The notes beneath the pieces were generated by a model that ran no database searches, was not told where the DNA came from, and saw only the letters and a program-made list of their open reading frames with translations. From Pseudobdellovibrionaceae bacterium (GTDB lineage Bacteria; Bdellovibrionota; Bdellovibrionia; Bdellovibrionales; Bdellovibrionaceae): a stretch of 64,000 nucleotides of DNA. This document shows positions 1 to 64,000 of the stretch, piece by piece. Numbering within the stretch: position 1 is the stretch's first letter; the number at the start of each line of letters is the position of its first letter. The translations under genes and the position numbers were made by a program. The stretch spans positions 558,001 through 622,000 of the forward strand of contig JAHBUS010000001.1 in assembly GCA_019637955.1 (NCBI GenBank). The letters are read 5' to 3'.

Positions 1-224
1 CGCACGCGGTGGCGCACAATATCTTCTTGGATGGAAACACGTTCGTCGAAAGCCACCGCGTGGAACGCAACCCTTGGGTGGCCGAACACGAAATCGGTTG
101 GGGCGCGCATCTGGGGCAGTGGTCTTTGATTTGGCGCTACGTCACCCGCACGCCGGAATTCACCGAGAACACGCGCACCGATAGCTTTGCCTCGGTGAGC
201 TTCTCGTACTACCACGGTCTTTAG
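1..224 (+). CDS. lpxR: LpxR-family lipid A deacylase, C-terminal fragment
   Basis: The gene begins before the window and only about 74 C-terminal residues are visible. The reading frame is open from base 3 and the stop is at 222-224. The segment AVAHNIFLDGNTF followed by an alternating beta-strand tail (SLIWRYVTRTPEF, then FASVSFSYY) matches the end of LpxR/DUF2219 outer-membrane barrels, which remove 3'-acyloxyacyl chains from lipid A. The GTG at position 9 is internal, not a start. The active-site residues lie upstream of the window, so activity cannot be judged. The last four bases overlap the end of the convergent gene on the minus strand. Confidence 0.75.
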   Translation, partial: HAVAHNIFLDGNTFVESHRVERNPWVAEHEIGWGAHLGQWSLIWRYVTRTPEFTENTRTDSFASVSFSYYHGL

Positions 225-1507
225 GGCACGATCAGCTTGCTGCGGTTCTCCGAATAGCGTCGCCGCACTTTTTCCCAATTGCTCAGGCCCGCGGCGCCCG
301 AAACCTGATCCGCCAATATCGTTTTCTTTTCTTGCGGAAGGTACTCGCTGTATTTTCCCATCCCTGCGTCGTCGTTTGCGGCGTGCCCGTTTGCGGTCGC
401 GGACGAACCGCCGCCGCCGCCTCCCCCTTCAAGAACATTCACCTCATTCGACTTGGGTTTTGTACTTTTCTCGGCCGGATCGGCCGCAGATTTCATGGAG
501 GCGGCTCCGCCCCCGGAGCTGCCGTGCACAGATCCACCACCCCCGCCGGTTCCGCTCGAGCTATAAGAAGCCGGTGTCGCGTCGGTCGCATTGGAGAGTG
601 CTGAAGTCGACGCCTCATCGTTTGTCGATGCGGTGTTCGTCGGATCAGAGGTGGTGCTCGAGACGGCATCGGCACCACACCCTGCCAGGCGGGGATTCTT
701 TTGACAGAGACAGGTGGGATTTGCGGCATTCGCCTCCAAATTGCAATCCAGTGCCTGCGGACATCCGGTCGCGGTCGGCGTGGCCACACAGTCCACGGCA
801 ACCTCCTCTTGGCAGGAGGCGGATTTCATCAAACCCGAGAGAAGTGAAGCGATGCCGGCCATTCCGGCCGATTGATTTTGCGAGAGCGAGGAGCAAGCGG
901 ATTTGCCTTTGTCGTTCGCCGCTTTGTTGGCCTGCGCGGCTTTTTGGCATTCGGTCAGGCGGAGCTTTTTTTGAGTCTCGTCTTTGATTTTCTCGGCGTC
1001 CGCTTTACACGTGGCCGTGTTCACGGTGTCGGCGCCTTGCGAGGCCTGCGAACACTTTTGCTCGCACTCGGTTTTCTTCTTGGTGCAATCGGCATTATAG
1101 CTTTGCATGTTTTGCTGCGCGGGCTGCTGGGCCTGCTGGGCGGACTGACACTGACTGCCCGTTCCGGTCGAGCCCTGCTGAGCCGCCATGGCCGCCGTGA
1201 GCCCGGTGATCGCCGCTTGCAGAAACGGACTTAAACTTTCGACGCAGGCATTTTTGGCCGCATCAACGGCGGTGTCGCAGCCTTTGGTTCCTTCGGTGAG
1301 CTTTTGTTTTGAAGCGTCCAACTGCTGAAGCGTCTCGGCTTGCTTGAGCGCGCTCTCGCCTTGGGTGATGGCCCCTTGAGTGGCCGCGAGACCGGCAGTT
1401 CCCGATGCCGGCGTTCCCGCCGTGGGCGCGGTCTCTTCGGCAGCCCAAGTTTGCAACGAACAACTGATGACAGCGATCAGGATCCAACAGCCGAGATCTC
1501 GTTTCAC
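221..1507 (-). CDS. Exported Cys- and Gln/Ala-rich protein of unknown function
   Basis: A 428-residue protein with a Sec-type signal peptide (basic MKRDLG, then a hydrophobic stretch ending near SLQTWA-A). The mature part has three zones: a Gln/Ala/Lys-rich segment that could be helical (residues about 25-225) with many cysteines, a short cysteine cluster (about 235-280), and a low-complexity Ser/Thr/Gly region with runs of five to seven glycines (about 285-380). A more ordinary C-terminus follows. Many paired cysteines suggest disulphides in the periplasm or on the surface. I do not recognise a family. The stop overlaps the LpxR-like gene by 4 bases tail to tail. Confidence 0.8.
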   Translation of the reverse strand: MKRDLGCWILIAVISCSLQTWAAEETAPTAGTPASGTAGLAATQGAITQGESALKQAETLQQLDASKQKLTEGTKGCDTAVDAAKNACVESLSPFLQAAITGLTAAMAAQQGSTGTGSQCQSAQQAQQPAQQNMQSYNADCTKKKTECEQKCSQASQGADTVNTATCKADAEKIKDETQKKLRLTECQKAAQANKAANDKGKSACSSLSQNQSAGMAGIASLLSGLMKSASCQEEVAVDCVATPTATGCPQALDCNLEANAANPTCLCQKNPRLAGCGADAVSSTTSDPTNTASTNDEASTSALSNATDATPASYSSSGTGGGGGSVHGSSGGGAASMKSAADPAEKSTKPKSNEVNVLEGGGGGGGSSATANGHAANDDAGMGKYSEYLPQEKKTILADQVSGAAGLSNWEKVRRRYSENRSKLIVP

Positions 1508-1599
1508 GCGCCCCCCACTTCGTTAGAAGCAGGTTAGCGATCAACTATTTAAATAAGGTGGAACCCGGACTCTCGTCTCAGGCTGAGAACATGCAGGGA

Positions 1600-1947
1600 C
1601 TATGGAAGCATCGCGGTCGTTCCCGCGATCACTCTCCACTGCCCCTCACGCTTGTGCCAGACGCGCATGAATTTCATTTTGAAGGTTCCCTTCGAATTTT
1701 CGAAGATCCCCTGGCAAGTCACGACGGCCACATCCCCATGATCTTGAATTTGGTAATCGCTCATCTCCACGCGCGTGAACTTTGGATGCACGCCCGGACG
1801 GTGGGCCGCAACGATTTGACTCTTGAGCCTCTGACCATCGAGCAAAGCGTGATCGTCCAAAATGCGCGCAAAGAAATCGGGATCGGGAGCGAGTTCCGCT
1901 TCGCGGAGCTGTTCTTCCAACTTTTTGATGTCGTCGATCGTGCCCAT
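1600..1947 (-). CDS. SnoaL/DUF4440-like (NTF2 fold) protein
   Basis: A 115-residue cytoplasmic protein. It begins with a charged helix (DDIKKLEEQLREAEL), followed by DFFARILDDHALL and a sheet-forming half with TRVEMSDYQIQDHGDVAVVT and MKFMRVWHKREGQWRVI near the end. This order of one long N-terminal helix then curved sheet, with the closing W-x-x-REGQWRVIA strand, is typical of SnoaL-like or DUF4440 proteins of the NTF2 superfamily. Members bind or turn over small ligands, but the substrate cannot be read from sequence. No signal peptide. It lies alone between two minus-strand genes. Confidence 0.75.
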   Translation of the reverse strand: MGTIDDIKKLEEQLREAELAPDPDFFARILDDHALLDGQRLKSQIVAAHRPGVHPKFTRVEMSDYQIQDHGDVAVVTCQGIFENSKGTFKMKFMRVWHKREGQWRVIAGTTAMLP

Positions 1948-2214
1948 GAGAGAATTCTAGTCCAAAATTTCAGACAAAGAAATCTCCTCGCGAGGATTTG
2001 GGCTCTCATCTGGCGCACGCCTTTTGGCGCGCGATAAAAATAAAACATCAACTGGGGGCCAAGGCGCTCGAAAGCGAAAAGAGGATAGGCCTCTCTCACG
2101 AAGAAAGAAGCAGGGCCCAAGGTCCGCAGACGACGCAAGCCGTCTCCGATTCGGAAGTGATGGTCTTCGCTGTCATTTTTTTCGGAAATTTTTTGCGGCG
2201 GCGCATTTCAAAAA

Positions 2215-2227
2215 GGTGCCAGGCACC
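2215..2227. repeat. GGTGCCAGGCACC palindrome, copy 1
   Basis: A 13-base palindrome preceded by TTTCAAAAA. The same preceding string and core occur at 32659-32671 (with central T for A), and the core recurs at 63604-63616. All three copies are intergenic. Confidence 0.75.
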
Positions 2228-2230
2228 TCA

Positions 2231-2258
2231 AAAGCAAAAGTCCCCTTACGGGGACTTT
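2231..2258 (-). terminator. Probable Rho-independent terminator
   Basis: A perfect 9-bp stem (2237-2245 with 2250-2258) and a 4-base loop. Read on the minus strand it is followed by a T-rich run (CTTTTGCTTTT). It lies about 40 bases past the stop of the small basic protein gene and would end that transcript. Confidence 0.6.
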
Positions 2259-2299
2259 GACTTTGATCTGGAGAACGCGCGGGGCGCGAGACCAAATCT

Positions 2300-2560
2300 T
2301 TACTGGGGACCGCGGGGCGCTTGGAAGCGGGTGTTGTCGGATTGGGGATGGCTGACTGAGCCTCCCGCTTCTTGGGTGAAGCGCCTAAGAGCGCGCGGCC
2401 AATGTTTGCTTTCTTTAAATTTGGTACTCATATTCTGGATGAACGTCGCGAAGTAATCCGCAGGTTCGCGGAAAGCGGATTTCTTTTTCGAGGCTTTCTT
2501 CTTCGCGCCCGTTTGAGACAGAGCGGCTTTTCGTTTGGTGGTGTTGCGTGCCTTTTTCAT
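2300..2560 (-). CDS. Small Lys/Arg-rich protein
   Basis: An 86-residue protein whose first 28 residues are strongly basic (KKARNTTKRKAAL, then GAKKKASKKK), followed by a short helix-prone part (DYFATFIQNMSTKF) and a Pro/Gln-rich tail. A good Shine-Dalgarno (GAAGGAGA, 5 bases before ATG) supports the start. The basic tail resembles nucleoid- or nucleic-acid-binding extensions, but there is no recognisable fold, so function is unknown. Transcription probably ends at the hairpin just downstream. Confidence 0.6.
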   Translation of the reverse strand: MKKARNTTKRKAALSQTGAKKKASKKKSAFREPADYFATFIQNMSTKFKESKHWPRALRRFTQEAGGSVSHPQSDNTRFQAPRGPQ

Positions 2561-2707
2561 GTTGTCTCCTTCTGTCAGCTGAGCCCGTCATCGCGACCGG
2601 GCTCATGGCAAACTAAAGGAGCAAATCAGGTTCCAAGCGCAGGAGAGAATCCATTTCGAATGGCGGCTCAGGCGTGGCGATCGGCCCCGAAACGCGGGGC
2701 AAAAAGA

Positions 2708-3568
2708 CTACTTCCAGAAGTCCTGCCAGTGAATGCGGCCCTTCAGGAAAAGCGCCATTCCGAGACAGATAAAGATAATCGAGGTGCCGATACCGATCAG
2801 GTTCCGCAGGCCTCCGTGCGACATGCCGACCGTGACCAGGACGAGGGCCAAAAACAAAGGCGAAAGACGAACCACGCGGCCCCAGTTGACTTTGTCGGTC
2901 CACTTTTGAACTTTGGCCCATTGCCCGCTGACGACCTCAACGGGCTTCGCAAAGTTCTTGAAAAGCGTGTGCTGGAACATCTGTTGCGCGATTTCATCGT
3001 GCGGTTGGGCGTCTTTGAGATCCTGATATTTTTTGAGCGCGAACGGCACCGCCTGCAAATCGTCACAGCGGTCAACGAAAGCCATGTGCTTCGTGACGTT
3101 CGAGTAATCGTTCATGAGCTCTTGCCACGCCCGCATCAAGCTGGGAAGCGCGCCCAGTTTCGAATCGAGCGGAAGGTTCTCGATCTTCGCGAAAATCACG
3201 CCGCACTTGTGACACTCCTCCGACAGGCGGGGGCTGAAACCACCACACTTGGGACAGCTGCGAAGGCCCTCGGCCTTTTCGTTCATAGGCTGGCTTTCGA
3301 CGAAGTCGACGCCCCGGCTGGTGTGATTGCCAACGCGGCCGAGAGTGCGCGTGATCAATTTGCGCGAGTGGCGCGTGTCGGGTTCGATGGTGAACATCGT
3401 TTTGCAGGAAACGCAGTCAAAATGCGGCGTCTGCGATTTTAAATCTCGAGTGTCGATCTTGTAGAGCTTGTTGCAACCCGGGCAGCGCATTTGAACGTAC
3501 AGAGGCCTCAGATAAGTTCTCTGAAAGAGCGGGTCTTGAGATTGTGAAGGAAGCTTCCACTTTTCCAT
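2708..3568 (-). CDS. Zinc-ribbon (MJ0042-type) membrane protein
   Basis: A 286-residue protein with two zinc-ribbon modules. The first runs from MRCPGCNKLYKID to FDCVSCKTMF (Cys-x2-Cys pairs), the second from SCPKCGGFSP to CHKCGVIF. The C-terminal third has two hydrophobic segments (around LSPLFLALVLVTVGM and IGTSIIFICLGMALFL), so the protein is probably anchored in the inner membrane with the ribbons in the cytoplasm. An ATG at 3490 starts directly at MRCPGC, as in most MJ0042 proteins, and may be the true start. Divergent from lnt. Role unknown. Confidence 0.75.
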   Translation of the reverse strand: MEKWKLPSQSQDPLFQRTYLRPLYVQMRCPGCNKLYKIDTRDLKSQTPHFDCVSCKTMFTIEPDTRHSRKLITRTLGRVGNHTSRGVDFVESQPMNEKAEGLRSCPKCGGFSPRLSEECHKCGVIFAKIENLPLDSKLGALPSLMRAWQELMNDYSNVTKHMAFVDRCDDLQAVPFALKKYQDLKDAQPHDEIAQQMFQHTLFKNFAKPVEVVSGQWAKVQKWTDKVNWGRVVRLSPLFLALVLVTVGMSHGGLRNLIGIGTSIIFICLGMALFLKGRIHWQDFWK

Positions 3569-3592
3569 GCGGCGGGGTACCCTGGGCCCATC

Positions 3593-5173
3593 ATGAACCG
3601 GACCCTCTTATTTTTCAAGAAGTATCGCTGGGCTCTGCTCTCGGGCGTTCTCATGGGCACGAGCTACATTCCGCTCCCACCATGGGCGATCGCCTTTTGT
3701 TGGGTTCCCCTCTGGTGGGATCTCATCACGAACACCCGTTCGCTGAAAGAGGCCTTCATCAAAGGTTGGTGGACGCAGTTCTTGCTGACGCTCATCGGGT
3801 TTCATTGGATTTCTCACGTCGCGCACGAGTTCGCTTTTTTTCCGTGGCCGATCGCCCTCGCCACGCTGTTTTTGTTCGCGGCACTGGCGCATCTGTACAT
3901 TCCGGTGGCCGCGGTGCTCGCCGTGTGGCTGCGCGGGCGTTTCGCCCTAAGCGCGGGCGTGGTCGCGGTTCTTTTGGCCTGCTTCCAAAATCTGGGCGAG
4001 GCTTTTTGGCCTTCGATTTTTTCGTGGAACTTGGGCTACCCGCTCCTCTGGATCCACTCGGGCTGGGCCCAGTGGGGTGACGTGATCGGATTCTTGGGCC
4101 TGTCATTTTTGGTGCACCTCATCAATTCTCAGTTGACCTGGGCCCTGCTGAACCGCAAAAGCCGAAAGGCCTGGATGTCGGTGGGCGTGACCGCCCTTTT
4201 GGTGGCTGCTCTGGGCCTGACAGGCTTGGGCCGCGGTGACAAATGGCAGGGTCAAGACAGCTTCAAAGCCACGCTGGTCCAGGCGAACATCGGCAACCTC
4301 GAAAAAATCTACGCCGAAAAAGGTGTCGGTTATCAGCGTTCGATTTTGGAGCGGTACTTCTCCCTGTCCCGCCAGGCCGTCGAGGCCGACCCCGGCACGC
4401 AGCTGCTGATCTGGCCCGAGTCGGCGGTGCCAGAGTATCTGGATGCTCACAACACCCAGCGCCGGTACGCCCAACTTTTCTTCGATGGCGTGCGCGATGT
4501 GAATCGCGACCTGTTCACCGGCGCCTATTCAAATGACACTCCCGAAACGCGTCCGCGTGAAGATTACAACGGGATCTTTTTGTTCGACGGCCAGGGCAGA
4601 GCCCTGGGGCCCAGCTATCACAAGACCAACCTGCTGATCTTCGGCGAGTACGCCCCTTTGGGCCATCTCTTTCCAATTTTGCGCAAGTGGAATCCGGGCG
4701 GCGAGGGCTTTGGCCGCGGCAGCGGACCGATGACCTACGACTGGCAAGGACTCAAAATCGGTCCGCAGATTTGTTACGACAGTTTGTACCCGAATTTTTC
4801 GCGCAACCTGACGCTGCAAGGCGCGGACGTCATGATCAATCTCACGAACGACTCTTGGTTCGGCCCCCGCTTCGAGCCCGAGCAGCACCTGTACATGACG
4901 CTGGCCCGCGCCATCGAGAACCGCCGGCCGCTTCTTCGCAGCACCAATACGGGCATTTCGACCGTGATCGAAGCCACGGGGTTTGAACACGTCCAGTCGC
5001 CCAAGTTCCAAGAGTGGTTCCACACCTATGAAGTGAAATACCTCAAAAACGCGGGGCTGACATTCTACACCCGCTTCGGAGCTTTTCTTTCCCTGATTCC
5101 GCTGCTCGTGGTAGGACTTCTGCTAGGAATCAATGCACGTGGAACATCTCGACTGGAACGAAATTCTCACTAA
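3593..5173 (+). CDS. lnt: Apolipoprotein N-acyltransferase
   Basis: Lnt transfers an acyl chain from phospholipid to the N-terminal cysteine of lipoproteins in the inner membrane, the last step of lipoprotein maturation. The protein has 526 residues. Several N-terminal membrane segments are followed by the nitrilase-like periplasmic domain and a closing C-terminal helix. The catalytic triad is readable: Glu276 in LIWPESAVPE, Lys344 in SYHKTNLL and Cys394 in PQICYDSLYP. These match Glu267/Lys335/Cys387 of E. coli Lnt. The window encodes many lipobox proteins that need this enzyme. Its 3' end overlaps mutS2 by 41 bases, suggesting coupled expression. Confidence 0.95.
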   Translation: MNRTLLFFKKYRWALLSGVLMGTSYIPLPPWAIAFCWVPLWWDLITNTRSLKEAFIKGWWTQFLLTLIGFHWISHVAHEFAFFPWPIALATLFLFAALAHLYIPVAAVLAVWLRGRFALSAGVVAVLLACFQNLGEAFWPSIFSWNLGYPLLWIHSGWAQWGDVIGFLGLSFLVHLINSQLTWALLNRKSRKAWMSVGVTALLVAALGLTGLGRGDKWQGQDSFKATLVQANIGNLEKIYAEKGVGYQRSILERYFSLSRQAVEADPGTQLLIWPESAVPEYLDAHNTQRRYAQLFFDGVRDVNRDLFTGAYSNDTPETRPREDYNGIFLFDGQGRALGPSYHKTNLLIFGEYAPLGHLFPILRKWNPGGEGFGRGSGPMTYDWQGLKIGPQICYDSLYPNFSRNLTLQGADVMINLTNDSWFGPRFEPEQHLYMTLARAIENRRPLLRSTNTGISTVIEATGFEHVQSPKFQEWFHTYEVKYLKNAGLTFYTRFGAFLSLIPLLVVGLLLGINARGTSRLERNSH

Positions 5174-7466
5174 GATCCAAAACTTCGCGACGAGCGGCAC
5201 CGCCCGCTTGTCGTTGCAAGAATTGCCGCCCAAAAGCAACGCGGACGAAGCCCGCCTTCACCTGAAGGACGTCTTCGATGCGATGACCCTGCTCGCGCAA
5301 GGTCCGCGCCCGTTCATGGAAAGCCTCGATTTGTTCGAGCCCTGGCATTCACGCATCAAGCGCGGCGCCGTCCTCAAAGCGCTCGAGATCAAAGACGTGC
5401 GCAGCTTCTGTTTGGAAGTGATCGCCCTGCACGAGGTGCTCAAAGTTTCGGACACCGCCTGGGCCCAGCGCACGAACTCGCAGCTCATGCAGGCCGAAGA
5501 GCCGCTCTCGGCGATCGATCAGATTCTCACCCCGCGCGGCGAAATCCGTTCGGACGCTAGCGAAAAGCTCTACAACCTGTTTCGTGAAAAAGACAACTTG
5601 GGCCGGCAGATCGAGCACACCCTCGACCGTCTGGTCAAAGCGCACGACATGCAAACGTACTTACAAGACAAGTACGTGACCACCCGAGATGGCCGCTGGG
5701 TGCTGCCGGTGCGAAGCGGTTCACGCCACTCCGTGGACGGCGTGATTCACGGCTCGAGCCACACCAAGCAAACCGTGTTCATGGAGCCCTCGGACGTCAT
5801 TCCTCTGAACAACCGCCTGCGCCAGGTTGAAGTCGAAATCGAAGACGAGATCGAGCGCCTGCTCACGCAGTTGTCGGAGTATCTCGCCACCAAGTCCCAG
5901 GAGTTTGGCGAGTCGCGCAGCCTGCTCGCCGAGGCCGATGCCCTGCTCGCGCAGGCGCAGTTTTCAACCCTGATCGACGGCAAGGGCTACGAATTCAGTG
6001 AAGATGAAATTCTTCTGAACGATGTGAAACACCCGCTCCTCGTCGTGGGCAAAAAGAACCCTGTCGCCAACACCGTGCAGATGCCGCAAGAAAAATCGAT
6101 TCTGCTTTTGTCGGGACCGAATGCGGGCGGCAAGACCGTCCTGATGAAATCGATCGGCCTCGCGGCGCAGATGGCGCGCGTCGGACTGCCGATCTGCGCG
6201 GGCGAGGGCTCGCGGCTCCCCTTTTTCGAAAAAATCTTGGTGGGCATCGGCGATTCGCAAAATGTCGGCGCCGAATTGTCGACGTTCGCGGCGCACTTGA
6301 AGGTGCTTTACGCGGCCTCGGAACTGAAGGGCTTTCACAATTTGATTCTCGTCGATGAGATTTGCGGCGCCACCGATCCCGAAGAGGGCAGCGCGCTGGG
6401 CCGCGCGTTCATCGAAAAGTTCTCGAAAAATAAAACCTTCGCGATCATCACGTCGCACTTGGGTCCGCTCAAATCGGGTTGGACCCCTGAAGACCGCGTT
6501 TTGAACGGCAGCCTCGAGTACGATTCAAAATCGGGCCGTCCGACCTACCAATTTATTCAGGGGATTCCGGGCGACTCGCTCGCGATCCAGACCGCGAAAC
6601 GAGTGGGCGTTCCGAGCGACTTGATCGAGCGCGCGATGACCTTGCTCTCGCCCGTGACCCGCTCGCGTCTGGCCGGTCTTGAGCAAATCGAGCAGATTAA
6701 GAATGACTTGCATTTGCTGCAAGACTCGCTCAAACGCGAGAAATCTAAAACGCAGAGCGAACGCGACAAGTACCAAAAGATGATGGCCGAGCACGAAAAG
6801 GAAAAAGAAAACCTTCTCGCCAAGGCCCTCAGGGATGCGCAAAGAAAAGTCGACGAACTGATTCAGGCCGCGCGCGTGGACGAGACGTTCAAAAAACACC
6901 GCAGCCTGCAAGAGATCAAGAATCAACTCCCCGAGATCGTCAAGTCACGGGCGGGAGCTCCCGGCGCCCCCACGGCCGTGACGACCTCCGAAGAATTTGG
7001 CAAACGCTTTCCTCCCGGCACCAAGGTGTACATTCCCAGCCTGGGTCAAGACGGCTTGATCCAAAGCACGCCGAACGCCAAAGGCGAAATCCTGGTGCTG
7101 TCAAATTCGATCCGCCTGTCGCTGCCTTGGACCGAACTGAAACCACCGATGGTGGCGCAAAACCCGACCGCCGAAATTTTGCGCCGGTCGGGACCCGTGA
7201 CCGTCGCTCTTCACGACAGCGACCGCGTGATCGACTTGCGCGGAATGACCGTGGAGGAATCTCTCGAACAACTCGAGATCGGCCTCGATCAAGCCGCCAC
7301 TGCGCAAGAGGACCGCATCAAGATCATCCACGGCCATGGCACGGAGGCCTTGAAAAAAGCGGTCCGGACTTACCTCTCGCGCAGCGTGTACGTTAAAAAA
7401 TGGAAAGCCGGTTCTCCCGAACAGGGCGGCGACGGCGTGACTTGGGCCGAAATCGGAGACGCTTAA
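5133..7466 (+). CDS. mutS2: MutS2 family ATPase/endonuclease
   Basis: MutS2 proteins act on recombination intermediates or on collided ribosomes. This 777-residue protein has the core MutS domain, a Walker A motif GPNAGGKTV (about residue 327) and a Walker B-like LILVDEICGATDPEEG. A long charged coiled-coil (about 510-600) follows, then a C-terminal Smr nuclease domain (VIDLRGMTVEESLEQL then KIIHGHGTEALKKAV). The usual DELGAGTDP is DEICGATDP here. Start ATG lies inside lnt behind AGGA. The next gene starts 3 bases after its stop, so lnt-mutS2-acyl-CoA dehydrogenase form one transcription unit. Confidence 0.95.
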   Translation: MHVEHLDWNEILTKIQNFATSGTARLSLQELPPKSNADEARLHLKDVFDAMTLLAQGPRPFMESLDLFEPWHSRIKRGAVLKALEIKDVRSFCLEVIALHEVLKVSDTAWAQRTNSQLMQAEEPLSAIDQILTPRGEIRSDASEKLYNLFREKDNLGRQIEHTLDRLVKAHDMQTYLQDKYVTTRDGRWVLPVRSGSRHSVDGVIHGSSHTKQTVFMEPSDVIPLNNRLRQVEVEIEDEIERLLTQLSEYLATKSQEFGESRSLLAEADALLAQAQFSTLIDGKGYEFSEDEILLNDVKHPLLVVGKKNPVANTVQMPQEKSILLLSGPNAGGKTVLMKSIGLAAQMARVGLPICAGEGSRLPFFEKILVGIGDSQNVGAELSTFAAHLKVLYAASELKGFHNLILVDEICGATDPEEGSALGRAFIEKFSKNKTFAIITSHLGPLKSGWTPEDRVLNGSLEYDSKSGRPTYQFIQGIPGDSLAIQTAKRVGVPSDLIERAMTLLSPVTRSRLAGLEQIEQIKNDLHLLQDSLKREKSKTQSERDKYQKMMAEHEKEKENLLAKALRDAQRKVDELIQAARVDETFKKHRSLQEIKNQLPEIVKSRAGAPGAPTAVTTSEEFGKRFPPGTKVYIPSLGQDGLIQSTPNAKGEILVLSNSIRLSLPWTELKPPMVAQNPTAEILRRSGPVTVALHDSDRVIDLRGMTVEESLEQLEIGLDQAATAQEDRIKIIHGHGTEALKKAVRTYLSRSVYVKKWKAGSPEQGGDGVTWAEIGDA

Positions 7467-7468
7467 TC

Positions 7469-9121
7469 ATGGATCAAAAGTTCTTTCAAGAAGGACCTCG
7501 CCTCGAAAACCAATTTCGAACGGACCCTTGGCTGCAAAGCTTCTTGAAAGAAAAGATCCCGGTCGATCTTCAAACCCAGTGGCGCCCGCTGCTTGAAAAG
7601 CTCGGCGCGGATGCGGGGGGCTGTCTTTTTCAATGGGCCGATCAGGCCGAACGCCACCCGCCAACTCACATCCCCTTCGACGCTTGGGGAAAGCGCGTCG
7701 ACCAGATCGAAACCTCCGAAGCTTGGCAAAAACTGTCCGACTATGCGGCCACGCACGGCTTGATCGCCGAGGGCTATGAGCGCCGGCACGGTGCTTGGTC
7801 GCGCGTTCTGCAGATGTCGCTTCTGTATCTCTATCACCCTTCGAGCGCGATCTTCAGCTGCCCGCTCGCGATGACCGACGGTGCGGCCCGCGCACTTGAA
7901 GTCTACGGCGACGAGGATCTCAAGCGCACGGCGCTCAAGAATCTGACTTCGCGCGATCCCAAAAAGTTTTGGACCTCCGGGCAGTGGATGACCGAGAAAA
8001 CCGGCGGCTCCGACGTCGGCCTCAGCCTGTCGCGCGCGGAGAAGACCGCCCATGGCTACGCTCTTTACGGAAGCAAATGGTTCACGTCGGCAACCACGTC
8101 GCAAATGGCGATGACCCTGGCGCGCCCGAACGGTGCCGAGGCCGGGGGCCGAGGACTTTCACTTTTTTATGTCGAACTTCGCGATGCCAACGGCGATTTG
8201 CAAAACATCCGCATCGAACGCCTGAAAAACAAGCTCGGCACCAAAGCCCTGCCCACGGCGGAGCTTGAACTGACCGGAACTCCCGCGCGCCTGCTCGGCG
8301 GCGAAGGCGGCGGCGTCAAAAAAATCTCGACCCTTTTTAACATCACTCGCATTTACAATGCGGTTTGCGCCGTCGGCTACATGCGCCGCGCGCTGGCGCT
8401 GCTTCAAGACTACGCTCGACGACGCCGCGTCTTTGGCAAACTTCTCTCCGAGCAGCCTTTGCACGCCGCGACCATCTTGCCGATGTGGTCGTGGACTTGG
8501 GCCTGCAGCGAATTTGTTTTTGAAGTCGTGCGCCTCTGGGGCCGCGAAGACGCTGGCGAAGCGACCGATGAAGACAAGGCGCTCCTGCGCCTCTACACGC
8601 CTCTCGCCAAACTCTACACGGGCAAAAAAGTCGCCGCGCTCACGTCCGAAGCCATCGAGGCGTTTGGCGGCGCGGGCTACGTGGAAGACACGGGCCTGCC
8701 CAAAATTTTACGGGACGCGCAGGTGCTCTCGATCTGGGAGGGAACCACCAACGTCTTGAGCCTCGATACGCTTCGCGCGCTCACGCGCGAGTGCCCTTTG
8801 AGCGTTTGGTCAGCGAATATCCGGCAACAAGCCAAGGCCCTCAACGATCACGCCGCGGGCACCGCGCTGCTGGCGCACGTCGATCAACTCGAGAAGACCG
8901 CCACCGTTCTTTTGACCCAGGCCGATGCGCAGCAGGCCGAAGCCCGTCACTTGGCTTTCGCACTCACCGAGATTTCGATGGCCGCGCTGATGTGCACGCG
9001 CGCTCAGAACTCGGCGGACGAGTCCGTTCATTTGGTCGCGCGCTTTCTGCTCACGCAGCTCAAACCGTTCGTGGCGGCCCCTGAAGAGCACTGGCGCCAG
9101 TCGATGCGCCTCTGGTGTTAG
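7469..9121 (+). CDS. AidB-like acyl-CoA dehydrogenase
   Basis: A 551-residue flavoprotein of the acyl-CoA dehydrogenase superfamily. The FAD/substrate motif region WMTEKTGGSDVG, the middle-domain stretch YGSKWFTSA, and the C-terminal GGAGYVEDTGLPKILRDAQV followed by SIWEGTTNVLSLD all match the AidB/ACAD11-like branch, which is longer than ordinary short-chain dehydrogenases. AidB proteins are linked to alkylation stress and bind DNA; the physiological substrate here is unknown. ATG at 7469 is preferred: it follows the mutS2 stop by 2 bases and begins MDQKFFQEG. Confidence 0.85.
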   Translation: MDQKFFQEGPRLENQFRTDPWLQSFLKEKIPVDLQTQWRPLLEKLGADAGGCLFQWADQAERHPPTHIPFDAWGKRVDQIETSEAWQKLSDYAATHGLIAEGYERRHGAWSRVLQMSLLYLYHPSSAIFSCPLAMTDGAARALEVYGDEDLKRTALKNLTSRDPKKFWTSGQWMTEKTGGSDVGLSLSRAEKTAHGYALYGSKWFTSATTSQMAMTLARPNGAEAGGRGLSLFYVELRDANGDLQNIRIERLKNKLGTKALPTAELELTGTPARLLGGEGGGVKKISTLFNITRIYNAVCAVGYMRRALALLQDYARRRRVFGKLLSEQPLHAATILPMWSWTWACSEFVFEVVRLWGREDAGEATDEDKALLRLYTPLAKLYTGKKVAALTSEAIEAFGGAGYVEDTGLPKILRDAQVLSIWEGTTNVLSLDTLRALTRECPLSVWSANIRQQAKALNDHAAGTALLAHVDQLEKTATVLLTQADAQQAEARHLAFALTEISMAALMCTRAQNSADESVHLVARFLLTQLKPFVAAPEEHWRQSMRLWC

Positions 9122-9151
9122 CTCCTGATAGTCGAGTGTCCAAGCTTCAGT

Positions 9152-9168
9152 CAGCGCCGCTGGCGCTG
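9152..9168 (+). terminator. Weak hairpin after acyl-CoA dehydrogenase gene
   Basis: A 7-bp stem with a 3-base loop, about 30 bases past the stop. There is no clear T-run, so termination is uncertain. Confidence 0.3.
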
Positions 9169-9272
9169 TTCCAAGGTGAGACTCGCAACCGCCTGATCTT
9201 CCTTCGTAATTCCATGTTTTCAGAGTGAGACATGGCACCCGGCTTGCTCCCTCTCTTCACATCGGGGGAAGT

Positions 9273-9995
9273 ATGAAACGTCACTTCTTAAAAGTTGGTT
9301 TGCTCGGATCGCTCGCGGTTCTCTTTTTGTCGGGATGCGGAGCTTCGAAATCGCAAACGGCGGCGTCCGGTAGCAGCGAGCAGTCTTCGACGTCGACCTC
9401 GGCGCTCGCCAAGTGCAGCATCGACACCAGCAACAAATCGAATCTCGGTGTCCGCATGAAAGTTTATGAGGATGGGACCAGCGGCGTTCGCAACGATCTC
9501 ATCCGGGTCAAATTCACGAAATTTCCGACGGAGTTCACCAACGCCAGCGACGGTCTCCAGCTCTGGACCCGCACGGTCGACAATGCCGGCAACTTCGGTC
9601 CTTGGCACAAGGTCTCTTTTCTTGTTGAGCGCTACACGACCGCGGGCCTTCAGCGCGCACCCTACACGTACTCCGATTTGAGCTGGGCCCAGATGCAACA
9701 ACTCGGCTCGTACTTCGGCGTTGCGGCTTCGAGCGCGAGCGAATTTCTGAATTCGGTCGTGCTGATCGCGCAACTTCCCGACGTGAACATGTCGAAGGCC
9801 ATGACCGCGGTGGCCTACATGGCCGGCAGCTCGGCCGAGGTGACCGCGCTGATCCCTCAGTTCGCGGCCAACCCCCGCGTTTACGCCAAGGACCACCCCC
9901 AGGCCCTGCTCGACATCCACCCGCTTGCGTACCTCTGGAACAACAACTACAGCGATGCCCAGTACGCTTACGAGGCCAATCAGTTCTGTTTCTAG
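9273..9995 (+). CDS. Lipoprotein of unknown function
   Basis: A 240-residue lipoprotein. MKRHFLKV is followed by a hydrophobic stretch and the lipobox LFLSGC, so Cys is lipidated and the protein sits on a membrane facing the periplasm or outside. A Ser/Thr-rich linker follows, then a domain with a likely beta-rich half (VRMKVYEDGTSGVRNDLIRVKF, kept short here) and a half rich in aromatic residues. I do not recognise the family. Start ATG is chosen because it opens the signal peptide. It is transcribed alone, ending at a hairpin before the next operon. Confidence 0.8.
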   Translation: MKRHFLKVGLLGSLAVLFLSGCGASKSQTAASGSSEQSSTSTSALAKCSIDTSNKSNLGVRMKVYEDGTSGVRNDLIRVKFTKFPTEFTNASDGLQLWTRTVDNAGNFGPWHKVSFLVERYTTAGLQRAPYTYSDLSWAQMQQLGSYFGVAASSASEFLNSVVLIAQLPDVNMSKAMTAVAYMAGSSAEVTALIPQFAANPRVYAKDHPQALLDIHPLAYLWNNNYSDAQYAYEANQFCF

Positions 9996-10020
9996 ACACT
10001 GACGGCCCTCATTGTCACCG

Positions 10021-10050
10021 AAGCCTCCGCCAGGGGGCTTTTGGCCTTTT
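10021..10050 (+). terminator. Probable terminator after the lipoprotein gene
   Basis: An imperfect stem of AAGCC(T)CC with GG(G)GGCTT around a 4-base loop, followed by TTGGCCTTTT. It separates the lipoprotein gene from the exported four-gene operon. Confidence 0.5.
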
Positions 10051-10132
10051 AAACGCCGTTATTCGAAATGAGCTGCGTTTAAACGCGGTCCTATGGCCCC
10101 GATCTTGAAGTTTGCGCTGCCGAGGTCTTTTA

Positions 10133-11281
10133 ATGCGCAAACTGGCTTGCATGCTCATCCTCTTGCTAGCTCCGTTCGCGGCTCGCGCCCAAATGGCGAG
10201 TTGCGCCTCGGTCTATTCGCGGCTCGATTCGCAGCGCTGGCTCGACCTGCGCCTGGAATCGGTCCGCCAAACTCGCACCCAAGACATTCGAAAGACCACC
10301 ATCCTCACGCCATCGGCCGTCGTCGTCTCCGCGCCCACTCGCAACGCCCTTTTGCAAGACGTGATTTACCAGAGAAACATCGTCGAAGCCTCCGAGTACT
10401 CGCGCCTGATGAGCGACAAGCTCTTTCAAGTGAAATACTTGACCCGGGTCGCCCCTCAGACCGCCGGTTACTTTCCGAAAACGATGGGTCTGCGCGAGTT
10501 CTTGCGCCAGCACCACTTGCTAAGCGCCAACGGACAGCTCCAACCGAACTCGGCCGCCGCGATCGTCAAAACTTTTGAGCGCGCCTTTCCGTCGGGCGCC
10601 GTCGTGAAGCCCGTCGCCGGTTACAACACGGGCGGCAAAGGTTTTTTCATCAACGAAAGCGCGGCGCTCGCTCAGGAGCTCGTGTCGATGCCGCAGAAGT
10701 TTCTCGGCTCAAGCCGCTCGTTTTTGTTCGCGAGTCCTGAATTGGGTCTGGCCTCGGGCGAAGGTTGGATCGTGCAGGAACTCTTGCGCGCCCGCGTGCA
10801 GGGCCGTCCCGTCGACGGCAAGCCTCCCGAGTACCGCGTTCACACCTTCGAGGGAAAAGTGGTTTCAAGCGCCACCGAATCACGCTGGTTGGTGGCGGGA
10901 GAAAAAAACTTTCCGGAAGTGGACGCTTACGTCCAGAAATTTTTAAACCTCATCCCTGCGGCTCACCTGAAACGTCAGGCTTGGGGCTTGGATGTGGTGC
11001 AGTTAGGTCCAAACGACTTCCGCATTATCGAGATCAACACCAACCGCGGGCAGCCCATCCAGTGGAGCGGCTACCTTCTCTCGAGCCTGCAGTTGGGCGC
11101 GCACGTCCGTCACTGGGAACAAGTCGGGGCCTTCAAGTTGGAAGGCCCCTTTGCTGATGTTTTTAGGCGCAATCGCGCCAACCTCGAGAGCTGGGTCCGC
11201 AAGGAAGGACGCGACACCGTGCTCGAGGATTTGCGTATCAATGACCCGCTACTCGCTCGTGAGGTGGAAAATGAAATCTAA
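10133..11281 (+). CDS. Exported ATP-grasp-like protein
   Basis: A 382-residue protein with a clear signal peptide (MRKLACMLILLLAPFAARA). The mature domain resembles the ATP-grasp fold: VVKPVAGYNTGGKGFF (the nucleotide-binding lysine strand and glycine loop), WIVQELL, YRVHTFEGKVV, then GLDVV and RIIEINTNRGQPIQWS, which fits the acidic metal-binding strand E-x-N. ATP-grasp enzymes join a carboxylate to an amine or thiol using ATP and normally work in the cytoplasm, so the signal peptide is odd. First gene of a four-gene operon of exported proteins. It overlaps the next gene by 11 bases. Substrate unknown. Confidence 0.65.
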   Translation: MRKLACMLILLLAPFAARAQMASCASVYSRLDSQRWLDLRLESVRQTRTQDIRKTTILTPSAVVVSAPTRNALLQDVIYQRNIVEASEYSRLMSDKLFQVKYLTRVAPQTAGYFPKTMGLREFLRQHHLLSANGQLQPNSAAAIVKTFERAFPSGAVVKPVAGYNTGGKGFFINESAALAQELVSMPQKFLGSSRSFLFASPELGLASGEGWIVQELLRARVQGRPVDGKPPEYRVHTFEGKVVSSATESRWLVAGEKNFPEVDAYVQKFLNLIPAAHLKRQAWGLDVVQLGPNDFRIIEINTNRGQPIQWSGYLLSSLQLGAHVRHWEQVGAFKLEGPFADVFRRNRANLESWVRKEGRDTVLEDLRINDPLLAREVENEI

Positions 11282-13514
11282 AACTCTGTTGATGGCGCTC
11301 GGCGCACTGGTCCTGAGCGCGCCCAACATGGCTCTCGCGGCCCCCTTGTGCGCGCAGGTTCTCAAGGCCGTCGGCGCGACGGCCGAAAGTTCCGCGGCGC
11401 GCCCCACCTACGAAAGCGCTTTGCGATTCGACGCCCAAGGTTTGATCTTCGCGCGCGGCGCCCGTGGCCAAGGCCAGGAAGTTCAATTTGGATTTGAATC
11501 CGAATACACGGCGGCCGAACTCGGTCCGATGACCAAATTCTACGGTCCCGATGCGGCCACCTCAGGAATCTCGGCGGCCGCTTGGCGTGCGATGCCCGTC
11601 GACGCGCGTCTGTCTTGGGTGCAAGAGAAACTCAAATCCATTCCGTATGGATCTAAAGACACCGTTCTCGTGCGCCTCGATCAAAACGCCGAACTCGCGT
11701 TCTTGCCTTCGAAGCTGATCAAGGACGATACCGGCAACGTCGAGATCATCGTGGCTCCCGTTTCGAGATTTGAAACTTGGAAGCAGCAAGTTCAATGGAT
11801 CAACCGCAACTTGGGCGTCGGGTCGATGCAGGCCATGGTCAGTCAGCCCCGTGACACCTTCTTCACGCGCGGTTCGACGATCGAGTCCAGCAGTGTGACC
11901 TATAAAGAGAATCTCGGCTTCTTCAATTTTTTGCACGAGAGCGATGCCTTGGACCGCATGGCCCGCGGCGCCGAGAAGTTCCGCTTGGACCCGAGCAAAG
12001 ACGTCATGCGCCCCTTCCTGCATCCCTACTTGGGTCCCATGATTGAATTCCGCCACAAGCGCATGCGCAAGGCGATGTTCGAACACGCCCGGGGCAAAGA
12101 TCTCGAACAAGAAACGCTCGAAGCCATCGTCAGGCGCGAGCAGTCCTTTAAATATATCGGCTCCACCGCCTACCGTCCCGACATCGGCGCCCCCACGCGC
12201 GTGTCCCAGGAAGTGCGCGACGCCCATAAAGACGAGGCGGTTTTGATCGAACGCGTGACCCGCTCGCTCCTGCATATGCAAGAAGGGCGCACCGCGTTTT
12301 TGCGCGCCTCGGACATTAAGCCGTTCGACAGCGAAGCTAAATTCAACAGCCTCACGCCCGCGGTCCAGTCTTTTTTGAAAACGGTTTTTCCGCACAAAGC
12401 TCCATCACGCGTGCAAGAGTTCGAAAACGCCCTTTTCGTGCACGAGACTTACCGCAACTTTGCGTACCCGCTTCATGACTTCCGTCCTTGGCTGTCGTTC
12501 ATGAACCGCATGGACCTCGTCAAAACCGTGGAGTCGGCGCAAGGGGCTTACGTGCAAAAACTCGAGTCTCTGGCCGCGCGCCTGGAGCGCGGCGAGATCG
12601 GCAAAGATCAAGCGTCGCGCGAAGCGCAAGGCGCGTTGGCCGAGTTCGCTCCCGCGAGCCGCCTGAGCGAGGCCTTTCAGGCGTATGAAGCCAAGTTGAT
12701 CCGCGAAGCTCGAGAAAACCGCCCGACCGGCGAGCGTCTCGACGCCGCCGCCCGCGCGTTCGAATCAAGACTGGGGATGATGACCCAAAAGTGGGCCGAG
12801 AACACCGCGCTCGTGTCCGGCGTGCGCTTTCGTCACAAAGACGAGAATCAGAAAAATCTCGCCGACCGTCGCCTTCTCGTGGTCTCAACGCACGGCCTCT
12901 CCAACGCGCAAAAAGACCAACTCAAAACCGACTACCTCAATCTGCTCACGGGCGGAACGGTTTCGTTTCCGCTCAAAGAACGCGCCACGCATATGCTCGT
13001 CCGGTTTGACGACACGATTTACAATTTCGGCTTCTGGCCTGTTCCGCAGTTTCCGAAATTTCGCGTGAGCGAATACCAACTCCCGAGCGCCGAGCGTTTG
13101 GAGTCGGTGGTCTTGCTCTCGAAAGTCGAAGACACTCGGCTGCTCCGCTACATCCGCGAGATCCGCGAAGACCGCCCCCAGGTCTTGGGCCGCTTCAACT
13201 ACCAGGGCGATGCGCGGGCCCGCGGACAAATCAACGACAACCGAAGTCTCGGCTGCGGTCATAACTGTACGACGTGGATCGCGAGCGCTCCCATCGGGGC
13301 TCGCGGCGAGACGCTGCTCAACCTCTTGCAAGCCGAGGGCGCCGTCCCTTGGATCGCCCAGAACCCGGGATGGTTCACGTCGTGGCTGACCGCCAGCGCA
13401 CCCAGCGAGCGCGTGCCGCTCTTGGTGTACTTCACCGATCGACCTTTGCAGCAAGCTCTCGAGAGCAAGGTGCGATCGAACCAAATTTTCGAATGGGATT
13501 TCAATCGACGCTAG
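11271..13514 (+). CDS. Exported protein, amidoligase-like and permuted papain-like
   Basis: A 747-residue exported protein (signal peptide MKSKTLLMALGALVLSAPNMALA). The N-terminal half shows FGFESEYT (a GxExE pattern), VEIIVAPVSRFETWK and PMIEFRHKR in the order seen in carboxylate-amine ligases of the amidoligase_2 type. A helical middle follows. The C-terminal part has ATHMLVRFDDTIYNFG and, later, CGHNCTTWIASAP. His-then-Cys order fits a circularly permuted papain-like fold (Lnb/LRAT/NlpC relatives). Both assignments are motif-level and tentative. It overlaps the ATP-grasp-like gene by 11 bases and abuts the next start directly. Confidence 0.5.
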   Translation: MKSKTLLMALGALVLSAPNMALAAPLCAQVLKAVGATAESSAARPTYESALRFDAQGLIFARGARGQGQEVQFGFESEYTAAELGPMTKFYGPDAATSGISAAAWRAMPVDARLSWVQEKLKSIPYGSKDTVLVRLDQNAELAFLPSKLIKDDTGNVEIIVAPVSRFETWKQQVQWINRNLGVGSMQAMVSQPRDTFFTRGSTIESSSVTYKENLGFFNFLHESDALDRMARGAEKFRLDPSKDVMRPFLHPYLGPMIEFRHKRMRKAMFEHARGKDLEQETLEAIVRREQSFKYIGSTAYRPDIGAPTRVSQEVRDAHKDEAVLIERVTRSLLHMQEGRTAFLRASDIKPFDSEAKFNSLTPAVQSFLKTVFPHKAPSRVQEFENALFVHETYRNFAYPLHDFRPWLSFMNRMDLVKTVESAQGAYVQKLESLAARLERGEIGKDQASREAQGALAEFAPASRLSEAFQAYEAKLIREARENRPTGERLDAAARAFESRLGMMTQKWAENTALVSGVRFRHKDENQKNLADRRLLVVSTHGLSNAQKDQLKTDYLNLLTGGTVSFPLKERATHMLVRFDDTIYNFGFWPVPQFPKFRVSEYQLPSAERLESVVLLSKVEDTRLLRYIREIREDRPQVLGRFNYQGDARARGQINDNRSLGCGHNCTTWIASAPIGARGETLLNLLQAEGAVPWIAQNPGWFTSWLTASAPSERVPLLVYFTDRPLQQALESKVRSNQIFEWDFNRR

Positions 13515-15974
13515 ATGAAAACACTCGCCGCGCTCCTCCTTATTTTAACGTCGCTCACGGCCCGGGCTCAAGACCTGGGTCTTGTGCGTTCGGTGGAGAC
13601 CGACGGACGGCGCGTGTCTTTGCAAACGGCGCAAGGGGCGGTCACCTTCGACCCCGCCCTGCATTTTGAGGCCGCGGTCGATGAGATCTCGGCGCTGCTC
13701 AGCCAACAACCCTCGCCAAGCCAGGTTTTGCAGGGCGCCGACGTTCAGCTGTCGCTCAGCGATTTTCAAAAACTCGCGCACCTCTGGCCCGAGATGGCGC
13801 TCAAAGCGAACTGGAGTTCGCGCCTTTCGCTCGTCCAGTCGGACAGAGCCACGGTGTCTCTCAAAATTCTCAAGGGGCTTTTGCGCCTCAAGCCAACCCC
13901 GTCTCTGAACGGCGCCGAAAAAATCTGGCTCGGCTGCGACGAAGCGCTCGATCACTGTTTGGGAATGACGGCAACGGTGTCCAACCCCAATTTGCTGACG
14001 GCGATGCCCACCCTCGAAGAGTCCCGACTCTTTCGCGGACTGGCGCCGGCGGATCTGCGAGCGCGGACCGCGCGCCTGACGGTGCAAGATCTTGCGTCGG
14101 CCTTTGAACGCGCCCTCTTTCCGGCCGAGATGTCTCGCTGGATGGCGCTAAAACTTTTGTCGCGCCGTCATGCCATCTTGGAGCGCTCAGGCGCCAATCC
14201 TCATTTGGCCGCCGTGATGGCGATGAACGATGGCGGTTTCCGCCGCGGTCAGTTGATCGAACCGCCCGAGGGGTTCGAAGCGGATCTGACCCTTCAGCAT
14301 TTGGAGGCGCGCCTGCAAGGTTTTCTGGCGAGCCGCCTGGACGAGGTGCAGAAGCTGGCCGAATTCGTTCTTTCAAATTTTCCGTACATGACGATTGAGC
14401 CCGGAAAATCCTTCGGCAACTGGTCGCTCGCCCCGGGGTTCATGATTCGGGTGAAGCGCCGGATCGAAAAGAATTTGCACGCCAAGACCGCGAGCGAACA
14501 GTACCGGGTGGAAGACGCCCTTGAGGTTTTTGCCTCGGTCTCCTTTGGCCCTCACGCCGAACGCGGATTTTTTAGCGTCTCGGCGGGGGTTGGCCCCGCG
14601 TATGTGCGCCGGTACTCGCGCGTGCACATGGCCGCCACCGAGGAACAGGCGCGCACCGGTTACTGGCGCATTTCAAAAGAACTTCTCATGGGCCGAAGCC
14701 TCGCCGATCTCGAGCCGCGCGAGCGCCTCACCGTTCAGAGCGGCTTTTTGGCGAATTCGAGCCTGAACGGAAATATCCGGGTGCTCGGCCAGTCGCGAGT
14801 GCGCCCGCAAGCTTGGATCATGGGCAACCACCAGTGGCTTTCATTGAGCCATCTTTACCGCGCGCACGACGGCGATCTTTACTTGGGGCGAGGATCTTCG
14901 CGGGGTTTTGAGATCAGCGCCCAGGCTTTTTGGCGCATCATCAGCAAAATCGCGCGCATTCCCGTGCTGAACTTCCGACGTTCCTGGATGGAGGCGACCA
15001 ACGACGTTTACAAAATCACCAACGAGAACCTCGCGTCCTCGTCGGAATTGTCGGTCAAAATTCGCGAGGCCCTCCAAGGCTCAAACTCGCCGATGCCGGC
15101 CGAAGTGCCGCTCGTTCATGCCGAAGCGGATTATAAAATGGGCGACTTCTGGCTGGATTGGGGCTTCGGCAACCGCGACGAGCGCCGCTGGTCGGGACGC
15201 TTGAGCGCGATGCCGCCTCGTGAGGGCGCCAGCTGGCTCCAAGCAGGACAGAACTTTTTGCTCTTTGAAAAAACCGAAACCGATCAAAGCCGCTGGAGCA
15301 TTTCGCCGAAACCCAAGTTCGAACGCTGCTCGTACTGGGCGGCTCTGGCCACCCCCAGCGGTCAAAATGCGTCACGGCTGACGGCCGAGGACATTCGTGA
15401 AAGCAGTCTTAAAATCTCGTGCGCGTCGCGCTTCGAGGGGTCCCACCGTTTCGATGAAACCCTCGCCCGCCGTCTCGCCCGCAAGCTTCACCTCCCCGAC
15501 GAGATCGCGGGACAACTTTGGGATCAAAAGATGGCCCGCCTGAACACGGATCTGCACTGGAGCCTCACCGTGGGCCACGCGGACCTCGCGCCTCTCTTCG
15601 CCGCGAAACCGACCGGCTGGATTCAGAGCTTCGCGAGCGAGATCGAGGCCCGACGAAACTCATCCCGCGACGAACCCTTCGACGTTTCGCAGGAGCGGCT
15701 GCTCTTGCGAACCGCGCTCACGACGCTGTTTTCGATTCGCGAACCCGCCAAACGCCTCGAGTTTTTTTTCGAGTGGCTCAGCGACAGCGGCGCGCGCGAC
15801 CTGTTTTTGGAGGCGTTCTTGAAACGCAGCCAGAATCATCAAATTGAAGTCAAACGATGGACGGCAGGCCACGACGACCGCCGCCTGGTCTTTCAGGAAT
15901 TCAAACTTGGAGAAGTTCCCGCAACATCGACGTTCGAACTTCTGGAAGAGAGGGACAAATGGTTCGGTCACTAA
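13515..15974 (+). CDS. Large exported protein of unknown function
   Basis: An 819-residue protein with signal peptide MKTLAALLLILTSLTARA. I do not recognise a domain. The sequence is a mix of helical stretches and strands rich in Trp and Arg, with a few cysteines (WLGCDEALDHCLG and a later pair around ERCSYWAAL and LKISCASRF), which would be disulphide-bonded in the periplasm. The ATG begins at the base after the preceding stop, and the gene overlaps the following one by 16 bases. It is therefore co-translated with the ATP-grasp-like and amidoligase-like genes and may be their partner. Confidence 0.75.
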   Translation: MKTLAALLLILTSLTARAQDLGLVRSVETDGRRVSLQTAQGAVTFDPALHFEAAVDEISALLSQQPSPSQVLQGADVQLSLSDFQKLAHLWPEMALKANWSSRLSLVQSDRATVSLKILKGLLRLKPTPSLNGAEKIWLGCDEALDHCLGMTATVSNPNLLTAMPTLEESRLFRGLAPADLRARTARLTVQDLASAFERALFPAEMSRWMALKLLSRRHAILERSGANPHLAAVMAMNDGGFRRGQLIEPPEGFEADLTLQHLEARLQGFLASRLDEVQKLAEFVLSNFPYMTIEPGKSFGNWSLAPGFMIRVKRRIEKNLHAKTASEQYRVEDALEVFASVSFGPHAERGFFSVSAGVGPAYVRRYSRVHMAATEEQARTGYWRISKELLMGRSLADLEPRERLTVQSGFLANSSLNGNIRVLGQSRVRPQAWIMGNHQWLSLSHLYRAHDGDLYLGRGSSRGFEISAQAFWRIISKIARIPVLNFRRSWMEATNDVYKITNENLASSSELSVKIREALQGSNSPMPAEVPLVHAEADYKMGDFWLDWGFGNRDERRWSGRLSAMPPREGASWLQAGQNFLLFEKTETDQSRWSISPKPKFERCSYWAALATPSGQNASRLTAEDIRESSLKISCASRFEGSHRFDETLARRLARKLHLPDEIAGQLWDQKMARLNTDLHWSLTVGHADLAPLFAAKPTGWIQSFASEIEARRNSSRDEPFDVSQERLLLRTALTTLFSIREPAKRLEFFFEWLSDSGARDLFLEAFLKRSQNHQIEVKRWTAGHDDRRLVFQEFKLGEVPATSTFELLEERDKWFGH

Positions 15975-16486
15975 AACTCGTCATCGCGGCGGCTCTGCTC
16001 GCCGCCCCGGCCGCGCAGGCGAAAACTTGGGCTTACAAGTTTCAGATTCAACCCGTGTTCGGCGTGAACGCCTCGTGCACGCAAGGGGGCGAGAAAGAAC
16101 TCAGCCAGATCCGCCTGTACTTTGACGATGCCGTCGTCAACTCACGCGCGGTCACCCCCACCCTGGTCAAGCTCACGGTCTGCCTTTTGGGCGGCGGCTA
16201 CGTGAAGGATTTTTTCACGCTTCCGATTCCGTCCGAAGTCTTAAAACCCGCGGCGGCGCTGCGCACGCAGACCGTTTCGGTCCAACACGAAAACTTCGAT
16301 GCCGTTGAAATGACGCGTTTATCTTCGCAGAGCCTGAAGCTTCGCTTTCTCAAACGAGGGGCGCCGTGGGCGGTGATCGACGAGCTGATCGTGGATTTCG
16401 ATGCACGCAAAAAAATGCAAGGCTTGCGGCTTCATCTCGTGAAGCAGAACAAATGGATCAGCGCGTCCTTGCGTTTGGTGGAGTGA
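15959..16486 (+). CDS. Exported protein of unknown function, last gene of the operon
   Basis: A 175-residue protein with signal peptide MVRSLKLVIAAALLAAPAAQA, then a probably all-beta domain (TWAYKFQIQPVFGVNASC, RLYFDDAVVNS, LVKLTVCLLGGGY, LRLHLVKQNKW). Two cysteines could pair. The ATG chosen opens the signal peptide and lies inside the preceding gene (16-base overlap). I know no family for it. It ends 16 bases before a convergent gene. Confidence 0.7.
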   Translation: MVRSLKLVIAAALLAAPAAQAKTWAYKFQIQPVFGVNASCTQGGEKELSQIRLYFDDAVVNSRAVTPTLVKLTVCLLGGGYVKDFFTLPIPSEVLKPAAALRTQTVSVQHENFDAVEMTRLSSQSLKLRFLKRGAPWAVIDELIVDFDARKKMQGLRLHLVKQNKWISASLRLVE

Positions 16487-16502
16487 AGCGCGCCCGTGGG
16501 TC

Positions 16503-17384
16503 TTAGTGACTGGACTCTTGGGAGACCTCTTCGGCCTGGAGATTTTCTCCGTGCCGGTAACGGTCGACCAGGTTTTCATCATTGGTCGGGAATGAAAACA
16601 GAAGCGAGTGCACCTGCGAACCCGCGTCTTCTTGCGTGATCGCGATGTAGAACAGATCGCGGATTTCGCTGTCGGGAAACTCTTTGATAAACGTGACGAT
16701 TTGATTGCCGTGAAGATCGGTTGAACGCCAAATCTCGTCGGCGTTCTGGATCGTGTCTTCGCGGCACTCTTCTCCGCAAGCCAAGAACTTGTCGTAGGGC
16801 ACGTCTTTATCGCCGCGAAGCTTCAACATGGCGATAAAAAGTCCCATGGCCAGTGGATCGCCCTCGGTCAGGGCATCGCCGTCGAGCATGCCGAATCCCA
16901 CCTCTTCAAAGGCCAGGTCGTACACCAAATCTCCGCGGCGGTAGTTGTCGACCAGCTCAAGATGGCGGGTCACGAAGTGCAAAAAGATAAACGAGGGTTC
17001 GTCCTCGGAGTTCACGTAGGCGACGGCGATATGAAACGCATCGAGTTCATCGATCGGACGAACAAAGTGAAAAACCGGAAAATCCGCGAAGGTTTGAGCG
17101 TCGTGCCAAATTTCGGCGGGCTGTTCGAGCGTGAGGTCGAGCTGGTCTTCGAGATTCTTCACGTCCTCTTCGCGCACGTCGTCAGGACGCACGAGGCTCG
17201 AGTACTCTTGCTCCAGCTGCTCGATCGGTCCGCGAAAATGGTCGACGAGCGCCTTTTCAGAGGGAAAAACCAGACCGGCTTCACGGTCGATCACGATCTC
17301 TTTGGTTTTTTTTCGGCGCAAACGGAGCCCTTTTTTTTGCAGGGCCTTTGGCTTTTTCGAACGGACTTTTGATTTCAACGCCAT
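16503..17384 (-). CDS. Protein with two tandem copies of one domain, unknown function
   Basis: A 293-residue soluble protein. After a basic N-terminus (SKVRSKKPKALQKKGLRLRR) come two related units. Unit one runs from AEIWHDAQTF through LDAFHIAVAYVNSED to LELVDNYRRGDLV. Unit two runs from DEIWRSTDLH through RDLFYIAITQEDAG to ENLVDRYRHGENL. The shared EIW, I-A-hydrophobic and LVD-YR-GE/D positions show an internal duplication. The pattern resembles PBECR-type nuclease-like domains, but I cannot confirm this. The ATG at 17384 is preferred over upstream GTG/TTG options. It is convergent with the exported operon. Confidence 0.7.
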   Translation of the reverse strand: MALKSKVRSKKPKALQKKGLRLRRKKTKEIVIDREAGLVFPSEKALVDHFRGPIEQLEQEYSSLVRPDDVREEDVKNLEDQLDLTLEQPAEIWHDAQTFADFPVFHFVRPIDELDAFHIAVAYVNSEDEPSFIFLHFVTRHLELVDNYRRGDLVYDLAFEEVGFGMLDGDALTEGDPLAMGLFIAMLKLRGDKDVPYDKFLACGEECREDTIQNADEIWRSTDLHGNQIVTFIKEFPDSEIRDLFYIAITQEDAGSQVHSLLFSFPTNDENLVDRYRHGENLQAEEVSQESSH

Positions 17385-17559
17385 CGTCAGTCCAGGTTCG
17401 GTGCAATAAAGCCGTGATTCAAGCAAAATACGACGATCAATGCGCCTGCGGTGCGACTAATCAAGTCAAGAGTTTCGCTTGCAAGTTTTCTTAAAACTTC
17501 TCAGACTTTCTGTAAGAGAGCGCTCGGAGCGCGAGACATGATTCGCAAGGAGGCGACGC

Positions 17560-17907
17560 TTGTCAGAAGCAAATCCTGGTTCCCCCGCGCCCAAGTCGGG
17601 TGTTCAAGAGAAGAGCCTCGAACGCATGGAAGCTTTGCTCCGCCAAAGTGCCCAAGGCTTTCACGTTCTTTTCGACAACCACGCCATTGCCAAGGCTTTG
17701 GCCACCTCCAAAGACGACAAAGAGTTCTTCGACTTCAATAAAATGAAGCGCATCCAAGACGTCATGACCGAACTGATCGCCAAACCCACGTACTACGATA
17801 AAATGTCGTACCTGCGCGATTTGGATGAGAGTTCGTACCAAATGCTCATCCGCACCTATTTCCATATCGTCGAGAACACGGTTCGCGCCGGCGGTCTGCA
17901 GCACTAA
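17560..17907 (+). CDS. Small hypothetical protein with TTG start
   Basis: A 115-residue protein, mostly helical (LERMEALLRQSAQGFHVLF, DKMSYLRDLDESSYQMLI). The TTG start at 17560 is supported by a near-ideal Shine-Dalgarno AAGGAGG about 6 bases upstream. No signal peptide or membrane segment. The C-terminal YQMLIRTYFHIVENTV could mediate helix packing. I do not recognise the family. It is divergent from the duplicated-domain gene and 32 bases ahead of a small exported protein. Confidence 0.7.
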   Translation: MSEANPGSPAPKSGVQEKSLERMEALLRQSAQGFHVLFDNHAIAKALATSKDDKEFFDFNKMKRIQDVMTELIAKPTYYDKMSYLRDLDESSYQMLIRTYFHIVENTVRAGGLQH

Positions 17908-17939
17908 AGCCCGGCTCGCAAAGCACCGATAAGTGCGGG

Positions 17940-18215
17940 GTGAGGCTTTCGCCCCTGCTCGTTTTACTTTTGGCGCTTCTTTTTTCGGCAGCCGCCTCGG
18001 CCGAGTACCGCGCCTTTTTGCTCCGGATCGCCAAGCGCGCCAATCCCCAAGACCATCGTCTGGTGGTGAGCACGCTCGACCCTCTTCAGTACCCCACCTA
18101 TTACACGGTTGAGCCTGACGAAGTGGTGACCTACGACGACACTTGGATGTGCCGCGGACGCACGGGCGACGCACGGCCCGTCTGCCCCAGCCCGCGCGCT
18201 CCTGCCAGCGAATAA
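17940..18215 (+). CDS. Small exported protein
   Basis: A 91-residue protein starting with GTG. The first 22 residues form a signal peptide (MRLSPLLVLLLALLFSAAASA). The mature 70 residues have a Tyr-rich middle (DPLQYPTYYTVEPDEVV) and two cysteines near the end (WMCRGRTGDARPVC) that could form a disulphide. The start is the only one that keeps the signal peptide, although its ribosome binding site is weak. Function unknown. Confidence 0.6.
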   Translation: MRLSPLLVLLLALLFSAAASAEYRAFLLRIAKRANPQDHRLVVSTLDPLQYPTYYTVEPDEVVTYDDTWMCRGRTGDARPVCPSPRAPASE

Positions 18216-18297
18216 CCGGATCAACGAAAGACCAGAATTCGCGCCCGCTCCTTGAGCATTCCCCCTCTTGGCGTCCCGCTTTGATACACTGGGGACA

Positions 18298-19851
18298 ATG
18301 GCCTCAGAAGTCTCCCGATCCCAAAGCCGCGAACTGACCGACTTGCAGGGTGAGTACACCCGCAAACGCAAGGAGCTTGTGGAGTCGCGCGAAAACGAAC
18401 TCGCCGACTTGAAGCAGACCTACAATCAGCGCGAAGCCGACGTTCGCTCGCAGGGCGAGGCCGCGATCAACCATATCAAGAAATCGAGCAACGAAACCAT
18501 CGCCAAGGTCCGCGAAGACCAATCGGGCCGTGTCGACAACTTGCAGGAACAAAACCGCAAGAGCATGGACTCGCTCAAAAAGTACGCGCGCAATTCGCAA
18601 GAGGCCTACGGCGAGCAGATCCAATCGGCCGAAGAAAACGCCCGCGAGCGTCTTGAGCGCGTCGTGGCCAACGAGGAAAAGGCTCGGAGCCGGATCCAAA
18701 AGGACACTCAGCGATACTCGGAAACCAGCGCCAATTCGGTCAAACGCCTGCAAGAAGAGCAGCGTGCCCAGTACGAAAAGATCACCGAGCAAAATCAGGC
18801 CGAGCGCCAAAAAGCGCATGAAAAAGGCCAAACCGAGCTGCAAAAAATCAATGAGAGCTACCGTAAGAATGCCGAACAGGCCACCACGATCCGTGAGGAC
18901 CTTCTGCGCAAAAGTAAGGCCGACGTGTCCCAGCAGATCGGCCAGCTCAAAGAGCGCAATCAAGCCGCCATCGAAAAAGAGAAAATCCGCGGCGAACGCC
19001 TCACCAACGACACCCGGCTGCGCTACGAAGAGGAGATCGGCCGCCAAAACGATCGCGGCAAGCAAAAAGTCGCCTCGCTGCAAGCCGAAAACGCCAACGA
19101 TCTCGAGTCGATCAAGACTCGCGGCGAAGAGCGCAAAACCAAAGTGCGCGGCGAGTACGAGAAGCAGATCGTGCAGACTCACGAGATGGGACAGCGGCGC
19201 ATTCAGGAATCTCAAGACAAAACCAATCGCGACGAGCAACGCATTGAGGGCGAGCACCAGAATGCCCTGAAGCGCGAACAGGCGCAGTACGAAAAGCGCC
19301 GTCAGGAAATGGCCGACACGTACCAGAACCAGTTCGAGAAAAACGGCGACGTTTACCACAAGAGTTTGGCCAAACAGAATGATCAGTTTCAATCGCACTA
19401 CCGAAAGAACGCCCAGGCCCAAAACGAGTCGCTCAATATTCAAAACGAGATGTACCACAAGCAGCTGGCCAACTTGAAAGTCGGCTTGGCCAAGAAGGTC
19501 GATCAGTATGACGAGCGCAAAGACGACCCCTTCTACAAGATTCAAGACCGCGACACGCGCGTGATCGAAATGCCCGATGCGTACATCCTGCGCGCCTACG
19601 TCCCCAAACACGAGACCGAGAACGTGAAGGTCAAAGTCAAAGGCGACAAGGCCATGGTGAGCGGAACGCGTGCGTTTAAAGATGAAGTCGAAGAAAACGG
19701 CCGTAAGGTTTCGACCAACTCGTACCAAACCTTCCGCGAAGAGATCGCGCTGGAGAAACCCGTCTCCACCGAAGGCGTCACGCAACAACGCGAAGGTGAT
19801 TACCTTCGCGTCTTTATTCCCAAGTTGTCGTCATTTAGCAAAAAAGTATGA
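18298..19851 (+). CDS. Long coiled-coil protein with C-terminal HSP20-like domain
   Basis: A 517-residue protein. Residues about 5-400 are one highly charged helical rod (Glu/Lys/Arg/Gln with repeated EK, QER and ENA patterns) typical of an extended coiled coil. The last 110 residues resemble a small heat-shock (alpha-crystallin) domain: VIEMPDAYILRAYVPKHE, VKVKVKGDKAMVSGTR, then YQTFREEIALEKPV and DYLRVFIPK. HSP20 domains bind unfolded clients as dimers; the coiled coil would tether or multimerise them. No signal peptide or membrane segment. This combination is unusual. It stands alone in the plus direction. Confidence 0.75.
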   Translation: MASEVSRSQSRELTDLQGEYTRKRKELVESRENELADLKQTYNQREADVRSQGEAAINHIKKSSNETIAKVREDQSGRVDNLQEQNRKSMDSLKKYARNSQEAYGEQIQSAEENARERLERVVANEEKARSRIQKDTQRYSETSANSVKRLQEEQRAQYEKITEQNQAERQKAHEKGQTELQKINESYRKNAEQATTIREDLLRKSKADVSQQIGQLKERNQAAIEKEKIRGERLTNDTRLRYEEEIGRQNDRGKQKVASLQAENANDLESIKTRGEERKTKVRGEYEKQIVQTHEMGQRRIQESQDKTNRDEQRIEGEHQNALKREQAQYEKRRQEMADTYQNQFEKNGDVYHKSLAKQNDQFQSHYRKNAQAQNESLNIQNEMYHKQLANLKVGLAKKVDQYDERKDDPFYKIQDRDTRVIEMPDAYILRAYVPKHETENVKVKVKGDKAMVSGTRAFKDEVEENGRKVSTNSYQTFREEIALEKPVSTEGVTQQREGDYLRVFIPKLSSFSKKV

Positions 19852-19877
19852 TGAACGGAGCGCGCAAAACGCGCGGC

Positions 19878-20114
19878 TTAGGCTTTCATCATGAAGCGGA
19901 TTTCGCGCATCATGTAGCGCATGCGGGCTTGCAGATCTTGCAATTGGGCGAGGTTGGCCGAGAGTTCAGTCACGGGGTCGACGACCTGAACTGGGACTTC
20001 GGCCCATTCACGGTAAACGAGATTCGACTCGAGCGAAGAAACGGTTTGGGCCGATTCCCACAAAGCCGATGTGGTTGGCTGAAGGCCCGCAATCAAAGTC
20101 AGCTCTTGTTTCAT
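19878..20114 (-). CDS. Small helical protein of unknown function
   Basis: A 78-residue protein. The first 30 residues are neutral to hydrophobic (MKQELTLIAGLQPTTSALWE). The rest is a helix with heptad-like Leu spacing (VTELSANLAQLQDLQARMRYMMREIRFMM). The ATG at 20114 is preferred because GGAGA lies 5 bases upstream; the upstream codon at 20144 lacks one. It ends 26 bases past the coiled-coil/HSP20 gene tail to tail. Function unknown. Confidence 0.6.
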   Translation of the reverse strand: MKQELTLIAGLQPTTSALWESAQTVSSLESNLVYREWAEVPVQVVDPVTELSANLAQLQDLQARMRYMMREIRFMMKA

Positions 20115-20241
20115 CGTTTTCTCCGATCTTTCTTGAAGTCCCAAGATCTAAGTCTAGAGACAGCATTTTGAGTTCCACAACTTAAATTGCCTGACATGAA
20201 TCCGTTACAGTCTTGTCAAACATCAGGTCACGCCCAGCTGC

Positions 20242-20880
20242 TCAATATTCGCAGCGGACCGACTCCACGTCTGTTTTCGTGACGCTTGCACGGTTCGTCG
20301 TTGAGGCGAGGTAGGTCCCCATGACGCTTCCCCCCGCATCTTTGTGCTTCAATCCAAGAACGTGCCCCAGCTCATGCACCAGGAGCGATTCCAAATGCAC
20401 GTCCCGGCCCGATCTCGGGGTTGTCACGTAATAGCTGAAGTCTTTCGCATTGATACGGATGTCGGCTTCACGAATTTCATCGCCCACCCAATACACCGAC
20501 GTGCGCGCCTGCTCACTGGTGCGGTTGGCTTCCCACGTGTTCATCCAATAAATCATATTCACGCCGTCCTGCCGGGGCTGCAAGGGACCCGCGACGTTGT
20601 AAGCCACCACTTGAAACAAGGGACGGCCCGTGGCGGTCTCCCACTTCTTCAGAGCAGCCTCGATGGCGGGGTAGTATTCGGATGGGATGGAGGAGTGGAA
20701 GGAGAGACGGATCGGGAGATTGTTTTTCCACGAGATGCGCTGGCCATACACGTTCTGCACGAAACCACAGTCGTTCTCAGAACCATACGAGGGGTTCACG
20801 GCATCAGCCAGGGTTTGACCGCAAGCGCTCAACCACAGCGTCGACAGGAGCAGAATGGCACCGATAACTGTCTTTCTCAT
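20242..20880 (-). CDS. Matrixin-like zinc metalloprotease lipoprotein
   Basis: A 212-residue lipoprotein (signal MRKTVIGAILLLSTLWLSAC, lipobox LSAC). The catalytic motif is HELGHVLGLKHK, the extended HExxHxxGxxH of metzincins, followed by GGSVMGTYL, where the methionine fits the Met-turn of matrixin (M10) peptidases. The upstream half supplies the usual substrate-binding strands (IRLSFHSSIPSEYYPAI, ALKKWETATGRPLF). The ATG at 20880 has a good AAGGAAGG Shine-Dalgarno. The protein would cleave targets on a membrane surface, which would fit a predator, but no target is known. Confidence 0.85.
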   Translation of the reverse strand: MRKTVIGAILLLSTLWLSACGQTLADAVNPSYGSENDCGFVQNVYGQRISWKNNLPIRLSFHSSIPSEYYPAIEAALKKWETATGRPLFQVVAYNVAGPLQPRQDGVNMIYWMNTWEANRTSEQARTSVYWVGDEIREADIRINAKDFSYYVTTPRSGRDVHLESLLVHELGHVLGLKHKDAGGSVMGTYLASTTNRASVTKTDVESVRCEY

Positions 20881-21496
20881 GAACTGGCCTTCCTTCACAC
20901 CTTTTCGTAGGGCAAAAAGCCCGCCCCGTTGGGGCATGCTCTAACCTCTTGAAATCAGGTGTTTTTGACCCATTCAGCGAAAACCATGGAGTGTCAAAAA
21001 GCGAGACACCGGCTCGGAATGAGACGGCTTTATGGAGACCTAACTGGCCGAAATAACTTGGTTTTAAACCTGTCAGAAGAGTTTCAGGGCTCCCCTCTCG
21101 AGAACGCCCGCTGGTGTCACCTTAGACTGGCACACCAGTTGCTCTAAGAGATCTGCAAGTGACCTGGCTCCGCCGCGACCTGCGGATTTCTAAGAGCCGA
21201 CGAGAAGACCGCCACAAGGCTCTTCAATCAAAAATCCCATCTTCTGGAGGCCGAGGAAATAACCCCACCCTCCAGTCTGTCCAAAATCAGCCCCTTATAG
21301 CTCCCAAAACAAAAGCTAATCAGAAAATCTAAACTTGAATTTAAAAATGAGCTTTTAAAAACCAACAATGTGACTAAGACAGAAGAGCGAATCGCCGAAG
21401 GCCGAACGGCCATCTGTGGTCAGAGAGCGCGCGCCAGACGCGCGTTTAAACAGAGCGCGCGCCAGACGCGCGACCAACAAACAGAGCTTAGCTGTC
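20881..21496. other. Long intergenic region, AT-rich in its right half
   Basis: A 616-base gap without a convincing gene. It holds the upstream region of the metalloprotease gene, an AT-rich stretch (about 21225-21375), two identical 21-base GC palindromes 28 bases apart (21424-21444 and 21452-21472), and part of the hairpin that spans the response regulator stop. Three open frames of 61-79 codons lack ribosome binding sites and look random. Confidence 0.5.
21424..21472. repeat. Two identical GC-rich palindromic repeats
   Basis: Two exact 21-base copies (21424-21444 and 21452-21472) of an imperfect palindrome with GCGCGCG and CGCGCG arms, 28 bases apart. An exact inverted copy sits at 28037-28057 inside a coding region, and diverged copies lie at 22222-22240 and 47966-47988. 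Confidence 0.8.
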
Positions 21497-22192
<696 letters not shown>

Positions 22193-22221
22193 AGGTGATC
22201 GATCCAAGTTCCTTTGTAGGT

Positions 22222-22240
22222 CGCGCGTCTCGTGCGCGCT
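22222..22240. repeat. Diverged copy of the GC palindrome family
   Basis: CGCGCG arms with a TCTCGTG centre, preceded by CTTTGTAGGT. The copy at 28037 is preceded by the nearly identical CTTTGTCGGT, which argues for common origin rather than chance. It lies in the leader of the response regulator gene. Confidence 0.6.
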
Positions 22241-22485
22241 TCGATTAGTGAGAAATGCTGGTTCCATAAGGATCTCTTCTAATTTGAAAAGGTTGATACA
22301 CGTCCGACAAGTCCTGAATGCGTGAACGGTCCAAAAAGGCGGTCGACAACCGTCGGCCTCGACCTTCGGTCCGTACCCAAGATTGTCCAAAGATGCGAGC
22401 CTATGAAGGTCTCAGCCCCCCGTCAACCTCAGTTTTGGCAAAACAAATCCCAGTTGAGATTCAGCCGGTCAAGAGAGAGGATCTT

Positions 22486-23487
22486 ATGCGAAAATTAACA
22501 GTCATTCCCGGAGATGGCATTGGCCCCGAAATCACGGCGCAAATGCTGCGCGTTTTAAAGGCCGTTTCGGCTCCCTTCGACTACGAAGAGCACCCCGCCG
22601 GTCTGATCGCCCTCGAAACCGTTGGCGAACTGCTCCCAGAATCGACGCTGCGCTCAATCAATCAAACTGGTTTAGCCATCAAAGGACCGACAACCACCCC
22701 TGTTTCTGGGGGTCACCGCTCTCTTAACGTCACGCTTCGTCAAAAGTTCGACCTGTACGCCAACGTCCGCCCGGTCCGCAGCCTTCCCGGCGTGGAATGC
22801 CGCTTTGGCGAGGTGGACTTCGTGATCGTGCGCGAGAACACCGAGGATCTCTACATGGGCATCGAGCGCATGGTGGATGCCGACACCGCCGAGAGCATCA
22901 AACGCATCACCCGCTCAGGCTCCGAGCGGATCGCCCGCTACGCCCTGGATTTGGCGAGGCGCACGGGCCGCAAACAAGTCGCCTGCGTCCACAAAGCCAA
23001 CATCATGAAGATGTCGGATGGTTTGTTCCTAAAAACGGCGCAAGACGTGGCGACGAAATATCCCGAGATTCAATTCCGGGACGTGATCGTCGACAATATG
23101 TGCATGCAAATGGTCACTCGGCCCTCGCAATTCGAGGTGGTCGTCACGCAAAATCTGTACGGTGATATCTTGAGCGATCTGGGTGCGGGCTTGGTGGGCG
23201 GCCTCGGCGTGGCGCCGGGCGCGAATATCGGAAAGGACGCCGCGGTTTTTGAAGCCGTACACGGGTCGGCGCCCGATATCGCGGGCCAAAACAAAGCAAA
23301 CCCCACCGCTTTAATCCAATCGGCCGTGATGCTTCTCGAACATATCGGTGAGATTGAAAAATCGAAGGCGATTATGACAGCGTTAGTCTCGACACTGGCC
23401 GACGTCAATGCACGCACCGGTGACCTGGGCGGACGCGGGACCACTTCGAGCTTTACAGACGCGCTTCTACAGAAGATAAAATCTTAA
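22486..23487 (+). CDS. NAD-type isocitrate/isopropylmalate dehydrogenase family enzyme
   Basis: A 333-residue beta-decarboxylating dehydrogenase. Motifs are IPGDGIGPEIT at the N-terminus, ANVRPVRSLPG, VIVRENTEDLYMGIE (the substrate loop), VHKANIMK, QNLYGDILSDLGAGLVG (metal-binding Asp) and FEAVHGSAPDIAGQ. The length and ENTEDLYMG-E sequence fit NAD-dependent isocitrate dehydrogenase better than 3-isopropylmalate dehydrogenase, but homoisocitrate-type activity cannot be excluded. It would convert isocitrate to 2-oxoglutarate in the TCA cycle. The ATG at 22486 has AGAGAGAGG upstream. The histidine kinase gene follows by 38 bases and may share its transcript. Confidence 0.85.
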   Translation: MRKLTVIPGDGIGPEITAQMLRVLKAVSAPFDYEEHPAGLIALETVGELLPESTLRSINQTGLAIKGPTTTPVSGGHRSLNVTLRQKFDLYANVRPVRSLPGVECRFGEVDFVIVRENTEDLYMGIERMVDADTAESIKRITRSGSERIARYALDLARRTGRKQVACVHKANIMKMSDGLFLKTAQDVATKYPEIQFRDVIVDNMCMQMVTRPSQFEVVVTQNLYGDILSDLGAGLVGGLGVAPGANIGKDAAVFEAVHGSAPDIAGQNKANPTALIQSAVMLLEHIGEIEKSKAIMTALVSTLADVNARTGDLGGRGTTSSFTDALLQKIKS

Positions 23488-23525
23488 GAGATCTATTTGA
23501 CCGCGCTCCCAGCGAAAGACGTTTC

Positions 23526-24845
23526 GTGAACCCATCGATCGACAATCACCTGAAGTTGGACGTGTGCCGCCGAAGCTTGGTGGCCGCGCCCCTATTCGCG
23601 GTCTGCGCAGCCCTGCTCTTTTTTATTCCCATTGTCGAAGACCCCCTTTCGCTTTTTTTCTTTCAGATGGGAGCCATGGTCGCCTTTTTGTCGAGTTTGA
23701 TCCGCGCGTTCGCGGCCTACCAAATCAACCATCATGGTCTGGATGCGCTGGCAAGCTGGGACCGGGCGCACGAGATCGCGATCTGGCTCAATGCGATCAG
23801 CTACGGTCTGTGCGCGACGTTGGGCCTTCTCGCCTCCGAAGCGGGTTCCTTGAATCACGAGCTGTCGTTGGTCGTTTCGATCGCCATCGTCGGCGGCTCG
23901 GCCGGCTCCATCGCGCTCATGCCGCGCGCTCAGCTCGCCGTGATCTTTTTCGCGAGCGTGGTGCCCAGCCTTGTGCTGTTCGCGCAGATCAAACCCGGCG
24001 ACCCGCTGACTTACATCCTCCCGGCCGTGATGACGGTGCTGAATGTTTTCTTCATTCTGAATTCGCGCCAGTTCTACCAGCAGATCCGCAAGAAATTTGA
24101 AATCGACGAGGACCTCAAGGCCTCGCGCGCGCGGGCTTCGTATTCGGCCAAGCTGGCGTCCTTGGGCGAGATGGCGGGCGGCGTGGCCCACGAAATCAAC
24201 AACCCGCTCGCGATCATGATGGGCCAAGCCGAACAGATCCGCTCGCTCGCCACCAATGCCGGAGGACCGGAGGGAGCCAAGCTTCTGGAAAAATCCGAAA
24301 AGCTCATCCTCTCGGTTCTTCGGATCCGCAAGATCATTCAAGGTCTGCTTCTTTTTTCGCGCGAGGCGGAGAACGATCCCAAGATCGCCTTCAGCCTCGG
24401 GTCTCTGATTGAAGACTCTTTAGGGCTCTGTAAAGAAAAATTCCGTTATGCCCGCGTGGACCTTGTTTTGGACCCGGTCCCCGAGCTCCAAGTGCTTTGC
24501 CGGCCGACGCAGATCTCGCAGGTGATACTCAATCTCTTGAACAACGCTTTCGACGCCGTCCAAAACTTGGACCAAAAATCCGTGCGCATCTACTTCATGG
24601 ACCTGCCGCACGCCGTTCGCTTAACCGTTCACGACAACGGCGCGGGCGTGCCGAAGGAGATCGAACGCAAAGTGTTCGAGCCTTTCTTTACGACCAAAGA
24701 TTTTGGCAAAGGAACGGGTCTGGGTTTGAGCATCTCACGCAGCATCGTCGAAGAGCACGGGGGCGAATTGGTTCTCAACCCTAGTGACGGTGGCGCGTCT
24801 TTCAGCTTCACCATCCCCAAAGCGAAAAACACCGCCGCGATTTAG
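23526..24845 (+). CDS. Membrane-bound sensor histidine kinase
   Basis: A 439-residue kinase with a GTG start. About six hydrophobic segments fill residues 15-180, with hardly any periplasmic loop, so it probably senses a membrane or internal cue. The HisKA domain carries the phospho-accepting His222 in GEMAGGVAHEINNPLAI, followed by the ATPase domain with QVILNLLNNAFDAV (N box), VHDNGAGVPKEI (G1) and GTGLGLSISRSIVEEHGG (G2). It lies 38 bases behind the dehydrogenase gene. The nearest regulator is the OmpR-type protein on the opposite strand. The 3' end overlaps a cytochrome gene by 4 bases. Confidence 0.9.
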   Translation: MNPSIDNHLKLDVCRRSLVAAPLFAVCAALLFFIPIVEDPLSLFFFQMGAMVAFLSSLIRAFAAYQINHHGLDALASWDRAHEIAIWLNAISYGLCATLGLLASEAGSLNHELSLVVSIAIVGGSAGSIALMPRAQLAVIFFASVVPSLVLFAQIKPGDPLTYILPAVMTVLNVFFILNSRQFYQQIRKKFEIDEDLKASRARASYSAKLASLGEMAGGVAHEINNPLAIMMGQAEQIRSLATNAGGPEGAKLLEKSEKLILSVLRIRKIIQGLLLFSREAENDPKIAFSLGSLIEDSLGLCKEKFRYARVDLVLDPVPELQVLCRPTQISQVILNLLNNAFDAVQNLDQKSVRIYFMDLPHAVRLTVHDNGAGVPKEIERKVFEPFFTTKDFGKGTGLGLSISRSIVEEHGGELVLNPSDGGASFSFTIPKAKNTAAI

Positions 24846-25555
24846 TCGCCTTTTGCACGCTCCGGCAGGCCCAAACGGATCCACTCGGTCAGCACTTTCA
24901 CTTCGTCCGGTGTCACGCGCGCGATTCCGCTGCGCGCCGGAGGCATGGAGCCGCGCCCCTCTTTGACGACGGCTTTGATGAAGGGACTGGCTTCGGGCAT
25001 CGAGGTGTCGAAGAGATCGGCGGCCAGCTGGATCCCCGCATAGCTCGAGAAGTCGTACAACTCCCCGCTCTCTCCGGGTTGATGGCAGCTCAGACATTTT
25101 CCTTCGAGAATTTTATCTTTGATCGACTCGTAATTGGGCGCGAGCGGCTTCACCGCGATCGGCGGCGGCTGGTTGGCCTCATCGCATTTTTTCTTGGTCT
25201 CGGCGCTCATCACTTCGGGGGCGCCGCCTTCGATCCATTTCAAAACGAGCTCTTCTTCAGCGCGGGGAAGCGGGCGTCCAACGGGCATGGTGCGCTTGCG
25301 CAGTTCGGCCTCAACTTTGCCCAACGAAGCTTTGATGCCTGCATAGTTCGTCAAGTCCACGCCGCGAGCCAAGTGGCGGTCGTGGCAAGTGTTGCACCGG
25401 TTGGTGAGCACGATCGCTTTGATGGTTTCAAATTCACCGGGCCCGCAGAGGCTGGTGGGAATCACCGTGCCCTCATCGGGACGGGCCTTTTCGATTTTTT
25501 CATTGCAACCCGCAAGAACGGCGGCCAGCACGGAGAGGACGAGAAGGGTTTTCAT
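24842..25555 (-). CDS. Di-haem c-type cytochrome lipoprotein A
   Basis: A 237-residue lipoprotein (lipobox VLAGC after a short signal). It has two repeats of a mono-haem unit: CNTCH, then TMPVGRPLPRAEEELVLKWIEGGAP; and CLSCH, then SMPPARSGIARVTPDEVKVLTEWIRLGLP. Each CxxCH is followed by a distal Met-Pro that could be the second haem ligand. This layout resembles the cytochrome-like domains of planctomycete-type exported proteins. It is paralogous to the lipoprotein at 26771 (shared CNE-IEKA-P-EG after the lipobox). Last gene of the minus-strand cluster, 90 bases after the barrel-like protein. It probably carries electrons at the membrane. Confidence 0.85.
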   Translation of the reverse strand: MKTLLVLSVLAAVLAGCNEKIEKARPDEGTVIPTSLCGPGEFETIKAIVLTNRCNTCHDRHLARGVDLTNYAGIKASLGKVEAELRKRTMPVGRPLPRAEEELVLKWIEGGAPEVMSAETKKKCDEANQPPPIAVKPLAPNYESIKDKILEGKCLSCHQPGESGELYDFSSYAGIQLAADLFDTSMPEASPFIKAVVKEGRGSMPPARSGIARVTPDEVKVLTEWIRLGLPERAKGD

Positions 25556-25645
25556 CGGGGCAATTTAATTCATCCGGGCCGTGGGCCAAAGGACAATGCG
25601 TGGCCGTGCATCTTTTGCCCGCACGACCGTTCAGATTTTTGACAG

Positions 25646-26770
25646 CTACAGATAGTAGTGCAGGATCATCAAGGCCTCATCGCCCTCCTGCTCGGAGGTC
25701 TGCCGGTCCCTCACACGCAGGTAAGCGACCTGAAGCTCCCAGTGAGGCCGCGGAAAGAACTGAAATCCCGGGCCGTACTTGGTTCTTAACGTCTTTTCGT
25801 TCGCCTGATCGAACTGGGCGGCATCGAGGATCGCCGACAGCCAATAGCCTTTGCTGGGCTCCCAGCTCGTTTTCTGAAACGCGTACCAGCTTTGCTGCTC
25901 GGAGCCCGCCGTCTTGCGGTTTTGCACCGTGAACTGCGCCAGCGTCGTCACATGCTCGTTCCAGCCGACAAGCGCATGCGCGCCCCGCAGCCAGCGCTCC
26001 GTGCCCTCGAAGGTGCCGCGCCAGATGTCGAGACCGATCTTCTTGTTGTTGTTCACGATGAAATCCAGAGTGCCGTAAGTCGACGTCTCGCGCGCGGCCT
26101 GCGCAAGGGTGTCGTCGGATTTGGAGGCGCCGATCAGGGCCCCCCAGGTTTCGCCCTGATACTCGGCCTCACCCAAGTGGCGGCGGTCCAGAGGGCCGAA
26201 GCCCAAGTCTTGACGAAACGCCCAGTTGTGCTCGCTGGTCATCAGACCGAAATGGGGCGTGCCGAGCGCGGCGCGGATCCAGATTTTTTCCATCGCCGGG
26301 ATCACGAAAGCCCAACGCCGGACCGTGTAGGTTTTCAGCTCCCCGCGTTTCTCAACACCGTAGGTGACACCGACGGAGCCAAAGGCCGTCCGGTAGGCCG
26401 CCTCGAGGTCAGTTTGCATCGGGAAGAACGCGCGTTTGCGTTGAAATTCGTTTTCTTGGTGCGTTTGAATCACGCGAAAATCGCCGCCCACAAAAAGACC
26501 GGTGTCCTCTTCGGCGTTGACCCACTTGGCGATGGCCGTGTCATTGACCGCGCCATGAAAGAGCGACTCCTCGCCCTCGTAAGCCCAGCGGCTCAGCAAC
26601 TCCTTGGAGAGCGAGCGTCCGTAAGCGGTCGTCAGTCCTCCCCCGGCGGGAGAAACGTGGCAGGCCGTGCAGTGCACGTAGCCGTGACGGATCAGCTCCG
26701 GAAAGGCGAGCGCTCGGGGCGCAACGAGCGCCACGGCGAGGGCGATCAAGGTGAAGACGGCGGTTTTCAT
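25646..26770 (-). CDS. Outer-membrane barrel-like protein with one haem-binding motif
   Basis: A 374-residue exported protein. After the signal peptide (ending ALA) comes HGYVHCTACHVSPAGGGLTTAYGR, whose key part is one CxxCH haem site within about 35 residues of the mature N-terminus. The remainder is a series of alternating, aromatic-rich strands (for example FVGGDFRVIQTHQ, WIRAALGTPHFGL, PHWELQVAYLRVRDR) that looks like an outer-membrane beta barrel, although it ends in Leu rather than Phe. The gene starts at the base after the stop of cytochrome B, so they are coupled. It could be a pore that places a haem near the outer membrane; function is inferred. Confidence 0.75.
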   Translation of the reverse strand: MKTAVFTLIALAVALVAPRALAFPELIRHGYVHCTACHVSPAGGGLTTAYGRSLSKELLSRWAYEGEESLFHGAVNDTAIAKWVNAEEDTGLFVGGDFRVIQTHQENEFQRKRAFFPMQTDLEAAYRTAFGSVGVTYGVEKRGELKTYTVRRWAFVIPAMEKIWIRAALGTPHFGLMTSEHNWAFRQDLGFGPLDRRHLGEAEYQGETWGALIGASKSDDTLAQAARETSTYGTLDFIVNNNKKIGLDIWRGTFEGTERWLRGAHALVGWNEHVTTLAQFTVQNRKTAGSEQQSWYAFQKTSWEPSKGYWLSAILDAAQFDQANEKTLRTKYGPGFQFFPRPHWELQVAYLRVRDRQTSEQEGDEALMILHYYL

Positions 26771-27484
26771 TTAGTTTCCTGTCTCAGGGAGTCCGCGGCG
26801 GATCCACTCCAGAAGGGTTTGCACCTCTTCGCGGGTCAACGGCGAGATTCCACTGCGAGGAGGAGGCATAGCGCCGCGCCCCGTTTTTGTCACGGCTTCG
26901 ATGAGATCGCTGTCCTCGGGATCCCGCCGATCAAAGAGTTCGTCCGCATCGGCCATGAGCGCCGGGTAGGATGAAAAATCGTAAAGTCCGGAGCCTGCAT
27001 CGTGGCAGGTCAGGCACTTGGGTTCAAAGATGCGCTCGCGGATGGAGGCGTAGTTGGGCGCCAGCGGCTTCACCGGCGTGACGGGATCGGTGCCCCCGCC
27101 GCCATTTTGACAGTCCGGGCTCGGCGGGCCGCTGGCGTTTTGCGGAGCGCCCTCGCCGATCCACTTGAGAATCAAAGCCTCCTCAGCGGCCGGAAGGGGC
27201 CGCGCCTTGGGCATCGTGCGCGCCTTGATGACGGTCTCGACCTTGCCGATGGCGGCTTTGACTGCGGCGTAGTTTTCGAGATTCACCCCTCCCGAGGAGC
27301 CGTGGCAGGCCACGCAGCGCACGCTTAAAACCACGCGCTGGATGGTCGCAAAATCGGTGGGACCACACGCAAGCCCCGCGTTCGCTCCGCCCTCCTCAGG
27401 CAGGGCCTTGTCGATGCGCTCATTGCAAGCGCCCGTCATCAGGGCCAAAAACAAAACCAGTATGCGGCAAAAAGGCGTCGTCAT
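26771..27484 (-). CDS. Di-haem c-type cytochrome lipoprotein B
   Basis: A 237-residue paralogue of lipoprotein A, with lipobox MTGAC and two units: CVACH, then TMPKARPLPAAEEALILKWI; and CLTCH, then AMPPPRSGISPLTREEVQTL. The ATG at 27484 is supported by GAAGGAGG 5 bases upstream; the in-frame TTG at 27499 is not. Its stop abuts the start of the barrel-like protein, so the two are translated together. The two copies flanking one barrel gene suggest a duplicated electron carrier on either side of a shared outer-membrane partner. A perfect hairpin at 27521-27547 separates it from the gene upstream. Confidence 0.85.
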   Translation of the reverse strand: MTTPFCRILVLFLALMTGACNERIDKALPEEGGANAGLACGPTDFATIQRVVLSVRCVACHGSSGGVNLENYAAVKAAIGKVETVIKARTMPKARPLPAAEEALILKWIGEGAPQNASGPPSPDCQNGGGGTDPVTPVKPLAPNYASIRERIFEPKCLTCHDAGSGLYDFSSYPALMADADELFDRRDPEDSDLIEAVTKTGRGAMPPPRSGISPLTREEVQTLLEWIRRGLPETGN

Positions 27485-27520
27485 CGCGGCCTCCTTCAAA
27501 GGCAGAATGCCGCGAAACGA

Positions 27521-27547
27521 ATCAGGGAGCCACGAAGGCTCCCTGAT
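27521..27547 (-). terminator. Perfect 11-bp hairpin between exported protein and cytochrome B
   Basis: Arms 27521-27531 and 27537-27547 with a 5-base loop. It follows the stop of the 179-residue exported protein by 26 bases on the minus strand. The downstream T content is modest, so it may attenuate rather than stop the transcript running into the cytochrome genes. Confidence 0.5.
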
Positions 27548-27573
27548 GGAAATGGTATGATTCGGTAGGATTC

Positions 27574-28113
27574 TTACTTCGTGCGGTGTTCTTGACGGCG
27601 GTCTTCGATTTGGCGTTCACCGATCACGCGGCCATGGGGATCATCGCGGAAGTGCCCGGCCAGGCGAAGACGCATCTCAATCTCGGTGGCCGGCAGACCT
27701 TGACCCACCAAGCGGGCTTCGATGGCCGCCATGTCAATTTGCAAATCTTTGTAAGCCACGTTGCACGCGTTGTCGGCGCAGGTGGCGGTGCCCAAGGGGC
27801 CGCTCCACTGACGGAACGCCCCGCTGGCATCAGCCTGGCTCGAGAGCTCAATGGTGTTCGGAACTCCGGTCAATTCGAGTGGAAGATCGTACTCGATGCG
27901 GGCCACATCGCCGCGAACCCGCCGCGAAATATTTGTGAGCGGGAAGCTCGCGAAAGGCTGCAGCTCCTCTTCACCCGCAGGAACCGGAACTTCGTAGCGG
28001 CCTTCAAAGCGGCTGCGGCTGTCATCCTTTGTCGGTCGCGCGTCTGGCGCGCGCTCTAAAGCAAGGGACGGCAAAGAGAACAGAGCGATGAGCACAAAGA
28101 ACACTTGTTTCAT
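27574..28113 (-). CDS. Exported protein of unknown function
   Basis: A 179-residue protein with signal peptide MKQVFFVLIALFSLPSLA. The segment just after cleavage (ERAPDARPTK) is encoded by an exact copy of the GC palindrome found at 21424, so a mobile-type repeat seems to have become coding. The rest is beta-rich (VRGDVARIEYDLPLELTGV) with a disulphide candidate pair (ATCADNACNVAY), then a polar C-terminus. The start is set by GGAGG 6 bases upstream, and it overlaps the regulator gene by 4 bases (ATGA). This ties it to the regulator and to the cytochrome cluster. Confidence 0.7.
   Translation of the reverse strand: MKQVFFVLIALFSLPSLALERAPDARPTKDDSRSRFEGRYEVPVPAGEEELQPFASFPLTNISRRVRGDVARIEYDLPLELTGVPNTIELSSQADASGAFRQWSGPLGTATCADNACNVAYKDLQIDMAAIEARLVGQGLPATEIEMRLRLAGHFRDDPHGRVIGERQIEDRRQEHRTK
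28037..28057. repeat. GC palindrome copy inside a coding region
   Basis: An exact inverted 21-base match to the copies at 21424 and 21452. It encodes the residues directly after the predicted signal peptidase site of the exported protein. Confidence 0.8.
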
Positions 28114-29900
28114 GATGATCCTCCGAGACCGGGCTTGAGCACGTAACACGTGGTGCGTCCGCGGCCTCGTCGTAAGAGATACCCCTTTTCGACCAGATCT
28201 TTCAAGTCCCGAAACGCTGTCATGGTCGCAACTTTAAAATGGGACCTATAAGTTTTGATGTCCCAAAACTGTTTTTTGTTCTGAGAAAGAACCAGGAAGG
28301 CCTGCTCCTGCCGCAGTGACAGTGGCTCGCCTTTTGTTAAATTTTCTGAAACTTCGGGAGAAGGTGCGGTGGGCACCCTCGCCGCCCCATCGAAGGCTTT
28401 CGACAAAAACTCGCAGGGCTCGGTGAGGCGCCAGCCCTGCTCGGTCGTTTCGAGCAGAGAGCTTTGAACCGGGAGCGACTTTCTTAACGACGACAGCGCC
28501 GAGTAAATCAGGCTGTCGTGGCGAAGAGGATCGTACTCGTAGCCCCAGACTTTTTGAACCAAGCTCTCTTTGCTCTGCGGACCCTTCGACAAAAGCCAAA
28601 GCAGGCGGTGCGACTGGGAGGTCAGCGCGTTCTCGCCCACGCTCACGCCGTCTTTCGAGAACGCGACCCACGAGACCTGATCCTCGAGAACGACCAACCG
28701 GCGCTCCCCGCGCGGCTTCTGCAAGATCTCGGGCAGAAAGTTGAACCACCCATGTTCGAGGCACGCGCGCAGCGATTCGGCCGGGCTCTCTTCCAGTGAC
28801 TTCAAAAAATCGTGAAGCGGATCTTCGCCCGGCCGCGAGGCGCTTGCCCGCCAGCCTTTGCGCTCGAGCATCTGGCGGTTGATCGCATCGCCGTAACTCT
28901 CGGAGAGTTCGAGCAGACGTTGCTTTTTGGGCGCGAGCAGGCCGTGTTCGTTTTGACTTTCGAGAAGTTTGATCTCGAGACCCAAGATGCGGATTTCAAA
29001 AGCGCGGTCCGAAACTTGATTGAGACAGCGCCGAGCGGCCTGCAAGAAATGCAGCGACGACGACAGGTCGCCCTGCCGGTACGACACCTCGGCGAGACGC
29101 AGCTGCAGCGTGAGCTCCTGGCGGCGCAGACCGTACTGATAAATTTGAAACGAACCCCGGTCCAAAACTTCGCGCGCGCGTTTCCAATCTCCGTGCAGCG
29201 TGAGTTGACGGCCCAGCTCGAGAAGCAAATTGCCCCGGGTGTAAGAACTCTGCGCGCGCAGCTCACTGGAGAAATTCTCGAGTTGCCTCAGCGACTCTTG
29301 CACGCGCGAACCGAATTGAGCTTCGTAAATCAAACGTTCCGCATCGATGGACTCGGCCGTGAAGGGCTTCTCGGAATCCAGGGCCAGTTGCACCGACTCG
29401 CGCAAAAGCCTCAGGCCCTCGAAGCGTTGGCCCATCTGCACGTGCGAGTGCCCGAGCAGGTCGGTCGCCAGCAGCTGCGTGTAGGCGGAGCCATTTTGCA
29501 TCGCCGCCCGCAAAGCCTTGAGCCCCCATTTGCGCGAACGTTCGAACTGGCCAAAAAAGTAGTAATAAAGAGCCACGCCTTGAGCCGCGTAATCCTGCAC
29601 CGAGGGCGGCGCCGATTTGGCGTTGAGCAAGAAGAGGCGTTTGGCACTCGGGAACTTGGACGCACGTAAGAACGCGAGGCCCAGCGAAAACCGCGCCCGC
29701 ACTTTTTGTTCGAGGTCGAGCGCGGCCGAGCGCGCCGCCAGCAGTCCCTCCGCTTCTTCGAGGCGTCCCAAGAAGGACAGTGCCGAAATCAAGATCTCGG
29801 TCTCCTCGGGCGTTTTTCCGGGAGGCCGGAGGCTTTTGACGATCTGTTGAAATTCGCCCTTTTCGAGCTGCGCGCGCAATCCCGCCATGCACGCAAACAT
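28110..29900 (-). CDS. TPR protein with winged-helix domains, putative regulator
   Basis: A 596-residue cytoplasmic protein. Residues about 1-350 are helix pairs in the style of tetratricopeptide repeats (LGRLEEAEGLLAARSAAL, FFGQFERSRKWGLKALRAA, YRQGDLSSSLHFLQAARR). Residues about 400-490 resemble an OmpR-type winged helix (LTSQSHRLLWLLSKG, DSLIYSALSSLRKSL). The last 65 residues form a second helix-turn-helix with a basic wing (TMTAFRDLKDLVEKGYLLRRG, GRTTCYVLK). It overlaps the exported protein by 4 bases and probably controls the downstream cytochrome cluster; this is an inference. An ATG at 29888 is an alternative start. Confidence 0.75.
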   Translation of the reverse strand: MFACMAGLRAQLEKGEFQQIVKSLRPPGKTPEETEILISALSFLGRLEEAEGLLAARSAALDLEQKVRARFSLGLAFLRASKFPSAKRLFLLNAKSAPPSVQDYAAQGVALYYYFFGQFERSRKWGLKALRAAMQNGSAYTQLLATDLLGHSHVQMGQRFEGLRLLRESVQLALDSEKPFTAESIDAERLIYEAQFGSRVQESLRQLENFSSELRAQSSYTRGNLLLELGRQLTLHGDWKRAREVLDRGSFQIYQYGLRRQELTLQLRLAEVSYRQGDLSSSLHFLQAARRCLNQVSDRAFEIRILGLEIKLLESQNEHGLLAPKKQRLLELSESYGDAINRQMLERKGWRASASRPGEDPLHDFLKSLEESPAESLRACLEHGWFNFLPEILQKPRGERRLVVLEDQVSWVAFSKDGVSVGENALTSQSHRLLWLLSKGPQSKESLVQKVWGYEYDPLRHDSLIYSALSSLRKSLPVQSSLLETTEQGWRLTEPCEFLSKAFDGAARVPTAPSPEVSENLTKGEPLSLRQEQAFLVLSQNKKQFWDIKTYRSHFKVATMTAFRDLKDLVEKGYLLRRGRGRTTCYVLKPGLGGSS

Positions 29901-29982
29901 ACCAAATCATATCAGCTTGGAAAGGGGCTTTTAGCGGTTTGTGGATTTTTCTTTCGGTAAGGTGTGGTTCAGGAGGTTCTTT

Positions 29983-30552
29983 ATGCAACGACAGATTCAA
30001 TTCGCACTCATCTCGATTTTGTTCACATCCCTACCCGCCTTTTCGGCGGTGGATTTTAGCGGGTCCGCCAAAGGCGGCAAGGCGCAGTTCCTCGCGATCG
30101 GGAAACCGGCGCTCATGAAGATTCATGGCGAAGGCGCAAAAGTGACGGGTCAGCTCAAAATCGAGAATGGCGCGGCCACGGGTGAGTTCAAACTCAAGCT
30201 CGACGAGTTCGACACCGGTATCGCCCTTCGCGATGAGCACATGAAAGAGAAGTATTTGAAAACCAAGGAGCACCCCGAAGCGGTTCTCAAGATCGAGTCC
30301 CTTAAGCTCCCCGCCGGGTTCAAGGTGGGCCAGACGCTGAGCGAGCAAACGTTCGAGGGTCAGCTCACACTCAAAGGAAAAACCGCGCCGGTCACCGGCA
30401 CGTTCTCGGTGCAAGGACCAGGGCTGGCGACAAAGGCGAAATTTCCGATCGATCTTGAAAAATACGACGTGGGTGTTCCCAAGTACATGGGCATCACGGT
30501 CGCGCAGGCCGTGGACGTCGAGATCGACATCCCCGCTTTTGAAGCAAAATAA
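29983..30552 (+). CDS. YceI-family exported protein
   Basis: A 189-residue protein with a signal peptide (MQRQIQFALISILFTSLPAFSA). The sequence follows the YceI pattern, a lipocalin-like barrel that binds isoprenoid-type lipids: GEFKLKLDEFDTGIALRDEHMKE, YLKTKEHPEAVLKI, FEGQLTLKGKTAPVTGTF and a closing DVEIDIPAF. The ATG has AGGAGGT upstream. Divergent from the TPR regulator, so it could be under its control. It would act in the periplasm; the ligand is unknown. Confidence 0.85.
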   Translation: MQRQIQFALISILFTSLPAFSAVDFSGSAKGGKAQFLAIGKPALMKIHGEGAKVTGQLKIENGAATGEFKLKLDEFDTGIALRDEHMKEKYLKTKEHPEAVLKIESLKLPAGFKVGQTLSEQTFEGQLTLKGKTAPVTGTFSVQGPGLATKAKFPIDLEKYDVGVPKYMGITVAQAVDVEIDIPAFEAK

Positions 30553-30569
30553 ATGTCAGTGCATTGACG

Positions 30570-31463
30570 TCAGTGCATTTGGGACTTGCGCAGCTCTTCG
30601 CGCAGGTCCGAAAGCTCTTCGATCGAGAGCTGGTATTTGCGGCCGCAGACTTCGCAGGTGATATCCGCGGGCTTGTTGTCATCGATCATCTCTTGCAAGC
30701 CTTCCACGCCGAGCGTGGTCAGCGCCCGCTTGACCCGGTCAATGGTGCACGGGCAGTGGTAGCGCATCGGGTGATCGTGCGGCAAACGCGTGAAAGGAAT
30801 GCCCTCGAGGTAAGGTTTCACCAAATCCTCGGGCGTGCCGCCCTCGAGCAAAATTTTGGAAACCGAAATCGCGTGCGTTTCGACGTTCTTTTCGATTTTG
30901 TTGATCACGTCATCTTCAACACCCGGCATGACCTCGATGATCACGCCACCCGCCGATTTGACCTGGCCAAAGGTGTCCAGGTACACGCCCAGCGACACGA
31001 TCGAGCGGATCTGGTGCGACTGGTGCAAGTAGTGGGCAATGTCGTCGCCCACCTCACCCGAAACCATCTCGACCGTTCCATTAAAAGGCTGACGCTGAAA
31101 GGGTTGGTGGCGAGCCACGGTGAGCGTTCCGAAGCCCATGGCTTTGGATAGATTGACGGCATCGACCTGTTCCGGGGCTTGATACGAGGGGTTCGGGCTG
31201 TAGCCACGAACCGAACCATCAAAAGACGCTTCGGCGTAAATCGTGCCGATCGGCCCGTTGCCTTTGAGCAAGATGCCGACTTCCTGACCCTCTTTGAGCT
31301 GGCTGGCCATCAAAAGAGCGCCGACCATCGCGCGGCCCACGCCGAGCGTGGCGAGCGGCATCGTCTGTTGCAACGCTTGCATCTCTTTGACGACGTCCGT
31401 CGCATCGACAGCGGCGATACGAACGGTAAAATCATTGGTCACAAATCTTTCGACTGATTTCAT
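30570..31463 (-). CDS. hslO: Redox-regulated chaperone Hsp33
   Basis: A 297-residue Hsp33. It becomes an active holdase when its four C-terminal zinc-binding cysteines are oxidised. They are visible as HCPCTIDRV (CxC) and, 31 residues later, CEVCGRKYQ (CxxC). The N-terminal substrate-binding domain has the normal length and carries motifs such as GNGPIGTIYAEASFDG. The start ATG gives the usual short N-terminus before FTVRIAAVDATDVV. Its neighbour YceI is convergent, with a 17-base gap. It protects cytoplasmic proteins during oxidative and heat stress. Confidence 0.95.
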   Translation of the reverse strand: MKSVERFVTNDFTVRIAAVDATDVVKEMQALQQTMPLATLGVGRAMVGALLMASQLKEGQEVGILLKGNGPIGTIYAEASFDGSVRGYSPNPSYQAPEQVDAVNLSKAMGFGTLTVARHQPFQRQPFNGTVEMVSGEVGDDIAHYLHQSHQIRSIVSLGVYLDTFGQVKSAGGVIIEVMPGVEDDVINKIEKNVETHAISVSKILLEGGTPEDLVKPYLEGIPFTRLPHDHPMRYHCPCTIDRVKRALTTLGVEGLQEMIDDNKPADITCEVCGRKYQLSIEELSDLREELRKSQMH

Positions 31464-31531
31464 AATGCGAGGAGCAAAGACTCACACTCGGGTTTTAGAA
31501 AGTCAAGATTTGCTGCTAACTTCAGAGCCGC

Positions 31532-32017
31532 ATGCAGATCTACCTTTTCAGACACGCCGAGCGCGAAAACAGCGGGCAGGGAAATCCGCCCTTGTCGTCT
31601 CGCGGCTTCAAACAAGCTCAGGAACTTGCGCGTCAGCAGGCGGCCGGTCTTTTCACCAAGCCCGGTAAGCTCCTCGTGTCGCCGAAAGTGCGCACGCAGC
31701 AAACCTTCGCGCCGCTCGCGGAGAGCCAGGGCGTGGAGCTCGTGATGACGCCCGAACTTGATGAGCGCTTGAGTTCCGAAAACGCCTCGCAGTTCGCGGC
31801 GCGCGTGAAACGCTTCATCGCATATCTCGAGAGGCAGAGCGGGGTGATCTACGTGTGTTCGCATTTAGATTGGATCGAAGAGGCGATGATCGCGATTCCG
31901 AGCGACACGGATCTTTTGGCCGAGAAATTTCAGGCCTGGGCCCCCGCGCAGTACACCGAGTTCGATGTGCGCGAAGGTCTTTGGCTGGTGCTCAAAACCG
32001 GGAGGGTTGAATGTTGA
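31532..32017 (+). CDS. SixA-like histidine phosphatase
   Basis: A 161-residue histidine phosphatase. The phospho-accepting His is in YLFRHAERE (the RHG/RHA motif), followed by LSSRGFKQAQELA and a conserved SPKVRTQQTF (Arg anchors phosphate). The second catalytic His is in VCSHLDWIEE. The short length fits the SixA/phosphohistidine-phosphatase branch. The substrate cannot be told; SixA acts on phosphohistidine in phosphotransfer proteins. It overlaps the following FAH-family gene by 7 bases, so the two are translated together. Confidence 0.8.
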   Translation: MQIYLFRHAERENSGQGNPPLSSRGFKQAQELARQQAAGLFTKPGKLLVSPKVRTQQTFAPLAESQGVELVMTPELDERLSSENASQFAARVKRFIAYLERQSGVIYVCSHLDWIEEAMIAIPSDTDLLAEKFQAWAPAQYTEFDVREGLWLVLKTGRVEC

Positions 32018-32634
32018 TTCGAAATATCTGGGCCGTGGGCCGCAACTACGCCGATCATGCCAAAGAACTCGGAAACGACGTGCCCACCTCGCCGATGATT
32101 TTCTTGAAGGCCGGTTCGTGCGCGACGGTCAACAGCAACGAAATCGTGCTCCCCTGGTGGGTGCAGGACGTCCATCACGAGGTGGAGCTCGCGCTCAAAT
32201 TTTCGCAGTTCATGACCGTGGTCGAAGCCGCCGTGGCGCTGGATCTGACCGAGCGCAAACTGCAAAACGAACTCAAAGCCAAAGGACATCCCTGGACGCT
32301 GGCCAAGTCGTTCTCCGATGCGTGCCCGGTCAGTCCGTTCTTCAGCTTCAAAAATTTCGACGACTTCCGCGACCGCAAGATCCGCCTCACCGTCAACGAC
32401 GAAGTCCGCCAGGAGGGCCGCACCTCCCAGATGATCTTCGGTTTCGAAAAGCTCATTGAGCACGTCAAAATGCACTTCCCCGTTTGTGGCGGCGATCTTT
32501 TGCTGACCGGCACTCCGGCCGGCGTCGGCCCCTTGCGCGACGGAGACACCGTCAAAGCCGAATTCGAAGGCGAAATCACCCACCTCTGGAAAGTCCGCCA
32601 AGAAAAACCCCCGCAGCCGCCCACCACCCCCTAA
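32011..32634 (+). CDS. Fumarylacetoacetate hydrolase family protein
   Basis: A 207-residue FAH-family enzyme (FAHD1/YcgM size). Members cleave C-C bonds or decarboxylate acylpyruvates using a divalent metal. Recognisable parts are AVGRNYADHAKEL, PMIFLKAGSC, HHEVELALKF (metal-binding acidic residues), AKSFSDACPVSPFF and LLTGTPAGVGPLRDGD. The N-terminal region is short, as in acylpyruvase-type members. The last residues (EKPPQPPTTP) are low-complexity. A GGTGCC palindrome follows 25 bases after the stop. The substrate is not identifiable. Confidence 0.85.
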   Translation: MLIRNIWAVGRNYADHAKELGNDVPTSPMIFLKAGSCATVNSNEIVLPWWVQDVHHEVELALKFSQFMTVVEAAVALDLTERKLQNELKAKGHPWTLAKSFSDACPVSPFFSFKNFDDFRDRKIRLTVNDEVRQEGRTSQMIFGFEKLIEHVKMHFPVCGGDLLLTGTPAGVGPLRDGDTVKAEFEGEITHLWKVRQEKPPQPPTTP

Positions 32635-32658
32635 AAAAAACACGCCGCGTTTCAAAAA

Positions 32659-32671
32659 GGTGCCTGGCACC
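32659..32671. repeat. GGTGCCTGGCACC palindrome, copy 2
   Basis: A 13-base palindrome preceded by the same TTTCAAAAA string as copy 1, in the spacer between the FAH-family gene and putA. Confidence 0.75.
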
Positions 32672-32810
32672 TTTCTGGAACGCGATGCGTCTTTTGGTGG
32701 GCTCGTGCTCTTGCTCCAGTGGGGAAACGGGGCCATACTCGGCCCGTTTTCCAACACCTGTTTTCATTCGGGCGCTAGGCACTTTTGGGGGCCCGAGCGG
32801 AGGTTGCTCA

Positions 32811-35777
32811 ATGTCGGATTTGCAGAACAAAGTTGTCGTTAAAGGCGAAGAGATCATGAAGCGCATGGAAGGCCAATCCAAGGTCTCCCTGTTCAGCAAG
32901 GATTTCTGGTACGGCTCGATCATGGATTGGTCCATGAAGAACGAGCACTTCAAAACGCAAATGTTCCGCTTCGTCGACGTTCTGCCTTCGCTCAATTCGG
33001 GCGGCGAAGTCGCCAAACACTTGAAAGAATATTTCGCCGAGAGTGGCGACGATCTTCCTTCGGTTTTTAACGTGGGCTTGGGATTGGGTTCGCTCGCGCC
33101 GTCGCTGATGGCGGGTGCAATCCGCAAGAACGTCACGCAGATGGCGAAAATGTTCATCACCGGTGAAAACCCGCAAGAGGCGCTCCCGGTTTTGCGCAAA
33201 GCCCGTCAGAACCGTATCACCTTCACCGTCGACATTCTGGGTGAAGCCACGCTCTCCGAAAAAGAAGCGCAAGAGTACAGCCAAAAGTATCTCGAACTCA
33301 TCGACGGGCTCGTCAAAGACGCGAGCAAGTGGGACAACATCCCGCAAATCGACGAAGATCATTTGGGCCCGATTCCCAAAGTGAACGTGTCGGTCAAACT
33401 CACCGCGCTGTTTCCGAAGATCAACGACAAGGCTTGGGATTACACCAAAGCGCAGCTCAAAGAGCGCATGCGCCCGATCCTGCGCAAAGGGATGGAAAAA
33501 GGCATTTTCATCAATCTCGACATGGAACAGTACTCGGTCAAACACCTGACGCTCGAAACTTGGAAAGAGCTGATCGTGGAGCCCGAGTTTAAAAACTACC
33601 GCCACTTCGGCATCGTGATTCAGGCCTACCTGCGCGACTCGCTCGCCGACATCAAAGACCTGACCGCCTTCGCGGGTCAGCGCGGAACGCCGTTCACCGT
33701 GCGCCTCGTGAAGGGCGCTTACTGGGACTACGAAACCATCGAGGCCGAACAGCGCCGCTGGCCGATCCCCGTTTACACCAACAAAGCCGAATCGGACGCG
33801 AACTACGAAGTCTGCGCGGATCACCTGCTGCAAAACTACAAGGTGATCGCGGCCGCGTTCGCCTCGCACAACGTGCGCACGATCGCCGCCTGCTTGGTTG
33901 CCGCCGAGAAGTACGGCGTTCCGACCAAGGCCTTTGAAATCCAAATGCTCTACGGCATGGCCGACCCGATCAAGAAAGCGCTGGTCGAAATGGGCCTTCG
34001 CGTGCGTGAGTACGCGCCCGTGGGTGAACTCATCCCCGGCATGGCGTACCTCGTGCGCCGTTTGCTTGAGAACACGTCGAACGAATCTTGGCTGCGCGGC
34101 AAATTTGCCGATGGCCAGTCGACCGAAAAACTTTTGCGCGATCCCGCGCAGAACCTCACGGTCACCTCACCTGAACTCAAAACCGAGAACCGCTTCTACA
34201 ACGAGGCGCTCAAAGATTTCGCCGTTCCGCAGAACCGCGCGGCCATCGAAAAGGCCCTTGCGGATCACCGCAAGAATCTGCTCGGCAAAACCTACCCGCT
34301 CGTGATCAACGGTAAAGAAGTCAAAACCGAGCGCACGCTCGCGCGCGAAAACCCCTCGAACACCGCCGAGATCATCGGCAAAGTGTCGCTCGCGACCGTC
34401 ACCGACGCTGAAAACGCGATGAAGGCGGCATCGAGTGCGTTCAAAACTTGGAAGAAAGTCCCCGCTCAGCAACGGGCCGCGATGCTCGACAAAGTCGCCG
34501 ACCTGATGGTGCGCGACCGCTGGAAGTTGATCGCCACGCAAGTCCTCGAAGTCGGAAAACCCTGGGCCGAGGCGGACGGCGATGTCGGCGAAGCCATCGA
34601 TTTCTTGCGCTACTACGCGCGCGACATGCGCCACCTCGAAAAACCGCTCAAAGTCGGCCAAGTGCCCGGCGAACTGTCGCTGTACCACTACCAGCCTCGC
34701 GGCGTTTCGCTCGTGATCGCGCCTTGGAACTTTCCGCTCGCGATTCTTTGCGGGATGGCGGCGGCCGCGCTGGTCACCGGCAATACCGTGATCATGAAAC
34801 CCGCCGAGCAGAGCTCGATCGTGGCGGCGGGCCTGATGGACCTGTTCTTGGAAGCGGGCTTCCCCGCGGGCACGGTCAATTTCCTCCCCGGCTTGGGCGA
34901 AGAGGTCGGCGAGTATCTCGTGAACCACAAAGACACCACGATCATTGCTTTCACGGGTTCAAAAGCCGTGGGCCTGCACATCATGAACAAAGCCTCGGTG
35001 CGCCAGCCCGGCCAGATGCACCTCAAACGCTGCATCATCGAAATGGGCGGTAAGAACGCGGTCATCATCGACAACGATGCCGATCTCGATGAAGCGGTCG
35101 ACGGCGTTGTGTACTCGGCCTTTGGCTTTAGCGGACAAAAATGCTCGGCCTGCTCGCGCTTGATCATCCTGGACGAAGTGTTTGAGCGTTTTGAAGCCCG
35201 CCTGCTCGAGGCGGCCAAAACCGTGGACGTTTTGGATGCGGCGGACCCCCGCGCTTACGCGGGACCGGTCGTTGATAAAGAGGCGTATGATCGCATCTTG
35301 AAAACCATCGAAGACGCCAAGAAAGAACACAAACTGCTCTTCCAGGGCCAGGTCCCCACCGGCGGCTATTTTGTTCCGCCGACGATTTTCACGAACGTCA
35401 AACCCGAATCGAAACTCGCGCAAGAGGAGATCTTTGGTCCCGTCTTGGCGATCATCCGGGCGAAAGACATCGACCACGCGATTCAAATCGCCAACGGCAC
35501 CGAGTACGCGCTCACGGGCGGTCTGTTCTCGCGCAGCCCCGCGAACATCGAGAAGGTCAAAGAAGAATTCGAGTGCGGAAACTTGTACGTGAACCGCGGC
35601 ATCACCGGCGCGATGGTGGACCGCCACCCGTTTGGTGGCTTCAAGATGTCGGGCATCGGCAGCAAAACCGGCGGCCCCGACTATTTGAAACAGTTCATGG
35701 AGCCTCGGGCTGTGACCGAGAATACGATGCGTAGAGGATTTGCTCCCACCGAGGAGAGCGACGGCAAAGGAATCTAA
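32811..35777 (+). CDS. putA: Bifunctional proline dehydrogenase / P5C dehydrogenase
   Basis: A 988-residue PutA that oxidises proline to glutamate in two steps. The N-terminal domain has the FAD-binding PRODH barrel features (FINLDMEQYSVKHLTLE, IVIQAYLRDSLADI, RLVKGAYWDYE, FASHNVRTIAA). The C-terminal aldehyde dehydrogenase domain carries VIAPWNFPLAIL, catalytic Glu744 in CIIEMGGKN and catalytic Cys778 in FSGQKCSACS. There is no N-terminal DNA-binding segment, so it is not the regulator type. The ATG at 32811 has GGAGGT upstream; the frame extends further but without a better start. Its 3' end overlaps the rhomboid gene by 83 bases tail to tail. Confidence 0.95.
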   Translation: MSDLQNKVVVKGEEIMKRMEGQSKVSLFSKDFWYGSIMDWSMKNEHFKTQMFRFVDVLPSLNSGGEVAKHLKEYFAESGDDLPSVFNVGLGLGSLAPSLMAGAIRKNVTQMAKMFITGENPQEALPVLRKARQNRITFTVDILGEATLSEKEAQEYSQKYLELIDGLVKDASKWDNIPQIDEDHLGPIPKVNVSVKLTALFPKINDKAWDYTKAQLKERMRPILRKGMEKGIFINLDMEQYSVKHLTLETWKELIVEPEFKNYRHFGIVIQAYLRDSLADIKDLTAFAGQRGTPFTVRLVKGAYWDYETIEAEQRRWPIPVYTNKAESDANYEVCADHLLQNYKVIAAAFASHNVRTIAACLVAAEKYGVPTKAFEIQMLYGMADPIKKALVEMGLRVREYAPVGELIPGMAYLVRRLLENTSNESWLRGKFADGQSTEKLLRDPAQNLTVTSPELKTENRFYNEALKDFAVPQNRAAIEKALADHRKNLLGKTYPLVINGKEVKTERTLARENPSNTAEIIGKVSLATVTDAENAMKAASSAFKTWKKVPAQQRAAMLDKVADLMVRDRWKLIATQVLEVGKPWAEADGDVGEAIDFLRYYARDMRHLEKPLKVGQVPGELSLYHYQPRGVSLVIAPWNFPLAILCGMAAAALVTGNTVIMKPAEQSSIVAAGLMDLFLEAGFPAGTVNFLPGLGEEVGEYLVNHKDTTIIAFTGSKAVGLHIMNKASVRQPGQMHLKRCIIEMGGKNAVIIDNDADLDEAVDGVVYSAFGFSGQKCSACSRLIILDEVFERFEARLLEAAKTVDVLDAADPRAYAGPVVDKEAYDRILKTIEDAKKEHKLLFQGQVPTGGYFVPPTIFTNVKPESKLAQEEIFGPVLAIIRAKDIDHAIQIANGTEYALTGGLFSRSPANIEKVKEEFECGNLYVNRGITGAMVDRHPFGGFKMSGIGSKTGGPDYLKQFMEPRAVTENTMRRGFAPTEESDGKGI

Positions 35778-36621
35778 ACGTCAGGGCGAGGGCGATGCCG
35801 AAGAGGGCGCCGCCCAAGTGGGCCGTGTACGCGATCGCGGCCCCGACTTCTTCCGCCGTGGAAAAGTACTGCGCCAGATCTTCCACGAAATAAAGCGGCA
35901 GCACCACCAGCGTGGGCAAGTAAATGTCGCCCCAATATCCCGGGGATGGCGATAAGAAATAAAAGAATTTGATCCGCTTTTTACGTTCAAAGAGGGCGTA
36001 AAAAGCCATGACCGCCGAAAGCGACGCGCTGGCCCCGACCATGGGAGCCGAGGTGTCGGGACTTAAATACAAAAAGAAGGCCGCGCCGAAGAGGCCGCCC
36101 GCCACGTAGACGAAAACCAAGAGCGCACTGCTGGCCAAAGCCTCGAGGGCCGCGCCAAAAATCATCAGCATGATCATGTTCCCGAGCAAGTGCCAAGCGC
36201 CCGAGTGCATAAACTGATACGTGAACCAACTGCCGGGATGCTTTTCTCCGCCATGCAGGCCGAACATATCGACCGGGCGTTTTTTGAGATCACGTTGAAA
36301 CTCGTCCACTTTGGACTGCCAGGACCGCAAGGCCACGGTGTCTTGCGTGGGGTTGAAGTCGCGGTACCGGGCAAAGAAGGTGTTGTCGCGAAGCGCGCGT
36401 GAGCCCAGAAGCAAAAGCTGGCTGCCATCGGCCGGAACGTCCTTTCCGTGCATCATGGCGTAAGCGCGGCCGGCCAATTTGATCTCGTGCTTATTCAGAT
36501 TCGACATCTCGGGCTGGGGCCCATTGGTCAAAAAGAAGAACAGCAAGTTGATCGCGATCAAGGTCCACGTCAACGGGGCTTCGTGAAAAAAGCGCAGGCC
36601 CTTGAGCCAAGGAATGATCAC
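35695..36621 (-). CDS. Rhomboid-family intramembrane serine protease
   Basis: A 308-residue membrane protein with about six hydrophobic segments and a long polar insert after the first (residues about 35-135). Active-site features are FMHSGAWHLLGNM (HxxxN oxyanion loop), VGASASLSAVM (catalytic Ser in GxS; the usual final Gly is Ala) and AYTAHLGGALFG (catalytic His). It would cleave membrane proteins within the bilayer. The large hydrophilic loop is unusual for bacterial rhomboids. Start is coupled to the RDD gene (4-base overlap). Its 3' end runs 83 bases into the end of putA. Confidence 0.85.
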   Translation of the reverse strand: MIIPWLKGLRFFHEAPLTWTLIAINLLFFFLTNGPQPEMSNLNKHEIKLAGRAYAMMHGKDVPADGSQLLLLGSRALRDNTFFARYRDFNPTQDTVALRSWQSKVDEFQRDLKKRPVDMFGLHGGEKHPGSWFTYQFMHSGAWHLLGNMIMLMIFGAALEALASSALLVFVYVAGGLFGAAFFLYLSPDTSAPMVGASASLSAVMAFYALFERKKRIKFFYFLSPSPGYWGDIYLPTLVVLPLYFVEDLAQYFSTAEEVGAAIAYTAHLGGALFGIALALTFRFLCRRSPRWEQILYASYSRSQPEAP

Positions 36622-38333
36622 GGTTCATCCTCACCGAAGGGTTCAGGTTTGCTGCTCGCAGGAACGCGGTCCGCTTTGGTGGGACCGACTTTGAAGCCCA
36701 TCGAGGCCGCCGATTTCATAAAGACGGCGTGCAGTTCGGATTGGTAAGGAAGCCCTTCGGACGCCAGCACCTTCTGAGACTTCTCCAGATCCGACAAGTG
36801 ACGGCTCGTGCGCAGCAAATGGAAGAGCGCGCGCGTCTGCAGCGCGGGGTTTCCGGATTTGAACGCCACGCTTCGCAGGTTTTCGAGCTTCGTGGATTCG
36901 CTCAGTCCGCTCTCGGGTAAAAGTGTCATGATTAATTTGCTCGAGTCCGACTCGGGGTCGAGATCTTTGGCGTAGGCCAAAAATTCGGAGTCCTTGGCAT
37001 TGCGGCAGGCCTTGTCTTCGGCGAGCGCGACGAGCCAGTCGGCATCCACCGTTTCTTGCGGCGAATTTTTGAGCGAGGCCTCGAGGTCCTGGCAGTACCG
37101 GTACGACTTCACCGAGCAGTCTTGCGTGATCTCGGAGAGGCAAAGCCGTGTCGCCAGTTCACGCTGCGGCCGGCTCGAAAGCTGGTCCCAGATGACCGCG
37201 TAGCCACCTTCGGCTTGTTCGAATTTTTTCTCGGCCCAGAGGGCTTTGACCTTTTGCACTTCGAGAAATTCGGCCAGGTCAAAATCGGAAGGCACGCGGG
37301 CAAGCTCGCGCTTCCAGGTGCCGATATCGCCGTTCTCTTCGGCGCGCTGAACGCTCATGACCAAACGGGCCCACGAGACGTTATTGGCCGGAGCCGGCTC
37401 CACCTCTTTTGAACCCCACCACTTGGCGAGCTTGCAAGCATAGCCTTGATCGTCTTTGGCGCAAACCTGCTCGAGATACGCGTCTTTGGCGGCGTTGTCT
37501 TTGCTTTTCGCCACGGCGAGCGCGAGCGCGGCCCAACTCTGATCTTCTTTTTCGCCTTTCCAGAAAGCGAAATCGGTTTCGGATTCGAGGCACTCCAGGG
37601 ACAGCGATCCGGTCAAGAACATGGCCATCGCGGCATCCAGACGGCCCCCGCTCCCCTCACGCGCGGGAACTTCGGCGCAAAGGTACTCGGCATCGGTCAG
37701 CTCGGTTTCTTTGTACTCGCCCTTGACGGCCGACGCGTAGAAGCGGCTGACGGTCGCGAACGACCAAACCAAACCCAGCGCCAGGCACATCGTGAAGAAA
37801 CTGCGAATGAAATGAATCTCAAGGCGGTGCGGAGTTTGAATCCCCTGCTCTTTGAGCGTCACCACCTCGGTGTCGATCGCGCGGTCGTGCAAAGCGCGGC
37901 GGCGCGGGTGCGAGAAAACCTCGAGAAATGGAATTCCGAGTAAAACGATTTCGAACATGAATAAAAGACCGCGCAGAAGAGCGGCGTGCAGCGTGGGCGC
38001 TTTGCCCGTGTGCACGCTGCGAACGCGCAGCTGAAAGAACATTTGCCCGGGCGTCGCGCCCAAGACCGACCAAAACAGCGCCTGCGCGATCACGGTCAGC
38101 GCACCGAAACCGAACACCGTCACCGCGAGCAGAATCCAAAACTCCGCCGACTCCGGGGCCGCGTAGTAGCGGTACTGCAGCTTCTTGAGAATGCTCGAGA
38201 GCAGCAAGGTGAACAAAGGCCAGAACAAAGAGAAGTCGACGATGACCGAAAGGATACGGTCGCTCACCGGCGCGAGGCGCGAGTCGTTCTGGGCGGGCTT
38301 CTTTTGCAGAGAGGACAAGTCTTCGAAAACCAT
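36618..38333 (-). CDS. RDD-domain membrane protein with long C-terminal extension
   Basis: A 571-residue protein. The N-terminal 150 residues are an RDD domain with SDRILSVIVDFSLFWPL, LGATPGQMFFQLRV and RRALHDRAIDTEV, preceded by and containing hydrophobic helices. A further hydrophobic segment around residues 170-190 is followed by about 380 helical residues rich in Glu, Ala and Leu with several cysteines, which look like a repeat-type (TPR/Sel1-like) periplasmic or cytoplasmic domain. The ATG at 38333 is the start; the codon before it is a TTG. It overlaps the rhomboid gene by 4 bases, so the two may act together. Confidence 0.75.
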   Translation of the reverse strand: MVFEDLSSLQKKPAQNDSRLAPVSDRILSVIVDFSLFWPLFTLLLSSILKKLQYRYYAAPESAEFWILLAVTVFGFGALTVIAQALFWSVLGATPGQMFFQLRVRSVHTGKAPTLHAALLRGLLFMFEIVLLGIPFLEVFSHPRRRALHDRAIDTEVVTLKEQGIQTPHRLEIHFIRSFFTMCLALGLVWSFATVSRFYASAVKGEYKETELTDAEYLCAEVPAREGSGGRLDAAMAMFLTGSLSLECLESETDFAFWKGEKEDQSWAALALAVAKSKDNAAKDAYLEQVCAKDDQGYACKLAKWWGSKEVEPAPANNVSWARLVMSVQRAEENGDIGTWKRELARVPSDFDLAEFLEVQKVKALWAEKKFEQAEGGYAVIWDQLSSRPQRELATRLCLSEITQDCSVKSYRYCQDLEASLKNSPQETVDADWLVALAEDKACRNAKDSEFLAYAKDLDPESDSSKLIMTLLPESGLSESTKLENLRSVAFKSGNPALQTRALFHLLRTSRHLSDLEKSQKVLASEGLPYQSELHAVFMKSAASMGFKVGPTKADRVPASSKPEPFGEDEP

Positions 38334-38391
38334 CAACTTCTTGTCGGTTTTCGAAGAGCTTCTCTAGAGGATGGGCGCAAGAATCAGGACG

Positions 38392-39084
38392 TCACTCTTG
38401 CGAAACGCGGGCGGATTCTTCCTGGACTTTCAGCCCGAGAAAATGGCCGCCGTCGTCGAAGCGCATGGTCGCGCGCCCCACGATTTGACCCGAATCCGAA
38501 AGCAGGTGCCAGGTCTCTTCGCCGCGCTCGTTTTTCGCGAGAACGGATTTCGAAAAGCCCGAGGGCATGAGCGATCCGTATTGCTTCAAGAACTTTTGGT
38601 GGTCGTCGATCTGCACGGGACGGTCGGCGATTTCGAGCGACTCGACGTACTCGATCTCACGCAGCTTCATCGTCTCGGGCTGCAGCTCGCTGCCGCTCGA
38701 GATCAGACGGTACTTGCCGGCCAGAACGCCATAGCGGAGCTGGTCCAAGAGCGAGATCTTTTGCGCCGTCGATGCGGGCATGCGATTGGCGTCGTCTTTT
38801 TCACCGAGGCGCTTCGCGAGATTGTGCTCCCACTCCACATCGCGGAATAAATTCAAAGGCTGCGCGCTGGCGATCGCGCGGTTCACCTGATCGAGCGAGC
38901 GGGGTGAATTGTCTGAGATCAAATAAACGGGACGCTGGTTCTTCATTATCTGTTCGTTCGAGAAGACCGCGACCAAAATAAACGAGAACAAGGAGAGCGT
39001 CAAAAACCACTTCTGCCCGTCAGCTTTGCGCTGAGCGCGCACACGTTTGGACTTGTCTTTGGGAAACTGAAGAATTTGGCTCAT
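38392..39084 (-). CDS. Single-pass membrane protein of unknown function
   Basis: A 230-residue protein. A basic N-terminus (DKSKRVRAQRKADGQK) leads into a transmembrane helix (WFLTLSLFSFILVAVF), then a soluble domain predicted to face the periplasm with mixed helices and strands (DSGQIVGRATMRFDDGGHF near the end). The ATG at 39084 is preferred: it starts just before the basic region and has a GGGGG Shine-Dalgarno. I do not recognise the fold. It lies upstream of the RDD and rhomboid genes in the same direction, so it could be the first gene of that unit. Confidence 0.65.
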   Translation of the reverse strand: MSQILQFPKDKSKRVRAQRKADGQKWFLTLSLFSFILVAVFSNEQIMKNQRPVYLISDNSPRSLDQVNRAIASAQPLNLFRDVEWEHNLAKRLGEKDDANRMPASTAQKISLLDQLRYGVLAGKYRLISSGSELQPETMKLREIEYVESLEIADRPVQIDDHQKFLKQYGSLMPSGFSKSVLAKNERGEETWHLLSDSGQIVGRATMRFDDGGHFLGLKVQEESARVSQE

Positions 39085-39203
39085 AGATTTGCCCCCTGAT
39101 CCAATAACCCATTGCGAGACGGATGCCACCTGGCGAGCGTCCTCAATCGAGAAAACGCCGGCAAATCGCAAAGGCCCGAGACACCTGTTCACACAGTCGT
39201 CAG

Positions 39204-39259
39204 ATAAGACGTCTGCTTGCGCAGCCGTCGAATAGGACGTCTGCTTGCGCAGCCATCAA
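39204..39259. repeat. Tandem 28-base direct repeat (two copies)
   Basis: Copies at 39204-39231 and 39232-39259 differ at only a few positions. They lie in the spacer upstream of the membrane protein gene at 38392-39084. Confidence 0.75.
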
Positions 39260-39307
39260 AACCAGTATCATTGTCTCAAGTTGAGACTCTCTCTGCGAGA
39301 GCCCAAC

Positions 39308-39342
39308 ACAAAAAAAGACCAAGGTCCCTAAGACCTTGGTCC
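39308..39342 (-). terminator. Rho-independent terminator
   Basis: A 10-bp stem (GACCAAGGTC at 39317-39326 with GACCTTGGTC at 39332-39341) followed, on the minus strand, by a run of seven T. It ends the Fis-type regulator transcript. Confidence 0.9.
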
Positions 39343-39365
39343 TTCTCAATCCATTTCGAAGTCGA

Positions 39366-39800
39366 TTAAGCCGCGCGCTTCTTGCGGGCCATCGAAGGGT
39401 CGATTTGGTATTGCTTCACTTTGCGGTACAAGGTCGCGCGACCGATCCCCAAAGCCTTCGCCGCTTCCGTGAGGTTGCCGCGGTATTGAACGATGGCGTT
39501 CTCGATCGCTTTCGCTTCGAGTTCGTTCATCGTGGCCACTTTCAGATCCGAAGACACGTTGTTCGAACCAACGCCGCCCGGGAACGGAAGAACATTGCTC
39601 TTCTCCAGTGGATTCAAACCGGTCATCAAAGCCGGCATGCCTGTCAGCATTTGCGAACGGAAGACGGGGCTCTCCATGCCTTCACGCCATTGCGTGGGAC
39701 TGAATGCCTGAACGTTCACTCCTTGAGCCGTGAAGTATGTCTTCGCGCGCTCGATCACTTCCGTTTCGTCGCTAACGATATAAACCGTTGTACGTGCCAT
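39366..39800 (-). CDS. Pseudo-receiver and Fis-type helix-turn-helix protein
   Basis: A 144-residue DNA-binding protein. The N-terminal 60 residues begin TTVYIVSDETEVIERAK and resemble a receiver fold but lack the usual phospho-acceptor Asp. A linker with LPFPGGVGS follows, then a C-terminal Fis-family helix-turn-helix (IENAIVQYRGNLTEAAKALGIGRATLYRKV), as in sigma-54 activators but without the AAA+ domain. The end is basic (MARKKRAA). The ATG at 39800 has AGGGGGAG upstream. It could regulate genes alone or bind with a larger factor. Targets unknown. Confidence 0.8.
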   Translation of the reverse strand: MARTTVYIVSDETEVIERAKTYFTAQGVNVQAFSPTQWREGMESPVFRSQMLTGMPALMTGLNPLEKSNVLPFPGGVGSNNVSSDLKVATMNELEAKAIENAIVQYRGNLTEAAKALGIGRATLYRKVKQYQIDPSMARKKRAA

Positions 39801-40027
39801 TATCTCCCCCTGTCTTTGTCTCAGCTTAGATACACAAACCAATCATCTTGAGTCGAATGACGACTCACAGTGAACCTATCGGCGCTTCATTGTGAGAATT
39901 GAGGCCTAATAAAAAATATTTATGATTTCATTTTAAAACAGAGCCTTGGTCCGGTTTAAAACACCAAGGCCAGTCCAGACCGTCTCAAATTCAGACACCG
40001 CCCAAACCTGAGACACCCGACACATAA

Positions 40028-40055
40028 GAAAAAAAGAGAGGGCCTCCCCTCTCTC
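40028..40055 (-). terminator. Terminator-like hairpin with T-run
   Basis: A stem of about 7 bp (AGAGAGG with CCTCTCT) followed on the minus strand by seven T residues. It does not follow any recognised coding stop, which suggests a non-coding transcript or a second-chance terminator for the acidic protein gene upstream. Confidence 0.6.
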
Positions 40056-40156
40056 GCGCCTGTGACACATGGCTATACCAAAATGTAGCAGCTACTTACG
40101 GAGTCCTTTTACAGAGCGCCCGAAGGGGCGCGCGCCAGAACGGCCAGTTGAAAATT

Positions 40157-40180
40157 AAAAAAGGCGCCCAGGGGGCGCCC
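40157..40180 (-). terminator. Rho-independent terminator of the acidic protein gene
   Basis: A GC stem (GGCGCCC with GGGCGCC) followed on the minus strand by a T-run, about 80 bases past the stop at 40262. Confidence 0.7.
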
Positions 40181-40261
40181 AACAAAGAGAGGTCTGTCCT
40201 CAGACCGAGGCCGCCGGGGGCGGCCCAATAGATCGAGCACCTCTCGGTGAACTCGGGAACC

Positions 40262-40780
40262 TTACCGGCGCCCCGACTTAATCTTGATCTGCAGTTTAGA
40301 AATGAGGTGCACGGCCATTTTCTCTTGGACCTTGCACATTTTAAGTTCGTCTTTGCGGTACGAGCGCTGCGAAGGAGTCAGAGTTCCGGTTTCAAGCTCC
40401 ATCTCGTAATCGAGTTTCGCCGAGCGGATGCTGTCGAGACCTTTGGTTTCTTGTTTGAAGAGTTTGGTCACGCCGCTCACGGGGGCGACTTCGATCCACT
40501 CTTCTTTTTGACGGTACCAAGCGACCATGCGCAGGAAGCGCGCTTTGTTTTTCGCCAGCGTGAATTTTGGGTACGCCGACTCTTCGAGGTCGAGAATATT
40601 GTCGATGTCATCCAGGTTCAGATCGTCATCGAGGTCTTCCAGAAGTCCGCTCGCCGCGAGCTTTTCAAGGTGGGCCAGTTCCGCGGCTTCTTCACGAGCG
40701 GCGGCATCACGGGCCTCTTTGTCCAAATCGGCATCGGAATCTGTTTCGTTTTCGATGTTTTCGATCTCGTTGATTGCCAC
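40262..40780 (-). CDS. Acidic N-terminus/basic C-terminus protein of unknown function
   Basis: A 172-residue soluble protein. The first 60 residues are rich in Asp and Glu (NETDSDADLDKEARDAAARE, DLDDDLNLDDIDNIL). The rest is mixed and basic at the end (SKLQIKIKSGRR), with FLRMVAWYRQKEEWIEVAP in the middle. GTG at 40780 is preferred because GGGGAGGG lies 6 bases upstream; ATG at 40804 lacks a ribosome binding site. The acidic tail resembles nucleic-acid mimic or flexible regulatory tails, but the family is not recognised. Monocistronic, ending at a terminator. Confidence 0.65.
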   Translation of the reverse strand: MAINEIENIENETDSDADLDKEARDAAAREEAAELAHLEKLAASGLLEDLDDDLNLDDIDNILDLEESAYPKFTLAKNKARFLRMVAWYRQKEEWIEVAPVSGVTKLFKQETKGLDSIRSAKLDYEMELETGTLTPSQRSYRKDELKMCKVQEKMAVHLISKLQIKIKSGRR

Positions 40781-40906
40781 GCTGAACCCTCCCCAGGATT
40801 TCATAGACTTATTTTGATGTGGGGGCCGTTATACACCAGGGGGGTTCGATGACGCAATAGGGCAATTCTCTTGAAAGAATGACATGGCGTGTGTGGGAGT
40901 TGGGCC

Positions 40907-41410
40907 TCAAATTCCGTGTTCGGAATACAAAATCTCGAGGCGCGACGGCTGATATTCGAGCATGAGCTTGTTGTCGGAAGAGAGAATTTTCAATGTGCCG
41001 TCGGCATTCAAATTGAGCTTTTGTCCCAGCGCCAGAGCCTCATCGCCGGTGATCAGAAAGCGGGCTTTCTTGCCCGCCGGATCCAAGGTGATCCACTCTT
41101 GGCCGCGGGGTCCGCGTTGGTTCAGGGTCACCGTGCAGAACGGAATTTTTCCGCCGCGCAAGTTGCAAATGAAATTGAGCTCTTTACCCGCGGTGACGAT
41201 GGCCTTTCCGGGCCCCATCATCGAGTCTTGCGGGGGCACGTTCATCACATCCCAAAGGATCTGCGCGTCGTCGTCGCCGGCGCCCATCGAAGGGCTCGAC
41301 ACAGTCATGATCGCCTGACCTGCGGGCGAAAGGATCATGCGGGTGGCGGCGTTTGCCGCCATGGAGACCACCGAAGACAACAGCATCACGAGAACAAAGC
41401 GTGTTTTCAT
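40907..41410 (-). CDS. Exported protein of unknown function
   Basis: A 167-residue protein with a signal peptide (MKTRFVLVMLLSSVVSMAANA). The mature part contains QILWDVMNVPPQDSMMGPGKAI and two cysteines (NFICNLRGGKIPFC) that could pair, then a beta-rich tail. The ATG opens the signal peptide. It lies 60 bases after the inactive trypsin-like protein gene in the same direction, so the two may share a transcript. No family recognised. Confidence 0.65.
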   Translation of the reverse strand: MKTRFVLVMLLSSVVSMAANAATRMILSPAGQAIMTVSSPSMGAGDDDAQILWDVMNVPPQDSMMGPGKAIVTAGKELNFICNLRGGKIPFCTVTLNQRGPRGQEWITLDPAGKKARFLITGDEALALGQKLNLNADGTLKILSSDNKLMLEYQPSRLEILYSEHGI

Positions 41411-41470
41411 AAGCCAAATCGTCCCCCCGTTCGAGAGGCCGTGCAAGTGAAACTCTCCTGACAATCGGAG

Positions 41471-42496
41471 TTATCGGCCCGCAGGCACCGGAGCGGCCGG
41501 ACGGTTGAAGCTCGCGGGCGCTCGCACCTTCACGGCTTCGAAGAAGGCCGGAGAAATGGACACGGTGGGGATGATCACATCGCCCTCGAGGCGCCCATTT
41601 TTTTTGCGGGCTTCGATGTAGTCTTTGATCTTGTAGCAATTGCCGACCTTTTTGCGCGGCACCGAATCGTCACCGGGAACCGCGGCTTCTTTGACGAGGC
41701 CGACGAGCTCGGCGGTTTCAGGATGGAACACGGGCGCGCCGACATTGCCGTAGTACGACTGGAGCATCGCGCGGTGGTAAAGACGGCCCCGCGAATCGCG
41801 CAAGTTTTCTTGAATCGCACCCGTGGACACCGACACCGGCAGACCGCTGGGCGAAGACGACATCAGAAGGCTCTGCCCGATGGTTACTTCTTTCTTGGCG
41901 ATGCGCACGGGCTCGCGGTCTTGCACCAACCGGTCAAGTTCGATGAGGGCCAAGTCCTGCGTGAGCACGCGGGTGTTGTAGTCCACCAGGGGAATGGTGC
42001 GGCAGGTGTACACCTGTTTGGGCGCCAAATCCGAGGCCCCGATAAAGTAGTCGAAGACCACGTAGAAATTGTCGCAAAGAGCTTTGAGATCGGGACTCTT
42101 CTCGTGAAACTCCTTGAGACAGCGGCCCGTGGTCAAAACCCGGTTCTCGCTGATCAGCACGCCCGAGCACGCGCTCAACACTTTGTTTCCGGCATGCAGC
42201 TCGCCCGCGCAGAGATCGTGGGCTTTGCCGAAGGTGGGGGCCTGGATCGAGTAGTTGCCTCCGAGATCGTTTTTCTTGAGATTCTTCTTCGGCACCAGCG
42301 TCGCCACCGAACGGGTCATCTGCTGCGCGCACAGCGGGGCGCTTTCAAAATCCAGCGCCGCCTTGAGCGTGGTTTTCGACTGCATGAGGGCCTGCATTTC
42401 TTGGTAGCACGAGAGGTTCCGGGCCGAGTTTTGGGCTGCGGCGTTCACTGCGACAAAGCCGCCCAGCAAGGTGAAAAGGAGCACGGTTCGAGTCAA
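41471..42496 (-). CDS. Exported trypsin-fold protein lacking catalytic residues
   Basis: A 341-residue protein with a signal peptide (TTG start, SD AAGGGGGA five bases upstream). The chymotrypsin fold is recognisable: CSGVLISENRVLTTGRC aligns with CSGVLIS-NWVLTAAHC, TQDLALIELD with NDIALLKL, and YYGNVGAPVFHPETAELVGLV with GDSGGPLV...LVGIV. The catalytic His is Arg here and the catalytic Ser is Val; only the Asp remains. The fold is therefore kept but peptidase activity is very unlikely. It may act as a binding module, inhibitor or decoy. The following exported protein could be its partner. Confidence 0.8.
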   Translation of the reverse strand: MTRTVLLFTLLGGFVAVNAAAQNSARNLSCYQEMQALMQSKTTLKAALDFESAPLCAQQMTRSVATLVPKKNLKKNDLGGNYSIQAPTFGKAHDLCAGELHAGNKVLSACSGVLISENRVLTTGRCLKEFHEKSPDLKALCDNFYVVFDYFIGASDLAPKQVYTCRTIPLVDYNTRVLTQDLALIELDRLVQDREPVRIAKKEVTIGQSLLMSSSPSGLPVSVSTGAIQENLRDSRGRLYHRAMLQSYYGNVGAPVFHPETAELVGLVKEAAVPGDDSVPRKKVGNCYKIKDYIEARKKNGRLEGDVIIPTVSISPAFFEAVKVRAPASFNRPAAPVPAGR

Positions 42497-42676
42497 GAGA
42501 TCCCCCTTCTGTCATTGTGACGGCACGGGGTCGACGAAAGCAATTCCCAAAAGTTCGACAGACAAGCCCGAGGTGTCCCGGATTGAACCGTGATGCTTGG
42601 CATCCGAAGCCTGGTTTCATGACAAAACCGGCGATTTCCCCTAATCTGACGGCCTTTCGAAAGAGGCGACAAACCT

Positions 42677-45211
42677 ATGGCCAGATACAATTACCGAGAA
42701 GTCGAACTCAAATGGCAAAGCAAGTGGGACACCGAAAAAGTGTACCGCGCTAAAAATCCGGGCGACGCCGGTTTCGACCCGAAACAAAAGCCCTACTACG
42801 TCCTCGACATGTTCCCCTACCCCTCGGGATCGGGTCTTCATGTGGGACACGCCTCCGGCTACATCGGCACCGACATCGTCGCCCGCCACAAGCGCATGCT
42901 CGGGTTCAACGTTTTGCATCCCATGGGTTGGGATGCCTTCGGCCTTCCGGCCGAGCAGTACGCCATTTCAACCAACCAACACCCGCGCCAGATCACCGAC
43001 GTCAACACCGCGAACTTCCGCCGGCAACTCAAGCTCATCGGCCTGTCGTACGACTGGGACCGCGAGATCGACACGTCCGATCCCAAGTACTACCGTTGGA
43101 CGCAGTGGATTTTCTTGCAGCTGTACAAAAAGGGCATGGTCTACCGCAAAGAAATGCCCGTGTGGTGGTGCGAAGAGCTCAAAACCGTTTTGGCGAATGA
43201 AGAGGTCATCAACGGAAGATCCGAGCGCGGCAATTACCTTTGCGAGCGCCGCCCTCTCACGCAGTGGGTGTTTAAGATCACGGCCTACGCGGACCGCCTG
43301 CTCGAAGACCTTTCGCTGCTGGATTGGCCCGAGAGCGTGCGCAAGATGCAATCCGACTGGATCGGCAAGTCGCTCGGCGCCGAAATCGATTTCAAACTCG
43401 AGAGCTCGGGCGAGACCGTGACTGTCTTCTCCACCCGTCCCGACACACTGTTCGGCGTTGTCGCCTTGGTGCTGGCGCCCGAACACCCGCTTGTCGCCAA
43501 GATCACCGCGCCCGCGCAAAAAGCGGCCGTTGAGGCTTACGTCAAGCGCGCGGCGAGCAAATCGGACCGTGAACGCAAAGCCGAAGCCGAAAAAATCACC
43601 GCCGAAAATACCGGCGCGTTCGTGATCCACCCGCTCACGGGCGGCAAGGTTCCCGTGTACATCGGCGACTACGTTTTGGCCGACTACGGGACCGGTGCGG
43701 TCATGGCCGTGCCGTCGCATGACGAGCGCGATTTTGAACTCGCCAAATCCACGGGTCTGCCGCTGAAAAAAGTGATCAAGCCCGCCGCGGGCGTGGACGA
43801 CAAAGACTGCTTCACCGAACCCGGCGTGATGACGAACTCGGGTGAGTTCGATGGCCTGACGACCGAAGACGGCAAAGTCAAAGTCACCGCCGCGCTCGAA
43901 AAGCGCTCGGCGGGTCGAGCGCGCACGACGTATAAAATTCGCGACTGGATTTTTTCGCGCCAACGCTACTGGGGCGAACCCTTCCCGCTTTTGATCGACG
44001 AACAGGGCGATATCGTTCTGGTCGAAGAGATCGAGCTTCCGGTTCAACTTCCCGACATGAAGGACTTTCAGCCCAGCGCCGATGGCTCCTCGCCGCTCGC
44101 GCGCGCCAAGGACTGGGTCGAGGTCCGCGATAAATCCGGCCGCAAACTCAAGCGCGTGACCGACACGATGCCCGGCTGGGCCGGTTCGTGCTGGTACTAC
44201 CTGCGCTTCATGGACCCGCACAACACCAAGGCGGCTTTCTCGAAAGAGGCCATCGAGTACTGGCGCGAGGTCGATCTTTACGTTGGCGGCGCTTCGCACG
44301 CGGTGATGCACCTCTTGTACGCCCGCTTCTGGCACAAGGTGCTCTACGACATCGGCCTCGTGAAAGAGAAAGAGCCTTTCAAAAAACTCTTCAACCAAGG
44401 GATGGTCACGGCCTTCGCCTTCAAAGATGCGACCGGCCGCTTAGTGCCCACCGATGAGGTCGAGCAAAAAGGCATGGACTACGTTCGCAAATCCAACGGC
44501 GAGCCCGTGGAGCGCTTCATCTCCAAGATGGCCAAATCGCTTCGCAACGTCGTCAATCCCGACGACGTGATCAATGCCAAGGGCTGCGATTCGTTCCGCC
44601 TGTACGAGATGTTCATGGGCCCGCTCGATTCCGAGAAGCCTTGGACCGATGACGGCATCGCGGGCTGCGAAGGCTTTTTGAAAAAGCTCTGGAACACCTG
44701 CACGCTCGAAGAGGGCGGTTTAAAACTGCATGCGGGCGAGCCGTCCGAAAAAATCTGGCGTTCGCTGCACAAGGCGCTGAAACGCACCAACGATTCGTTC
44801 GAGCTCTTCAACTTCAACACCGCGATCGCGGCGATGATGGAAGGCCTCAACGAAATCCGAGAGTCTGGCGACACCATGACCCGCGAGCAGATGGAATTCT
44901 TCATGAAGATGCTCTCGCCCTTTGCCCCGCACATGGCGGCGGAGATTTGGTCGATGCTGGGTCATCAAACCTGGATCGATTTCGCGGCCTGGCCCGAGTA
45001 CGACGCCGCGAAAACGGTGCAGAACGACTTTGAACTCGTGCTGCAGGTGAACGGCAAGATCCGCAAAAAAATCCGCGTGCCGATCAACATGGAAGAGTCG
45101 CTTGCGGTGCCCTTGGCGCACCAAGAACTGGCCGAGTGGCTCACCGGCAAAGAGATCGTTCGCAGCATTTACGTGAAGAATAAGCTCATGAACGTGGTGA
45201 TCAAAGGTTAG
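42677..45211 (+). CDS. leuS: Leucyl-tRNA synthetase
   Basis: An 844-residue class I aminoacyl-tRNA synthetase that charges tRNA-Leu. The HIGH-type signature is PYPSGSGLHVGHASGY near residue 40. The CP1 editing domain contains VFSTRPDTLFGVVAL and GTGAVMAVPSHDERDFE. The KMSKS loop reads SKMAKSLRNVVNPDD, with Ala for the first Ser. The anticodon-binding and C-terminal domains are of normal length and end in INNKLMNVVIKG-like sequence. The ATG follows AGAGGCG. An acetyl-CoA hydrolase-family gene follows 8 bases after the stop. Confidence 0.95.
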   Translation: MARYNYREVELKWQSKWDTEKVYRAKNPGDAGFDPKQKPYYVLDMFPYPSGSGLHVGHASGYIGTDIVARHKRMLGFNVLHPMGWDAFGLPAEQYAISTNQHPRQITDVNTANFRRQLKLIGLSYDWDREIDTSDPKYYRWTQWIFLQLYKKGMVYRKEMPVWWCEELKTVLANEEVINGRSERGNYLCERRPLTQWVFKITAYADRLLEDLSLLDWPESVRKMQSDWIGKSLGAEIDFKLESSGETVTVFSTRPDTLFGVVALVLAPEHPLVAKITAPAQKAAVEAYVKRAASKSDRERKAEAEKITAENTGAFVIHPLTGGKVPVYIGDYVLADYGTGAVMAVPSHDERDFELAKSTGLPLKKVIKPAAGVDDKDCFTEPGVMTNSGEFDGLTTEDGKVKVTAALEKRSAGRARTTYKIRDWIFSRQRYWGEPFPLLIDEQGDIVLVEEIELPVQLPDMKDFQPSADGSSPLARAKDWVEVRDKSGRKLKRVTDTMPGWAGSCWYYLRFMDPHNTKAAFSKEAIEYWREVDLYVGGASHAVMHLLYARFWHKVLYDIGLVKEKEPFKKLFNQGMVTAFAFKDATGRLVPTDEVEQKGMDYVRKSNGEPVERFISKMAKSLRNVVNPDDVINAKGCDSFRLYEMFMGPLDSEKPWTDDGIAGCEGFLKKLWNTCTLEEGGLKLHAGEPSEKIWRSLHKALKRTNDSFELFNFNTAIAAMMEGLNEIRESGDTMTREQMEFFMKMLSPFAPHMAAEIWSMLGHQTWIDFAAWPEYDAAKTVQNDFELVLQVNGKIRKKIRVPINMEESLAVPLAHQELAEWLTGKEIVRSIYVKNKLMNVVIKG

Positions 45212-45219
45212 GAGCCAGG

Positions 45220-47097
45220 ATGACAAGCGGGGCCCGCCAATTTCAACGCTTGAGCGAGGCCACCGCGTTCATCGAGGAGCGCCTGGGCTCGCACATCCGC
45301 CTGGCCACTCCGCTCGGTTTGGGAAAACCCAATCTGCTCTTGAATCAAATTTACGAGCGTGCGCAAAAAGACCCCGCACGAAAGCTGGAGATCTACACCG
45401 CGCTCTCGCTCCTGGTCCCGAAGGCCAGTGGCGACTTGCAAAAACGATTTCTCGAGCCTTTCGCCAAACGCCACTTCGGCGAAAACTACGCCGATCTGGC
45501 CTACGCCACCGACCGCGCCGCTGGAAAGCTCCCCGAGAACGTGCGCGTGCACGAGTTTTACTTTCAGGCGGCGCAGAACCTGGGCAAGGCCGAGCCCCAG
45601 CGCGATTACGTCAGCCTCAACTACACGCATGTCGTGCGATTTCTGCTCGAAAAGGATCTCAACCTCGTCGTTCAACTCGTCGCCAAGCGCGGTGATCAGT
45701 ATTCGTTGAGCTGCAATCCCGATCTCACGCTGGACCTGAAAGACGCCTACCAAGCCGCGGGAAAGCCTCTCGTCATTGTCGCGGTCGTGCACCCGGAACT
45801 CCCCTTTTTGGGATCCGACGCGATCGTCGACCCCTCGTTTTTTGATGCCATCGTCGATGGCGACGAAACGCGGGGGCCCCTGTTCGCGGTTCCGCGCACG
45901 CCTGTTGATTTGGCCGAAAACTGGATTGGCTTTCACGCGAGCCGTCTGGTCGTTGATGACGGCACCCTGCAAATCGGGATCGGCGCGCTTTCGGACGCCC
46001 TCGTTCATCATTTGATCGTGCGCCAAAAACAGAACGGCAAATACCGCGGCTGGGTTCAGCGCTGGGCCCAAGACGGCCGCGACCCGCGCAGCCTGATTCT
46101 GGACGAGACTCCTTTTGCCAAAGGCCTCTACGGTAGCAGTGAGATGGTGATGGACGGCTTCATGCGCCTCAGGGAAGCCGGCATTCTCAAGCGCGAGGTG
46201 CGGGAGCTGCACGAAAATGCGCGCCGCTACCTGCACGGCGGATTTTTCTTAGGCTCGAAAGACCTCTACCGATGGCTCAACCAGCTCGAGGGCGCCGACT
46301 TTGAGGGGCTCAACATGAGCCGCATCTCGATGATCAACGATCTTTACGACCCGCACGAGCTCGCGATCCGCCGGCAGCGCGTGCGCGCCCGCTTCTTTAA
46401 CACCTGCATGAGCATGACGCTCTTGGGAGGCGCGGCCTCCGAGACTCTCGAAAATGGCCAAGTCATTAGCGGCGTCGGTGGACAGTATAATTTTGTCGCC
46501 ATGGCGCAAGAGCTTCCCGACTCGCGCTCGGTGCTCATGTTCCGGAGCTCGCGCGATTCGAAAGGCCAACGCCAATCAACCCTGGTCCACCACCTGGGGA
46601 ACCAAACGATTCCGCGCCATCTGCGCGATGTCGCGATCACCGAATACGGCATCGCGGCCCTGCATGGGCGCACGGACGAAGAGTGCATTCAAAACTTGCT
46701 CGCCGTCACGGATGCCGAATTTCAAGACGGCCTGATCCGCGAAGCCCAAAAAAATAAGAAGCTCTCGGACCGTTACCAGCCGTCCGCGTTCATGAAAAAA
46801 AACACGCCCGAGTATTTAAGATCACTGTCTGAAGGTTTTGGGATGGAGGAGTTCGCGCCCGCGTTTCCGTTTGGCAGCGACTTCACGCCCGAAGAAGAGC
46901 GCCTGGCGCTCGCGCTTTCAAAACTGAAAAACGCGCAGCCTTCACCCGCCAAGCTCGCGGGGTATTTTTGGAAGGGCCTGCGGGAGAACTCAGCTCCGCA
47001 CCAAGCCGAATTGGCCCGTTTGGAGCTGGCCTCCGTCAAGACGCCCGCCGAGTTCGCCACCAGGCTGCTCGTGCTGGGCGCCCTGTCCGAGCTCTAG
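45220..47097 (+). CDS. Acetyl-CoA hydrolase/transferase family protein
   Basis: A 625-residue protein. The C-terminal half matches the acetyl-CoA hydrolase/transferase family: GLYGSSEMVMDGFM (the Glu is the likely thioester nucleophile, by analogy with the SEM motif), FNTCMSMTLLGGAASE, GVGGQYNFVAMAQ and ITEYGIAALHGRTDEE. The N-terminal half is longer than usual and less similar. Members hydrolyse acyl-CoA or move CoA between acids such as acetate and succinate. It lies 8 bases after leuS and probably shares its transcript. Its 3' end overlaps the GlsB-family gene by 4 bases. Substrate unknown. Confidence 0.75.
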   Translation: MTSGARQFQRLSEATAFIEERLGSHIRLATPLGLGKPNLLLNQIYERAQKDPARKLEIYTALSLLVPKASGDLQKRFLEPFAKRHFGENYADLAYATDRAAGKLPENVRVHEFYFQAAQNLGKAEPQRDYVSLNYTHVVRFLLEKDLNLVVQLVAKRGDQYSLSCNPDLTLDLKDAYQAAGKPLVIVAVVHPELPFLGSDAIVDPSFFDAIVDGDETRGPLFAVPRTPVDLAENWIGFHASRLVVDDGTLQIGIGALSDALVHHLIVRQKQNGKYRGWVQRWAQDGRDPRSLILDETPFAKGLYGSSEMVMDGFMRLREAGILKREVRELHENARRYLHGGFFLGSKDLYRWLNQLEGADFEGLNMSRISMINDLYDPHELAIRRQRVRARFFNTCMSMTLLGGAASETLENGQVISGVGGQYNFVAMAQELPDSRSVLMFRSSRDSKGQRQSTLVHHLGNQTIPRHLRDVAITEYGIAALHGRTDEECIQNLLAVTDAEFQDGLIREAQKNKKLSDRYQPSAFMKKNTPEYLRSLSEGFGMEEFAPAFPFGSDFTPEEERLALALSKLKNAQPSPAKLAGYFWKGLRENSAPHQAELARLELASVKTPAEFATRLLVLGALSEL

Positions 47098-47339
47098 GCC
47101 TTTCGAGCCACGATCATGCGGTAGATGAACAGAATCAGCATCGCGCCGATCACCGAAGCGATCAGTCCCGGAGCTTCGCCCGGTGCATAGTTGCCCATGC
47201 TCGAACCGATCCAACCCGCGAGCATCGCGCCCGCCACGCCCAAGATCATGGTGACGATGATTCCGCCCGGATCTTTACCCGGCATCAAAAATTTTGCGAT
47301 CGCGCCGACAATCAAGCCGATCAAAAGTGCCCACAACAT
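47094..47339 (-). CDS. GlsB/YeaQ/YmgE family small membrane protein
   Basis: An 81-residue inner-membrane protein of the transglycosylase-associated (GlsB/YeaQ) family: MLWALLIGLIVGAIAKFLMPG, then GGIIVTMILGVAGAMLAGWIG and a third helix GLIASVIGAMLILFIY. The family is often stress-induced; its mechanism is unclear. AGGAGG lies 5 bases before the ATG. It ends inside the last codons of the CoA-transferase-like gene and is 32 bases downstream of a DUF4112 gene. Confidence 0.9.
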   Translation of the reverse strand: MLWALLIGLIVGAIAKFLMPGKDPGGIIVTMILGVAGAMLAGWIGSSMGNYAPGEAPGLIASVIGAMLILFIYRMIVARKA

Positions 47340-47371
47340 AGATTCCTCCTGTTAACTTTCGCCCGATCCCT

Positions 47372-47863
47372 TTAGATCATGGCGTCTTGATTCATTTGCA
47401 CCAAATAATTCCAAAGGGCGGCGACCACCCAAATAATGAGCGCCGCACTTGCCACGAGAACCGCGGCAACCACCAAGAGAGTCAAAAACACGGCAATCTT
47501 CGATGACCGTGTCGTGTGCCGGGGGTCTGAAACGTAGCGGTCGACCAAAGCCATATTTTTGGTGTTGGCCTTCCAGAAAATATCGAAAAAATTACCCAGA
47601 AAGGGAACGAGATCGAAAAGATTGTCGAGCAGGACATTCAAACCCATGCGGATGATCACCGCCGGCGACACGCCGATCGCGGCCGCACGGGCCATAATAT
47701 AGAGCGAGACCAGACTGGTGACAAAGTCGCCAACGCCGGGGATGAACCCCAGAATCCCGTCCCAGCCAATGCGAAAACCACCGGGTAATCGGTACTTGCT
47801 ATCAAGCCACTCGGCGAGTTTTTTGAGATCTTGAATGTCTTTTTGAGTTGCCACGCTTGCCAC
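47372..47863 (-). CDS. DUF4112 membrane protein
   Basis: A 163-residue protein matching DUF4112: LDSKYRLPGGFRIGWDGILG, FIPGVGDFVTSLVSLYIMARA, NVLLDNLFDLVPFLGNFFD and a C-terminal hydrophobic helix (VFLTLLVVAAVLVASAALII). Function is unknown; it is a small inner-membrane protein. The start is a GTG at 47863 or a second GTG at 47854; neither has a strong ribosome binding site. Divergent from the DUF2959 lipoprotein gene. Confidence 0.8.
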   Translation of the reverse strand: MASVATQKDIQDLKKLAEWLDSKYRLPGGFRIGWDGILGFIPGVGDFVTSLVSLYIMARAAAIGVSPAVIIRMGLNVLLDNLFDLVPFLGNFFDIFWKANTKNMALVDRYVSDPRHTTRSSKIAVFLTLLVVAAVLVASAALIIWVVAALWNYLVQMNQDAMI

Positions 47864-47965
47864 AACTCTTGGTTATCATTGAGCTCTCAACTCCACAAGA
47901 GAGCGCAGGTCCTGTTAAGAATTCTTGTCTGGGATGTGGGAGCGACTTCAGGCACATCTATGTTT

Positions 47966-47988
47966 GGTCGCGCGCCGAGTGCGCGCCC
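47966..47988. repeat. Diverged copy of the GC palindrome family
   Basis: GGTCGCGCG and TGCGCGCCC flank an ACGCCGAG-type centre. Like the copies at 22222 and 28037 it is preceded by TGTTTGGT-type sequence. It lies in the leader of the DUF2959 lipoprotein gene. Confidence 0.55.
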
Positions 47989-48010
47989 CGAACGGAAAGG
48001 GCTACTTTCG

Positions 48011-48676
48011 ATGACTCGCTTCACGGCAATTCTGATCGCATTGATTTTCTTGACGGGCTTAGGCTGCCAAAACGCCATCAATAAGGCCGGGCGCGAAGTG
48101 AAGTACTCAGCCTGGGAGGTCGTCGGCGTGCAAAAGCGCGACCTCTTCAAGAAACAGGTCACCCAAACAAAGGAAAACCAGGCCGAAACCGGCGAGGCTT
48201 TCAAAGACGCGCTCGAGCGCCTGCAAGAAGTTTACAAGTTCGACGGCGGCAATCTCGAAAAAGAATACCGCAAGCTGAATTCTGCTTATGAAGACGCCGA
48301 GAAAAAGGTGAACATTTCCAAAGCGGATATCGCCAAACTTGAAACCATCGCCAGCGACCTGTTCGAAGAGTGGGCCAAAGAGATCGACCAGATCCAATCG
48401 AGCGATCTCAAGTCGCGCAGTCGGCAAACTCTGGCGCAGACCAAAAGCAAGTACGGTGACATGCAAAAAAGCTTAAAGAAAGCCGAAGGCAAAATGGGCC
48501 CCGTGCTCGCGAAGCTGCGCGATCAGACCCTCTTCTTGAAGCACAATCTCAACGCCAAGGCCGTGGCCTCGCTCAAAGTTGAGTCCGCGCGCATCGAAAA
48601 AGACATCGCCTCGCTGATCGAAGACATGAACAAATCGATCAGCGGAGCGGAAGACGTGATCAAGAACCTCGAGTAA
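48011..48676 (+). CDS. DUF2959 lipoprotein
   Basis: A 221-residue lipoprotein (lipobox LTGLGC). It carries the DUF2959 signature near the start (KYSAWEVVGVQKRDLF), then helices with AEKKVNISKADIAKLE and a second coiled-coil half (LKVESARIEKDIASLIEDMN). The family is widespread in Proteobacteria and Bdellovibrionota; function is unknown. The ATG at 48011 is chosen because it opens the signal peptide; the ribosome binding site (AAAGGG) is somewhat distant. Convergent with the porin gene, 5 bases apart. Confidence 0.8.
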   Translation: MTRFTAILIALIFLTGLGCQNAINKAGREVKYSAWEVVGVQKRDLFKKQVTQTKENQAETGEAFKDALERLQEVYKFDGGNLEKEYRKLNSAYEDAEKKVNISKADIAKLETIASDLFEEWAKEIDQIQSSDLKSRSRQTLAQTKSKYGDMQKSLKKAEGKMGPVLAKLRDQTLFLKHNLNAKAVASLKVESARIEKDIASLIEDMNKSISGAEDVIKNLE

Positions 48677-48681
48677 CGATC

Positions 48682-49956
48682 TTAGTATTTGGCGTCGAGG
48701 GCCACGTACCCGTAGTGAGGGCTGCGCGTGTCGCCTGCGGTGTCTTTGATGTAAGAACCGGCCTGAAAGAACGCGACTCCCACCGAAACCGTCACATTTT
48801 GATCCCATTTGTACTTGGCGGTTAGGTCGATCTCGCTCCCGACGTCGCGCGCGTCCGAAATGGCGCTGCCAAAGGGCGTGGTGCCGGAGTTGTTCACCAA
48901 CAGAGCATCGGTCTTCGTTCGAGTAAAGTAGAACAGATCAAGATCCCCCGACCAGCGGTCGTTCACGACTTGCGAGTAGTGGATCGCGGCGCCGGTCAAG
49001 TTGCGGCGGCCCACCACGTCCGCGCGCCCAAGCGGAACGAAGGACGTTGGGTACAGGTCCTTCCAAAATGCGCCCGCCTGAAAGACCTCAGAACCCAAGC
49101 GTGACCCTTGAGCCTCGCCCCAGCGGGTCCAAATTTCGGCATCAATCATGCCGTTGTCTTTGTTCTCGGCAAAAGTGCTGGTATTGGCCTGCCCGTAGTT
49201 TTGCGCGACCTCACCCTTGATTCCCCAGGCCGAAAAATCCGTGACGATTCGCGAGCCATACGTCCCCCAACCGAAAGGACGGTTGGCATCGACGGGCGCC
49301 GTGCCGGGGTCGCGGTTGTCCGCGAGGTAAAACGCGTAAAGATCCAAGGCCTTGATGCTCTCGCTGGGAGAACCGGTCACGTAAAGACCCGACAGCTCTT
49401 TATTTCCACCATTGGCTGAATTGACGGCGGTCAGCTCGACGATTTGGGCTTGAAGCAAGTCCACAGACCACACCTCGGACGCCCATCGCAGCTTGATCGC
49501 ATCGAAGCTACGGCCATAAACGCCCGAGTCGGAGGGCGCAATCATCAGCTGGTCGCCGTAAGCCAGCGCTTGGCGGCCAAACACGAGGGTCCACTGCGGA
49601 GCCAGCTCCACTTCAAGAGAGCCTTGGCGAACCGTGAGCGGATCTCCGACATAACTCGAATTGCCCGAGGTCTCGGTCAACGAGTTGGCTCCCGCCCCTG
49701 ACGGCACGAATCCTTGCTGACCCAAGATCTTGGCGTACTGAGGTTCGAGCAGCACCTTCACCGTGGGTGAGACCTCATAAGAAAACTGCGGACGCAAACG
49801 GATGCTGAAGAAACTGGTGCGATTGACGAGATCTTTTTGGTTGCTGTCCTCGTAGCGCACGCGGCTGGTGAGCGACATTTTAACCGTCTTGCTCGTCTCT
49901 TGCGCTTGCACGGACACGGTCAGAAAAAGGAGCGATATCAAAGCGATCGTTTTCAT
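48682..49956 (-). CDS. Alginate-export/porin-type outer-membrane protein
   Basis: A 424-residue outer-membrane barrel (signal MKTIALISLLFLTVSVQA). Alternating strands ending in aromatic residues run throughout, with typical pieces such as SLTSRVRYEDSN, FFSIRLRPQFSYEV, VFGRQALAYGDQLM, WSVDLLQAQIVELT and a C-terminal strand GYVALDAKY. The pattern fits the alginate export (AlgE/DUF1302-like) family, which forms channels for sugars or uronates; the substrate is unknown. The downstream DUF3817 gene lies 17 bases further in the same direction. Confidence 0.8.
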   Translation of the reverse strand: MKTIALISLLFLTVSVQAQETSKTVKMSLTSRVRYEDSNQKDLVNRTSFFSIRLRPQFSYEVSPTVKVLLEPQYAKILGQQGFVPSGAGANSLTETSGNSSYVGDPLTVRQGSLEVELAPQWTLVFGRQALAYGDQLMIAPSDSGVYGRSFDAIKLRWASEVWSVDLLQAQIVELTAVNSANGGNKELSGLYVTGSPSESIKALDLYAFYLADNRDPGTAPVDANRPFGWGTYGSRIVTDFSAWGIKGEVAQNYGQANTSTFAENKDNGMIDAEIWTRWGEAQGSRLGSEVFQAGAFWKDLYPTSFVPLGRADVVGRRNLTGAAIHYSQVVNDRWSGDLDLFYFTRTKTDALLVNNSGTTPFGSAISDARDVGSEIDLTAKYKWDQNVTVSVGVAFFQAGSYIKDTAGDTRSPHYGYVALDAKY

Positions 49957-49973
49957 TCAGTTCATCCTTTGTC

Positions 49974-50243
49974 TTAAAGATATTTCTTTTCGAAAATAAA
50001 GGTCCCGAAGGGCACCGATGACAGCACCAGCGCCATGGTCAGCTTTTTCCAGCCCCAGCTTTCATCGAGAGCCAAGTTGATCGCACCAACCACGTAAAGC
50101 ATGAAGAGCAGTCCATGCGCCATGCCGACCTGACGGACCATTTCGGGCTGCATCCAAATGTACTTGAGCGGCATGGCCACAAAGAGCAAAAGCAAGAGAG
50201 AAATCCCCTCGATCCATCCCACGATGATGAACGCGCGTTTCAT
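49974..50243 (-). CDS. DUF3817 integral membrane protein
   Basis: An 89-residue protein with three hydrophobic segments: IVGWIEGISLLLLLFVAMPLK, VGMAHGLLFMLYVVGAINL and MALVLSSVPFGTFIFEK. This is the DUF3817 pattern (GxxEGxSLLLL then MAHGxLF). Function unknown. The ATG at 50243 has GGAGGT upstream. It sits between the decarboxylase and porin genes in one direction. Confidence 0.85.
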   Translation of the reverse strand: MKRAFIIVGWIEGISLLLLLFVAMPLKYIWMQPEMVRQVGMAHGLLFMLYVVGAINLALDESWGWKKLTMALVLSSVPFGTFIFEKKYL

Positions 50244-50287
50244 GGCCACCTCCGAGCGCCCCAAAATAATGCGGCCCAGGGCCGCCG

Positions 50288-52552
50288 TCATTCGTAATCT
50301 TGGCCCTGGGTGACGCAGTCGACAAAGTAGCTCTTCTCTCCTTTCACGGTCTCCGAGACCAGCCCGTGAACGTCGGTTTCAAAGCCCGGGAACTGATTGT
50401 TAAACGCCGCCGCGAACTTCAAGTAATTCACGATGGTGCGGTTGAACTTTTCGCCGGGCACCAAAAGAGGGATCCCGGGAGGATACGGCGTGAGCAGCAC
50501 CGCGGTGACGCGCCCCTCGAGTTTGTCGATCGCGACGCGCTCAATGTCTTCGCGCGCCATTTTCGCGAACGCCGCCGAGGGTTTCATCGCGGCTTCAATC
50601 TCCGAGACGTACACCTCGGTCGTCATCCGCGCGATGTCGCCCGCTTTGTAGGCTTCATGGATCTTTTGACAAAGATCCTGCAGTCCCACGCGCTCGTACT
50701 CGGGATGCGCGCTCACGAACTGCGGCATGATCTTCCACAGGGGCTGATTGCGGTCATAGTCATCTTTGAACTGCTGCAGAGCCGTGAGCAGCGTGTTCCA
50801 GCGGCCTTTCGTGATCCCGATGGTGAACATGATGAAGAACGAGTAGAGGCCGCACTTCTCGACGATCACCCCGTGCTCGGAGAGGTACTTGGTCACCAGG
50901 GCCGCCGGAATCCCGCGCGCCGCAAACTCGCCGTTCACATCAAGTCCGGTCGTCATGACCGTGGTCTTGATGGGATCGAGCATGTTGAAATTTTCGGAGA
51001 CGCCTTTAAAGCCGTGCCACTTGTCTTCGGGTTTCAGCACCCAGGCGTCGCGCGAGCCGATGCCTTCGGCCGGGAGATCCTCGGGACCCCAAACCGAGAA
51101 CCACCAGTCCGTGCCGAACTCGTCTCCCACTTTGCGCATGGCCCGACGAAAATCGAGGGCCTCCCCGATGCTTTCTTGCACCAACGCGGTTCCGCCGGGC
51201 TCCTCCATCATCGCGGCCGCGACATCACAGCTGGCGATGATCGAGTACTGCGGGCTCGTCGAGGTGTGCATCAAATACGCCTCGTTGAAAATGGGCTTGT
51301 TGAGTTTTTTCTCCTCGGATTCGGCGACCAGGATTTGCGACGCCTGGCTGAGGCCCGCGAGCATTTTGTGGGTCGATTGGGTCGAGAAGACCATCGACGT
51401 CTGCGTGCGCGGCCGGTTCTTTCCGATGGCGTGCATGTCCTGGTAAAAGTCGTGGAAGGCGGCGTGCGGAAGCCAAGCCTCGTCGAAGTGCAAGTTGTCG
51501 ATCTTGCCGTCAAGACCTTGCTGAATGGCGCGCGCGTTGTAGACGATGCCGTCGTACGTGCTCTGCGTGAGAGTCAGGATGCGCGGCTTGCGCGTCTTAT
51601 CCTTAATGAAAGGATTCGCTTCGATCTTTTTCTGGATGTTCGCCATCGAGAACTCGCTCTGAGGAATGGGCCCGATGAGACCATAGTGGTTCCGGGTGGG
51701 CGTCAAGAACACCGGCACCGCGCCCGTCATCATGATCGCGTGCAAAATGGACTTGTGACAGTTGCGGTCGACGACGACGATATCGTCGGGGCCGACGGCC
51801 GAGTGCCAAACGATTTTGTTCGACGTCGAGGTCCCGTTGGTCACGAAGAAGAGGTGATCGGCATTGAAGATGCGCGCGGCATTGCGCTCGGACTTGGCCA
51901 CGGGCCCGGTGTGATCCAAGAGCTGCCCCAGGTCCTCGACGGCATTACAGACGTCGGATCTGAGCATGTTCTCGCCGAAGAATTGGTGGAACATCTGGCC
52001 CACGGGCGATTTCAAAAAGGCCACGCCTCCCGAGTGCCCGGGGCAGTGCCATGAGTACGAGCCGTTCTGGGCGTAGTTCAAAAGCGCGCTAAAGAAAGGA
52101 GGCGCGATCGCGTCCAAATAGGCCTTCGCCTCGCGGATGATGTGTTTCGCGACGAACTCGGGCGTGTCCTCGTGCAGATGGATGAACCCGTGCAACTGGC
52201 GCAGGATCTCGTTGGGAAGGTGGCGCGAGGTTCGCGTCTCTCCATAAAGAAAGATCGGGATGTCCGCGTTTTTGAAACGAATCTCTTCAATGAAGCGCTG
52301 CAGACCTTTGATCGCGGCGGCCCCCTCGGGAGCTGTCGCTTCGCCGAATTCGTCATCGTCGATACTGAGGATGAACGCCGACGCATGACTTTGGTGCTGG
52401 GCGAACGAGCCCAGATCGCCGTAGCTCGTGAAGCTCAGGGTTTGCACGCCCTCTTTTTCGATCGCGGCCGCCAGCGCGCGGATGCCGCTACCGCTGGCGT
52501 TTTCAGAGCGGAAATCCTCGTCGATGATCACGATGGGGAATTTGAATTTCAT
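50288..52552 (-). CDS. Orn/Lys/Arg decarboxylase (AdiA/LdcC-type)
   Basis: A 754-residue PLP-dependent amino-acid decarboxylase. The N-terminal receiver-like wing (IVIIDEDFRSENASG, FILSIDDDEF) precedes the PLP core: SYSWHCPGHSGG, HFDEAWLPHAAFH (Asp pairs with the PLP nitrogen) and STQSTHKMLAGLSQAS with Lys396 as the Schiff base. The length and N-terminal wing fit the decameric acid-type arginine, lysine or ornithine decarboxylases. It is divergent from argC over a 109-base promoter with TGCAT operators, and homospermidine synthase lies in the arg operon. The favoured role is therefore making putrescine or agmatine for polyamine synthesis. The ATG has AGGAGG 7 bases upstream. Confidence 0.9.
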   Translation of the reverse strand: MKFKFPIVIIDEDFRSENASGSGIRALAAAIEKEGVQTLSFTSYGDLGSFAQHQSHASAFILSIDDDEFGEATAPEGAAAIKGLQRFIEEIRFKNADIPIFLYGETRTSRHLPNEILRQLHGFIHLHEDTPEFVAKHIIREAKAYLDAIAPPFFSALLNYAQNGSYSWHCPGHSGGVAFLKSPVGQMFHQFFGENMLRSDVCNAVEDLGQLLDHTGPVAKSERNAARIFNADHLFFVTNGTSTSNKIVWHSAVGPDDIVVVDRNCHKSILHAIMMTGAVPVFLTPTRNHYGLIGPIPQSEFSMANIQKKIEANPFIKDKTRKPRILTLTQSTYDGIVYNARAIQQGLDGKIDNLHFDEAWLPHAAFHDFYQDMHAIGKNRPRTQTSMVFSTQSTHKMLAGLSQASQILVAESEEKKLNKPIFNEAYLMHTSTSPQYSIIASCDVAAAMMEEPGGTALVQESIGEALDFRRAMRKVGDEFGTDWWFSVWGPEDLPAEGIGSRDAWVLKPEDKWHGFKGVSENFNMLDPIKTTVMTTGLDVNGEFAARGIPAALVTKYLSEHGVIVEKCGLYSFFIMFTIGITKGRWNTLLTALQQFKDDYDRNQPLWKIMPQFVSAHPEYERVGLQDLCQKIHEAYKAGDIARMTTEVYVSEIEAAMKPSAAFAKMAREDIERVAIDKLEGRVTAVLLTPYPPGIPLLVPGEKFNRTIVNYLKFAAAFNNQFPGFETDVHGLVSETVKGEKSYFVDCVTQGQDYE

Positions 52553-52587
52553 CAAAAGACCTCCTTTTTGAAAAACCCGAACTGGAC

Positions 52588-52675
52588 TATTTATGCATTT
52601 ATTTTAATTTTAATGCAAATAAAACATTGACGGCGCGATCGATTGGCCTAATTATGCACGTATGATGCATAAATA
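52588..52675. promoter_or_regulatory. Divergent arginine/polyamine control region with TGCAT operators
   Basis: TATTTATGCAT (52588-52598) and its inverted copy ATGCATAAATA (52665-52675) flank the region. A perfect 7-bp inverted repeat TTATGCA-N7-TGCATAA spans 52652-52672. The site overlaps the likely argC promoter (TTGACG at 52627-52632, 16-base spacer, TAATTA at 52649-52654) and the argC start codon. ArgR hexamers usually bind paired AT-rich palindromes, and ArgR is encoded downstream, so this is a plausible ArgR operator. Not proven. Confidence 0.55.
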
Positions 52676-53708
52676 TAGAAACGCAGTGACAGCTTCGATC
52701 GTGGGTGCCCGAGGGTACAGCGGCCTGGAAACCGCCAAGATCCTGCTTCGCCACTCGGGCTTTAAGCTGACTCATGCGTTCGCCACTTCGACGTTTGATC
52801 TCTCGGCCTTGCTCGGCAGCGAAGGCGTGAAGGGGGTTGTGTGCCTGAACGACGATGAGCTCATGGACAACCTCACGGACGTGGTCTTCTTGGCAACGCC
52901 TGCGGAAGTCTCGCTCAAACTGGCACCGCAAATTTTGTCGGCGGGAAAAAAGGTCGTGGATCTCAGCGGCGCGTTTCGCCTGAAGAAAAGCGACTACGCC
53001 CGGTGGTACGGCTTTGATCATCACGAGCCCGCTTGGCTTGAGCGCGCTCACTTCGGGCTCGTGCCTTGGGCGCAGCCGAAGCTGGAGACTCGACTCGTGG
53101 CGAACCCGGGCTGCTTCGCCACCGCCGTGAACATGGCTTTGATCCCTTTGCTCAAGGACTCTCTGATCGAGGCCTCAAGCTTGGTGATCGATGCCAAGTC
53201 CGGCGCGACGGGCGCGGGAAAAAAAGCCGCGGAGAACCTTTTGTTCACCGAGGTGCAGGGCGAGTGCTTGCCTTATAAAATTGGCAAGCACCAGCACGAG
53301 CCCGAAATCGGCGAGGCGGCGGAGCGCTTTGGCGGGCAAGTGATCGACGCCCACTTCACCACCTCGCTGCTCGGCGCGCGGCGCGGGATCATCGTGGGCC
53401 TGTACGCCCGCCTGCGCGAGGGCGTGGATCTGGCGCAGGTCGAAGAGGCCTACCGCCGGGCCTACGCGAACTACCCGCTCATGCGCACGGCGCAAGCTGA
53501 GCAGGAGCCTCAGCTGCTGCAGCTCAAGAAAGTGGTGGGAACGGCGCGCACGCACATCACGTTCGCGGCTCAAGGATCGAAGCTTTATGTGTTTTCGTGT
53601 TTGGACAATTTAATGAAGGGTGCGGCCAGCCAGGCCGTCGAGAATGCGAATCTTCTTTTTGGTTACCCGGCCGAGACCGGGCTGACAGATTGGGAGGCCA
53701 TGATATGA
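52662..53708 (+). CDS. argC: N-acetyl-gamma-glutamyl-phosphate reductase
   Basis: A 348-residue reductase that makes N-acetylglutamate semialdehyde from the acetylglutamyl phosphate. The NAD(P)-binding start TASIVGARGYSGLETAK is followed by the catalytic Cys in ANPGCFATAVNMALIPLL, and GARRGIIVGLY and DNLMKGAASQAVENANLLFG near the end. The ATG at 52662 is directly at the predicted start of transcription, with no Shine-Dalgarno, suggesting leaderless mRNA. An ATG three bases downstream is equally possible. Overlaps argJ by 4 bases. Confidence 0.95.
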   Translation: MMHKYRNAVTASIVGARGYSGLETAKILLRHSGFKLTHAFATSTFDLSALLGSEGVKGVVCLNDDELMDNLTDVVFLATPAEVSLKLAPQILSAGKKVVDLSGAFRLKKSDYARWYGFDHHEPAWLERAHFGLVPWAQPKLETRLVANPGCFATAVNMALIPLLKDSLIEASSLVIDAKSGATGAGKKAAENLLFTEVQGECLPYKIGKHQHEPEIGEAAERFGGQVIDAHFTTSLLGARRGIIVGLYARLREGVDLAQVEEAYRRAYANYPLMRTAQAEQEPQLLQLKKVVGTARTHITFAAQGSKLYVFSCLDNLMKGAASQAVENANLLFGYPAETGLTDWEAMI

Positions 53709-54901
53709 CTCGAGCAACCAACGTTCGTCGAACTCCGTTGCCAAAATCGTTTCTCGCCAGCGGCGTCAACTGCGGCGTGCGCCGCTACCGCCCCGACTTG
53801 GGCGTCATCATCTCCGAAGTTCCCGCGGTGGTCGCCGGCGTCTTCACCACCAGTGAGTTTTCAGCAGCGCCTGTGCGCTACTCGAAGGCCTTGCTCCCCG
53901 CCGACAATATCCGCGGCATCCTGACCAATTCGGGCCAGGCCAACGCGGCCACGGGCGACGTGGGCATCGAGAACAACTTGATGATGGTGTCCGCCGCCGC
54001 CAAGGCGCTGGGCTGCGACCAAAATCAGATCGTCGTCGCGAGCACCGGTAAAATCGGTGAGCAGCTCGACGTCGAAAAGATTTTGCCGGCGATGCCCGAG
54101 CTGATGGCGCGCGCGAACAACTGCGCCGAAGGCTTCGCGACTGCGATCTTGACCACCGACTTGGTGCCCAAGACCACGAGCCTGCAGCTGACGCTCTCGC
54201 AAGGCACGATCCGCATCACCGGCATCAGCAAAGGCTCGGGGATGATCCACCCGAACATGGCGACCATGCTGGGCTACATCTTGACCGACGTGGCGCTCAC
54301 CAAAGAGGAGGCGCACGATCTGATCAAGAAAACCGCGGACGTCAGCTTTAACATGATCAGCGTGGACGGCGACACCTCGACCAACGACTGCTGCTTCTTG
54401 ATGGCCAACGGCGCCTCGGGCGTGAGCCTCGCCAATGACAAAGATGCACAGAAGTTCGCGGACGCCGTGGAAGACATCGCGATCCTGCTCGCCAAGTCGA
54501 TCGCCGCGGATGGCGAAGGCGCCACCAAGTTGATCGAGGTGCAGATCAAGGGTTCGGACGATCTTGCGGTGGCCAAAAAAGCGGCCCGCGGCGTGACGCT
54601 CTCGCCGCTGATCAAAACCGCGATGCACGGCGAAGACCCGAACTGGGGCCGCATCGTCGCGCGCCTCGGAGCCGAAAAGGTGCCGGGCGCGCAGCTGGCG
54701 AAGATGACGCTCAAACTGCAAGGCGTGCTGCTGTTCGAAAAAGGACAGCCCGTCGCCTTTAACAAGGAGGAGGTGAAACAATTGCTGAAAGACCACTTGA
54801 TCAAGATCGAGATCCATTTGAATTCAGGCAAGCACACCGCGACCGCCTGGGGCTGCGACCTGTCTCGCAAATACGTTGAAATCAACACGGAGTACTCATG
54901 A
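53705..54901 (+). CDS. argJ: Glutamate N-acetyltransferase (ornithine acetyltransferase)
   Basis: A 398-residue ArgJ. It recycles the acetyl group from N-acetylornithine to glutamate, and in bifunctional forms also makes acetylglutamate from acetyl-CoA. It is made as a precursor that cuts itself at the conserved ATM-L motif: here HPNMATMLGYIL, where Thr187 becomes the nucleophile. Other motifs are ILTNSGQANAATGDVG and IVASTGKIGEQLDV. The ATG at 53705 overlaps argC by 4 bases (ATGA-type). No argA or argE is seen in the window, which fits an acetyl-cycling pathway. Confidence 0.95.
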   Translation: MTRATNVRRTPLPKSFLASGVNCGVRRYRPDLGVIISEVPAVVAGVFTTSEFSAAPVRYSKALLPADNIRGILTNSGQANAATGDVGIENNLMMVSAAAKALGCDQNQIVVASTGKIGEQLDVEKILPAMPELMARANNCAEGFATAILTTDLVPKTTSLQLTLSQGTIRITGISKGSGMIHPNMATMLGYILTDVALTKEEAHDLIKKTADVSFNMISVDGDTSTNDCCFLMANGASGVSLANDKDAQKFADAVEDIAILLAKSIAADGEGATKLIEVQIKGSDDLAVAKKAARGVTLSPLIKTAMHGEDPNWGRIVARLGAEKVPGAQLAKMTLKLQGVLLFEKGQPVAFNKEEVKQLLKDHLIKIEIHLNSGKHTATAWGCDLSRKYVEINTEYS

Positions 54902-55716
54902 TGAAAAAACGAATCGTGATCAAACTGGGTGGCTCGACTCTCGACAATCCAAGCACGCTCTCTCAGTTGGCGGGCCTGGTGCGAGGCTACCAAAAGCGGC
55001 AGTACCAAGTGGTGTTGGTTCACGGCGGTGGTCCCGCCGTGAACGCCGAACTCACGCGCCGTCAGATCACTTGGTCGTTCATTGAGGGACAGCGCCAGAC
55101 CACGCCCGAGATGATGGCCATCATCGAAGACGTGCTCGGCCGCCAAGTGAACGGCGCGCTCGTCCAGTCGCTCGTGAACGCCGGACTGAAGGCGCGCGGA
55201 CACTCGGGCACGGAGGATCTGCTGTGGTGCCGCCAAGCGAGCCCCGAGCTGATGCGCGTGGGCCAAGTCGAATTCGTCAATCAAACGGTGCTCGAGCGCT
55301 GGCTGTGCGGCGAAGGCGCTCCCGTGCCCGTGATCGCGCCCGTGGGATTGGGGCTGGATCTGCAGACGTTCAATATCAACGCCGACTGGGCGGCCGCGAA
55401 GATCGCGATCGCCCTGAAAGCGGAGACGTTGATCTTTCTGACGGATCAGGAGGGCATTTTGGATCAACACCGCCGGCTGGTGGTGCGCGCGAGCCCATTC
55501 GCCTTGAACCACTGGATCGCTTCGGGCGTGATTCACGGCGGAATGCTCGTCAAGACCAAGGCGATGATCGAAGCCCTGCAGTCCGGCGTCGAGCAGGTGC
55601 GCGTTTTGAACGCCGCCACTGCCAGCCAGCTCTTGACAGACAAAAAGATCGGGACTTTGCTGACCACTCAAAAAGTTCCGGTCAAAAAAGGAGCCGTGCA
55701 TGAGTACGCCAGCTGA
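54898..55716 (+). CDS. argB: N-acetylglutamate kinase
   Basis: A 272-residue amino-acid kinase that phosphorylates N-acetylglutamate. Motifs are IVIKLGGSTLDN, VVLVHGGGPAVNAEL, INADWAAAKIAIALKAETLIFLTDQEGIL and GGMLVKTKAMIEAL. There is no obvious long N-terminal helix of the feedback-inhibited type, so arginine sensitivity is uncertain. ATG overlaps argJ by 4 bases and the gene overlaps argR by 17 bases. This is part of the arg operon. Confidence 0.9.
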   Translation: MMKKRIVIKLGGSTLDNPSTLSQLAGLVRGYQKRQYQVVLVHGGGPAVNAELTRRQITWSFIEGQRQTTPEMMAIIEDVLGRQVNGALVQSLVNAGLKARGHSGTEDLLWCRQASPELMRVGQVEFVNQTVLERWLCGEGAPVPVIAPVGLGLDLQTFNINADWAAAKIAIALKAETLIFLTDQEGILDQHRRLVVRASPFALNHWIASGVIHGGMLVKTKAMIEALQSGVEQVRVLNAATASQLLTDKKIGTLLTTQKVPVKKGAVHEYAS

Positions 55717-56173
55717 GCCCAAAAATGAAACGCAAGCGCGCCTGCAAGCGCTGCGCAAGCTCGTCCGCGATGGCGATGCCGCCACCCAAGAAGAGATCTG
55801 CGAAGCCTTACGCGAGAAAAATTTTGACGTCACCCAGAGCACCGTCTCGCGAGACTTGAGACGCATCGGGGCCGTCAAAATCACGAACCCCGAAGGCGAA
55901 GCGACGTTTCATCTGCCCGAGGAGCTGCAGGCCCTGCAACCGAGGGTGATGCTGGATCTTACGGGACTGGTGACCGATGTGCAGGCGAACGAAGCGATGA
56001 TCGTGCTGCACACGGCTCCCGGCTCGGCGAGTTTGGTGGCCCGGCACCTGGACAGTTTGCGCGAGGATCTCGGTATTTTAGGAACCATCGCGGGAGACGA
56101 CGCGATCTTTGTGGCCCCTTTGAGCGTGAAGAAAATGGCGGCCGTTATGAAAAAAATTAAGGAGGAGTTCTAG
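55700..56173 (+). CDS. argR: Arginine repressor
   Basis: A 157-residue ArgR/AhrC. The N-terminal winged helix has TQEEICEALREKNFDVTQ and STVSRDLRRIGAVKI. The C-terminal hexamerisation and arginine-binding half ends GTIAGDDAIFVAPLSV, the usual arginine contact (GDD). When arginine is plentiful ArgR would repress the operon it belongs to, probably at the TGCAT sites before argC. It starts inside argB (17-base overlap) and lies 26 bases ahead of hss. Confidence 0.95.
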   Translation: MSTPAEPKNETQARLQALRKLVRDGDAATQEEICEALREKNFDVTQSTVSRDLRRIGAVKITNPEGEATFHLPEELQALQPRVMLDLTGLVTDVQANEAMIVLHTAPGSASLVARHLDSLREDLGILGTIAGDDAIFVAPLSVKKMAAVMKKIKEEF

Positions 56174-56199
56174 CCGAATTCCTCGAAAGGAGTTTTAAA

Positions 56200-57669
56200 T
56201 TGAAAGTAAAACAAACCGTTCTGCCTTCGACTTTCGACTCTCTCAAAACCAAAACCTACGGCACCATCACCGGGCCCATCGTCATGATCGGGTTCGGCTC
56301 CATCGGCCGCGGGACCCTCCCCCTTCTCGAGCGCCACTTCAAGTTCGATAAAAACCGGCTGGTCGTGATCGACCCTTCGGACCGCGACCGCCGTCTGTTG
56401 GACGAGCGTGGCATCTCGTTTTTGCAAGTGGCCCTCACCGAACAGAATTACCAACGCGTGCTCACGCCGCTGCTCACCGAAGGTGGCGGTCAGGGCTTTT
56501 GCGTGAACTTGTCGGTGGACGTCAGTTCGCTCGACGTGATGAAGCTGTGCCGTCAGCTCGGCGCTCTGTACATCGACACCGTGGTGGAGCCTTGGGCGGG
56601 CTTCTACTTTGACTCGAGCAAAGGAGCGGCCGAGCGTTCGAACTACGCGCTTCGCGAAACTTTGCTGGCCGAGAAAGAGCAAAACCCCGGCGGCGCCACC
56701 GCGGTCTCTTGCTGTGGCGCCAACCCCGGGATGGTGTCGTGGTTCGTCAAGCAAGCCCTTGTCAATTTGGCCCAGGATTTGGGGCTGAAAGACGCGGTTC
56801 CCAAAAACCGCGACGGATGGGCGCGCCTCATGCAAAAAGTTGGCGTCAAGGGCGTGCACATTTCGGAGCGCGACACCCAGCGAGCCGCGTCCCCCAAACC
56901 GATGAATCAGTTTGTGAACACCTGGTCCGTGGAGGGTTTTGTGAGCGAAGGTCTGCAGCCCGCCGAACTGGGCTGGGGCACCTTTGAAAAATGGATGCCC
57001 GAAACTGGCAAGCGTCACGCGGCCGGCTGCCAAGCCGCGATTTACCTGCAGCAGCCGGGCGCGAACACGCGCGTGCGCACCTGGTGCCCCACGCCCGGCC
57101 CGCAGTACGGCCGCTTGGTGACCCACAACGAGGCGATCTCGATCGCGGATTACTTCACCGTGGGCGAGGGCGCGGCGGCGGATTACCGGCCCACGTGTCA
57201 CTACGCGTACCATCCGAGCAACGATGCGGTGTTGTCGCTCGAAGAGATGTTTGGCCGCATGGGTGATCGACAGCCCCGGCACCATATTTTGGAGGAGAAC
57301 GAGATCGTCGATGGGATCGATGAACTGGGCGTCTTGCTGTACGGCCACGAGAAAAATGCGTACTGGTACGGCTCACAGCTTTCGATCGAAGAGACCCGCG
57401 AGCTTGCGCCCTATCAAAACGCGACGGGCCTGCAAGTCTCGTCCGCGGTGATCGCGGGCATGGCCTGGGCGCTCGAAAATCCGGAGGCGGGCATCGTTGA
57501 GGCCGACGAAATGGACTTCGCGCGCTGTCTGGAGTTTCAGCGGCCCTACCTGGGACCGGTCAAGGGTTACTACACCGACTGGCACCCGCTCAAAGACCGC
57601 GCCGGATTTTTTCCGGAGGATCTCGACCACGAGGACCCGTGGCAGTTTAAGAACGTTCTTGTGCGCTGA
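56200..57669 (+). CDS. hss: Homospermidine synthase
   Basis: A 489-residue homospermidine synthase of the saccharopine-dehydrogenase family. It makes homospermidine from putrescine, using NAD+ as an internal hydride carrier. The NAD-binding motif is IVMIGFGSIGRGTLPLL; later motifs are VEPWAGFYFDSS, CCGANPGMVSWFVKQAL, TYRP-type YRPTCHYAYHPSNDAV and GYYTDWHPLKDR. TTG at 56200 is preceded by GAAAGGAG with 7-base spacing. It follows argR by 26 bases and so belongs to, or is read through from, the arg operon. With the divergent decarboxylase it forms a local polyamine route. Confidence 0.9.
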   Translation: MKVKQTVLPSTFDSLKTKTYGTITGPIVMIGFGSIGRGTLPLLERHFKFDKNRLVVIDPSDRDRRLLDERGISFLQVALTEQNYQRVLTPLLTEGGGQGFCVNLSVDVSSLDVMKLCRQLGALYIDTVVEPWAGFYFDSSKGAAERSNYALRETLLAEKEQNPGGATAVSCCGANPGMVSWFVKQALVNLAQDLGLKDAVPKNRDGWARLMQKVGVKGVHISERDTQRAASPKPMNQFVNTWSVEGFVSEGLQPAELGWGTFEKWMPETGKRHAAGCQAAIYLQQPGANTRVRTWCPTPGPQYGRLVTHNEAISIADYFTVGEGAAADYRPTCHYAYHPSNDAVLSLEEMFGRMGDRQPRHHILEENEIVDGIDELGVLLYGHEKNAYWYGSQLSIEETRELAPYQNATGLQVSSAVIAGMAWALENPEAGIVEADEMDFARCLEFQRPYLGPVKGYYTDWHPLKDRAGFFPEDLDHEDPWQFKNVLVR

Positions 57670-57675
57670 CGAAAA

Positions 57676-57701
57676 GCCGGGGCGCCTTCGGGCGCTCCGG
57701 C
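57676..57701 (-). terminator. Strong UUCG-type hairpin terminator
   Basis: An 11-bp GC-rich stem with a TTCG loop on the plus strand. On the minus strand it is followed by TTTTCG. It lies 6 bases past the stop of the membrane protein gene at 57707 and also closes the hss end on the opposite strand. Confidence 0.65.
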
Positions 57702-57706
57702 CGCGT

Positions 57707-58123
57707 CTACAGATTTTGAATCAAAAAAAAGAGCCACAATCCCGAACGCAGAGTCCAAAGCGCCGTGCGCGGCCAATTGGTTTGCACGAGTCGGTGGATC
57801 GAGACTTCTGGCTGTTGCGAGAGCCGCTTGTGAAGCGGTACGCTCACGAGCGCGGTGAGAAGCCAGGCGCCCAGCACCAGAATCAAATTCCAAATCAAGA
57901 GCGGCTCGGTCCGCTCCCACGCCAGCCAAGCGGCGGTGAACAATTCGGTCAGCATGAGAGGCGCCACGATCCACGTGATTTGCCGCGTGTGAAATTCATG
58001 AAAAACGCCAAGGCCCGAGGGCGGAACCAAGCGAAAGCCGGGGTAGATCAAAATCTGCACGAGCCACAGCACGCCGGTCATGAAGAAGCAGCTAAAAATT
58101 TGCAGCGCCAGCAGAGCGTTCAT
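57707..58123 (-). CDS. Four-helix integral membrane protein of unknown function
   Basis: A 138-residue protein with four hydrophobic segments: LLALQIFSCFFMTGVLWLV, WIVAPLMLTELFTAAWLAW, LLIWNLILVLGAWLLTALV and WTLRSGLWLFFLIQNL. Between the first two lies PGFRLVPPSGLGVFHEFHTRQ, with His residues on a loop. The arrangement resembles DUF1772 (anthrone oxygenase-like) proteins, but the match is not strong. It lies 4 bases downstream of the MarR/GbsR-type regulator and probably is its partner in one transcript. Confidence 0.7.
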   Translation of the reverse strand: MNALLALQIFSCFFMTGVLWLVQILIYPGFRLVPPSGLGVFHEFHTRQITWIVAPLMLTELFTAAWLAWERTEPLLIWNLILVLGAWLLTALVSVPLHKRLSQQPEVSIHRLVQTNWPRTALWTLRSGLWLFFLIQNL

Positions 58124-58127
58124 CCAC

Positions 58128-58634
58128 TCACCCCTGAAGGTCCATCGGAAGCTTCAAGATGTCCTCTTGCTCCAGCATCATCGAGAGCATGAGATTCGCG
58201 GCCAGGACCATCTCGCCCAGATTTTGAACGCGCAAAGGGTCCACGTTTTCATCCTGATCGCCATCCTTGCTGAAAGCCGTGAAGTCCTTGGTGATCTTTT
58301 TCAGCATCAAAGCTTCGCGGGTTTTGAGGACATGGTGAATCACGTCGCTGATATTGGGATTGGCTTCATAAAGGCGGGTCTTCTCGTTGGGAGAGGGCAC
58401 TTCTTTTATGAGACGGTGGAGCACGAGCTCCTCCACGGCCGGACTGATCAACGCCTTTGAGAGCCCTAGGGCGACGACCAGATCCGAGACGCTCAAAGGT
58501 CGCCTTGAGACGTAGATTTGCGTCCAAATCGCCCCATGGATGCGCCGAAAGCCCCAATAGCGGATAAAATCGCCAATAGAGAGGGACAGCTTCTGCAGTT
58601 TGGGGTTTCGAACTTTACTTTTCATATTGTTCAT
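58128..58634 (-). CDS. GbsR/MarR-type transcriptional regulator
   Basis: A 168-residue winged-helix protein. DFIRYWGFRRIHGAIWTQIYVSRRPLSVSDLV, shown here only in part, is the GbsR-like dimerisation plus first DNA-binding helix; ALGLSKALISPAVEELVLHRLIKEV is the recognition part. A C-terminal helical half follows. The ATG at 58634 lies inside a perfect 17-bp inverted repeat shared with the divergent gene; the ATG at 58625 is an alternative. The palindrome is the natural operator, so the regulator probably represses itself and the DUF393-lipocalin genes. Signal unknown. Confidence 0.8.
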   Translation of the reverse strand: MNNMKSKVRNPKLQKLSLSIGDFIRYWGFRRIHGAIWTQIYVSRRPLSVSDLVVALGLSKALISPAVEELVLHRLIKEVPSPNEKTRLYEANPNISDVIHHVLKTREALMLKKITKDFTAFSKDGDQDENVDPLRVQNLGEMVLAANLMLSMMLEQEDILKLPMDLQG

Positions 58635-58656
58635 ACTACTATGAACAATATGAAAA
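58619..58656. promoter_or_regulatory. Perfect 17-bp inverted repeat holding two divergent start codons
   Basis: Arms 58619-58635 and 58640-58656 with a 4-base centre. The minus-strand regulator ATG (58632-58634) and the plus-strand DUF393 ATG (58641-58643) lie in opposite arms, 6 bases apart, and both proteins therefore begin MNNMK. Alternative starts are at 58625 and 58650. Likely operator of the MarR-type protein; the transcripts must be leaderless or overlap in their 5' parts. Confidence 0.8.
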
Positions 58657-59096
58657 CGGCACAAGAACCTTCAGGGTCTTCAGCAAAAAAACTGCGCGTC
58701 TACTACGACGGCCTCTGCGTTCTTTGCAGCCGCGAGATCGCGCACTACCAGCGGCAAAAGGGATCGGAGGCGATCGACTTTGTCGACATCTGCGGCCCCG
58801 ATTTTGAAGCCCAACTCGAGAACCTGGATCCTCACCAGCTTCACCGGATCATGCACGCCCGGCGCCCCGACGGGTCTTTGGCCACGCGGGTTCAGGCGTT
58901 CATCGAAATCTGGGACCGGCTGCCGCGCTATCGCACGCTCAGCCGAATCGCCAAATGGACGCCCGTGAACAAGGCGCTCGAGCTGGGTTATTCGTGTTTT
59001 GCGCGCGTCCGCCCGCTTCTCCCCAGAAAAAAGAATCTCGATTGCTCAACAAGTCCCTACTGCGATTTGACGGATGCACAAGGAAGAACCCAATGA
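58641..59096 (+). CDS. DUF393 (DCC family) thiol-disulphide protein
   Basis: A 151-residue protein of the DCC/DUF393 family. The motif is RVYYDGLCVLCSREIAHY, with D-G-x-C-x-x-C giving a redox-active CxxC, followed by IDFVDICGPDFEAQ and a MHARRPDGS region, and a helix. Family members are thought to be thiol oxidoreductases. ATG at 58641 lies in the operator palindrome (or 58650). The gene ends with a 4-base overlap (ATGA) with the lipocalin gene, so the two are one transcript under the divergent regulator. Confidence 0.85.
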   Translation: MNNMKTAQEPSGSSAKKLRVYYDGLCVLCSREIAHYQRQKGSEAIDFVDICGPDFEAQLENLDPHQLHRIMHARRPDGSLATRVQAFIEIWDRLPRYRTLSRIAKWTPVNKALELGYSCFARVRPLLPRKKNLDCSTSPYCDLTDAQGRTQ

Positions 59097-59632
59097 CTTT
59101 TAAAAAACTGACTTCACAATTTGTTCTGCTCTCGGCGGTGGCGTCCCTCACCGGTTGTTCAACCGCCGGATTTAAGACCACGCAAAAGGTCGATCTCGCC
59201 CGCTTTATGGGGCCCTGGCACGTGGCGGCCGGACGCTTCACGATGTTCGAGAAAGAGGTGCACAACGCCGTCGAGGCTTACAGCTATGACGAAAAATCGA
59301 AGACGATCAAAATTGATTTTTCGTACCGCAAGGGCTCAACTCAAGGTCCGCTCAAGAAGATTCCCCAGACCGGCGAAGTCGTCGAAGGCACGAACAACGC
59401 TCATTGGCTGGTCTCACCTCTGTGGCCCTTCAAATTTGATTATCTGATCGTCGACTTGGCCGAGGATTATTCTTGGGTCGCCGTCGGCGTCCCGAGCCAA
59501 AAATATCTGTGGATCATGTTCCGAAAGAACAACCCCGTTCCCGAGGATGTGGCGCCCGTGGTCTCTAGGCTCAACAAGATCGGTTACGACACCAGCAACC
59601 TCGTCTACGTTCCGCAAGATTGGTCCAATTGA
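59093..59632 (+). CDS. Outer-membrane lipocalin lipoprotein (Blc-like)
   Basis: A 179-residue lipocalin lipoprotein (lipobox SLTGC). The lipocalin signature MGPWHVAAGRF (GxW) is followed by VHNAVEAYSYDEKSKTI, DYLIVDLAEDYSWVAVGV and KYLWIMFRKN, the pattern of Blc. Blc proteins bind fatty acids or lysophospholipids at the outer membrane. The ATG overlaps the DUF393 stop by 4 bases; AGGAAG lies 8 bases upstream. Pairing with a thiol oxidoreductase and a MarR-type regulator suggests an envelope stress response. Confidence 0.85.
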   Translation: MTFKKLTSQFVLLSAVASLTGCSTAGFKTTQKVDLARFMGPWHVAAGRFTMFEKEVHNAVEAYSYDEKSKTIKIDFSYRKGSTQGPLKKIPQTGEVVEGTNNAHWLVSPLWPFKFDYLIVDLAEDYSWVAVGVPSQKYLWIMFRKNNPVPEDVAPVVSRLNKIGYDTSNLVYVPQDWSN

Positions 59633-59646
59633 TTTTGGCGTGAAAT

Positions 59647-59723
59647 TGGTGCGGCCGACAGGATTCGAACCTGTGACCACTTGATTCGAAGTCAAGTACT
59701 CTATCCAGCTGAGCTACGGCCGC
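59647..59723 (-). tRNA. tRNA-Arg (anticodon TCG)
   Basis: On the minus strand a 77-base cloverleaf is readable: acceptor GCGGCCG with CGGCCGC and an encoded 3' CCA, D-arm TAGCTCAGCTGGATAGAG, anticodon stem CTTGA/TCAAG with loop CTTCGAA (anticodon TCG, reading CGA and wobble CGN), and T-arm with GGTTCGAATCC. It lies 14 bases past the lipocalin stop and is transcribed in the opposite direction. Confidence 0.97.
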
Positions 59724-59783
59724 ACACGAAAAGATCGGATCGAACACACAACCTAGATTCGTTTGCGGCGAAAATCAAGAGAG

Positions 59784-60446
59784 CTACTCTTTGATCACCA
59801 GCGTATTCTTCAGCTCGTCATGAGCGCCCGAACCTGCTGGGAAATGCACCTGCAGCAGGTCTCCCAGGGATTTTATGGATTGCGTCAAACCTTGAGCCAG
59901 TTGGTTCTGCCGGAGCGAACGGGTGAGATTTTCGACGATCTCCTCCCACATCTGCGGCTTCAGCTTTTGAGCGATGCCCTCGTCCGCAAGGACGATCACC
60001 TTGTGCTCAAAAATCGAGACGAACACCAAAATCCCGGAACGGTCCTTGGTTTTCTGAATTCCCAAGCGGTGAAACTCCAGCTCCGCCCTCTCGTGAACGC
60101 ATTTCCATTCGTCCGCATCGGGAATAAAGAGCTCCAGGATCACGCGCGACTGCATCGCCAAAAGTCCGAGCACCACGCCGCCCACTTGGGCGATGCCGAA
60201 GGTCCACCAACCCCACTCATGGAAAAAGGTCAGGTCCACAATCGCCGTGAACGCCAAAAAGGCGATCATGCACGCCAAGCGGGCGCCGCGAAGGGGCGTC
60301 GATGAGCGCACCACGACCGGAACGATTTCGCTGTGAGTTTTGAGCTCGACGTCGCGGACCGTGGCCTCAACATGAGCGAAGTCCTCAGATGACAAATATG
60401 ATTTGAGCCAACGCGGAACCGCCGCCGCTTGTTTACCAGCTTCCAC
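59784..60446 (-). CDS. TPM-domain membrane protein
   Basis: A 220-residue TPM-domain protein (the TLP18.3/Psb32/MOLO-1 fold): LSSEDFAHVEATVRDVELKT, TKDRSGILVFVSIFEHKVIVL and DEGIAQKLKPQMWEEIVENLT. Two hydrophobic helices lie in the middle (IAFLAFTAIVDLTFF and GGVVLGLLAM). GTG at 60446 is supported by GGAGG 5 bases upstream and overlaps the preceding TPM gene by 14 bases. It is the third gene of the lemA-TPM-TPM unit. The family is proposed to act in membrane or photosystem quality control; biochemical role unknown. Confidence 0.8.
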   Translation of the reverse strand: MEAGKQAAAVPRWLKSYLSSEDFAHVEATVRDVELKTHSEIVPVVVRSSTPLRGARLACMIAFLAFTAIVDLTFFHEWGWWTFGIAQVGGVVLGLLAMQSRVILELFIPDADEWKCVHERAELEFHRLGIQKTKDRSGILVFVSIFEHKVIVLADEGIAQKLKPQMWEEIVENLTRSLRQNQLAQGLTQSIKSLGDLLQVHFPAGSGAHDELKNTLVIKE

Positions 60447-61188
60447 TGGCACCTCCGCCGCTAAAGCCTCCGCCACCGCCGGACCAGCCGCCCCCCGAGG
60501 AGCCACCGAATCCGCCGCCGCCAAAGCCTCCGCCGTAGAATCCACCAAGACCTCGCCGTCCGCCGAAGCCACGTCCTCCGCCACCGCCGCCTCCGAAGAG
60601 GATCTGCTTGAGGAGCAAAAGAAAGATGATCAAAATAAACCAGAACAAACCCGATTTTTTCTTTTCGCGCGCGGGAGGCGGCGGCGCTTCCTCGCCGATC
60701 GCCTTCGCGTCCGTGTGGCGCAAGATTTCGATCACGCCCGCCGTGATGCCTTCGTTGTAAAGACCTTCACGGAAATAGGGCGCGACCACATCGGCGATGA
60801 TCCGCTTGGCAATCACGTCCGGCAGATCCCCCTCGAGACCTTGTCCGACTTCGATGCGCATCTTCTTCTCGCTCGGCACGATCAAAAAGAGCACGCCGTT
60901 GTCGCCCTTGGCGGTTCCGAGCTTCCAGGCGTCGACCACTTGGATCGAAACATTTTCGATCACGTCGCCCTGAAGGCTCGAGAGCGTCAGCACCTGCAAT
61001 TGGACGGTCCCGCGCTGATTGATGCGCTGAAGAAGTCCCGAGAGCTTGCTGACGGTTTGGCCATTCAAAACGCCGGCCTCATCGACCACCGGCCCCGTCA
61101 GCGAGGGGACCTGAAAGGCCGAGGCGCCAAGGCCCACCAGGAGCATCAGCGCGCAGAGAGGCGCGGCGAACAGTCGAGGGAGTGTCAT
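60433..61188 (-). CDS. YgcG/TPM-domain protein with Gly-rich tail
   Basis: A 251-residue exported and membrane-anchored TPM protein. The signal peptide ends in VGLGASA. The TPM domain follows (PVVDEAGVLNGQTVSKLSG, DNGVLFLIVPSEKKMRIEVG, DLPDVIAKRIIADVVAPYFR). A transmembrane helix (GLFWFILIIFLLLLKQ) precedes a tail of about 60 residues that is almost all Gly, Ser, Phe and Trp, ending SGGGASGSW. The Gly-rich tail is typical of this family beside LemA. It starts 2 bases after the lemA stop, so they are cotranscribed. Confidence 0.9.
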   Translation of the reverse strand: MTLPRLFAAPLCALMLLVGLGASAFQVPSLTGPVVDEAGVLNGQTVSKLSGLLQRINQRGTVQLQVLTLSSLQGDVIENVSIQVVDAWKLGTAKGDNGVLFLIVPSEKKMRIEVGQGLEGDLPDVIAKRIIADVVAPYFREGLYNEGITAGVIEILRHTDAKAIGEEAPPPPAREKKKSGLFWFILIIFLLLLKQILFGGGGGGGRGFGGRRGLGGFYGGGFGGGGFGGSSGGGWSGGGGGFSGGGASGSW

Positions 61189-61190
61189 CG

Positions 61191-61787
61191 TTAGAATTTC
61201 ACCTCAGGTGCCTTCTCCGCCGTCGCTTTTTCTTCGGCCGTGAGATCCCACTGCGCCATTTTGTCGTGATGATACAAAATCGAGTTCGTCCAGCTGGTGG
61301 GCGGAACGGTCACGAGATTGTTGAAGTTCTTAATCGACTCGATCAAACGCTGGCGCGCGACCGTGATGCGATTCTCGGTGCCTTCAAGCTGCGCTTGCAG
61401 ATCGCGGAACTGAGTGTCGGCCTTCAGGTTGGGATAGTTCTCGGTGATCATCATCAAACGGCCCAAAGCTTGTGAGAGCGAACCTTGCGCGCGCTGGAAC
61501 TCGGCGAGCTTTTCGGCGCTCATTTGATTGGGATCAATTTGAACTTGAGTCGCCTTGGCGCGGGCTTCAACCACCGCCGAGAGCGTGTCTTTTTCGTGCG
61601 AAGCGTAGCCCTTCACGGTGTTCACCAAGTTGGGAACCAAATCCGCGCGGCGCTTGTACTGGTTGGTCACTTCGGCCACGGCGGCGTCGGTGTCGTTCTT
61701 CGCTTGGGGAATGGATTGGATTCCGCAGCCGGTCAGACCCACCGCAACCATCGTCATAGCCAAGAGTTGAATCATGCGCTTCTTCAT
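61191..61787 (-). CDS. lemA: LemA-family lipoprotein
   Basis: A 198-residue LemA protein. The N-terminus carries a lipobox (VGLTGC) instead of the usual uncleaved membrane anchor. The LemA core has QYKRRADLVPNLVNTVKGYA, TLSAVVEARAKATQV, RLMMITENYPNLKADTQF and a closing VARQRLIESIKNFN. The ATG at 61787 has GGAGA upstream. First gene of a three-gene unit with two TPM proteins, a known pairing. Function is unknown, possibly membrane maintenance. Confidence 0.9.
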   Translation of the reverse strand: MKKRMIQLLAMTMVAVGLTGCGIQSIPQAKNDTDAAVAEVTNQYKRRADLVPNLVNTVKGYASHEKDTLSAVVEARAKATQVQIDPNQMSAEKLAEFQRAQGSLSQALGRLMMITENYPNLKADTQFRDLQAQLEGTENRITVARQRLIESIKNFNNLVTVPPTSWTNSILYHHDKMAQWDLTAEEKATAEKAPEVKF

Positions 61788-61935
61788 CTGTCTTTGTCTC
61801 CTCAGTTTTGAAACCGCCGGGCCATCAGGGCCGACGAGAGGAGCCTCCAGGGCCCACAATGAGGACTCGAAGCTCTCTTGGCAAGCCTTGATGGGCCATG
61901 AAAAGCTGTGTTAGGTTCCTCTCGAAGGAGTTCGT

Positions 61936-63471
61936 TTGAAGGTTCATTTCCACACGGGTCAAGACATCATTTTTTTCGATAAGCCCGCCGGACTCCCCAC
62001 GCATGCGCCCGACCCGGGCCGCCCGGGACTTGTCGAGATTCTCGAAGCGCGCCTGGGCCGCAAACTCTGGGTCGTGCACCGCTTGGACAAAACCACCACG
62101 GGCGCCATCGCCTTTGCGACCACGGCGGCGCGGGCCGAAGAGCTCCGCCAAGATTTTGAACAGCACCGCGTGCGCAAGACCTACTGGTTCGTCACCGACC
62201 GCGTTTCGACAGAGGACACTCTTGAGCGCGAGAGCTGGATCGAAAAGCAAGGAAACGCGTTCGTTTCCAGCGACCGCGCCCAGGCAAACTCCAAAACTCT
62301 TTTTAAACGGATCAAGCGCTCTCCTTTTTTTGAACTCTGGGAAGCCAAGCCCCTTTCGGGAAAGCCCCATCAAGTGCGCCTGCATGCGGCTGACTTGGGC
62401 CTGAACATTTTGGGCGACACGCTTTACGGTGGGAGTTCGTTTCCGCATCTGTGCTTGCACGCGCTGACGCTCGAAATTCCGGGTGAAGCGCCGTGGACGT
62501 GCCCCGCTCCCCGCTTTTTCGAGCGCCTCGGCATCGCGCGCGATTTGGAACTGGTGCGCATTCTCGCGTCGGTGGACCGCCGCGAGCGGGTCTTTCGGCT
62601 CTTGAAAAAGCCCGACGAGACGCTGCGACTGATTCACACCGAAATTCCTGATTACCGCCTCGATCTGCTCGGACCGGTTCTCTGGTGCCACTGGTACCGC
62701 GAGCAGCCGCCGACGGAGCTCGACCTGGAACGGTGGGATTTCGTGCGCTCGATCCTGAGCCGTCCGCTCGTCATCCAAAAACGCGATGATCGCGGGAAAG
62801 ACCCCAATTCTCAGAAGCAATGGATCTTGGGTGAAGCGCCCGAGCTTTGGAGCGCGCTCGAAGACGGACGGCGGGCCGAGTTCCGCCAGGGCCAGGGCCT
62901 GTCGGCGGGTTTGTTTTTGGATCAACGCCTGAACCGCGATGCCATCCAGTCTTTGGCTTCGGGCCAAACGGTTTTAAATCTCTTCGCCTACACGGGCCTT
63001 TTCTCGGTCGCGGCCGCGCTTGGCGGCGCGAGCAAAGTCACGACCGTGGACCTGTCGAAAAACTTTTTGCAGTGGAGTCAGAAAAATTTCGAAATCAACC
63101 CGGGCGCGGGCGCGGTGGACACCGAATGGAGCGCGGCCGATTCCTTCGTCTTTCTAAAAGGGGCGATCAAGCGCGAGCGCAAATGGGACGTGATCATTTG
63201 CGATCCGCCCAGCTTCTCGCGCGTGGATAAAAAGGTGTTCCGGCTCAAAGAGGATCTCGAAGAACTCGTTCAGCTCTGCCTGGACTGCCTGGCCCCGCAC
63301 GGGACCCTGCTCTTTAGCTGCAACATCGAGTCGCTCGAAACCGATGAGATTTTAGCACGTCTGAAGCGCTGTGCGCCCAAGGCGCGCGTCGACATTGGCG
63401 AACAGGATTTGGACTTTGAACTTCCTGGCGAAGAGACCGCGCTCAAATCGTTCTGGATCACCCGAAATTGA
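61936..63471 (+). CDS. RluA-type pseudouridine synthase fused to an RlmK-like methyltransferase
   Basis: A 511-residue fusion. Residues about 1-200 are an RluA-type pseudouridine synthase: HRLDKTTTGAIAFA (catalytic Asp), KPLSGKPHQVRLHAAD and GLNILGDTLYGG. Residues about 290-511 are a class I SAM-dependent methyltransferase of the RlmI/RlmK type: GLSAGLFLDQRLNRD, TVLNLFAYTGLFSVAAAL, VTTVDLSKNFLQWSQ and the RNA-methyltransferase motif VIICDPPSFSR. It would modify uridine and another base in rRNA, one enzyme doing both. TTG start, GAAGGAG seven bases upstream. Divergent from lemA. Confidence 0.85.
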   Translation: MKVHFHTGQDIIFFDKPAGLPTHAPDPGRPGLVEILEARLGRKLWVVHRLDKTTTGAIAFATTAARAEELRQDFEQHRVRKTYWFVTDRVSTEDTLERESWIEKQGNAFVSSDRAQANSKTLFKRIKRSPFFELWEAKPLSGKPHQVRLHAADLGLNILGDTLYGGSSFPHLCLHALTLEIPGEAPWTCPAPRFFERLGIARDLELVRILASVDRRERVFRLLKKPDETLRLIHTEIPDYRLDLLGPVLWCHWYREQPPTELDLERWDFVRSILSRPLVIQKRDDRGKDPNSQKQWILGEAPELWSALEDGRRAEFRQGQGLSAGLFLDQRLNRDAIQSLASGQTVLNLFAYTGLFSVAAALGGASKVTTVDLSKNFLQWSQKNFEINPGAGAVDTEWSAADSFVFLKGAIKRERKWDVIICDPPSFSRVDKKVFRLKEDLEELVQLCLDCLAPHGTLLFSCNIESLETDEILARLKRCAPKARVDIGEQDLDFELPGEETALKSFWITRN

Positions 63472-63540
63472 GAGTCCGCGACACTCGAGGTTTACGCGAC
63501 TCGTCTCCGAATCGGAAGTGGCGACTCCAAGACTCTCCAA

Positions 63541-63573
63541 AAAGAAAACCCACCGACAACACAGACGGTGGGC
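63541..63573 (-). terminator. Terminator after sodB
   Basis: A stem CCCACCG (63549-63555) with CGGTGGG (63566-63572). On the minus strand it is followed by TTTTCTTT. It lies about 45 bases after the sodB stop. Confidence 0.7.
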
Positions 63574-63603
63574 TTCAATAAATTTCAACGCAAATGCTCG
63601 CGA

Positions 63604-63616
63604 GGTGCCAGGCACC
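63604..63616. repeat. GGTGCCAGGCACC palindrome, copy 3
   Basis: A 13-base palindrome directly adjoining the sodB stop codon (63617), intergenic like the other two copies. Confidence 0.75.
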
Positions 63617-64000
63617 TTAGAGTTGCTTTTCGGCGTGGTCCCAGTTGACCTTTTCCCACCATTTTTTGATGTAGTCAGGTCGGGCATTGCGGTAGTCCAC
63701 GTAGTACGCGTGCTCCCAAACATCCAGAGTCAAAATCGGCGTCAAACCTTGGCGCATGGGATTTTCGGCGTCTTTGGTTTGCACGATACTGAGTTTTTTC
63801 GTCTTGGCATCAGCCACGAGCCAAACCCAACCGGATCCGAACAGCGTCGTCGCCGACTTGTCGAAATCTTCTTTGAACTTGTCGAACGATTCGAAGCTGG
63901 TCTTGATCGCATCGGCGAGCTTGGGCCCGGGCGCTTGGGTCGATTTGGGCGTCAGATTGTTCCAGTAAAAATCATGGTTCCAAACTTGAGCCGCCTGATT
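63617..64000 (-). CDS. sodB: Iron/manganese superoxide dismutase, C-terminal part
   Basis: The last 127 residues of a superoxide dismutase that continues beyond the window. It opens with AAQVWNHDFYWNNLTP, the FeSOD-type region, then FGSGWVWLV and DVWEHAYYVDYRNARPDYIK. The Asp and His of DVWEHAYY are two of the four metal ligands. The AAQVWNH pattern favours the iron type, but cambialistic enzymes look alike. It removes superoxide in the cytoplasm. Confidence 0.9.
   Translation of the reverse strand, partial: NQAAQVWNHDFYWNNLTPKSTQAPGPKLADAIKTSFESFDKFKEDFDKSATTLFGSGWVWLVADAKTKKLSIVQTKDAENPMRQGLTPILTLDVWEHAYYVDYRNARPDYIKKWWEKVNWDHAEKQL

Follow-up and report, generated by a model that had tools for sequence, protein, structure and literature searches.

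A four-gene operon of predicted exported proteins with ATP-grasp and amidoligase-like members in Bdellovibrionota

Introduction

ATP-grasp enzymes and glutamine-synthetase-like ligases are textbook examples of cytoplasmic enzymes that depend on ATP. In the networks that Iyer et al. reportedly described in 2009, genes for ATP-grasp proteins, glutamine-synthetase-like ligases, and peptidases are adjacent or fused, and the systems are said to be cytoplasmic. Here we analyzed a four-gene locus (A to D) in the window, that is, the whole stretch of 64,000 nucleotides from a Pseudobdellovibrionaceae bacterium (contig JAHBUS010000001.1). The locus resembles these networks in that an ATP-grasp protein, a putative glutamine-synthetase-like ligase, and a putative peptidase-type domain stand side by side or fused, whereas its enzymes carry predicted Sec signals and belong to families too diverged for Pfam.

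Three other described systems share part of this arrangement. Secreted effectors have been proposed to belong to the R2K clade of ATP-grasp proteins (CDC123 and others; PMC4431377). The structural matches of protein A include CDC123, but A reaches no R2K threshold, and the relatives of A do not keep both lysines. The DUF4105/Lnb_N family is reported to be a lipoprotein N-acyltransferase in Bacteroides (PMC12994826); the second domain of protein B shares its order of His before Cys and its NCTT/NCTS signature but is fused to an amidoligase-like domain. The rlo operon of Pseudomonas (PMC12239564) also links an exported protein, in that case a peptidase, with an ATP-grasp gene; its ATP-grasp protein RloC is predicted to be cytosolic, whereas that of the window is itself predicted to be exported. 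A search of the available papers returned none on exported amidoligases in Bdellovibrio.

Results

The locus consists of the following features.

10133..11281, plus strand: gene A, 382-aa predicted exported ATP-grasp protein (signal at about residues 1-19)
10133..10189, plus strand: predicted Sec signal peptide of A (by inspection, with a hydrophobicity control)
11271..13514, plus strand: gene B, 747-aa predicted exported two-domain protein (signal at about residues 1-23)
11478..12740, plus strand: putative amidoligase-like (glutamine-synthetase-like COOH-NH2 ligase) domain of B (about residues 70-490)
12828..13511, plus strand: putative permuted NlpC/P60 (Lnb_N/DUF4105-like) domain of B (about residues 520-747)
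13515..15974, plus strand: gene C, 819-aa predicted exported protein with no known fold (signal at about residues 1-18)
15959..16486, plus strand: gene D, 175-aa predicted exported protein with no known fold (signal at about residues 1-21)

A and B overlap by 11 bases, the gap between B and C is 0, and C and D overlap by 16 bases; the gene coordinates, overlaps, and sequence motifs of the initial annotation were exact on re-check. A scan of the operon for promoters and terminators gave signals at chance level; the evidence for an operon therefore comes from the spacing of the genes and their conserved order. At 0.595, the GC content of the operon is close to the 0.578 of the window, and the operon's GC3 (0.72-0.73) is higher than that of the flanking stretches (0.51-0.58, taken without splitting the flanks by gene). 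The genes upstream, judged by eye to be Lnt-like, MutS2-like, and acyl-CoA-dehydrogenase-like, give no functional hint. We regard A to D as real genes because homologues occur among the 144 genomes of the class (A in 21, B in 9, C in 4, and D in 2) and because G008, a genome of another genus in the same family, has the same A-B-C-D order. Many of the relatives come from metagenome assemblies. None of the four proteins matched a Pfam or NCBIfam family above cut-off; PDB sequence searches yielded nothing usable, and a single-protein scan of genome contigs gave no match.

Inspection revealed Sec-like N-termini with a cleavage site in all four proteins, as had been proposed for each gene from the outset: MRKLACMLILLLAPFAARA before Q in A, MKSKTLLMALGALVLSAPNMALA before A in B, MKTLAALLLILTSLTARA before Q in C, and MVRSLKLVIAAALLAAPAAQA before K in D. 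A plain hydrophobicity test was positive for 4/4 relatives of C and for 16/31 of A and 24/40 of B, the latter two counts being lowered by start-codon extension. Cytosolic control proteins from the same loci were never positive (0/42). A to D are predicted from their N-termini to be exported via Sec, and predicted export recurs among relatives. C has four cysteines (141, 148, 605, 636) and D has two (40, 75), all invariant in their few relatives; these conserved cysteines fit an oxidizing compartment. Mature A has one cysteine. We considered whether the window proteins are lipoproteins and rejected this reading, as the post-signal cysteine lies outside a lipobox in most relatives.

A short motif, C-x-x-[LIVM]-F, stands just past the signal cleavage site in many unrelated exported proteins of the loci analyzed. 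It was present in 18 of 351 signal-bearing ORFs there, compared with 0.24% of background windows, an excess that is no test of significance, given that the loci were selected by family and include paralogues that do not count as independent cases. In a genome-wide sample of G070, it occurred in 4 of 149 signal-bearing ORFs (0.33 expected); the window's own genome had one instance in 143, a membrane protein, and hence no excess. The motif could be a sorting or tethering tag.

An AlphaFold model of A, built from a 10-sequence alignment (pLDDT 77.6, pTM 0.79), was compared with the PDB, and all 50 best matches were ATP-grasp proteins. They included PsnB (E=2.4e-6), ArgX, Ddl, CDC123, and tubulin tyrosine ligase (TTL). 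The TM-scores to known ATP-grasp structures were modest (0.27-0.36), so A is assigned to the ATP-grasp superfamily and not to a family. The catalytic residues K159, E233, R235, R251, D287, and E300-x-N302 are all present, and the ATP-grasp residues are intact in the exported A proteins of the window, G008, G098, G174, and G072 as well as in the cytosolic copies. Curated ATP-grasp models of Pfam and NCBIfam did not match A, and its relatives gave weak sub-threshold matches led by YheC/D (YheCD), R2K_2, ATPgrasp_ST, and R2K_3; a match to such a model is a convenience of detection, not a defining property of ATP-grasp proteins. Fold and residues together bear out the ATP-grasp core first noticed in the sequence, and the modeled structure identifies A as an ATP-grasp protein with an intact predicted active site.

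Ten exported relatives of A, all of one family, have Arg in place of K159 and Val or Ile in place of N302, export being called where the N-terminus was complete. They group together in a single clade (98/99), and none was seen next to an amidoligase. Loss of ATP chemistry can evidently accompany export, and against this background the intact sites of the window, G008, G098, G072, and G174 carry more weight. The initial annotation had suggested that the folds might be reused without ATP; this fits the one exported sister clade in which the Lys and Asn are replaced but not the A protein of the window. Long branches meet in the A tree, which leaves exported versus cytosolic origin open and settles neither the direction nor the number of export moves.

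The family defined by residues ~70-490 of B has members in 43 of the phylum's 369 genomes, covering 31 genera, and a search of plasmids, phages, and viral contigs for B gave no match. Seven residues (E76xE78, E158, Q187, R302, and E314xR316) are invariant in the 36-38 aligned members. In profile-profile comparison with Amidoligase_2 (PF12224), the GxExE, EI..P, Q, and ExR columns coincide in the same order, with E=3e-4 in local and 1.7e-5 in global mode against 0.06-0.97 for unrelated pairs. The hhalign probability ranged from 9 to 61% depending on mode and direction. Pfam amidoligase models, PF12224 included, matched neither B nor its relatives, the more divergent ones among them, and PF12224 had no match at all in G000. 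An AlphaFold model of the first domain from two sequences reached a pLDDT of 43.5. Given the missing Pfam match, the low-to-middling hhalign probability, and this pLDDT, we term the domain "amidoligase-like" and do not count it as a PF12224 member; B lies below detection and differs further in a longer C-terminal half and the fused NlpC/P60 domain. In G008, a true PF12224 member lies next to B. The conserved columns suggest that the first domain has an amidoligase fold.

His574 and Cys666 (HNCTTW) of the second domain are retained by 11 of the 12 fused domains, and the twelfth has lost the two together. Among the aligned relatives, a single one matches Lnb_N, at 2.6e-4; the window's own domain is unmatched. 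Domains of this NlpC/P60 type are also found as stand-alone exported proteins in other genomes. The amidoligase-like and papain-like motifs that the initial annotation saw in B hold as distant homology, supported by the invariant columns, the profile match, the Lnb_N relative, and the His574/Cys666 pair, but no Pfam family matches B itself.

The proposed neighborhood search across the group found A-B-C-D in the window and G008, A divergent from C-D in G098, and a B-C pair in G038; wherever C was found in the class (four genomes), it adjoins A or B. In G008, A and B are separated by a gene for an exported Amidoligase_2 protein (1.3e-17). In G072, an exported fusion of Amidoligase_2 and R2K ATP-grasp is located beside A, and in G174, A, Amidoligase_2, and R2K ATP-grasp are joined in one exported protein of 1176 aa; R2K_2 and R2K_3 match the second ATP-grasp domain of these exported fusions. 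PF12224 was detected in 50 of the 369 genomes of the phylum. By inspection, about a dozen of the 30 PF12224 loci read had Sec or lipoprotein signals, and others had none. In 13 genomes, relatives of B are neighbors of CN_hydrolase, Peptidase_S58, free Bc proteins, or BPL_N. These neighbors are mostly of amide-bond enzyme families, and many, though not all, have signals.

Oligoflexia bacterium ACE_NR_PROT1 (L069) encodes A, the amidoligase-like protein, and the NlpC/P60 protein as separate genes without signals, in a cluster that also encodes a histidine phosphatase, a deacetylase-like protein, glycosyltransferases of the GT28 and GT1 families, and an ABC exporter. Three Bdellovibrio genomes have a signal-less A in a cluster like that of L069 but without B; the Bdellovibrio A homologue lies beside glycosyltransferases and an exported polysaccharide lyase. 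Judged by sequence, the copies of the window, G008, G072, and G174 carry signals, in which they differ from the known cytoplasmic clusters, and the copies of L069 and the three Bdellovibrio genomes lack them. It had been anticipated that homologues of A that were neither exported nor linked to the other genes would speak against the exported system. Non-exported A does exist, but in L069 it is accompanied by a B that is likewise not exported, which reinforces the functional tie between A and B. In light of this counterpart, the window operon is best seen as the exported version of a module that is also cytosolic. To judge from the predicted signals, relocation recurs across the group, and its direction may have been from the cytosol to the exported state.

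Discussion

Most of the enzyme families linked here act on amide bonds by making, breaking, or transferring them, from which we infer an extracytoplasmic ligase/hydrolase system. As the best explanation, which we hold tentatively and place somewhat short of probable, the operon is an extracytoplasmic module that forms and breaks amide bonds. A, with its ATP-grasp fold, and the first domain of B, which is amidoligase-like, would provide carboxylate-amine ligase folds, and the permuted NlpC/P60 domain of B would cleave or transfer acyl or amide bonds. C and D may be dedicated periplasmic or outer partners, that is, a scaffold, substrate carrier, or acceptor. The module would most likely ligate or remodel peptide, amino-acid, or acyl groups on a polymer of the cell surface or prey envelope, with catalysis presumably outside the cytoplasm. 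We know of no ATP in the periplasm, which counts against the module; in a predator group, the likeliest source would be ATP from the invaded prey cell, as a hypothesis only.

The CN_hydrolase superfamily includes Lnt, and the CN_hydrolase neighbors of B relatives would agree with a reuse of these folds outside the cell without ATP. A and B would then bind ligands such as a sugar-peptide or phosphoanhydride, or perform ATP-independent acyl transfer, and the Lnb_N-like domain would be the real catalyst. The ten-member exported clade with K159 changed to Arg and N302 to Val or Ile points the same way, as does the N-acyltransferase role reported for DUF4105/Lnb_N, a relative of the second domain of B (PMC12994826). 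We nevertheless consider such reuse unlikely for the operon, since four other exported lineages, like the A protein of the window, retain the ATP/Mg site, and since invariance of the seven key residues of B across 36-38 divergent members would be unexpected if ATP and metal chemistry were gone.

A supply of ATP would be at hand if the proteins were predation effectors that pass beyond the periplasm and act in the prey cytoplasm or another ATP-rich host compartment. Periplasmic predators exist among the Bdellovibrionota, the distribution is patchy (the full set in 2/144 genomes of the class, with differing flanks), and the R2K clade has its proposed secreted effectors (PMC4431377). Sec signals alone, however, deliver to the periplasm, the conserved cysteines of C and D point to an oxidizing place, and nothing points to predation by this species; we judge an effector role quite improbable. 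Self-directed maintenance of the cell surface, such as tailoring of peptidoglycan or lipoproteins unrelated to prey, would suit the cytosolic counterpart next to glycosyltransferases, a deacetylase-like gene, and an ABC exporter, and also the Bdellovibrio A homologue with its glycosyltransferase and polysaccharide lyase neighbors. This appears very unlikely to us, because the operon has no peptidoglycan-specific domain, the source of ATP would still be missing, and the set is absent from most relatives.

With respect to the extracytoplasmic module that we prefer, a broader proposal is that Bdellovibrionota repeatedly exported catalytically intact ATP-grasp and amidoligase enzymes that use ATP from the prey to build amide bonds on molecules of the envelope or the prey, which we regard as rather doubtful. 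If true, it would represent an ATP-driven biosynthetic system outside the cell. That ligase folds with strictly conserved sites are predicted to be exported, and that amidases and peptidases accompany them in many Bdellovibrionota, raises the question of whether usable ATP is available outside the cell, from prey, or whether these folds can run without ATP. The cytosolic, exported-intact, and exported-degenerate relatives constitute a natural comparison set for this question.

Relatives of the exported ATP-grasp protein

One clade of exported relatives of A, the exported ATP-grasp protein of the window, has both the catalytic Lys and the catalytic Asn substituted (loci L038, L040, L043, L047-L049, L051-L054), and several of its members are close to apparent haem-biosynthesis genes. 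The genome G174 encodes an exported fusion of 1176 aa (L135:7923-11453), a single chain that joins Amidoligase_2 to two ATP-grasp domains, the first of A type and the second R2K-like. A Bdellovibrio operon combines a cytosolic A-type ATP-grasp with a deacetylase-like gene, glycosyltransferases and an ABC transporter, as well as an exported polysaccharide lyase where the contig extends far enough.

Bdellovibrio operon with cytosolic A-type ATP-grasp
L039:9740-10669
L041:9266-10207
L046:1906-2838

Recurrent module and N-terminal motif

B-type proteins, amidoligase-like relatives of the window's B, recur in a module that also holds Peptidase_S58, a BPL_N protein, NlpC/P60-like proteins and one or two CN_hydrolases (loci L143-L148, L152, L058-L063); the NlpC/P60-like proteins are separate, and many of the module's proteins carry signals.

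In the window, a long coiled-coil-like protein ends C-terminally in an apparent Hsp20-like segment, and the frame opposite it is probably a shadow of this repetitive coding sequence.

18268-19851 (+), long coiled-coil-like protein
18304-19788 (-), antisense open frame, 494 aa

The motif C-x-x-[LIVM]-F directly follows the signal cleavage site in exported proteins that are unrelated to one another, of ATP-grasp, amidoligase-like, NlpC/P60, ankyrin, alpha/beta hydrolase and S58 peptidase types.

C-x-x-[LIVM]-F motif
Loci L063, L062, L058, L045, L050
L225:2123-3031
L227:1574-2647
L230:12166-12810
L238:1815-3671

In the genome G070, the motif also occurs beyond the cluster. It is possibly a so far unrecognised N-terminal tag for sorting or tethering.
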